Shown: positions 1 through 31,104 of the stretch, piece by piece | How the letters are laid out: the number at the start of each line of letters is the position of its first letter | How positions within the stretch are numbered: position 1 is the stretch's first letter | Virus record (IMG/VR): IMGVR_UViG_3300003690_000038 | Location: 6,440 to 37,543 of that record | Direction: 5' to 3' (one strand) | Length of the DNA stretch: 31,104 bases | DNA from: a virus | Position numbers and translations under genes: made by a program | Notes under the pieces: model-generated | Seen by the model: the letters and a program-made list of their open reading frames with translations, nothing else | Databases searched by the model: none | What the model was told of the DNA's origin: nothing

Positions 1-99
1 GCCGTTGACTCTCTGCTAGCCCGCGGGTGGAAAGAAGAGGATCTTTCAGACAACGTGCGTCGAGCTTATGGGGCATTTGCATCCATGGCCAAGGATTAA
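1..99 (+). CDS. C-terminal end of an unidentified late gene (partial)
   Basis: Frame 1 is open from the first base to a TAA at 97-99, giving 32 residues that end in ASMAKD. The piece is charged and probably helical, with the stretch GWKEEDLSDNVRRAYGAF. Its stop lies inside the ribosome binding region of the gp21-like gene (AAGGATTAACA then ATG at 102), so the two genes are tightly coupled. In T4 the genes just upstream of gene 21 are portal gene 20 and prohead core genes 67 and 68, so a portal or core protein end is possible. The fragment is too short to tell, and I do not recognise it. Confidence 0.6.
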   Translation, partial: AVDSLLARGWKEEDLSDNVRRAYGAFASMAKD

Positions 100-101
100 C
101 A

Positions 102-698
102 ATGTCAAAGAAACTTTTACGAGAATACTATGAACTATGTGAAGGTGGCGTCTGTCAAGATCTTTTAACAGAAGATGAAAAAAGATATGTGGCAAACGGC
201 GGCATGATTTTGGCCGGAAAACTACAAGAGGCTGATTGCCAAAACGGCAATGGTCGTGTTTATCCGCAAAAAATTCTTGAGAGAGAAATGAAAAACTATA
301 CAAAACTTGTAAAAGAAAGAAGAGCCCTAGGCGAGTTAGACCACCCAGACGATTCTGTTATCAATTTAAGAAATGCATCTCACATGGTTACTGAAGTTTG
401 GTGGGATGGCCCAAGTGTTATGGGCAAAGTTCAAGTTCTTAATACACCATCCGGCAAAATCCTTCAAGAGCTTGTAAATGATGGTGTAAAACTTGGCATT
501 TCTTCCAGGGGCCTCGGATCTGTTACCGAGAACCAAGGAAAAACAATTGTTGAGGACGATTTTCAATTAATCTGTTTTGATTTTGTTTCTGAACCTTCAA
601 CACCAAATGCTTTTATGATTAAAGAAGCAAAAGAAAATAAAGTTTTTGTAAAAGCCGATCGAATCAATCGTGCTTTAAACGAAATTTTAGAGGAATAA
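102..698 (+). CDS. gp21: Prohead core protease, T4 gp21-like
   Basis: This 198-residue protein is close in size to T4 gp21 (about 212 residues), the serine protease packed inside the prohead that digests the scaffold and trims capsid proteins during maturation. Visible family signatures are NGNGRVYP (residues 48-55), GELDHP with the likely catalytic His81, GISSRGLGS with the likely nucleophile at Ser134 or Ser135, and FDFVSEPSTPNAF (159-171), a conserved C-terminal block. The ATG at 102 is preferred over an in-frame GTG at 27, because it has an AAGGA box at 91-95 and the GTG version would overlap the preceding gene extensively. The N-terminus (LLREYYELCEGGVC, then LLTE at 21-24) looks like a propeptide and is repeated in a mini-ORF at 20435. 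ALNE occurs at 191-194, a possible self-cleavage site. The next gene starts 5 bases after the stop. Confidence 0.93.
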   Translation: MSKKLLREYYELCEGGVCQDLLTEDEKRYVANGGMILAGKLQEADCQNGNGRVYPQKILEREMKNYTKLVKERRALGELDHPDDSVINLRNASHMVTEVWWDGPSVMGKVQVLNTPSGKILQELVNDGVKLGISSRGLGSVTENQGKTIVEDDFQLICFDFVSEPSTPNAFMIKEAKENKVFVKADRINRALNEILEE

Positions 699-703
699 AA
701 AAA

Positions 704-1732
704 ATGAAACTAACAAAAGCACAATTAAAAAGACTTATTAAGGAAGAGTGTCAGAAAGCTTTAAATGAACTTGACATGGAACGCCTTTTGAATACAAAAT
801 ATGAAGTATTCGTTAAATATTTGGGTAAAAATATTTCAGATCCTAAAGTTTTAGCAATGATCGATGCCGGCCAAAAAGATGGGGATCCTTCTGATGATAG
901 GTTTGCTTTTCAGCAAGGCAGTATTGCTGTTCAACAATTAAGACCAACACAAATGGAAGTCGACATTGACAAATCATTAAAGTTTCCAATGTCTATAAAA
1001 CCAACAGAATTTATTAAGTTTCTCACCCAAGATGGACCCTTTACTCTTAAAGGACCAATTGTAACATATAATGGAAAATATGTTATTGACGGCCATCATC
1101 GTTGGTCGTCCCTATATTCATGTAATAAAGATGCTATAATTACAAACATAGATATGCAGATTCAGGGCCTTGAGCCTCTAGATGCTCTTAAAGCTGTGCA
1201 AGCCGCTATTGGCACCGAAGTAGGCAGAATCCCTATGCAAAGTGTTAAAGGTAGCAACTTATTTAAGATGAACCAAGGAGATATTAAATCTTGGATCGAA
1301 CAAACTATAAGCGCCGATGGTGGTGCTGAAGCACCTTTGGTACAATTGATTTTGAAAAGTCCTGCCGCCTTAGCCAAGATAAAAGCCGCCGCTGGTAAAG
1401 GGGCAGAAGCTACCCCATCCCCAGAAGGTCAGGTAATGTCAGAGCAGGGTCAAATGCAGCAGGCAATGGAAGTCAAAGCTATTATTTCAGAATATCTGCC
1501 AGCTTATATTTGGTCAAACATTTCGAAATTACAACAAGCTTCTCAGCCAGTTTCTGGCGCGCCAAAACGAGATTTCATGCCACAGACTGACGATGTAAAC
1601 TGGACTGAGCCTCTTGCCGCTGGAGACATTGATATAGTGCCCCCACATGGTCCAGGAACAGAAAAAGCCGCAAAGAAAGTTGCTGCTGAATCAAAAACAT
1701 ACGCTCGCTGGAAAGAACTTATTAAAGGCTAA
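704..1732 (+). CDS. ParB/sulfiredoxin-fold protein with a capsid-targeting-like N-terminus
   Basis: This is a 342-residue protein. Residues 1-22 form a lysine-rich amphipathic helix (MKLTKAQLKRLIKEE, ending LNE at 20-22) that closely matches the start of the protein at 20099. Residues about 75-165 look like a ParB/Srx-type domain: VQQLRPTQ near 77-83, then YNGKYVIDGHHRWSS with DGHHRW at 129-134, the nucleotide/phosphate-binding type signature of this fold. The C-terminal half is Ala/Gln/Pro-rich and ends in ARWKELIKG. T4 internal head proteins carry an N-terminal targeting peptide that gp21 removes, and this gene directly follows the protease gene, so I infer that the product enters the prohead. 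ParB-fold proteins include DNA-binding CTPases, nucleases and small-molecule kinases; which activity applies here is unknown. The start has an overlapping GAGGA box inside the end of the protease gene. Confidence 0.7.
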   Translation: MKLTKAQLKRLIKEECQKALNELDMERLLNTKYEVFVKYLGKNISDPKVLAMIDAGQKDGDPSDDRFAFQQGSIAVQQLRPTQMEVDIDKSLKFPMSIKPTEFIKFLTQDGPFTLKGPIVTYNGKYVIDGHHRWSSLYSCNKDAIITNIDMQIQGLEPLDALKAVQAAIGTEVGRIPMQSVKGSNLFKMNQGDIKSWIEQTISADGGAEAPLVQLILKSPAALAKIKAAAGKGAEATPSPEGQVMSEQGQMQQAMEVKAIISEYLPAYIWSNISKLQQASQPVSGAPKRDFMPQTDDVNWTEPLAAGDIDIVPPHGPGTEKAAKKVAAESKTYARWKELIKG

Positions 1733-1735
1733 GAA

Positions 1736-2158
1736 ATGAAAAAATCAGAATTAAAACATATTTTAAAACCCTTAATCAAAGAGTGTATTAAAGAGGCTCT
1801 TTTTGAAGAGGGAATTTTATCTAATATTGTATCTGAGGTTGTTAAAGGCTTGGGAACAAATACAATTGTTGAACAACAGCCCCAACCAGTTTTTGAAACA
1901 AAGGCGTTTATGCCAAAAGATAGAGAGCCCAAAACTCAAATTAACGAAACTCGAAAACGCATGTTAGATGCTATTGGAAAAGATTCTTTTAATGGTGTTG
2001 ACTTATTTGAGGGAACCTCGCCCATGCGCGCAGGCGGTCAATCGGCTGCAGCTTCTTCAAAGCCATTGTCAAATGTGGATCCCGTCGATTCTGGGGTGGA
2101 CATAAGTGGCATTTTTGCTGTTAGTGGCAATAAATGGAAAAAATTAGCAAATGGATGA
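1736..2158 (+). CDS. Small putative prohead-associated protein
   Basis: This 140-residue protein begins 3 bases after the ParB-fold gene and has no domain I can name. Its first 25 residues are a Lys/Glu/Leu amphipathic helix (KSELKHILKPLIKECIKEAL), related in pattern to the starts of the proteins at 704 and 20099. The remainder is mostly disordered-looking, with QINE at 68-71 as a possible protease site, a Ser/Ala-rich stretch near 100-110, and a final DISGIFAVSGNKWKKLANG whose Trp-Lys ending recalls the ARWKELIKG end of the preceding protein. Its position among protease and head genes suggests a minor core or internal head protein comparable in role to T4 gp67 or gp68. That role is an inference from context only. 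Its stop overlaps the SD of the bS21 gene. Confidence 0.75.
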   Translation: MKKSELKHILKPLIKECIKEALFEEGILSNIVSEVVKGLGTNTIVEQQPQPVFETKAFMPKDREPKTQINETRKRMLDAIGKDSFNGVDLFEGTSPMRAGGQSAAASSKPLSNVDPVDSGVDISGIFAVSGNKWKKLANG

Positions 2159-2165
2159 GGATTAA

Positions 2166-2432
2166 ATGGCAAAAGGATATAATATAGCAGTAAAAGTTAG
2201 ACCCAGAGAAACATCTGAGAGACTGATAAAAAGATTTATAAAGAAAGTAAAGAAAGAAAAGATTGTTGAACAATACAGAGACAGACAAAGATACGAGAAA
2301 CCATCTAAGGCTAAAAAAATTAAAAGCGAACGAGCCCAAAGACTTCGCGAGCGCGAACTTGCAAAATTATTAAAGAAGCGTATGCGACGAACGAAATTAC
2401 AAACTAATTATAAAAGATTTAAGGAGAATTAA
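2166..2432 (+). CDS. rpsU: Ribosomal protein bS21 homologue
   Basis: This is an 88-residue, strongly basic protein. After IAVKVRPRE it follows the bS21 pattern: a short beta start, then RFIKKVKKEKIVEQYRDRQRYEKPSK, where R-x-Y-EKP is the most recognisable family signature, and a long Arg/Lys-rich C-terminal helix. Cellular bS21 is usually 55-75 residues long; this one has a slightly longer tail (TKLQTNYKRFKEN). bS21 sits on the 30S platform near the 3' end of 16S rRNA and affects initiation, and homologues encoded by phages are known. The ATG has a GGATGAGGAT box that overlaps the stop of the gene before it. Its place in the late structural cluster suggests expression late in infection, possibly to bias host ribosomes. 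A basic DNA-condensing head protein is a weaker alternative. Confidence 0.85.
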   Translation: MAKGYNIAVKVRPRETSERLIKRFIKKVKKEKIVEQYRDRQRYEKPSKAKKIKSERAQRLRERELAKLLKKRMRRTKLQTNYKRFKEN

Positions 2433-2434
2433 AT

Positions 2435-2863
2435 ATGCCCCAAATGAGTCCCGGTATCCAAAGCGGTGGAAGAACAAGACACATTATAAATATTGCGGCG
2501 CCAGCATCGCCTGGAACACTCGCCTATACATTTACTGCCACCACCAGTGTGCCTTCGGGGGCAACAGATGGATTTAAGAACGACGGCTTGCAAAAAACTT
2601 TACATGCCGTATTTATGAATAATGCTGCAGGTACTTGCAAATTTAAATTTTGGGGATATCACGCCTTTGCCAAGCAATGGGGATTGATACAGATTATAGA
2701 TGTTGCAGATGGTAGTAATGCTGTGATTGAAATTACATCGGCCGAGGATATTGATGTATATACTATAATTCCAATTGAAGGCATAGAGAGGATCGCCGTG
2801 CAAGCCACTACATATGCTGGTGGAGCTAGCGTAACTTGTTATTTAGGTGTGAATACTATTTGA
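2435..2863 (+). CDS. Small beta-rich putative virion protein
   Basis: This 142-residue protein starts 2 bases after the bS21 stop, with an AAGGAG box 6 bases upstream of the ATG. The sequence is rich in Thr, Ala, Gly and Ile, with alternating hydrophobic segments (GTLAYTFTATTSV, KFKFWGYHAF, IDVYTIIPIEGIERIAVQA) typical of a beta-sandwich, and it ends in VTCYLGVNTI. It has no signal peptide or membrane segment. I do not recognise a named family. Placement directly upstream of fibre-like genes and within the head cluster suggests a capsid decoration or fibre-attachment protein, by inference only. Confidence 0.7.
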   Translation: MPQMSPGIQSGGRTRHIINIAAPASPGTLAYTFTATTSVPSGATDGFKNDGLQKTLHAVFMNNAAGTCKFKFWGYHAFAKQWGLIQIIDVADGSNAVIEITSAEDIDVYTIIPIEGIERIAVQATTYAGGASVTCYLGVNTI

Positions 2864-2886
2864 TATTTTTTAGTGGGAGCAAATAA

Positions 2887-5244
2887 ATGGCAGAATTTGG
2901 ATGGGGATATATAAGTTGTGGTGGCTTACTTACTGCTAGTGGACCGACTGGCTCTGTTCAGTTTCGCCATGGCGACTTGCTAAGTGATGGAACTTATTAT
3001 ACTTCTATTACTGGAAGTTCTATGTTCACGTTTAATAGTTCTTCCAACAATGTCGGAATTGGCTTAGGCCACGACAATCCTGGCGCAAGATTAGAAATCT
3101 CTGCGAGCGCTGCAGATACTCCTACACTTATTGTAGACGGTAATTCAATTTTTTCTGGATCTCTTGACGTTCAAGGCAACGTGCATGTTTCCGGAACTGT
3201 GTTCGCTACTGAATATCAAGTTCAACATATAACAGCATTGAGTGCTTCGGGTGATTCAAAGTTTGGCGATAGCGCCGGCGATATTCACGAATTTACTGGT
3301 AGTGTAAGAATTTTTGGTAATTTAAGCGCATCTAATGGCATGCAAATTACCGACCATGTTCAGCATAATAATGGGCTTTCAAATTTTAATGGCAACCGAG
3401 TTACTTTCAATTCTGATGTCACTGCGTCAAACGGACTATTGATTCCCGATGACACGTTGTTGAGGTTTGGTACTTCTGCCGGCGATGCTACAATTGAATA
3501 TGATGAGAATGGCACCGACGAACTTAGATTTGCCGGCGCGGCAGTAACGTTTGAGCAGGCTGTTACTTTTGATGCTAACGTTACGCTTGGAGATGCTGCT
3601 GGTGATGTTACGACGGTAACGGGCAAACTAACTGCTTCCAATGGCGCCTACGTTGCCGGCAATGTCGGCCTCGGAACAAGTACCCCGGGCGGCCCACTTC
3701 ACATATACAAGGCTGCTGCCGCCAGCAACCACACACCCATGGAATTACTGAGGCTGGAACAGCAAGATGAAGGCGTTGATATGGACGCTGGACACGGACC
3801 TATGATTACTTTTTACGTTGGAGAAACTGGCGGCTCGGATCACGGCGGCAGTGTGGCGGTTGTTAGAGAAGCAGCCGGCGATGCGGATTCTGCTGCTGCC
3901 ATGTCCTTTTATACTGCGGGCGATGATAGTGCCCCAACAGAAAAAATGCGAATTACCAGCACCGGCAAAGTCGGCATTGGCGTAACAGATCCGGATACAC
4001 AACTTGAAGTGCTCTCGACCTCAACTCAACTTAAGTTATCTTATGATGGCAGCAACTATTCAACGCTGGCTGTTGGTTCTGGTGGCGGTCTAACCATTGA
4101 CGCCTCTAGCCTAACAGTGGCTACTGATCTAACCGCATCGAATGGATTAACAATTCCCGATGATGTCATGCTGAGATTTGGAAATGCCTCCGGTGGCGAT
4201 GTCTATATGGGCTATGACGAAAGTGGCGATGATGTGCTAAAGATTCAAGGCGCCCCATTTAAGTTTAAAGTAGACATTACTGCGTCAAATGGAATAACAA
4301 TTCCCGATGATGTCATGCTGAGATTTGGAAATGCCACCGGCGGCGATGTTTATATGGGCTATGACGAAAGTGGCGATGATGTGCTAAAGATTCAAGGCGC
4401 GCCAGTTAAATTTAAAGTAGACGTTACTGCCTCTAATGGATTGACAGTTCCAGATGATACATTGTTAAGATTTGGAAATGGCAGCGATGCCACGATTGAA
4501 TATGACGAGAACGGCACTGATGAGCTTCGGTTTGCAGGAGCGGCAGTAACATTTGAGCAAGCTGTTACTTTTGACGCAAACGTGACTCTTGGAAATGCAG
4601 TAACAGATGTTACAACTATCAGCGGACAATTGACTGCTTCTAATGGTGTAGTGATTACCAATCACGTTACACATGACAATCTTATTTCAACATTTACTAG
4701 TCAGTTATCTGCTTCTAATGGGCTCCATGTTACTGATCATGTTATACACAATAATGGTATTTCAACATTTAATGGCACTAAGGTTGCTTTCGATACTGAT
4801 GTTACTGCGTCAAATGGAATACGGATTCCTGACGATACATTGTTAAGATTCGGTGTTGGGGCCGGCGATGCCACGATTGAATATGACGAGAACGGCACTG
4901 ATGAGCTTCGGTTTGCAGGAGCGGCAGTAACGTTTGAACAAGCTGTCTCTTTTGACGCCAATGTTACGCTTGGAGATGCCGCCAGCGATGTCACAACAGT
5001 AACGGGTAAACTAACGGCTTCCAATGGCATGTTGATCACAGGAGATCTCCTCCCTGGCGCCGACAACGTACACGATTTGGGCGCTTCTGGTAGCCGTTGG
5101 AAAAATATCTACACTGGCGACCTTCATTTGAAGAATGAGCGCGGCGATTGGACAATTGTTGAGGAGTCTGACTATTTAAGTGTAAGAAACAATAAAACAG
5201 GAAAGCTTTTTAAGCTCGTTCTTGAAGAAGTTGACGAAGAATAA
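2887..5244 (+). CDS. Repeat-built fibre-like structural protein
   Basis: This is a 785-residue protein with fibre architecture. The N-terminus (SGPTGSVQFRHGD, then NVGIGLGHDNPGARLEIS near 55-72) and a second VGIGVTDPDTQLEV block near residue 365 are the VGIG-x-x-x-P type motif found in many phage fibres. Between them are modules of T-A-S-N-G followed by IPDDTLLRFG, DATIEYDENGTDELRFAGA and VTFEQAVTFDANVTLG, present about four times in variant form. The last 60 residues (DLGASGSRWKNIYTGDLHL, then RGDWTIVEE and NKTGKLFKL) form a conserved-looking terminal domain. The gene has an SD-like GGGAG upstream and is followed after 15 bases by a second fibre-like gene that shares the same modules. It lies between head genes, so it may be a capsid-borne fibre instead of a tail fibre; the sequence does not settle this. 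Confidence 0.85.
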   Translation: MAEFGWGYISCGGLLTASGPTGSVQFRHGDLLSDGTYYTSITGSSMFTFNSSSNNVGIGLGHDNPGARLEISASAADTPTLIVDGNSIFSGSLDVQGNVHVSGTVFATEYQVQHITALSASGDSKFGDSAGDIHEFTGSVRIFGNLSASNGMQITDHVQHNNGLSNFNGNRVTFNSDVTASNGLLIPDDTLLRFGTSAGDATIEYDENGTDELRFAGAAVTFEQAVTFDANVTLGDAAGDVTTVTGKLTASNGAYVAGNVGLGTSTPGGPLHIYKAAAASNHTPMELLRLEQQDEGVDMDAGHGPMITFYVGETGGSDHGGSVAVVREAAGDADSAAAMSFYTAGDDSAPTEKMRITSTGKVGIGVTDPDTQLEVLSTSTQLKLSYDGSNYSTLAVGSGGGLTIDASSLTVATDLTASNGLTIPDDVMLRFGNASGGDVYMGYDESGDDVLKIQGAPFKFKVDITASNGITIPDDVMLRFGNATGGDVYMGYDESGDDVLKIQGAPVKFKVDVTASNGLTVPDDTLLRFGNGSDATIEYDENGTDELRFAGAAVTFEQAVTFDANVTLGNAVTDVTTISGQLTASNGVVITNHVTHDNLISTFTSQLSASNGLHVTDHVIHNNGISTFNGTKVAFDTDVTASNGIRIPDDTLLRFGVGAGDATIEYDENGTDELRFAGAAVTFEQAVSFDANVTLGDAASDVTTVTGKLTASNGMLITGDLLPGADNVHDLGASGSRWKNIYTGDLHLKNERGDWTIVEESDYLSVRNNKTGKLFKLVLEEVDEE
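4132..4425 (+). repeat. Tandem pair of 147-base repeats in the fibre-like gene
   Basis: Two head-to-tail copies (4132-4278 and 4279-4425), 147 bases or 49 codons each, differ at only a few positions. Each encodes TASNG, IPDDVMLRFGNA, GGDVYMGYDESGDDVLKIQGAP and FKVD. A third, more diverged copy begins at 4426. The reading frame is kept, so copy number could change without breaking the gene. Confidence 0.9.
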
Positions 5245-5259
5245 AAGGAATTTATATTA

Positions 5260-8200
5260 ATGGCTCTTATTGGTGAAGTAACTGGCTCTGGAGGACTTAC
5301 AGTAACAGGAAGTCTTGTTGTTAGTGGTGCCATATATCTTGGACAACATACCGCCTCCACTCTTACTGTTGCAGATCTTGGATCTGGAGCCGGCGCCGCC
5401 GGCGGTCTTATTTATGTTAAAGGCTCAAAATTATATTTCGTTGGCCAGGACGCCGATGCGGAAACAGCTTTGGGCGGATTGGGCACCGCCCAAACATGGA
5501 CCGCTACTCAAACATTTTCTGAAGTAACCGGCACCAGCGGCTTTCTTGTTGCCGACGACAAAAAGATTTATTTTGGCACGGGCAAGGATGCCTCATTCGA
5601 ATATGATGAAGACGGCACAGATACTCTCTTATATGCCGGCGCCTCCATGAGAATTTCTGATGATACAAAAGTAGAATTTGGTACCGGTGGCGATGCTTCG
5701 ATTGAGTACGATGAAAATGGAACAGATGAGCTTCGTTTTGCCGGCGCTGCCGCAACGTTTGAACAGGCCATTTCTTTTGACGGAAATGTAACCATGGGCC
5801 TTGACGATACTGGAGTCGATGTCAGGATCTACAGCGCCACAACAAATGAAGGCGTATTATACGATGCTTCTGAAGATGAATTGGGGCTACTGCTCACAAC
5901 TAAATTAAAGTTTCATGACATCGGCGGAGCTGAAGAAATCTTTGCCTCTGCAAATGGCCACCTTGAGGTAAATGCAGGCACAACCTTAGATATAACAGCC
6001 CCAACAGTTGATATTAATGCTTCGACAGCGGTAACACTTGATAGCCCCTCTGTCGTTATTGCATCTAGTACAGCAAACAAGCCGCGCTTAGAACTCAAAA
6101 ATACCACCAATGATACAAATAGCGCCATTTTACGATTTGTTAAAGATAAGGGCGCCGCTGGTGCTGCTAATGATAATGTGGGAATAATTGAATTCTATGG
6201 TGATGACGCAAATCAAGATCAGGTTTTATTTGGGCGGATTAGAACTCGTGTCGCTGTACACACTGATGGCCAAGAAGGGGGCAAAATGCAATTCGCAGTC
6301 GCCTCCCACGACGGAGAATTAAATGCTGGTTTAACTATTAGTGATGGTGACGCTGAGGATGAAATTGATGTAACTATTGGAAACGGTTCAGCTTCTAGAA
6401 CAACAGTTAGCGGCGATATGACCATTACGACCATTGCAAATCCTGGCTCTGATGTTGACAAATTCTTGGTTTCTAATAGTGGGGTTGTTGGTTACAGAAC
6501 TGGCGCCGAAGTTGCTTCTGACATCGGCGCCGTGGCCTCTGATGCAAATATCACATTCAGTGGAAAACTAACGGCTTCAAATGGCATGCTGATTCCTGAT
6601 GATGTTTTCTTAGCGTTTGGTACCGATGAAAATGTTACAATCGAATACGATGAGGATGGCAACGATACATTAATTATTACAGGCGCGCCAGTTATAGTTG
6701 CCGCTGATCTAACAGCATCAAATGGGCTCTCAACTACGGTTGTCTCAGCTTCAAGCAACGTTCTGATTGGTGGAGCGTTAGCAGTTGATGGCGATGCTGA
6801 TTTCGATGGTCGCTTGATTGTCTCTGGCGCTGCAATATTTGGTAGCGTTGCTGCAGCAGGCGCCGATACAGACAAGTTCCTTGTCTTGGGCATCGATGCC
6901 ACCGGGCTGAATACACTACAATACAGAGCCGGCTCAGATGTCGCTTCTGACATCGGCGCCGTGGCCTCTGACGCAAACATTACATTCAGTGGAAAGCTAA
7001 CGGCTTCAAACGGCATGCTGATTCCTGATGATGTTTTCTTAACATTTGGTACCGATGAAAATGTTACAATCGAATACGATGAGGATGGCAATGACACACT
7101 GATTATAACAGGCGCGCCAGTTATAGTGGCTGCTGATTTGACAGCCTCAAACGGTCTTAGCACAACAACTATTTCAGCCTCCAGCAATGTAGACATTGGG
7201 GGTACATTATCTGTAGATGGCGTTGCAGACTTCGATGCGCGCGTAAATGTTTCAGGCGCCTTTGAAGCTGCTAGTTCTGCAGTGTTTTTTGGCCAGCTAA
7301 CAGCATCGAACGGTATGTCTATTACAGGCGACGTTTCCGCTTCCAGTGATTTTATGATCGGTGGTGGCCTGCATGTTGACGGCGATGCTGATTTCGATGG
7401 TCGCTTGATTGTCTCTGGCGCTGCAATATTTGGTACCGTTGCTGCAGCAGGCGCAGATACAGATAAGTTTCTTGTACTAGGCGTTGATGCAACAGGTCTG
7501 AACACTCTACAGTACAGAGCGGGATCGGATGTTGCCTCTGATATCGGCGCAGTCGCCGCAGACGCCAATATCACATTCAGTGGAAAACTAACGGCTTCAA
7601 ATGGGTTTACTGTTACGGGAGACGCATTAATGCTTGCCGATGGGGTAGTGTCTTATATTGGCACCGGCGGCGATTTGGCGATGTTTCATAATGGTACAGA
7701 TTCAATAATTCAAAATAGCACTGGCGATTTTAAGATACTTTCAACTGTAAATTCCGCAGATGCGATCTTCATTGAGGTTGATGGCGGAACATCAGAAACA
7801 ATCACAATCCACTCCGATCAAGGAACATCTGTAACCGAAGGCGCCTCATCTATTCAATTGCTTTCAGATGCCGGCGGTGTTGAACTTAAATCAACAGCAA
7901 ATTTAGCCAAATCAATTAAATTAATTGCCGATGGCGGTGCGGCCGAAACAATTTACATTCAAGCAGATCAAGGAACCACTTCTGGTTCAATCCATCTGGT
8001 TTCAGATGCTGGCGGAATTAAATTTGAAGCGGCTGCCGTTTCACACGTTCATGATTTTGCATCCACTGCGCCGCTTTCAATAGCCTCATATGATACCGAT
8101 GGCGATTATGGCGGAACAATTCTAAAATATTCCCCAGGAGCAGACGACACATTAAATGTCGGACAATTGTACTTCCTGCATACTGATGGAACTTGGGACC

Positions 8201-8511
8201 AATGTGATGCAGACGCTGTTGCCACCGGCGGAAAACAATTGCTTGGAGTTGGACTAGGTGGCGCCCGATCAGATGGTGTATTAATTAAAGGATTTATTAG
8301 AATTCCCTCAACAGAAATTTTGAATGTTCCTGGCTCAAATGCCAGTCCTGGTTTGCCGGTTTATATATCTACCACTGCTGGTCATTTTGATTTTACTGCT
8401 CCAAGCGGAGATGGCGACATCGTTCGAATTGTTGGATATGCAATCCAAGATAGCACAGATGTATTAATTTATTTTGATCCTGATCCAACTTATGTTGAGG
8501 TCAGTGCATAA
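5260..8511 (+). CDS. Second, larger repeat-built fibre-like protein
   Basis: This 1083-residue protein is related to its upstream neighbour through shared modules, for example DASIEYDENGTDELRFAGA near residues 145-165 and repeated LTASNGMLIPDDVFL blocks. Other repeated units are DIGAVASDANITFSGKLTASNG (three times) and VDGDADFDGRLIVSGAAIFG (twice). The N-terminus GSGGLTVTGSLVVSGAIYLG also fits a beta-helical or trimeric fibre. The last 115 or so residues (SPGADDTLNVGQLYFL to DSTDVLIYFDPDPTYVEVSA) are free of repeats and look like a compact beta-rich tip domain. AAGGAA precedes the ATG. The stop overlaps the next ATG by one base (TAATG), so the following gene is probably translationally coupled. 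Role inferred: a virion fibre or adhesin. Confidence 0.85.
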   Translation: MALIGEVTGSGGLTVTGSLVVSGAIYLGQHTASTLTVADLGSGAGAAGGLIYVKGSKLYFVGQDADAETALGGLGTAQTWTATQTFSEVTGTSGFLVADDKKIYFGTGKDASFEYDEDGTDTLLYAGASMRISDDTKVEFGTGGDASIEYDENGTDELRFAGAAATFEQAISFDGNVTMGLDDTGVDVRIYSATTNEGVLYDASEDELGLLLTTKLKFHDIGGAEEIFASANGHLEVNAGTTLDITAPTVDINASTAVTLDSPSVVIASSTANKPRLELKNTTNDTNSAILRFVKDKGAAGAANDNVGIIEFYGDDANQDQVLFGRIRTRVAVHTDGQEGGKMQFAVASHDGELNAGLTISDGDAEDEIDVTIGNGSASRTTVSGDMTITTIANPGSDVDKFLVSNSGVVGYRTGAEVASDIGAVASDANITFSGKLTASNGMLIPDDVFLAFGTDENVTIEYDEDGNDTLIITGAPVIVAADLTASNGLSTTVVSASSNVLIGGALAVDGDADFDGRLIVSGAAIFGSVAAAGADTDKFLVLGIDATGLNTLQYRAGSDVASDIGAVASDANITFSGKLTASNGMLIPDDVFLTFGTDENVTIEYDEDGNDTLIITGAPVIVAADLTASNGLSTTTISASSNVDIGGTLSVDGVADFDARVNVSGAFEAASSAVFFGQLTASNGMSITGDVSASSDFMIGGGLHVDGDADFDGRLIVSGAAIFGTVAAAGADTDKFLVLGVDATGLNTLQYRAGSDVASDIGAVAADANITFSGKLTASNGFTVTGDALMLADGVVSYIGTGGDLAMFHNGTDSIIQNSTGDFKILSTVNSADAIFIEVDGGTSETITIHSDQGTSVTEGASSIQLLSDAGGVELKSTANLAKSIKLIADGGAAETIYIQADQGTTSGSIHLVSDAGGIKFEAAAVSHVHDFASTAPLSIASYDTDGDYGGTILKYSPGADDTLNVGQLYFLHTDGTWDQCDADAVATGGKQLLGVGLGGARSDGVLIKGFIRIPSTEILNVPGSNASPGLPVYISTTAGHFDFTAPSGDGDIVRIVGYAIQDSTDVLIYFDPDPTYVEVSA
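6514..7605 (+). repeat. Long internal repeats in the second fibre-like gene
   Basis: Blocks beginning GCTTCTGACATCGGCGCCGT recur at 6514 and 6943 (429 bases apart, 143 codons) and in diverged form at 7534 (a further 591 bases). A block beginning GTTGATGGCGATGCTGATTT at 6784 recurs at 7375, also 591 bases apart. The extra 162 bases in the second interval correspond to an inserted 54-codon module (near 7210-7370). All intervals keep the reading frame. Confidence 0.88.
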
Positions 8512-9641
8512 TGGCAGTCGGCAAAGTAAATGATGTAGCCGGCGCCAGTATTGGTAAAGTAGATGATGTAGCTGCAGCCAGCATTGGAAAAATAAGTGAT
8601 ATCGCAGCGTCACTTGGGAATGGGGGAGATGGCCATTCAGATCTCTGGGTTTTAGTTGGCAATGACGGCTATGTTGGCTATAGCACAGACGCCGCTAATT
8701 GGACTTTTGTGGCTCATGGAGGAAGCACTGATATCTTCGGTGTTGCTTTTGCAAATACGGGTAGTTATGGCGACGGATTGTGGGTTTACGCGAGGAATTC
8801 CAACTCTAAAGAAGCTGAATACACAACCGACAATCCACCAGCCACGGATCCCACCACGGTTAATCTTGATGGATCCCGGGGCGCCCGTAGTATACATTAT
8901 GATCGGGGTGGCCAGAAATTCATGATCGGCGCTAAAGGATTATCTGCTGCTAAAAGTATAATGACTTCATCGTTTGGTCCAGACAGCAGCGACACAGCAG
9001 CTGGAGTTTGGTCTGCATCGGCCTCTGCATCTGACTATAGCGATGCTACATCAAACTACGGTCTGCACTTCCATGATAATATTGGGTCTAATGGGGCCGG
9101 CACATGGATGATTGGCATCATCGATGATTTAATTGTAAGCACGGACAACGGAGACAATTGGTTATTAGTTTCTGGCAGCGACTTCCTCGGCGCCAATAAG
9201 GATGTTCAGTCCGTCAACTATGCAAATGGCATATGGTTGATAGCCGGCGAAGGCGGCCTCCTAAAAAGAACTGCAGATAATGGAACTACTTGGACTGATC
9301 AAGATATCGGATTCAGCACCACAGCGGTGAGATCACTTGCATTCGGCGGCGCCGGCGATAGCACTGCGAATGTATGGATGGCAGTTGGCGATACCGGTAA
9401 GATAGCCCGAAGTACGGACAATGGAATTACATGGGCTATAGTTTCTTCCGGACACACCACACTTTTAAATAATATAGCATCAAACGGTTCCGGTAGTTGG
9501 GTTGCCACCGGCAACAGCGGAAAATTAGGATATAGCACAGATGATGGGTCATCTTGGACATTCGCAACAGCTGCCCCGGGCACGGGAGTTCATTTGCGTG
9601 GTGTCGCCATTAACAGAATGCTTCCTCTTGATGCTGGATAG
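8511..9641 (+). CDS. BNR/Asp-box repeat protein, putative virion beta-propeller
   Basis: This 376-residue protein has Asp-box-like motifs (S/T-x-D-x-G-x-x-W) at about residues 58-64 (STDAANW, degenerate), 210-217 (STDNGDNW), 254-261 (TADNGTTW), 301-308 (STDNGITW) and 342-349 (STDDGSSW), each preceded by a strand such as WLIAGEGG or WVATGNSG. This is the pattern of sialidase-like or photosystem-assembly-like beta-propellers; no catalytic set is evident. Residues 3-34 hold three copies of an 11-residue unit of the form IGKVxDVAxAS, a likely attachment or oligomerisation segment. The ATG overlaps the stop of the fibre gene by one base. Placed after two fibre genes, it may form a tip, a receptor-binding part or an accessory decoration. 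Function is inferred from fold pattern and context. Confidence 0.8.
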   Translation: MAVGKVNDVAGASIGKVDDVAAASIGKISDIAASLGNGGDGHSDLWVLVGNDGYVGYSTDAANWTFVAHGGSTDIFGVAFANTGSYGDGLWVYARNSNSKEAEYTTDNPPATDPTTVNLDGSRGARSIHYDRGGQKFMIGAKGLSAAKSIMTSSFGPDSSDTAAGVWSASASASDYSDATSNYGLHFHDNIGSNGAGTWMIGIIDDLIVSTDNGDNWLLVSGSDFLGANKDVQSVNYANGIWLIAGEGGLLKRTADNGTTWTDQDIGFSTTAVRSLAFGGAGDSTANVWMAVGDTGKIARSTDNGITWAIVSSGHTTLLNNIASNGSGSWVATGNSGKLGYSTDDGSSWTFATAAPGTGVHLRGVAINRMLPLDAG

Positions 9642-9645
9642 AAAA

Positions 9646-9930
9646 ATGAAAATAAGATTTATTAATTCTAGTATTACAAACTATAGCGTACATGACTTAA
9701 AGCCTTTAAAGGAATATGACTGCCCGGTTGAACATGTCGAACAAAATCAATATATTATAATTTCTTTGCTTAATGGAGAGTACGATAAGATACAAGATGT
9801 AATTGACTCTATTGAGGAATATAATCTTGCTCCAAATGAAAGTGCTTTAAAGATAATACAAGTTGCAGATTTTTGCAATATTGATGAGGATGTTGTAATT
9901 AAGGGCGTATATGTTATCGAAGAAACATAA
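9646..9930 (+). CDS. Small acidic protein of unknown function
   Basis: This is a 94-residue protein from the ATG at 9646, 4 bases after the propeller gene. The reading frame stays open further upstream inside that gene, and an ATG at 9631 would give 99 residues. I prefer 9646 because it avoids overlap, although neither start has a strong SD. The protein is acidic, with alternating strand and helix patterns (NQYIIISLLNGEYDKIQDVIDSIEE) and an ending ADFCNIDEDVVIKGVYVIEE. I recognise no family. It is the last gene before the scaffold transcription unit. Confidence 0.65.
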   Translation: MKIRFINSSITNYSVHDLKPLKEYDCPVEHVEQNQYIIISLLNGEYDKIQDVIDSIEEYNLAPNESALKIIQVADFCNIDEDVVIKGVYVIEET

Positions 9931-9953
9931 ATTTGGATTTTTAACATAGTACG

Positions 9954-9962
9954 AACTATTTA
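9954..9962 (+). promoter_or_regulatory. Candidate late promoter motif AACTATTTA upstream of scaffold gene
   Basis: GAACTATTTATTTGTGAC lies in the gap before the scaffold gene, 33 bases upstream of its ATG. The AACTANTTA core recurs in four other intergenic positions of this window (13045, 13673, 16400, 21793), each upstream of a new gene group, and often just after a terminator. It is the best candidate for this phage's late promoter element. Confidence 0.55.
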
Positions 9963-9995
9963 TTTGTGACAAATTTTATTACTGGGAGTTCATTA

Positions 9996-11093
9996 ATGTC
10001 TTCAATGTTAGAACAAGCAATTGTTGATGCAAAAGCTTTAAAAGAAGCTGCGCTGAAAAACGCAGAAGCTGCGATTATCGAAAAATACGCGCCTGAAGTT
10101 AAAAAGGCTGTTCAAGCGTTATTGGAGCAGCCCGAAGATGAGTTGGCTGCTGCAGATCCTCTTGATATGGGTGGCGACCTTGGTGGCGAAGAGGGTTTAG
10201 AGACCGATATCGATGCACCTTTGGCAGCCACAGATGGCGAGGATCTATGTCCATGTCCGGACGAAGATGAGCCAATTGAGGTCGATTTCGAAGATCTAAG
10301 AAAAATGGCCGGCGAAATGCCCCTGGGAGAGCCAGAAGATGCCGGAGCTTTAGCCGGCGAGTTGTCCATGGACCTGGACGACGAAGAAATGGCCTTAGAA
10401 GAACAGTTTGAAATTAGTGATAATTTTCTACAAGATCTTTTAGAATATATTTCAATTGAAACTACTGGTGAAGACTCTCCTGAGTTTTCTGAAACGGAAG
10501 AGATGTTGGAAGAAGAGGAAGAAGAGGAAGAAGAGGAAATTAGCGAAAATTTAATTTCTGATATTATAGAAAAATTAACCGTTCAAATGTCTGCTGAAAA
10601 AAGTGGTTGGCTCGCAACTCCAACTGCTGAAATCGATCACGCCGAAGAGCTTGAGTTAGCTCGCAGACAATCTGACGAATTTAAAGAAGAAAAAGAAGAT
10701 TTAATAAAGAAAGTTGATGAACTTAAAGAAAACAATCAAAAACTTAAGTCATATGCATTGATGTTAAAAGAAAAGCTTGAAGAAATAAGCCTTTCAAATG
10801 CAAGACTTTTTTACTCTAACCGAGTTTTGGGCAGTGTCTCCTTGAATGAGCGACAAAAAAATAGAATTGTCGATACGCTTTCCCGGGCCGGTACAATAAA
10901 TGAAGCAAAAGTAATTTATGAAACACTTGAAAATTCAGCGGGTTCAGCATACAGTAAGCCTGGACCAAAATCGCTTAATGAAGCTATTAGTAAACCTTCA
11001 TCTTTGTTTGTTGGTAGAAGATCTGAAAGATCTGATACAAATCATTCCAATCCTTTTGCGGATAGAATGAAAAAACTAGCTGGAATAAAATAA
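9996..11093 (+). CDS. gp22: Prohead core scaffold protein, T4 gp22-like
   Basis: This is a 365-residue acidic protein from the ATG at 9996, which has a GGGAG box 7 bases upstream; an in-frame GTG at 9966 has no SD. The order is typical of the gp22 family: an N-terminal helix (AIVDAKALKEAALKNAEAA), a long acidic linker with an uninterrupted run of glutamates near residues 180-190, a coiled coil (ELARRQSDEFKEEKEDLIKK onward), a conserved C-terminal block (SNARLFYSNRVLGSVSLNER), and a basic tail RMKKLAGIK. The scaffold fills the prohead and is digested by the gp21 protease. Three [LI]-N-E sites are visible at 283-285, 301-303 and 327-329, which fits that fate. The capsid gene follows after 15 bases, as in T4. 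T4 gp22 is somewhat shorter, about 270 residues. Confidence 0.9.
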   Translation: MSSMLEQAIVDAKALKEAALKNAEAAIIEKYAPEVKKAVQALLEQPEDELAAADPLDMGGDLGGEEGLETDIDAPLAATDGEDLCPCPDEDEPIEVDFEDLRKMAGEMPLGEPEDAGALAGELSMDLDDEEMALEEQFEISDNFLQDLLEYISIETTGEDSPEFSETEEMLEEEEEEEEEEISENLISDIIEKLTVQMSAEKSGWLATPTAEIDHAEELELARRQSDEFKEEKEDLIKKVDELKENNQKLKSYALMLKEKLEEISLSNARLFYSNRVLGSVSLNERQKNRIVDTLSRAGTINEAKVIYETLENSAGSAYSKPGPKSLNEAISKPSSLFVGRRSERSDTNHSNPFADRMKKLAGIK

Positions 11094-11108
11094 AGGAGAC
11101 AAAAAAAC

Positions 11109-12980
11109 ATGTCAATTCTAGATAAATTAACTGAAGGGATCATTAATCGTGATCTCAAAAAGGAAGGTGCCGCACTTCTTTCCAAGTGGGAACGCACCGG
11201 CCTTTTGGAAGGCTTAGGAGACGACCGTAAAAAAGATTGTATGGCTCGTCTATTAGAAAACCAAGCCAAAGAGCTATTACGCGAAGCTACAACAATGTCT
11301 GCTGGCGATGTTGAAGGTTTTGCTGCCGTGGCTTTTCCCATTGTCCGCCGCGTATTCGGTGGACTAATTGCTAACGATCTCGTTAGCGTGCAGCCAATGA
11401 GCTTGCCCTCTGGACTTATCTTCTTCCTAGACTTTAAGTTCAATTCCTCACGACTTAATACCACTGGTTCTGGTAAGTCTTTGTATGGTGGTGGTAAGCT
11501 TGCTAGTGGACTCACTGGTGGTGTTGATCTTTCCGGTTTGGATGCTGAAACAAGTTTTTATGCATTAAACCAGGGTTACTCGTCTCCAACTGGATCCGTT
11601 ACCTTTGCCCAGTGTGCGCTTATTGCATCTGGTGTCGTTGGTTCTAACACTGGCGATGACGTTTCAGAGTCCGTTACGAATTCAACCATTGGTGGTAGTA
11701 CAGTCAAGACTTCTCTTAGCAAGCTTGTCAGGTATGACGCCGATCTTTCCGGTTCCGCAGTTCTCGTTGTGTCTGTCCCTGGTGATTCCGAAATCACACA
11801 GCTTAACAGAAACAACTTGATTGGGATTCATCTCAATGAGTCTCCTGGCGCTGGATCTGGTTCCCAAGACGCTCAATATAATAGCACCATCATGCGTCAG
11901 GTTCGTCGCTTGAACCAGCTGGTTGGTAGAACTTCTGAAAAGGCTACTTCCACCTTGCAGGATCTTGAGACTTCTAATGCGACCGATAGTAGCTATCTTT
12001 TCGTGTTCGAAAGCACTGGTTCTAGTGGTACTGCAAGCCAAGCCGAAGACCTCGCAACACAATTGAGAGGTGGTATAACATCTGGTAACGATACGAATAA
12101 ATCTCTTTCTGCTACCTACCCAATCGATGACAGTTTCACTGCTGGTGGAGCTGTCGGTGCTGTAGTTGGTACAACGACATGGGGATTGGAGAACGAAGAA
12201 GCTATTCCCGAGATCGATATTAAGGTTGATTCGATTGCTGTGACAGCCAAGACCAAGAAACTTAAGGCTAAGTGGACCCCAGAGTTAGGACAGGATCTTA
12301 ACGCTTACCACAACCTTGACGCCGAGGTCGAGCTTACCAGCATTCTTTCTGAGCAGATCGCTTTGGAGATCGATCGTGAGATCCTTAACGACTTGGTTCA
12401 GGGTGGCACCGCTGGTACCTACTACTGGTCACGCATGCCCGGTATGTTCCTCAGCCGCGAAACCGGTGGAGAGGTTGGTGCTGCCACTAAGGCCCCCGAC
12501 TTCACAGGAACAGTCTCTGAGTGGTACGAGACTCTGATTGAGACTATCAATGATATCTCAGCCCAGATTCATCGTAAGACTCTCAGAGGTGGCGCAAACT
12601 TTGTTGTTTGTTCCCCCGAGGTTGCCAATATCCTTGAGTTCACAAGTGGATTCCGCGCAAGCGTAACTGCTGACTCTGACCGAGGTACAATTGGTGCTAT
12701 TAAGACCGGTGCCATCAGCAAGAAGTGGGACGTATATGTTGATCCTTACTTCCTACGGAACGTAGTTCTCGTCGGACGTAAAGGTGGCAGCTTCCTTGAA
12801 AGCGGCTATGTATATGCTCCATACGTGCCCCTACAGGTCACGCCTACCATTTTCGGTATCGAAGACTTCGTGCCCCGCAAGGGTGTGATGACTCGGTACG
12901 CCAAGAAAATGGTTCGTCCCGATATGTATGGACTCGTAATTGTTCGCGGACTCCTTGGTGAGAGTGGCTCTGAGTCATAA
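11109..12980 (+). CDS. gp23: Major capsid protein, T4 gp23-like
   Basis: This 623-residue protein is longer than T4 gp23 (521). The N-terminal propeptide (LLSKWERTGLLEGL, ARLLENQAKELLRE) matches the family pattern, with a likely protease cut after Glu59 in LLRE|A. Conserved HK97-fold blocks are FPIVRRVFGGLIANDLVSVQ (77-96), VDSIAVTAKTKKLKAKWTPE (about 377-396), LEIDREILNDLV and the C-terminal VPRKGVMTRYAKKMVRPDMYG. Between residues about 110 and 370 lies a Ser/Thr/Gly-rich expansion that may be an enlarged surface domain. The ATG has an AAAGGAG box. Codon use is noticeably richer in C-ending codons than in the neighbours, as expected for the most abundant protein. A strong terminator follows 24 bases after the stop. 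Confidence 0.95.
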   Translation: MSILDKLTEGIINRDLKKEGAALLSKWERTGLLEGLGDDRKKDCMARLLENQAKELLREATTMSAGDVEGFAAVAFPIVRRVFGGLIANDLVSVQPMSLPSGLIFFLDFKFNSSRLNTTGSGKSLYGGGKLASGLTGGVDLSGLDAETSFYALNQGYSSPTGSVTFAQCALIASGVVGSNTGDDVSESVTNSTIGGSTVKTSLSKLVRYDADLSGSAVLVVSVPGDSEITQLNRNNLIGIHLNESPGAGSGSQDAQYNSTIMRQVRRLNQLVGRTSEKATSTLQDLETSNATDSSYLFVFESTGSSGTASQAEDLATQLRGGITSGNDTNKSLSATYPIDDSFTAGGAVGAVVGTTTWGLENEEAIPEIDIKVDSIAVTAKTKKLKAKWTPELGQDLNAYHNLDAEVELTSILSEQIALEIDREILNDLVQGGTAGTYYWSRMPGMFLSRETGGEVGAATKAPDFTGTVSEWYETLIETINDISAQIHRKTLRGGANFVVCSPEVANILEFTSGFRASVTADSDRGTIGAIKTGAISKKWDVYVDPYFLRNVVLVGRKGGSFLESGYVYAPYVPLQVTPTIFGIEDFVPRKGVMTRYAKKMVRPDMYGLVIVRGLLGESGSES

Positions 12981-13004
12981 TCGCTGAGTTGATCAAATAA
13001 AATT

Positions 13005-13036
13005 AAACCCCCACTCAATTGAGTGGGGGTTTTCTA
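13005..13036 (+). terminator. Rho-independent terminator after the major capsid gene
   Basis: A perfect 28-base inverted repeat (13005-13032) has its arms AAACCCCCACTCAA and complement centred on AATT, followed by TTTTCTATTTC. It begins 24 bases after the capsid stop codon. Stem quality is high and T-rich sequence follows, so termination is very likely. Confidence 0.93.
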
Positions 13037-13044
13037 TTTCTGCG

Positions 13045-13053
13045 AACTATTTA
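13045..13053 (+). promoter_or_regulatory. Candidate late promoter motif AACTATTTA
   Basis: GCGAACTATTTAAATATGAC begins 8 bases after the capsid terminator and 81 bases upstream of the next gene's downstream start region. It shares GAACTATTTA and GAC with the copy at 9954. The 70-base leader that follows shows no ORF and ends in a strong GGAGGG ribosome site. Confidence 0.6.
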
Positions 13054-13134
13054 AATATGACAAACGGCTTTCATATATACGTTGAATGGCCATCTTGTTA
13101 AATTATTATTTAATACTTTAGGAGGGAAAAAAAT

Positions 13135-13596
13135 ATGCCTATTCAACCAAATATCGCAAGATTAAAAAAATTACTTAACCGAGGTCCTGGCCTTAATGGC
13201 GAGTGTACCATACACGGGTACAAGCGCAAAGTAGTCAACATAACTGCTGCCAAAACATTGGTAGAAGCTGATTCTGGCGTGCTGTTTACAATTAACGCAG
13301 ACGCGTCCGCGTATGACATTACGCTGCCTGCGAATGCCACGACTGGGTGGCATGCCACTTTCGTTTTGACTAACGCTCATGGATCGCAAGACATTGATAT
13401 TGTGGCAGCTACGGCCGACACCATGCAAGGTATTCACATCGATGCATCTCCAACTTCAATTGTTCTCGTAGATAAAATTACAATTGTCGGAGGCACTGCT
13501 CTGGTTGGAGATAGAATTGAAGTCGTTAGCGATGGAACAACTTGGCAGTGTGTAACCTATTCTGGTGCGAATGGTGGAATTACATCTTCCGGCTGA
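13135..13596 (+). CDS. Small putative virion protein of the capsid region
   Basis: This 153-residue protein forms its own transcription unit, with the promoter-like motif at 13045, a very strong SD (TTTAGGAGGG) and a terminator after the stop. The N-terminal 25 residues are basic (IARLKKLLNRGPGLNG). The remainder is beta-rich, with a pattern of TLVEADSGVLFTINADA, YDITLPANATTGWHATFVLT, then DGTTWQCVTYSGANGG, often seen in small structural proteins of marine phages. The independent, strong expression signals next to the major capsid gene suggest an abundant product, perhaps a decoration or vertex protein. I cannot name the family, and a T4 Hoc, Soc or gp24 equivalent is not demonstrated. Confidence 0.75.
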   Translation: MPIQPNIARLKKLLNRGPGLNGECTIHGYKRKVVNITAAKTLVEADSGVLFTINADASAYDITLPANATTGWHATFVLTNAHGSQDIDIVAATADTMQGIHIDASPTSIVLVDKITIVGGTALVGDRIEVVSDGTTWQCVTYSGANGGITSSG

Positions 13597-13633
13597 TAAT
13601 TAGCTAATCTTGTTTTAAAAAATCTTTATTTTT

Positions 13634-13661
13634 CCCCGACCCATAATGGGGTCGGGGTTTT
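13634..13661 (+). terminator. Rho-independent terminator
   Basis: The stem is CCCCGACCC (13634-13642) paired with GGGTCGGGG (13649-13657), with loop ATAATG, then TTTTCTATTTC. It closes the single-gene unit at 13135 about 38 bases after its stop. The tail sequence is the same as that after the capsid terminator. Confidence 0.92.
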
Positions 13662-13672
13662 CTATTTCAGAA

Positions 13673-13681
13673 AACTAATTA
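13673..13681 (+). promoter_or_regulatory. Candidate late promoter motif AACTAATTA
   Basis: GAAAACTAATTATAACCGAG starts 11 bases after the terminator hairpin and its T-run, and 25 bases upstream of the ATG of the neck gene. It fits the AACTANTTA pattern seen at four other sites, with one varied position. Confidence 0.5.
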
Positions 13682-13706
13682 TAACCGAGCACGGAGGATA
13701 GCATGA

Positions 13707-14975
13707 ATGGCCGTTCCAACGTTAACACCAGATAGCCAAACAAGCAAAGTTATTTTACCTCAAACCGGCAGTGTCACCGATGTATCGGGAACTTTGCCTT
13801 TTGGAGTTTATTCTGGCACCGGAGATTTTTTGTCGGGTGCTGCAGCCCAAGTTGAGTATACATATAGAAGATTAGGTGGAGATGTTTTAGATATTGAACT
13901 GTCTGCATCAAATGTATACGCTGCATATGAAGAGGCGTGCTTAGAGTATTCTTATCTTATAAACATTCATCAATCTAAAAACGTCTTATCAGATGCCTTG
14001 GGCCAAACAACTGGTACTTTTGATCACACTGGCCAGCGCGTAACCGGCCCAGAAAATGTAAATCTTAGATATCCTAGGTTTCAATTTTCATATGCTAGAC
14101 GTGTTTCTGATGCCTTGGCGACTGAAGCTGGAATTGGAGGGACAATTCCGTTTTATTCTGCTTCTTTTGCAAAGGTCAATGGTAAACAAAATTATGATTT
14201 GCAGAAACTAATACAAACAGCCTCTACGGACAATTCGGATCCTGCCACTAGCGGTCCTGTGGAATTTGCAGGGAGGGTTGGGAGCAAAAGAGCAACAATT
14301 CAGAAAGTTTATTATAAAACTCCTCAAGCAATGTGGAGATTTTATGGATATTATGGTGGAATTGGTGTTGTCGGCAATCTGCAAACCTATGGGCAGTTTT
14401 CTGATGACTCAACATTTGAAGTTATTCCAGCTTGGCAAAATAAAATGCAGGCCGCAGCTTATGAAGACAGCATTTACACGAGAATATCACATTATTCGTA
14501 TGAATTGAGAAACAATAGTCTAAGAATATATCCCGTTCCAGATGAACATTCTCCAGATTATTTTTGGGTGGATTTTACAATCCCCATCGATACGTGGGAA
14601 CAAGATGATGATGTAGATTTTGGCGTTGAGGGCGTTAATAACATGAATACTATGCCGTTTGATAATGTACCATATGAAAATATAAATTCTATTGGAAAAC
14701 AATGGATCCGAAGATTTGCTTTGGCCATCACAAAAGAAGTGTTGGGTCTCATAAGAAGCAAATTTGGATCGATACCAATACCAGGGGAGTCGGTGACTTT
14801 GAATGGCGAAGCGCTGGTATCTCAAGGAAAAGAAGAGCAAGAAAAATTACGAACAGAGCTTAAAGAGATTCTTGATGAACTGACGTATGCTAAGTTAATT
14901 GCTGGTGACGCTGAACTAGTAGAAGCCACATCTAAGATATTCCAGAATGTACCTCTACCAATATTTGTAGGATAA
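13707..14975 (+). CDS. Putative neck / head-completion protein (gp13 position)
   Basis: This is a 422-residue protein. The ATG at 13707 has ACGGAGGA upstream; an ATG at 13703 in another frame ends after ten codons. A helical segment VYAAYEEACLEYSYLINIHQ (near residues 70-90) resembles the helical core of head-tail connector proteins, followed by a large mixed domain with TPQAMWRFYGYYGGIGVVG and QWIRRFALAITKEVLGLIRS near the C-terminus. It precedes the gp14-like and gp15-like genes in the 13-14-15-18-19 order of T4, so I place it at the gp13 position. T4 gp13 is about 309 residues and I see no clear direct match, so identity rests mainly on synteny. The gp14-like gene starts 5 bases after the stop. 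Confidence 0.65.
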   Translation: MAVPTLTPDSQTSKVILPQTGSVTDVSGTLPFGVYSGTGDFLSGAAAQVEYTYRRLGGDVLDIELSASNVYAAYEEACLEYSYLINIHQSKNVLSDALGQTTGTFDHTGQRVTGPENVNLRYPRFQFSYARRVSDALATEAGIGGTIPFYSASFAKVNGKQNYDLQKLIQTASTDNSDPATSGPVEFAGRVGSKRATIQKVYYKTPQAMWRFYGYYGGIGVVGNLQTYGQFSDDSTFEVIPAWQNKMQAAAYEDSIYTRISHYSYELRNNSLRIYPVPDEHSPDYFWVDFTIPIDTWEQDDDVDFGVEGVNNMNTMPFDNVPYENINSIGKQWIRRFALAITKEVLGLIRSKFGSIPIPGESVTLNGEALVSQGKEEQEKLRTELKEILDELTYAKLIAGDAELVEATSKIFQNVPLPIFVG

Positions 14976-14980
14976 CTTAA

Positions 14981-15472
14981 ATGGCTGATAATAAATGGGA
15001 ACAACCAAACAATCCGCCTCCTCCATTGTTTTTGGGAGAGAAGGAGCGAAATCTTGTAAAACAAGTAAATGATGAGTTGATCGAAAGAGTCATTGGCCAA
15101 CAAGTTTTATATTATGCAATTGACATAGAAAGAACAAATTTTCATTCACTATATGGAGAAGCGCTCGAAAAAACATTTTTACCACCGGTACGAGTTTACG
15201 CACTGGTTGAATATGAGGGTATAAAAACTAAATATTCAACAAACATTGGCTTGGATAAAGAAGTCGCTATAATCGTGCATTTTCACAAAAGAAGAATAAC
15301 AGAGGATCAAGATTTGTTTGTTCGTGAAGGAGATTTTGTCCTATATGGCGACACACATTATGAAATTGTGACACTAGCAGAGCCAAAACAATTATTTGGA
15401 CAGATAGATCATAGGGTAGAAATTTCGGCTAGATGTATTAGAGCAAGAGAGGGCCTATTTGATGCCAGTTAG
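14981..15472 (+). CDS. gp14: Neck protein, T4 gp14-like
   Basis: This 163-residue protein is shorter than T4 gp14 (256). Recognisable parts are the N-terminal LFLGEKERNLVKQVNDELIERV, the central VLYYAIDIERTNFHSLYGEA (compare the YY-x-P and L-x-GE region of T4 gp14), then VHFHKRRITEDQDLFVREGD and HYEIVTLAEPKQLFGQ, which correspond to the GD-L-I-Y and E-I-x-W-V-E-P blocks. T4 gp14 forms part of the neck ring that closes the head and accepts the tail. The gene lies between the gp13-position and gp15-like genes, and its stop overlaps the next start by 11 bases, so the three are co-translated. Confidence 0.75.
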   Translation: MADNKWEQPNNPPPPLFLGEKERNLVKQVNDELIERVIGQQVLYYAIDIERTNFHSLYGEALEKTFLPPVRVYALVEYEGIKTKYSTNIGLDKEVAIIVHFHKRRITEDQDLFVREGDFVLYGDTHYEIVTLAEPKQLFGQIDHRVEISARCIRAREGLFDAS

Positions 15473-16370
15473 GAACAATAAAGAAGATCTTGCACCATTG
15501 AAAGAAATTAACATGATGCCGTCAACCCTTGAAACGGTTGATTATGCACTGTATGACTGGCTTAATGAAAAATTAGATATTTTTGCAACAACTAATAAAG
15601 GTTGGAAAAAGGTGCCAATAACTTGGGTCTCGGCCGAGAGGTCTTTTCAAATAAAGAAGGATAAAAATCTTCGCGATTCAAAAGGATCGCTAAAGCTGCC
15701 AATAATAACAATAGAAAGAACTTCGATTGTAAAAGACCCCGCTCAGCCGGGCATTATAACTGCGCACATACCACCTCTCCCGGGCCCGCAAGGCGGATCA
15801 ATAACAATTGCGCGAAGAATACAGCAAGAAAAAACCTCGAATTTCGCCGCGGCCGATTCCTCAAGATTAAGGGGGCCAATTAATAGTAGAAAGGTGAACC
15901 GCGGTCAAAACTACTTTCCTAAAAAAAATTCAAAAGTTGTTTATGAAACGATTACAATACCAATACCGGTTTACGTTAACATTACTTATTCCATAATGCT
16001 TCGTGGCGAATATCAACAACAAATAAATGAAATGTTAACACCTTTTTTAACCAAAACTGGTCAAATTAATTATTTTAAAATAAAACGTGATAATCATAGT
16101 TTTGAAGGATTCTTACCAAAAGATTTTTCAGCCAATAACAATGTTACAGACATGGGTGAAGATGAAAGAATGTTTGAAACAAAGTTCGATATCAGAATTT
16201 TAGCACACTTAATTGGTCAAGACAAAAACCAAGAAACACCTCGGATTGCAATTAGAGAAAATGCCGTTCAAATTAGATTTCAAAGAGAAAGAGTTGTCAC
16301 TCAAGACGAACATCCAGATAAAGGCGGAAAGCCAAGCGTTTCTTTGAAAGATCGTTTTTATAAAACTTAA
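15462..16370 (+). CDS. gp15: Tail completion / sheath stabiliser, T4 gp15-like
   Basis: This is a 302-residue protein from the ATG at 15462, which lies inside the end of the gp14-like gene with GAGAGGG upstream; a TTG one codon earlier is less likely. T4 gp15 (272 residues) caps the end of the tail and joins it to the neck. Matching features are WKKVPITWVSAERSFQIKK (compare the VPITYAS block of T4), LPIITIERTSI, the strand VYVNITYSIMLRGEYQQQINEMLTPF (matching the ELSIFTRYEDDMFQIVEQILPYF block) and a C-terminal ERMFETKFDIRILAHLIG. A Pro/Gly-rich segment (HIPPLPGPQGG, near residue 105) and basic tail are extra. It is the last gene of the neck unit before a promoter-like motif. Confidence 0.82.
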   Translation: MPVRNNKEDLAPLKEINMMPSTLETVDYALYDWLNEKLDIFATTNKGWKKVPITWVSAERSFQIKKDKNLRDSKGSLKLPIITIERTSIVKDPAQPGIITAHIPPLPGPQGGSITIARRIQQEKTSNFAAADSSRLRGPINSRKVNRGQNYFPKKNSKVVYETITIPIPVYVNITYSIMLRGEYQQQINEMLTPFLTKTGQINYFKIKRDNHSFEGFLPKDFSANNNVTDMGEDERMFETKFDIRILAHLIGQDKNQETPRIAIRENAVQIRFQRERVVTQDEHPDKGGKPSVSLKDRFYKT

Positions 16371-16399
16371 GATCTTATTAGGATTTTAGGATTTATACC

Positions 16400-16408
16400 A
16401 ACTATTTA
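16400..16408 (+). promoter_or_regulatory. Candidate late promoter motif AACTATTTA upstream of tail sheath
   Basis: ACCAACTATTTACTATACGA lies in the 101-base gap before the sheath gene, 63 bases upstream of its ATG. The rest of the gap is AT-rich and without an ORF, ending in CAAGGAG. It shares the AACTANTTA core with four other sites. No hairpin terminator is visible in this gap. Confidence 0.55.
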
Positions 16409-16471
16409 CTATACGAAAACTTACAAAATTTAAATTGCTGATTCAGCCATTTTTCAAGGAGAATCCAAAGT

Positions 16472-19435
16472 ATGTCAGTTAAAAAGTTCAAATTTATATC
16501 CCCTGGGGTTTTTATCGATGAAATCGATAATTCACAGATACCCAGGCAAACAGAAGCTGTTGGTCCTGTTATTATTGGTAGAACAGAGAGAGGTCCAGCA
16601 ATGGAACCCTATAAAGTTCATTCCTTATCTGAGTTTGTTGAAGTATTTGGAAATCCAATTCCCGGAAATGGCGATCAAGACTGGAGATTAGGAAATTATT
16701 CTGGACCCACATATGCTGCATATGCTGCCATGGCCTATTTGAGAGCTGGTGTCGGACCCGTAACCATGGTCAAACTGTTGGGCACAGGTCACCAGTCTGA
16801 AACGACAAGTCGAGGCGATGGAATGGCCGGCTGGACAACCGGTGACGGCCCCAATACTACCCTAAGCGACAATGATGGTGCTTACGGACTCTTTATGATC
16901 AATTCCGGCTCTGAGGCCGACGACGGCCAAATGAATCCCGGCGACGGAATTCCCTTGTCCGGTACCTTGGCAGCTGTTTGGTACATGACCAATGGCTATT
17001 CCTTGATGTTAAGTGGAAATCTTCGTAGATCCACGGACGCCACTACCGGATCAGCGGCTTTAATTAAGTCCGATGATACTTCTGGCGCTTCTGCTAAGCA
17101 ATTCACCGCAGTAATCAAGGATTCAAGCGGAAACATTCACAAGAAATCAACTTTCAACTTTGATACGACAAGCGATCTTTACATTAGAAACGTTTTCAAT
17201 ACCAATCCCGCACTGACCAACTCTGATGTTGTGCAGTCTGATAATCTAGATTATTATTGGCTTGGCGAGGTTTATGATAGAAATCTTGGCGATGTTATTA
17301 CTGGAAGTACCGCCGGCGATCAATTTGGGTGTATTTTGGGCCTCGAAAGCGGCTCAGTCGGCCACCACGATATGAAGGGCAATTTCCAGGATGCACAAAC
17401 CGGGTGGTTCTTTTCACAAGACTTAACTAATAATACCGCAAGCTATGATGTCAAAAACATGCAGAAGCTATTCAAACTGAAAGGCCGCGGCCATGGCGAA
17501 TGGCTCCAAAGCAATCTAAAAGTCTCACTGTTGGACATTAAAGCGCCAACAAACTATTTGACCGATTACGGATCTTTTACACTGATCCTTCGCAGAATTG
17601 AAGATACAGACAATGCAGTTAGAATTGTGGAAAGATATTCAAATCTGAATCTAGATCCAAATTCACCAAACTATATTGCGAAAAGAATTGGTGATCAGTA
17701 TTATCAGTGGGATGATGACACTCGTCGTTTGTACCAGTATGGAAATTATTCCAACAATTCTCATTACGTTTATGTCGAAGTGGACGAAGATGTAGACGAG
17801 GGCTCAATTGATTCTCGCTATCTACCATTTGGCGTCTACGGGCCACTTCGTTATAGCGGCTTCACCTTTATTTCAGGAGCCGCCGCAGCCCTTGGAAGCG
17901 ATTTCTCTAGCACAAATGGCAACGCTCTTGTTAAGGGCGGGGGAAGCATCCCCTACAACCATGGAGCAAACGGCGAACACGTTTTCATTGTTACTTCTCC
18001 GATGGACAACTCCCCCGGTGATCACGGGGCCGAATTCTCTGCCAGTATCGCCTTCCCTGCGGTTCCATTGAGAGTGTCTGCATCCGATGGTGGTGTTACA
18101 CCAGCTACAGATGCATACTTCGGATTCCAGACCACCACTACAAAAACTAGCCTTATTTACGACAGGAGCATTCCTGATCACTTAAGACCACTGGCCATGC
18201 AATTGAACTCTTTTGCGGTCACTACTGATACCACGACTTATCAGTGGATTTTCTCGCTAGATGATATCGTTTCTGATGGTTCTTCGAACGCATACTATGC
18301 GTCGGGCTCTCGTCAGGCAGACAGTGGATCCACGCCACAAGGCGAAGGTGGTGTTGCCGATGCTTCCTCAATTACCGCTTTGAGCAGCTCTTGGACAGCC
18401 GTCTTGGATGCTAACTATAATCGATTCACAGCGCCATTCTACGGAGGATTCAATGGATTGGACATTACTGAGAGAGAGCCATTTAGAAATAGCGCGATTT
18501 CCAGCAAGACCCAGCTCACGCATTATGCTTACAACACAATTCAAAGAGCAATCGACACAGTATCAGATCCAGAGTTTGTTGAAATGAACGCTCTTACAGT
18601 GCCTGGACTCACGGATAGCACGTTGCAGAATCATTTGATTAAAACTTGCGAAGATCGTGCAGATGCACTAGCAGTTGTCGATTTAAGTGGCGATTACACT
18701 CCAACTACTGAAAATGCAAATAGTCAAATTTCCCGCGCTCCCAGTATTTCTACTACTATTAGTAACTTGCAGGCTCGCGAAATGAATTCAAGCTATGCAT
18801 GCTGCTTCTTCCCATGGGTAAGAATCTTAGACACAATTAGAGACCAGTCCCTTTGGGTGCCACCTAGTGTTGTGGCGCTTGGAACGTTCGCTAGTTCAGA
18901 AAGAGCATCAGAAGTATGGTTTGCCCCTGCCGGATTTAATAGGGGTGGTTTGAGTCAGGGCGCCGGTGGCTGGCCAGTTACTAGTGTCAAGATGCGTTTA
19001 ACATCTCAAGATCGTGATGATCTTTACGCCGCTAACATTAATCCTATTGCCAAATTCCCATCTGAAGGGATTGTAATTTTCGGACAAAAGACGTTACAAG
19101 TAACCCCATCAGCACTAGATAGAATTAATGTTCGTCGTTTGATGATTTTCTTGAAGAAAGAAATCTCAAGACGCGCGACCCGCGTTTTGTTTGACCAGAA
19201 TGTGATGGGTACTTGGCTGCGCTTTAAGGCGCTAGTTGAACCATTCCTTACAAGCGTAATAACTCGATTGGGTCTTACAGAATATAAGCTTATTTTGGAC
19301 GAGACTACAACTACACCTGATTTGGTTGATAGAAACATCATGTACGCAAAAATCTTCTTGAAACCCGCAAGAGCAATTGAATATATAGCGATTGATTTTG
19401 TTATTACAAGAACCGGTGCTTCTTTTGACGACTAA
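16472..19435 (+). CDS. gp18: Contractile tail sheath protein, T4 gp18-like
   Basis: This 987-residue protein is much longer than T4 gp18 (659). The N-terminus (FISPGVFIDEIDNSQIPR, then GPVIIGRTERGPAMEP and FVEVFGNP) is the standard sheath start, and AYAAMAYLRAGVGPVTMVKLLG (about 90-111) follows. The C-terminal domain (GIVIFGQKTLQV, LDRINVRRLMIFLKKEISRR, YIAIDFVITRTGASF) is also diagnostic; it carries the strands that link subunits along and between rings. The added length is in the middle, about residues 115-620, rich in Gly, Ser and Asp and probably exposed on the outer tail surface. Sheath subunits contract to drive the tube through the host envelope. CAAGGAG precedes the ATG. The tube gene follows as in T4. 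Confidence 0.95.
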   Translation: MSVKKFKFISPGVFIDEIDNSQIPRQTEAVGPVIIGRTERGPAMEPYKVHSLSEFVEVFGNPIPGNGDQDWRLGNYSGPTYAAYAAMAYLRAGVGPVTMVKLLGTGHQSETTSRGDGMAGWTTGDGPNTTLSDNDGAYGLFMINSGSEADDGQMNPGDGIPLSGTLAAVWYMTNGYSLMLSGNLRRSTDATTGSAALIKSDDTSGASAKQFTAVIKDSSGNIHKKSTFNFDTTSDLYIRNVFNTNPALTNSDVVQSDNLDYYWLGEVYDRNLGDVITGSTAGDQFGCILGLESGSVGHHDMKGNFQDAQTGWFFSQDLTNNTASYDVKNMQKLFKLKGRGHGEWLQSNLKVSLLDIKAPTNYLTDYGSFTLILRRIEDTDNAVRIVERYSNLNLDPNSPNYIAKRIGDQYYQWDDDTRRLYQYGNYSNNSHYVYVEVDEDVDEGSIDSRYLPFGVYGPLRYSGFTFISGAAAALGSDFSSTNGNALVKGGGSIPYNHGANGEHVFIVTSPMDNSPGDHGAEFSASIAFPAVPLRVSASDGGVTPATDAYFGFQTTTTKTSLIYDRSIPDHLRPLAMQLNSFAVTTDTTTYQWIFSLDDIVSDGSSNAYYASGSRQADSGSTPQGEGGVADASSITALSSSWTAVLDANYNRFTAPFYGGFNGLDITEREPFRNSAISSKTQLTHYAYNTIQRAIDTVSDPEFVEMNALTVPGLTDSTLQNHLIKTCEDRADALAVVDLSGDYTPTTENANSQISRAPSISTTISNLQAREMNSSYACCFFPWVRILDTIRDQSLWVPPSVVALGTFASSERASEVWFAPAGFNRGGLSQGAGGWPVTSVKMRLTSQDRDDLYAANINPIAKFPSEGIVIFGQKTLQVTPSALDRINVRRLMIFLKKEISRRATRVLFDQNVMGTWLRFKALVEPFLTSVITRLGLTEYKLILDETTTTPDLVDRNIMYAKIFLKPARAIEYIAIDFVITRTGASFDD

Positions 19436-19483
19436 TAAAAAAAACAAATGAAATACTATATAATATTAAGGAGATATTAAAAA

Positions 19484-20074
19484 ATGGCATTCTGGACAGG
19501 AGTAGCGGGAGCAAACGACCCCAAAAGAGATTTTAGATTTGTGTTGACAATTTCAGATATAGCAGGCAAATTGGACACTATGTGGATGGCGAAGAAAGTT
19601 GATCGCCCTAGTTTTCAGATCAGTGAATCTGAGCACAAATTCTTAAACCACTCTTTCTTTTACCCCGGTAAAGTTACGTGGCAAGATGTTACATGCACTG
19701 TGGTGGACCCCGGCGGAGACACCGATATTATGGATGGTATAGCAGATATGCTTACCCGGTCTGGATATGCAGTACCTAACACTGCAGGTAATCTAACTTC
19801 AATTTCCAAATCAAAAGCCATGGCGGCTCTTGGTACTGTGACTATCCATGTCATTGGAGCTGATCACAATGTTTCCGATGAGAGCCAGGCGGAACCCCAA
19901 ATTCTGGAGTCTTGGACCCTTCAGCAAGCATGGGTTAAAGAATTTAAACCATCATCGATGGATTACGATGGCGATAATTTATCTACAATCGACATTACGT
20001 TCAAATATGATTGGGCTACGTTGAATGCTGACGCGTCCGGCTCCCCCTCCAAGTATTGGAGCGTTAGCGGGTAG
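19484..20074 (+). CDS. gp19: Tail tube protein, T4 gp19-like
   Basis: This 196-residue protein is similar in size to T4 gp19 (163). It follows the sheath gene directly and has the tube-family pattern: FRFVLTISDIAGKLDTMWMAKKVDRPSF, then HKFLNHSFFYPGKVTWQDVT and a C-terminal block STIDITFKYDWATLNAD. Tube hexamers stack to form the inner tail channel. It has a strong AAGGAGAT box, and TACTATATAATA lies upstream (19454-19465), which could be a weak promoter. The last 38 bases of the gene, including the stop codon, are repeated exactly at 20543-20580 inside a chimeric mini-ORF. Confidence 0.93.
   Translation: MAFWTGVAGANDPKRDFRFVLTISDIAGKLDTMWMAKKVDRPSFQISESEHKFLNHSFFYPGKVTWQDVTCTVVDPGGDTDIMDGIADMLTRSGYAVPNTAGNLTSISKSKAMAALGTVTIHVIGADHNVSDESQAEPQILESWTLQQAWVKEFKPSSMDYDGDNLSTIDITFKYDWATLNADASGSPSKYWSVSG
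20037..20074 (+). repeat. 38-base direct repeat, copy 1 (3' end of tube gene)
   Basis: The terminal 38 bases of the tube gene (CCGGCTCCCCCTCC to AGCGGGTAG) are identical to 20543-20580. Flanking bases differ on both sides (T and CGCC here; G and TAAC at the second copy), so the repeat limits are sharp. Confidence 0.95.
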
Positions 20075-20098
20075 CGCCCGCATTTTAGGAATAATAAA

Positions 20099-20431
20099 AT
20101 GAAAATTACAAAATCACAATTGAGAAAAATTATCAAGGAAGAACTGGAAACGGTTTTAAACGAGGCCGATCCAATGGCTCGTATGTATAGAAAGCAACAG
20201 CCACAAGCAGCTGCAAAGGCACCTGCTGCACCTGCTGCAGCTGCAGCACAAAAAGAGTATCCCCCTGAGTGTGCTGAAGTTCGCGCTAAAGCAAAAAAAA
20301 TTAATCTTGATGCTCAGCAAGCAGAACGCGAAGATTATACGGGCGCTGGTTATGGTATGCAAGCGAGATTCATGGCTAATGAAGAACTTGATGGGCTTGC
20401 AAAAAAACACCCGCAGTGTTTTGGAAAATAA
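20099..20431 (+). CDS. Small protein with capsid-targeting-like N-terminus
   Basis: This is a 110-residue protein. Residues 1-22 (MKITKSQLRKIIKEELETVL, then NE) match the start of the ParB-fold protein at 704 almost position for position, ending in the same L-N-E at residues 20-22, followed by Ala. Next comes a basic piece (MARMYRKQQ), an Ala/Pro linker (about residues 37-50), and a short charged C-terminal domain with two cysteines (YPPECAEVRAKAKKI, KKHPQCFGK). I recognise no enzymatic family. The N-terminus suggests prohead entry and cleavage after Glu22, which would release a mature piece of about 88 residues. It sits in a disturbed stretch between tube and hub genes. TAGGAAT precedes the ATG. 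Confidence 0.75.
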   Translation: MKITKSQLRKIIKEELETVLNEADPMARMYRKQQPQAAAKAPAAPAAAAAQKEYPPECAEVRAKAKKINLDAQQAEREDYTGAGYGMQARFMANEELDGLAKKHPQCFGK

Positions 20432-20526
20432 ACAATGTCTAAACAACTTTTACGAGAATACTATGAACTGTGCGAAGGCGGCGTTTGCAAAGATCTTTTA
20501 AACGAAGAAGAGAAAAGATATGTGGC

Positions 20527-20548
20527 AGCCGGCGGCATGCCGCCGGCT
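20527..20548. repeat. Perfect 22-base palindrome at the chimeric junction
   Basis: AGCCGGCGGCA (20527-20537) is followed by its exact reverse complement (20538-20548). It spans the point where gp21-like sequence (ending GGCGGCATG at 20539) passes into gp19-like sequence (from 20543). As RNA it would form a very GC-rich hairpin, but no T-run follows, so it is not an ordinary terminator. Confidence 0.95.
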
Positions 20549-20580
20549 CCCCCTCCAAGTATTGGAGCGTTAGCGGGTAG
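20543..20580 (+). repeat. 38-base direct repeat, copy 2
   Basis: These 38 bases are identical to 20037-20074. Here the segment lies inside the chimeric mini-ORF in a different reading frame, so the former tube-gene TAG is not read as a stop. The copies are 506 bases apart. Confidence 0.95.
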
Positions 20581-20645
20581 TAACAGATACGAGATATCTA
20601 ATCTATAATAAAAAAATGCAAATTAACAAAAAAGAGAGGTGAAAT

Positions 20646-21518
20646 TTGCCAAGAAACAATCAAAATCGGATTGGTTCAACAAATGTAACAAACACTGCAG
20701 CGGAAACCCCGCCGGCGCAAAATAGAGACTCAAGCTTTGATCCTTTATCCTTTGTTACCCCAACCGAATTCATAGAGCTGCCCTCAAAGGGCCTATTTTA
20801 TCCAGAGGGGCATCCTTTGCATATGCAAGAAAGTCTTGAAATAAGATTTATGACCGCAAAGGATGAGGATATTCTTACTTCTAGAACATTGCTAAAGCAA
20901 GGTGTTGCTATCGAACGGTTCTTGCAAAATATTATCATTGATAGGCGCGTTGATGTTAGAGACATGCTTGTTGGTGACAAAAATGCAATCATTGTTGCAG
21001 CAAGATCCACTGGCTATGGTAGTGATTATGAGACAAAAATTACATGCCCCGCATGTCAATCTGTTAATGAATTTACTTTTGATCTAACAAATGCTAAAGT
21101 GTATCATGGGGACAGCGATTCGTTAACGAAATATGATATACACAGAACCGATAATGGTACGTTTATTTTAAGACTGCCGGTATATCAAATTGATGTCGAG
21201 CTTAGATTATTAACAGGAAAAGATGAAACAGCCATGATTAAGCAAATGGAGGCCAATAAAAAGAATAACAAGCCAGAAGGAACTATTTCAGAACAGATCA
21301 GACGCATGTTGGTTTCGGTTAACAGTGAAGCCGATTCTAAATTGATCAGGCACGTTATGGATAATATGCCTACAAAAGACACGCAATTTCTTCGTAGAGT
21401 TTATAAATTACTCGTTCCAAATGTAGATCTTACGCACGAATTTCAGTGCACCGCTTGTAATTATGAAGGCGTATTGGAGGTTCCGTTTACAGCGGACTTT
21501 TTTTGGCCTAACCGATAA
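20646..21518 (+). CDS. gp26: Baseplate hub assembly protein, T4 gp26-like
   Basis: This 290-residue protein is longer than T4 gp26 (208). The start is a TTG at 20646 with AGAGAGGTG just upstream; no nearby in-frame ATG fits. After a disordered N-terminus, the FIELPSKGLFYPEGHPL block (42-58) and EIRFMTAKDEDILTSRTLLKQG (65-86) are typical of the T4 baseplate gp26 family. CPAC (134-137) and CTAC (268-271) form a likely split zinc-ribbon. T4 gp26 acts in hub assembly, which precedes tail tube growth. A small ORF overlaps the end in the +1 frame and its ATG lies 4 bases after the stop; a run of seven T at 21498-21504 lies just before it, so a frameshifted longer product is possible. Confidence 0.82.
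   Translation: MPRNNQNRIGSTNVTNTAAETPPAQNRDSSFDPLSFVTPTEFIELPSKGLFYPEGHPLHMQESLEIRFMTAKDEDILTSRTLLKQGVAIERFLQNIIIDRRVDVRDMLVGDKNAIIVAARSTGYGSDYETKITCPACQSVNEFTFDLTNAKVYHGDSDSLTKYDIHRTDNGTFILRLPVYQIDVELRLLTGKDETAMIKQMEANKKNNKPEGTISEQIRRMLVSVNSEADSKLIRHVMDNMPTKDTQFLRRVYKLLVPNVDLTHEFQCTACNYEGVLEVPFTADFFWPNR
21498..21504 (+). other. Run of seven T, possible programmed frameshift site
   Basis: The codons are GAC TTT TTT TGG in the gp26-like frame, five codons before its stop. A +1 or -2 slip here would enter the next ORF at GLTDKYMELIYEQ without meeting a stop; a -1 slip stops after two codons. Tail assembly chaperone genes just upstream of tape measures are known to use slips of this kind. No experiment or secondary structure analysis supports it yet. 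Confidence 0.3.
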
Positions 21519-21522
21519 ATAT

Positions 21523-21774
21523 ATGGAGCTTATTTATGAGCAGTTCTTCTTCTTAAAGTATTTAGGAGGATGGAGCTTCATTGAGGCTTATAATTTACCG
21601 GTTGGTTTGAGAGTTTGGTTCGTAGAAAGGCTAATGAAGCAGCTTAGGACTGAGCACGAACAAGTAGAAACGGCAAAATCAGGCATTAAAAGTTCCGGAG
21701 GCTCAAAAAGCCAAACCCTTAATTCAGAAACTCAATCGATGCTAAATAATTTAAGAGCCGGCCCACCCCGCTAG
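21523..21774 (+). CDS. Small tail/hub assembly protein (gp51 position)
   Basis: This is an 83-residue protein from the ATG at 21523, 4 bases after the gp26-like stop. The frame is open back to an ATG at 21463 within the gp26-like gene (103 residues). The conserved-looking core is MELIYEQFFFLKYLGGWSFIEAYNLPVGLRVWFVERLMKQL, followed by a polar tail. In T4, hub assembly genes 26 and 51 act together, and a small partner with a GGWS-x-x-E-x-YNLP-type motif often follows gp26 in marine relatives, so I tentatively call it gp51-like. No SD is visible, so translation probably depends on coupling or frameshifting from the gp26-like gene. Its stop lies inside the stem of a terminator. Confidence 0.65.
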   Translation: MELIYEQFFFLKYLGGWSFIEAYNLPVGLRVWFVERLMKQLRTEHEQVETAKSGIKSSGGSKSQTLNSETQSMLNNLRAGPPR

Positions 21775-21787
21775 GCTCTTTTTTTTT
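21753..21787 (+). terminator. Rho-independent terminator overlapping a stop codon
   Basis: AAGAGCC (21753-21759) pairs with GGCTCTT (21774-21780) across a 14-base loop, and a T-run continues to 21787. The TAG of the small assembly gene (21772-21774) is partly inside the hairpin. Confidence 0.85.
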
Positions 21788-21792
21788 ATAAA

Positions 21793-21801
21793 AACTAGTT
21801 A
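21793..21801 (+). promoter_or_regulatory. Candidate late promoter motif AACTAGTTA
   Basis: AAAACTAGTTATAGTAGTTGG begins 5 bases after the T-run of the terminator and lies 19 bases upstream of the next ATG. It fits AACTANTTA. The short spacing leaves only a very short leader with GGGAG as ribosome site. Confidence 0.5.
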
Positions 21802-21820
21802 TAGTAGTTGGGAGTTTATT

Positions 21821-22246
21821 ATGCATCCTGTTGTCGAAGAAAAAATTATTGTGCCTGTTTTAGATTTAGATAGTTTTAAGTCTAGTAGGCTTGACGAAAG
21901 CTATATAGCCGCTTTTGCATATTTAACAAAACAATTATTAAAACAATGGGTCGGAGACCCAGAAAAGTATGCACATATACCACCCGACGTTAGAAAAAGA
22001 TTGAAATTAGATGGTGGCATTATAGGCGAAGATGTTGGACAACATGCTGTCCGCGAGATTGTTGTGCGCGGTAACCCGCAGGAGGTAAAAGCGTATGCTA
22101 AAGCGCTTGGCGCAGAGGCTGAATATTTAAAAATTTACTCTGATCTTGGTCCAGATGACCCAAAAACGGCCGGCGCCAAAGCAATGCTGGATGCGGTTAC
22201 AAATGAGTTTGAGCGAGTTTCTGGCTTACAGTGGCCATTTAAATGA
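21821..22246 (+). CDS. Unknown protein preceding the tape measure
   Basis: This 141-residue protein is the first gene after a terminator and promoter-like motif, with TTGGGAGT before the ATG. It seems mostly helical and soluble: DESYIAAFAYLTKQLLKQWVGDP, PPDVRKRLKLDGG, then REIVVRGNPQEVKAYAKALGAEAEYLKIY. It ends in FERVSGLQWPFK. I recognise no family. Its place directly upstream of the tape measure and 11 bases before it suggests a tail assembly role. Confidence 0.75.
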   Translation: MHPVVEEKIIVPVLDLDSFKSSRLDESYIAAFAYLTKQLLKQWVGDPEKYAHIPPDVRKRLKLDGGIIGEDVGQHAVREIVVRGNPQEVKAYAKALGAEAEYLKIYSDLGPDDPKTAGAKAMLDAVTNEFERVSGLQWPFK

Positions 22247-22257
22247 GGGGTTAATAA

Positions 22258-25140
22258 ATGGCCGAAGAAACAGATCCAGCAGTCAAAGCAAAAATAAACG
22301 AACTTGAGTCGAAGCGTATTGAGAACCTGCAAAAGGAACATACCGCGCTTGAAGCCAAACTTAACATAACTCAACAACAATTGGCGCTCGATGAAAGCAA
22401 TGTGGACATGCAGAAGCAGCAAATAACGCAGGCAATGAAACTTCTTGAAGTCCGAATTCAAATGCTCGAAACTGGCGCCCAAGAAGTTGCAGATGCAGAA
22501 ACAAGGGCGAAATATATTGCAAACTTGACCGGTCAGCTTAAAGATTTAAAAAATGAATATGACGCTATAGGCCCAAGCGCTCAAGACTTCGCCGGCGACC
22601 TTCTTAAAATAGCAGGAGTTTCCGATAAAGCAGGGGATTCTTTATCAATTAAGCTAGCTAAAGGTCTTCACGCCGCGCGGAACAATACAGATGAGTTTGC
22701 AGAATCAATGAGGGAGGCTGTAACTAGCGGCGCTGTATTTAACAGCATAATAGCGAAGCTTGATCAGAAGCTAACAGCATTCTTTGTTATAGCCAAGAAG
22801 ATGGCTTTTGGGTTAGATGAAGCTCAGGCATCGATGTCAAAAGCTATGCAAGGCGGTCGACAGTATGACGAAGTTATTAAAAATAGCTATAAATCGATGA
22901 ATGAATTTGGCGTAACTCAACAAGAAGCTGTTGAATCTACGTTAGCCCTTCAGAATCAAATGACCGAATTTAGCTCAATGAGTGAAGAGGCACAAGAAAA
23001 CTTAGTTAAGCAAACCGCCTTACTTTCTGAGTTGGGCATTGCTAGCGATGTACAGGCAAAAAATGCTCAATTTGCAAATAAAATAATGGGCGTGAGCGCA
23101 GAGAATTCTGGAGAGTTACAATCTAGTTTGGTTACACTGGCAGATAGTATTGGAGTGTCAGCAGTACAACTTTCAAGTGCTTTTGCTGCCGCTGGCCCGC
23201 AATTAGCCAAATTTGGCGATCAAGCAGACGAGGCTTTTGAAGGTCTGGCAGCTGCCGCAAAAGCTACCGGCATAGAGGTTTCGCGTTTGCTTGATATTAC
23301 TGCGAAATTCGACACTTTTGATGGGGCAGCAGAGTCTGTAGGTAATTTGAACGCAATATTAGGTGGCGATTATTTAAACAGCTTAGAGCTTCTGCAAACC
23401 ACTGATCCGACCGAAAGACTGCAAATGATGCGCGGCGCTTTGGATGACGCCGGAATGAGCTTTGATAATATGGACTATTATCAGAGGATCGCAATTGCTA
23501 ATGCTATGGGACTCCAGGGCCCAGCTGAATTGGCACAATTAATGTCAGGAAATCTTGAAGATTTGGCCGGTGGTGCCGAGATGACTGCTGAGCAAATGAT
23601 AGAACAGCAAGAGCGAGCTGCCGCGGCGCAAGCTACAATGAAACAATTTGAATTAGCCATAGCCGAAGTTGCAGAAACGCTAATGCCGCTTATAGAAATG
23701 TTTTTGAGCTTTGTGAGAGCAATTTCTCCTCTTATTAAGTTTTTGGCTCCTGTGATTGTTCCGGCATTAATACTTCTAAAACTTGGTATGATGGCTGTTA
23801 GAATTCAAATGGTAATGGCTACTTTGGCGACGGCAAAGAACACTGCCGCCTTGGTTACAAATTCAGTGGTCGCCAGCGGCAACGCCGCATCGAAGGGCGC
23901 CAACGCCGCCGCAACCGGCGCCGATACAGCTGCCGACCTTGCTAATACAGGGTCAAAAGTTGCCAACACTGCTGCGACCGGCGGGAATACAGCTGCAGAT
24001 CTGACCAACACAGGGTCAAAAGTTGCTAACACCGCTTCAACTGTCGGGAACACAACTGCCGAGGTTGTTAACACAGGGTCAAAAGTTGCCAACACCGGTG
24101 TGACCGGCGGGAACACAGTAGCTGAAGTTTCCAACACTGCAGCCAAAACTGGAGGTAGGCTTGCAACGTTAGCCGGCACCATAGCGACCGGAGCCTCCAC
24201 AGCCGCCAGAACTGCTGCAACAGCAATCACCGGTCTGTTTACTGGTGCGTTGACTGCTTTGGTTCCCGCACAAGTTGCAGCCGGCACAACCAGTGCGACA
24301 GCGGGCGCCGCAATAGGCGCCGGCGGCGCTGCCGCGGCCCCAGCCGTACCAATTATATTATCATTAGCTGTTGCTTTTCTAGCTATGGGCGCAGCGGTTT
24401 ACATAGCTGCAGCCGGATTGGCCCTTGTCGTTCGATCGTTTAGCGATATGGATGCAGGAGAAATACTTGCGATATCTGTAGCAATTGTTGCATTTGGATT
24501 TGCAATGAATATGCTGTTAAATACGATGGCTACAGTTGGAGCCAATCCGGCAGTTTGGCTTGGTATCGCTGCTATTTTTGCTATAGCCGCAGCAATAGCT
24601 CTAGTGACTCTTGGAATGTCTGTTTTGGCAGAGTCGATGGCTATAATGTTCGTCGCAATTGATGTGGCGAAGGTTCAGGCTTTTGCTTTGATGGTAGCAA
24701 CTTTGGTAATGTTGGGCGTGACGTTCGCCTTTGTTGCCACCGCCATGGTTATTGTTGCCGCTGGCATGTTTGGATTTGCAGTAGCGTTGGCTCTAATGGA
24801 TGAGGATAAATTAGCAAGTTTGGCAACAATATTTGACTCTTTTGCAAACACATCAGCTGAACAGCTTTTCGGGGTCGCCGAGGCAGTAACCGCAATCAGT
24901 GAAGCTATTAGTGATATGCCAACAATTAAAACAATTCTATTTAACGTGTCTATGGACAATCTTGCAAAGGCCGCAACAGCGATTCGCGCAGCCCACATAG
25001 GATCGACCACAGAAGCGGCTAGAAAGGGCAGAACGACAAATGTTAACGTTAAGACACATCATGCTTTTGATGATTATCGTCTTAAGGGCCTAATTAAAGA
25101 GACATCTGTCAGCACTCGTGCAGAGGAAGCGACAGAGTAG
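22258..25140 (+). CDS. Tail tape measure protein
   Basis: This is a 960-residue protein. Residues 1-110 are coiled coil (KINELESKRIENLQKEHTAL onward). The middle is Gln/Ala/Glu-rich helical sequence typical of tape measures. Hydrophobic stretches occur at about 475-520 (LMPLIEMFLSFVRAISPLIK onward) and several at about 690-850, likely the segments that enter the host inner membrane during DNA delivery. Three 21-residue repeats lie at about 558-620. T4 gp29 is 590 residues; at the usual rule of about 0.15 nm per residue this protein would specify a tail near 140 nm, a rough estimate. GAGGGG precedes the ATG. It sits after hub assembly genes and before the tube-baseplate adaptor, as expected. 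Confidence 0.9.
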   Translation: MAEETDPAVKAKINELESKRIENLQKEHTALEAKLNITQQQLALDESNVDMQKQQITQAMKLLEVRIQMLETGAQEVADAETRAKYIANLTGQLKDLKNEYDAIGPSAQDFAGDLLKIAGVSDKAGDSLSIKLAKGLHAARNNTDEFAESMREAVTSGAVFNSIIAKLDQKLTAFFVIAKKMAFGLDEAQASMSKAMQGGRQYDEVIKNSYKSMNEFGVTQQEAVESTLALQNQMTEFSSMSEEAQENLVKQTALLSELGIASDVQAKNAQFANKIMGVSAENSGELQSSLVTLADSIGVSAVQLSSAFAAAGPQLAKFGDQADEAFEGLAAAAKATGIEVSRLLDITAKFDTFDGAAESVGNLNAILGGDYLNSLELLQTTDPTERLQMMRGALDDAGMSFDNMDYYQRIAIANAMGLQGPAELAQLMSGNLEDLAGGAEMTAEQMIEQQERAAAAQATMKQFELAIAEVAETLMPLIEMFLSFVRAISPLIKFLAPVIVPALILLKLGMMAVRIQMVMATLATAKNTAALVTNSVVASGNAASKGANAAATGADTAADLANTGSKVANTAATGGNTAADLTNTGSKVANTASTVGNTTAEVVNTGSKVANTGVTGGNTVAEVSNTAAKTGGRLATLAGTIATGASTAARTAATAITGLFTGALTALVPAQVAAGTTSATAGAAIGAGGAAAAPAVPIILSLAVAFLAMGAAVYIAAAGLALVVRSFSDMDAGEILAISVAIVAFGFAMNMLLNTMATVGANPAVWLGIAAIFAIAAAIALVTLGMSVLAESMAIMFVAIDVAKVQAFALMVATLVMLGVTFAFVATAMVIVAAGMFGFAVALALMDEDKLASLATIFDSFANTSAEQLFGVAEAVTAISEAISDMPTIKTILFNVSMDNLAKAATAIRAAHIGSTTEAARKGRTTNVNVKTHHAFDDYRLKGLIKETSVSTRAEEATE
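23929..24117 (+). repeat. Three tandem 63-base repeats in the tape measure gene
   Basis: Three 21-codon units encode AADLANTGSKVANT with AATGGNT, its TAS variant, and TAEVVNTGSKVANT with GVTGGNT. The phrase ACAGGGTCAAAAGTTGC occurs in each. Flanking sequence (NAASKGANAAATGADT before, VAEVSNTAAKTGG after) looks like decayed units. Confidence 0.92.
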
Positions 25141-25160
25141 CAATATAAAAGGAGACAATT

Positions 25161-26168
25161 ATGTCAATAGGGCCTGCATATTTTGGAAGTGCGCCAGATT
25201 TTGGCGGTCATATAAGCGATTTCTATGCGAATAGTAAGTTGTTGGGAATATATTTTACCCACATTCCTTCGAAACAAAACGTCGGATTTAAAGCTTATAT
25301 AACAAATTTTCAGGATAGTTATGGCAGCGAATACGCTGAAGAAAAAGTTTTTGGAAGATCTGATCCAATTTACACTTATAAGAACACTACGAGAACAATA
25401 TCATTAGGATTTCAAGTGGTTGCCGGCTCTGATTTGGAAGCAGCAGTAAACCTATCTAGAGTTGAGGAATTGGTTAAATTTACATATCCAATGTACAATG
25501 AAACAACGACACAAGCAACTGCAATAGCAAAGCCTCCAATGGTTAAAATAAGATTTGCAAATTTGATCATTAACAGCGAGAGTGATCACCACCGCGTCTC
25601 CGATGGTGGAGGAGTGGACGTTGAGGCGCAGAACTTCGGTGGCTTGCCGGGTTTTATAAAAAGTTTGTCAGTGACACCTAATTTTGAGGATGCTGGAATC
25701 GTCGATGGACCAGGTAATGCGGCCATGTATCCAAAGCTAATTGATATTGCTATAGAATTTGCTCCAATTCATACCCATACGCTTGGCTGGGTGCAGCATC
25801 CTCGTGTTGGTGACGAAGGTGTTTGGATTGGCGAAGAGACGACATCCGGCGAAGGATCTCTTGCCTCTGGGTTCCCGTATGGAATTAGAAACACTGATGC
25901 CTTACACATAAATAATCAGTTTGCGCCGGCGAACCTGCAGGCGATAGGCAGTATGTTTTTTGAGGCTGGTACAAAAGCGATAGGTCTCCTTGATGACGGC
26001 CTTGCCATTGCAGCGGAAAATGAAGTATTCGCGGAGGCAATGGATATACTTGGAATTAGTCCGATTGCCTCCGCTGGTGGGGCCATTCTCGAAGGGGGTG
26101 TCAGTTTTATCGGATCCGGCATAGACCGCATAGGCGGCGCGCTAGGTCTCGGCGATGATGATGAATAA
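25161..26168 (+). CDS. Baseplate tail-tube adaptor, T4 gp48/gp54-like (tentative)
   Basis: This is a 335-residue protein with AAAGGAGAC before the ATG. The central region PIYTYKNTTRTISLGFQVVAG (near residues 68-90) and EELVKFTYPMYNE resembles the tube-like domain of proteins that start tube polymerisation on the baseplate hub; FIKSLSVTPNFEDAG, YPKLIDIAIEFAPIHTHTLGW are strands of the same fold. The C-terminal 70 residues are Ala/Gly/Ile-rich and may form a hydrophobic helix. In T4 gp48 and gp54 (about 320-365 residues) hold this place, next to the tape measure end. Order here (tape measure, this gene, gp53-like) supports the call. A gp27-like hub protein is an alternative. Confidence 0.65.
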   Translation: MSIGPAYFGSAPDFGGHISDFYANSKLLGIYFTHIPSKQNVGFKAYITNFQDSYGSEYAEEKVFGRSDPIYTYKNTTRTISLGFQVVAGSDLEAAVNLSRVEELVKFTYPMYNETTTQATAIAKPPMVKIRFANLIINSESDHHRVSDGGGVDVEAQNFGGLPGFIKSLSVTPNFEDAGIVDGPGNAAMYPKLIDIAIEFAPIHTHTLGWVQHPRVGDEGVWIGEETTSGEGSLASGFPYGIRNTDALHINNQFAPANLQAIGSMFFEAGTKAIGLLDDGLAIAAENEVFAEAMDILGISPIASAGGAILEGGVSFIGSGIDRIGGALGLGDDDE

Positions 26169-26182
26169 GGAGGATCTAACAA

Positions 26183-26524
26183 ATGGCATCAAGATATGAT
26201 AATTTGCAAATAATTACAAATAACAGGCTAGAGTACGCTGAACACGCTAGAAGAAGAAAAACAAATCAATTTAGACAATTCAAATCTCCTATATTGAGAC
26301 ATCAAACAGTTAAGGATGTTATAGGATTAACTTCTTTTAAGCACATTTGGAGTTCTGGCGATAGATTTTATAATCTAGCATTTAAGCACTATGGTGATGC
26401 TAAATTATGGTGGATAATTGCATGGTACAATAAAACACCAACAGAGGCTCATCTTAAACTAGGTGACGTTATATATATTCCACGCCCATTGGAAAGAATT
26501 AAGGGCGTGCTGGAGATGAGATAG
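26183..26524 (+). CDS. gp53: Baseplate wedge protein, T4 gp53-like with LysM-type domain
   Basis: This 113-residue protein is shorter than T4 gp53 (196). Residues about 50-103 form a LysM-like domain: HIWSSGDRFYNLAFKHYGDAKLWWIIAWYN, then LKLGDVIYIPRP. The GDRFYNLA-x-x-HYGD and WW-I-x-x-N pattern is typical of the LysM part of phage baseplate proteins, including gp53. The N-terminus is short and basic (EHARRRKTNQFRQFK). gp53 helps join wedges around the hub. The start follows AAGGAGGAT, and the stop abuts the next ATG (TAGATG). Confidence 0.78.
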   Translation: MASRYDNLQIITNNRLEYAEHARRRKTNQFRQFKSPILRHQTVKDVIGLTSFKHIWSSGDRFYNLAFKHYGDAKLWWIIAWYNKTPTEAHLKLGDVIYIPRPLERIKGVLEMR

Positions 26525-29500
26525 ATGAGCTGTCGATCTAATTGCATGAAGCTCTGGACCGATACTGCTACCGCACTGTGCAAGGCAGCCTGCGACTCCG
26601 CCGCCGCAGACGTTGCCCGCAGCGTTAACAAGAGCGCCTACGAAACCAGGAAGGAGTTCGAGGAGACCGTCACCGAGACCGTCTCGTCCGTGAATGGCTA
26701 TGTGGTCTCCGAATGGATGGATGGCGATGGCTTCGAGTCCGAGGACTCCATGGGCGAGTGGGTTGATAAGGCCGGCGGCGCCGCCTGGGGGGCAGTCGCC
26801 GATGGTGCATACCATGCGCAAAACAACACGGTCTCCAACGCGTTGCAGACGTATGGCGATGAGTCCGGACTCTTAGCCTGGGGCGTCTCCTCTGTGGGGG
26901 CTGTAGGGGTGACAGGCGTCGAAGTCATCGCCGGCGGTGCCCTCAATGTTATAGGACATGGAGCAGAAATGGTCGGTGTAGAAGGCGCGGAGGGACTCAT
27001 GTACAAGGACAATACAAATCTTGGAGAGCGCGGGGTGTATGCACTGGACGATTTCGAGCGAGATTGGGCAGCCGGCCACTACGCCGATGCAATCAAGAAT
27101 TTAACTATAGACTCCATGCAGGGAGCAGGTACCGGCATTGCGCGCACAAGTACAGATGTCACGATGGGCAGTCTGCGCGTGGGATATGAAACGGCCGATT
27201 TCGCGACCAACCTCGTCGGTCTCGATATTCTTCCGGGAGACAACGTTCCCTTCGAAGCGCTTTACGAAGGCACGATTAAAACTTGGCAGGCAGACTACGA
27301 AGGTGCCATGGACGCGTTGGAAAATCTTCAGCCAGAGTTTATGCGCTTTAAAGAGCAGTGTTTTTTGTTGTCGCACTTGGGCTCGTTACATCGTATGGGC
27401 AGATCTAGGGGTAAAACTTATAACGATATAAAATTATTTGAATCTCCATCTGGCCAGCCTGGATTAGCAATTAATAAATTATCATATAACCCAGCATATG
27501 ATTCAATGTACGACATCCCACCACATCGACTATCTTACTTGATGCCAAGTATACGACTATTCAAGGTGGTAAAGGCAAAATACGCAGCACAAACTGCGAT
27601 TTCCTACTTAGGAGATGAGGGCGAAGATATGCCCTCATCTGATAACTGCGAGTTGGAAATGGAAATTCCTTTTTATAGCATGAGCGGAAAAGATCCTAGT
27701 AGAGAAAGAAACTCAATTGATGAGATGTTTTCGGGCGATTTTGCTAGAGGTTCTGGCGCCGGATTGGTTAGTTTTGATATGGAATTTAATGGAAGCAATC
27801 CGGTCACCGCTAGGACAGATATTAAATGTACTGTAAAGTTATTTTTTCAAACATTTGATGAGATTATTGCCGAAAGAAAAGTCACTGTTCCCGGTGTTGG
27901 CACTTTTGCTATGAATTATGCAGAATTGGCAATGCGTTCCGGAAAAACAACTTTGGAAGGTGGAGAAAGAATTTCCAATCCACACTATTATCGAATGAAA
28001 GCGATCGTCGGATATCAGTGGCCAGACGGACAATATACTAACGAACAATCAACTCTTGGTTTCACTGAAGCCGAAGTTGAAGCTGTAGAAAATTCCTATA
28101 TGGCACTATACTTGACAATTATTGACCACGAATTCGACATTCAAGATGATGGAAGCGTGATGTTTACAATAAAATATACAGGCTATATGGAAAATGTCTT
28201 TGGAAGCAATAAAGCTGATGTTTTGTTGACCAAACATTTAATCGAACAACGCTTGCAAAGGAAGGAGATGTTGAAAACAGCCACAGAAGAGGGAAACTGT
28301 AGCAAAGAACAGGTTTCAGATCTTAAAGCAGCCGTCGCAAAAGTGGAAAAAATGGAAAAACAACAAGCATATCAATCTTTGCTAGAAAGGTTGATTGACA
28401 AAGAAGAAATTTACAAGCTAAGAATCCCAGAAGGTACAATGCGCGAGTTTAATAGTGTTGGTCCGTGGGCTGCCGATATTGAGATGGTCGGACCAGATGG
28501 GGATACCTTGATGCGCCAGGGTGAGGATGTTTTGGAATCTTTAAGAAAAGATTTGGGCCGCTCTTTTTATGATGAAGATGAGGATCTAACCGAGGCGTTG
28601 GACAATATCACTACTAAAATAGATACAGAAAAGTCTACTGTTGAGGTAATAAATTACTTCTTTTTAGGAGATCTTATACAAGTCGGTTGCGATGCTATTA
28701 AAGAAACCGCCGATTACGACGAGGATTACCCAACTGTTTCAAAAGAAGAGTTTGCAAAATCTTATATAGTTTTTGGACCCATGGTGTTAAAAGATCAAGT
28801 AACAGGCGATTTTTTCTCGTGTAATATAGCAGATATTCCCGTCTCTGTGAACTATTATGTAGAGTGGTTTATGAGAAGAGTGTTGTCAAAAGAAAAGGCC
28901 AAATATCCCTTGATGCAGTTCTTGAGAGACGCAATTAGCGACTTGTGTTTAAAATTTATGAATGATGCCGAAGGCTGCTTTGGAGACGGCACCATCAAGC
29001 AGCAAGTTACGCTTAATAGTGCCTATTTGTGTGGAAAAGCAAGAGATGGCAAAGATCCAATTAAGTTCTTCCAGAACTCTCAGGGTACATCTCGTCTTGA
29101 TTTAGATCAAATTACAGCAGATACATCCCAACTTCCGATATTGAAAATGAACATAGAACGAACCGCTACATGTGAAGATGATTATTATAATTATGCTATT
29201 ATGTCAGTTACACATGCGCTCACAACCAATTTAAATGGCGACAAAGAGGCCGATAGAGTAAGAGGCATACCTCATTTTGCCATTGGTGGGGATGCAGGAA
29301 TGATTAAAACAATTAAATTTAAGAAGACCGAAGTTCAAGGGCTCAAAGAAGCAAGAATGGCCGCCGAGGGTGTTGATAATATGGCACAATTAAAAGAAGC
29401 CTATAATGTTGAAGTTGAAATGTTTGGAAATTCTAGATTATTTCCAGGAATGATGATTTATGTTGATCCAACAACTGTCGCACCAACGTTGGGCAAGCCA

Positions 29501-29884
29501 TATGATGAATCTTCTAAGGCAGCTCTTTTGGGATTGGGAGGGTATCATCAAATTGGTAAAGTGACAACCAATTTAGCTAGCGGAATTTATAATTCTAAAG
29601 TAACTGCTAGATGGACGCAGAGAGGGGGCGATTTTGAACCAGAAAAATCTCAAGATTATGACCCAACTGGCAACTTCTGTCCTTCAAGCGTTACAACATT
29701 TATTGAAGACGTAGAATCGCTAGATAGGGGCGTGGCCGGCGATATAAACGATTGGGCCTGGGACTCCGGCGCCGCGGGGTATATTCCCTTCGCTGGAGCC
29801 GCCGCCTGGGGCATCCGGATGAGTGGCGTAGGCGCGCCCGAATCAGAGGATCAGAGAGAGCTTATCCCCGAAGTGAGCCGCTAG
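26525..29884 (+). CDS. Large baseplate-region structural protein with GC-rich ends
   Basis: This 1119-residue protein starts directly after the gp53-like stop, with GGAG upstream. Residues 1-280 are encoded by markedly GC-rich DNA and are rich in Ala, Gly and Val (GLLAWGVSSVGAVGVTGVEV, GGALNVIGHGAEMVGVEGAE), like a membrane-active or glycine-zipper segment. Residues about 285-1070 are ordinary AT-leaning phage sequence with IPPHRLSYLMPSIRLFKVVK, ELEMEIPFYSM, and coiled-coil near 585-625. The last 50 residues (DINDWAWDSGAAGYIPFAGA, AAWG) are again GC-rich and similar in style to the start. I recognise no family for the whole; position after gp53 suggests a baseplate hub or wedge component. The composition steps suggest a composite gene. 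Confidence 0.75.
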   Translation: MSCRSNCMKLWTDTATALCKAACDSAAADVARSVNKSAYETRKEFEETVTETVSSVNGYVVSEWMDGDGFESEDSMGEWVDKAGGAAWGAVADGAYHAQNNTVSNALQTYGDESGLLAWGVSSVGAVGVTGVEVIAGGALNVIGHGAEMVGVEGAEGLMYKDNTNLGERGVYALDDFERDWAAGHYADAIKNLTIDSMQGAGTGIARTSTDVTMGSLRVGYETADFATNLVGLDILPGDNVPFEALYEGTIKTWQADYEGAMDALENLQPEFMRFKEQCFLLSHLGSLHRMGRSRGKTYNDIKLFESPSGQPGLAINKLSYNPAYDSMYDIPPHRLSYLMPSIRLFKVVKAKYAAQTAISYLGDEGEDMPSSDNCELEMEIPFYSMSGKDPSRERNSIDEMFSGDFARGSGAGLVSFDMEFNGSNPVTARTDIKCTVKLFFQTFDEIIAERKVTVPGVGTFAMNYAELAMRSGKTTLEGGERISNPHYYRMKAIVGYQWPDGQYTNEQSTLGFTEAEVEAVENSYMALYLTIIDHEFDIQDDGSVMFTIKYTGYMENVFGSNKADVLLTKHLIEQRLQRKEMLKTATEEGNCSKEQVSDLKAAVAKVEKMEKQQAYQSLLERLIDKEEIYKLRIPEGTMREFNSVGPWAADIEMVGPDGDTLMRQGEDVLESLRKDLGRSFYDEDEDLTEALDNITTKIDTEKSTVEVINYFFLGDLIQVGCDAIKETADYDEDYPTVSKEEFAKSYIVFGPMVLKDQVTGDFFSCNIADIPVSVNYYVEWFMRRVLSKEKAKYPLMQFLRDAISDLCLKFMNDAEGCFGDGTIKQQVTLNSAYLCGKARDGKDPIKFFQNSQGTSRLDLDQITADTSQLPILKMNIERTATCEDDYYNYAIMSVTHALTTNLNGDKEADRVRGIPHFAIGGDAGMIKTIKFKKTEVQGLKEARMAAEGVDNMAQLKEAYNVEVEMFGNSRLFPGMMIYVDPTTVAPTLGKPYDESSKAALLGLGGYHQIGKVTTNLASGIYNSKVTARWTQRGGDFEPEKSQDYDPTGNFCPSSVTTFIEDVESLDRGVAGDINDWAWDSGAAGYIPFAGAAAWGIRMSGVGAPESEDQRELIPEVSR

Positions 29885-29915
29885 TAGTTTTTGACTAAAC
29901 AAGGATAATAAAAAA

Positions 29916-31104
29916 ATGGCTATTGATAGAAATCCTAAATGGAGAAAAACTCAAGGCGGCCCAATTCGCAAAGGCGCCATAAAAAAATTAAGAAGAAAGA
30001 TTCAACTGGGCGATGCCTTTCCCACCGGGAGAAGTTTCTTAGCTACAAATCGATTAGGCGCTTATGATACATTTAATTATAGAGCGAAATACACTGGACA
30101 TGCTTATGACAACTATCATGGCAACAAAGAGGCATTGAGATTTTTTAAAAGCGAAGTTCAATTTTATGGATTAATTGATGAAAGCGGATATGCAATTATC
30201 CCACTCAAAAAAAGTTTGTCTGCAGAGCTGGCGCCCATATTCAGCGTTGCAGATCCTAACTTTGTACCCACTGGCCGCGGCCGGTATGGTACCAACAAAA
30301 AAGAGAGTAGCTTAACCATTCAAGAGAAAATCGTAGGATATATGAGTCAATATATGCAACGCCAACGAGCACTACATCCAATTATGAATAGCAAAAGCCA
30401 GGATGCACCAGTTCTGGCAAATGAGATTGCTCGAAAGGCATTTGATGATTTTGTAGGTGCCTATAATATTAAAATTAAAGAGTTGGAAATGGAAAATGAT
30501 ATAAATAGTAAATTTTTGAAAGATTTAAAAGCTCATAAAGGCTATGAAGATCCGCTGAAGGCATACAAGACATATAATCAAAATCTTTACTCTCAATTTG
30601 ATATATTTTTAACAAAAGGGAGGTTGATGAAAAAGATTGTAGATTTTGATACATTTGTGCCAATAATGACGGAGTATATCGAGCGCCTGGGGTCGAAGTA
30701 TCCTATTACTTTTAATGGGTATATAACAAGCAAGTGGAACACCCCTCTCTCAAGCGGCTTAATGATTGAAGTGGCTGATTTAAAGTATTCGGAGGATCAA
30801 AAGAAGATCAATGAATTTATTGACGATCCAGCATTTCAAATATATGCAGATCTTGCACTACGTCATGGATTTATAATTGATCGTCATATACCATGGCGCT
30901 TGGTTTGTAACCTGGGCTCACAACAATTTATCAATTATTCTGTGCAAGACCCATATTATATCAATACCACAGCTGAATTTTTTGTTAATTATTATAGAAA
31001 AGCTTGTTGGCAATCGACTAGAGATTTAGTACAAACATTTATTAGTTTTTACACTTCTTTTGTTGTTAAATATCCAGGGTTTAACGATTATGTTTGGTGC
31101 GAGG
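29916..31104 (+). CDS. Baseplate-region virion protein (partial, runs off the window)
   Basis: The frame is open from the ATG at 29916 to the window end, 396 codons without a stop, with AAGGAT 10 bases upstream. I translated it by hand across all lines. The N-terminus is basic (MAIDRNPKWRKTQGGPIRKG, KKLRRKIQLG). Further on are GNKEALRFFKSEVQFYGLIDE, SSGLMIEVADLKYSEDQKKI, FIDDPAFQIYADLALRHGFIID and PWRLVCNLGSQQFINYSVQD, a pattern I associate with large uncharacterised structural proteins near the baseplate genes in marine T4-like phages. There is no signal peptide. The family name and role are not known to me. Confidence 0.8.
   Translation, partial: MAIDRNPKWRKTQGGPIRKGAIKKLRRKIQLGDAFPTGRSFLATNRLGAYDTFNYRAKYTGHAYDNYHGNKEALRFFKSEVQFYGLIDESGYAIIPLKKSLSAELAPIFSVADPNFVPTGRGRYGTNKKESSLTIQEKIVGYMSQYMQRQRALHPIMNSKSQDAPVLANEIARKAFDDFVGAYNIKIKELEMENDINSKFLKDLKAHKGYEDPLKAYKTYNQNLYSQFDIFLTKGRLMKKIVDFDTFVPIMTEYIERLGSKYPITFNGYITSKWNTPLSSGLMIEVADLKYSEDQKKINEFIDDPAFQIYADLALRHGFIIDRHIPWRLVCNLGSQQFINYSVQDPYYINTTAEFFVNYYRKACWQSTRDLVQTFISFYTSFVVKYPGFNDYVWCE

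Follow-up and report, generated by a model that had tools for sequence, protein, structure and literature searches.

Gene order around the tail tube gene

The window, meaning the whole stretch of 31,104 nucleotides that was analysed, comprises bases 6440 to 37543 of the 37,543-base record of a marine T4-like phage. Coordinates below are those of the window unless stated otherwise, and all features lie on the plus strand. Searches against Pfam and PHROGs gave the order portal (PF07230), gp21 protease (PF03420), gp23 capsid (PF07068), sheath (PF04984/PF17482), tube (phrog_4542) and T4_baseplate (PF12322). The gp19-like tail tube gene (19484-20074; phrog_4542 tail tube, E = 2.2e-17) is intact, and its last 38 nt are duplicated further downstream. 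Its native downstream neighbour is the baseplate hub gene (T4_baseplate, 20646-21518; PF12322, E = 2.8e-13). Between these two genes lie ORF110 (20099-20431), a small cargo gene with the leader MKITKSQLRKIIKEELETVLNE, and ORF57 (20435-20608), an open frame of 57 aa that begins like a gp21 gene.

The phage's own gp21 prohead protease gene (102-698, 198 aa, Peptidase_S77; PF03420, E = 1.2e-32) is also intact, and relatives align with it from the ATG at 102. Two paralogous leader genes stand in tandem just upstream of it, and the second contains a run of N (G000:C1:6404-6439 of the record) flanked by repeated GCCGTT, a possible scaffold join. Elsewhere in the window, positions 2887-8511 hold long ORFs, possibly for tail fibres or other appendages, with numerous internal repeats that have diverged from one another (as long as 300 nt at 84% identity).

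ORF57 opens with 35 gp21 codons from a relative

The first-pass annotation, made from the letters of the window, had described the first 105 bases of ORF57 as about 86% like the start of the protease gene. This was borne out: 20435-20539 was identical to 102-206 at 90/105 nt, the match could be extended to 96/112 (20428-20539 against 95-206; BLAST E = 6e-31), and the next best ungapped placement of the 112-nt piece anywhere in the window reached 54/112. The best head match in the fetched loci, 93/105, was to L008, and the exact donor was not found among these loci. The description of the differences as mostly synonymous held weakly. Eight of the 15 differing coding bases lie in silent codons and the dN/dS against the own gp21 was ~0.14, but the other seven fall in five replaced codons (K4Q, Q19K, T23N, D25E and N32A). 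With each of the five new residues also present in the intact gp21 of one relative or another, there is no sign of decay, and the fragment resembles part of a functional gene more than a degraded one.

The gp21 part of ORF57 is truncated at a conserved GGM and comprises the 35 N-terminal residues; the protease domain with the catalytic residues is absent. The C-terminal 22 aa are an out-of-frame reading of the tube end and spacer. ORF57 had no Pfam or PHROG match. A conserved short gene, which the first-pass annotation had named as an outcome that would count against it, was rejected, as all 161 gp21 starts in related loci are followed by the protease body and no head stands without one.

The fragment belongs to a collinear foreign block

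Orthologues of ORF110 were found directly upstream of gp21 in four relatives, with 83/107 (L320), 80/110 (L321) and 77/110 (L322) identical amino acids and a shorter one in L009. In all four, as in the insert, the orthologue is preceded by the stem-loop GCGGGTNNNGCCCGC and by the same ribosome-binding region, and the same short spacer separates it from the gp21 ATG. In the fetched loci, the stem-loop occurs 52 times, 45 of them no more than 1.3 kb ahead of gp21 and 7 in other places. The whole record contains it at the native gp21 cassette and the insert site only, that is, at a module boundary in each case: upstream of gp21 and at the left end of the insert. Because the ORF110-gp21 order behind the stem-loop is shared with these four relatives, 20066-20539 is one collinear copy of a native gp21 neighbourhood, consisting of a relative's stem-loop, ORF110 and first 35 gp21 codons. 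This agrees with one of the two origins proposed in the first-pass annotation, a fragment gained from a relative.

The block is foreign, since a different cassette allele precedes the phage's own gp21. A copy of that gene was considered and rejected: the native site is preceded by two other leader genes and has no ORF110. In many loci (for example L245, L253 and L320), a conserved microgene ending in WTxKWMLQPVRRCCKGS and a stop lies directly upstream of gp21, often followed by the GCGGGT stem-loop.

Both junctions carry short parental matches

The last 38 nt of the tube gene (20037-20074), with a CTCCAA/TTGGAG stem-loop, recur exactly at 20543-20580 (direct repeat D15). At the junction on the left, 8 nt are common to the end of the tube gene, ...GCGGGTAG, and the stem-loop of the donor, GCGGGTAGCGCCCGC (20067-20081), whose 5' arm overlaps the tube end. 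At the right junction, the donor sequence stops at ...GCCGGCGGCATG, after which relatives go on with ATTTT, and is followed by CCG and then by the tube's CCGGCTCCC... (donor ...GGCATG + CCG + tube CCGGCT...). The result is the perfect 22-nt palindrome AGCCGGCGGCATGCCGCCGGCT (20527-20548), at a place where relatives read GGCATGATTTT; only one perfect palindrome in the window is longer. The parental matches are thus short at both junctions, GCGGGTAG (8 nt) on the left and CCGGCT (6 nt) on the right, and the proposed switch points would account for both the 38-nt duplication and the palindrome. A stable foldback is present at each junction site, which fits fork stalling. The exact tube copy, the palindrome and the membership of ORF110 in the same foreign block had been omitted from the first-pass annotation.

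The exact tube-end motif had no match in other viral contigs, and a search of 19900-20800 against Rfam gave none. Sigma-70-like sites, scored with a consensus that may not be the host's, numbered 4 in all versus 1.4 expected; those on the plus strand lie only at 19982 and 20580, and neither of these stands beside the stem-loop.

The tube-baseplate interval of relatives is free of gp21

Both the tube and the baseplate genes were present in 129 loci, of which 106 were distinct. The gap between the two genes did not exceed 100 nt in 102 of the 106 distinct intervals, and the 4 longer ones hold a second gene, tube-like by eye, as in L005. Neither gp21 nor a remnant of it was found in any of the 106. 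If the insert is not counted, the gap here is 65 nt, within the range of the relatives. Nine of nine long relatives (111-204 kb) carry a single gp21 and a single T4_baseplate gene, both on one strand, and gp21 precedes the baseplate gene by 13-24 kb; portal-gp21-capsid-sheath-tube-baseplate is the standing order in the clade. The gp21-free intervals, the single upstream gp21 and the lack of orphan heads among the relatives indicate that the interval is not a former gp21 site.

The closest gp21 relatives (~90% identity) are short contigs ending before the tube gene, and the nearest tube-bearing relatives are ~55% identical in the sheath. The tube protein had no match in the cultured-phage collection, and the sheath had no relative in GTDB genomes. 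A second tube-like gene follows the tube gene in tandem at L005:7981-9091 and in L194, L195, L216 and L180.

ORF110 carries a widespread leader peptide

ORF110 is intact, and its leader ends in L-N-E followed by A. In the fetched loci, a collection partly biased towards the leader, this leader was common to 176 distinct proteins in ~125 unrelated tail clusters, and 114 of the 176 have [LI]xE at residues 15-34. In T4, gp21 substrates are cut after L/I-x-E, and the gp21 propeptides are suspected to direct the protease to the prohead (PMC9026906). The ORF110 leader is common to unrelated proteins and has an L/I-x-E site, as a CTS-bearing internal head protein requires. Judged by sequence, the leader has the look of a targeting propeptide widely used by marine T4-like phages, and ORF110 is most likely an internal head protein, gained as a second cargo.

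The leader consensus is MKITKxQLKxIIKEEL...LNE, and its bearers include one protein like a P-loop kinase and one like ParB. It was seen at 704-1729 and 20099-20431 of the window, at L007:5434-5958, at L324:10001 and 10498 and in many other loci. A literature search for this consensus found no paper naming it.

Origin and age of the insert

We consider it very probable that template switching during mixed infection recently brought in an insertion of 506 nt (about 20075-20580) from a related phage, and that ORF57 is its right-hand end. The identity and order of the block, the duplication, the junction sequences and the absence of the insert from the sampled relatives are the observations from which we infer this route and setting. 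At the stop codon of the tube gene, copying would have switched, by way of the 8-nt match, to the related phage's pre-gp21 stem-loop, and would then have run over the donor stem-loop, the leader-bearing small gene and the first 35 gp21 codons. CATG is self-complementary, and a brief inverted copy made there probably gave CCGCCGGCT and the 6-nt match to the tube gene, by which copying would have switched back. As the point of return lies 38 nt upstream of the point of departure, the tube end would be duplicated. The 22-nt palindrome could instead come from a 3-nt untemplated CCG. These steps would leave the tube end in duplicate, ORF110 as an additional intact cargo gene and the gp21 head as a dead fragment, and we take ORF57 to be a by-product without function. 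The empty site would read tube TAG and then TAACAGATACG.

The two copies of the 38-nt repeat, which was formed by the insertion, show 0 differences, so the insertion is recent; the bound on its age is loose because the repeat has only 38 nt. The first-pass annotation was mistaken in arguing from the divergence against a very recent copy. The 14% divergence is that of the donor lineage and already existed between donor and recipient before the insertion.

A broader proposal is offered tentatively, and we regard it as rather unlikely. In marine T4-like phages, leader-tagged internal head proteins may be exchanged as cargo at the site between the stem-loop and gp21, where the stem-loop would promote template switching and cassettes would reach new sites. 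The window would then hold one that has just landed in the tail-gene cluster.

Alternative explanations

In T4, gene 21 lies downstream of gene 19, and the fragment occupies the same relative position. The first-pass annotation had accordingly suggested a fossil of an ancestral 18-19-20-21-22-23 order, in which gp21 once followed the tube gene and left its start behind when it moved upstream. This explanation is scarcely credible. Its proposed test was an intact 20/21 block in the tube-baseplate interval of relatives; however, gp21 lies upstream of the tail genes in all nine long relatives, and the 106 intervals are empty or hold the second tube-like gene. The fragment is moreover accompanied by the cassette gene and stem-loop of the upstream location, and the 38-nt duplication is undiverged. 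An assembly or library chimera of two co-occurring phages is improbable, although the sequence is a metagenomic contig, its record has two N-runs (1609-1615 and 6404-6439, the second ending just before the window) and an exact 38-nt repeat flanks the insert. The window itself is free of N. Graph misassembly needs shared k-mers and is unlikely, as the 8 and 6 nt shared by the parents at the junctions are too short for k-mer graph joins, while a library chimera would need two switches, a return within 38 nt of the departure and, in addition, to become the consensus.

It is very unlikely that ORF57 is a functional second gene, whose small product would retain the gp21 propeptide in order to enter the prohead. 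Its frame is open and starts where the donor gene does, and the 35 retained residues include a likely propeptide with an L-x-E gp21-type site; in T4 such propeptides are suspected prohead targeting signals (PMC9026906). However, its C-terminal part is derived from tube end and spacer, the whole ORF has no homologue in the fetched loci, Pfam or PHROGs, and 57 open codons are no evidence of selection in so recent an insertion. We also find it hard to believe in a site-specific mobile element, a transposon- or integron-like cassette with the 38-nt repeat as its target-site duplication. An ORF-bearing insert does lie between direct repeats and has stem-loops at both ends, but it contains no recombinase and ends at an arbitrary codon inside gp21, and the native-site copies of relatives lack the 38-nt repeat. 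A target duplication of 38 nt is, furthermore, long for a transposase.

Comparison with known systems

The insertion from a related phage is ordinary mosaicism with unusually clear junctions: both breakpoints can be read at base level and the source locus is identified. It suggests that the position upstream of gp21 holds variable cassettes and that many unrelated phage proteins have a leader peptide in common, and with it the evidence that had been suggested for a moved protease gene falls away. Compared with the T4 gp21 prohead protease, the first 35 codons of the fragment derive from a gp21 gene, but the fragment lacks the catalytic domain and is not a protease gene. ORF110 resembles the T4 internal proteins IPI, IPII and IPIII, which bear capsid targeting sequences, in its short leader ending in L-N-E before A, like gp21 substrates, and in the variable cargo behind a common leader.

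Stem-loop cassettes mediate shuffling between T4-like phages, according to work cited in PMC4503421. The insert shares with the PeSL cassettes described there a stem-loop at the cassette boundary that coincides with the recombination point, but it concerns the late head-gene region and a single ectopic event. T4 is also known to rearrange at microhomologies of 6-10 bp (PMC9391042). Such rearrangements, including the dmd-tifA amplification, resemble the present one in their 6-10 bp junctions, duplicated segment and origin in replication or repair. However, those of T4 took place within one genome, whereas the insert described here came from another phage and lies at an ectopic site.
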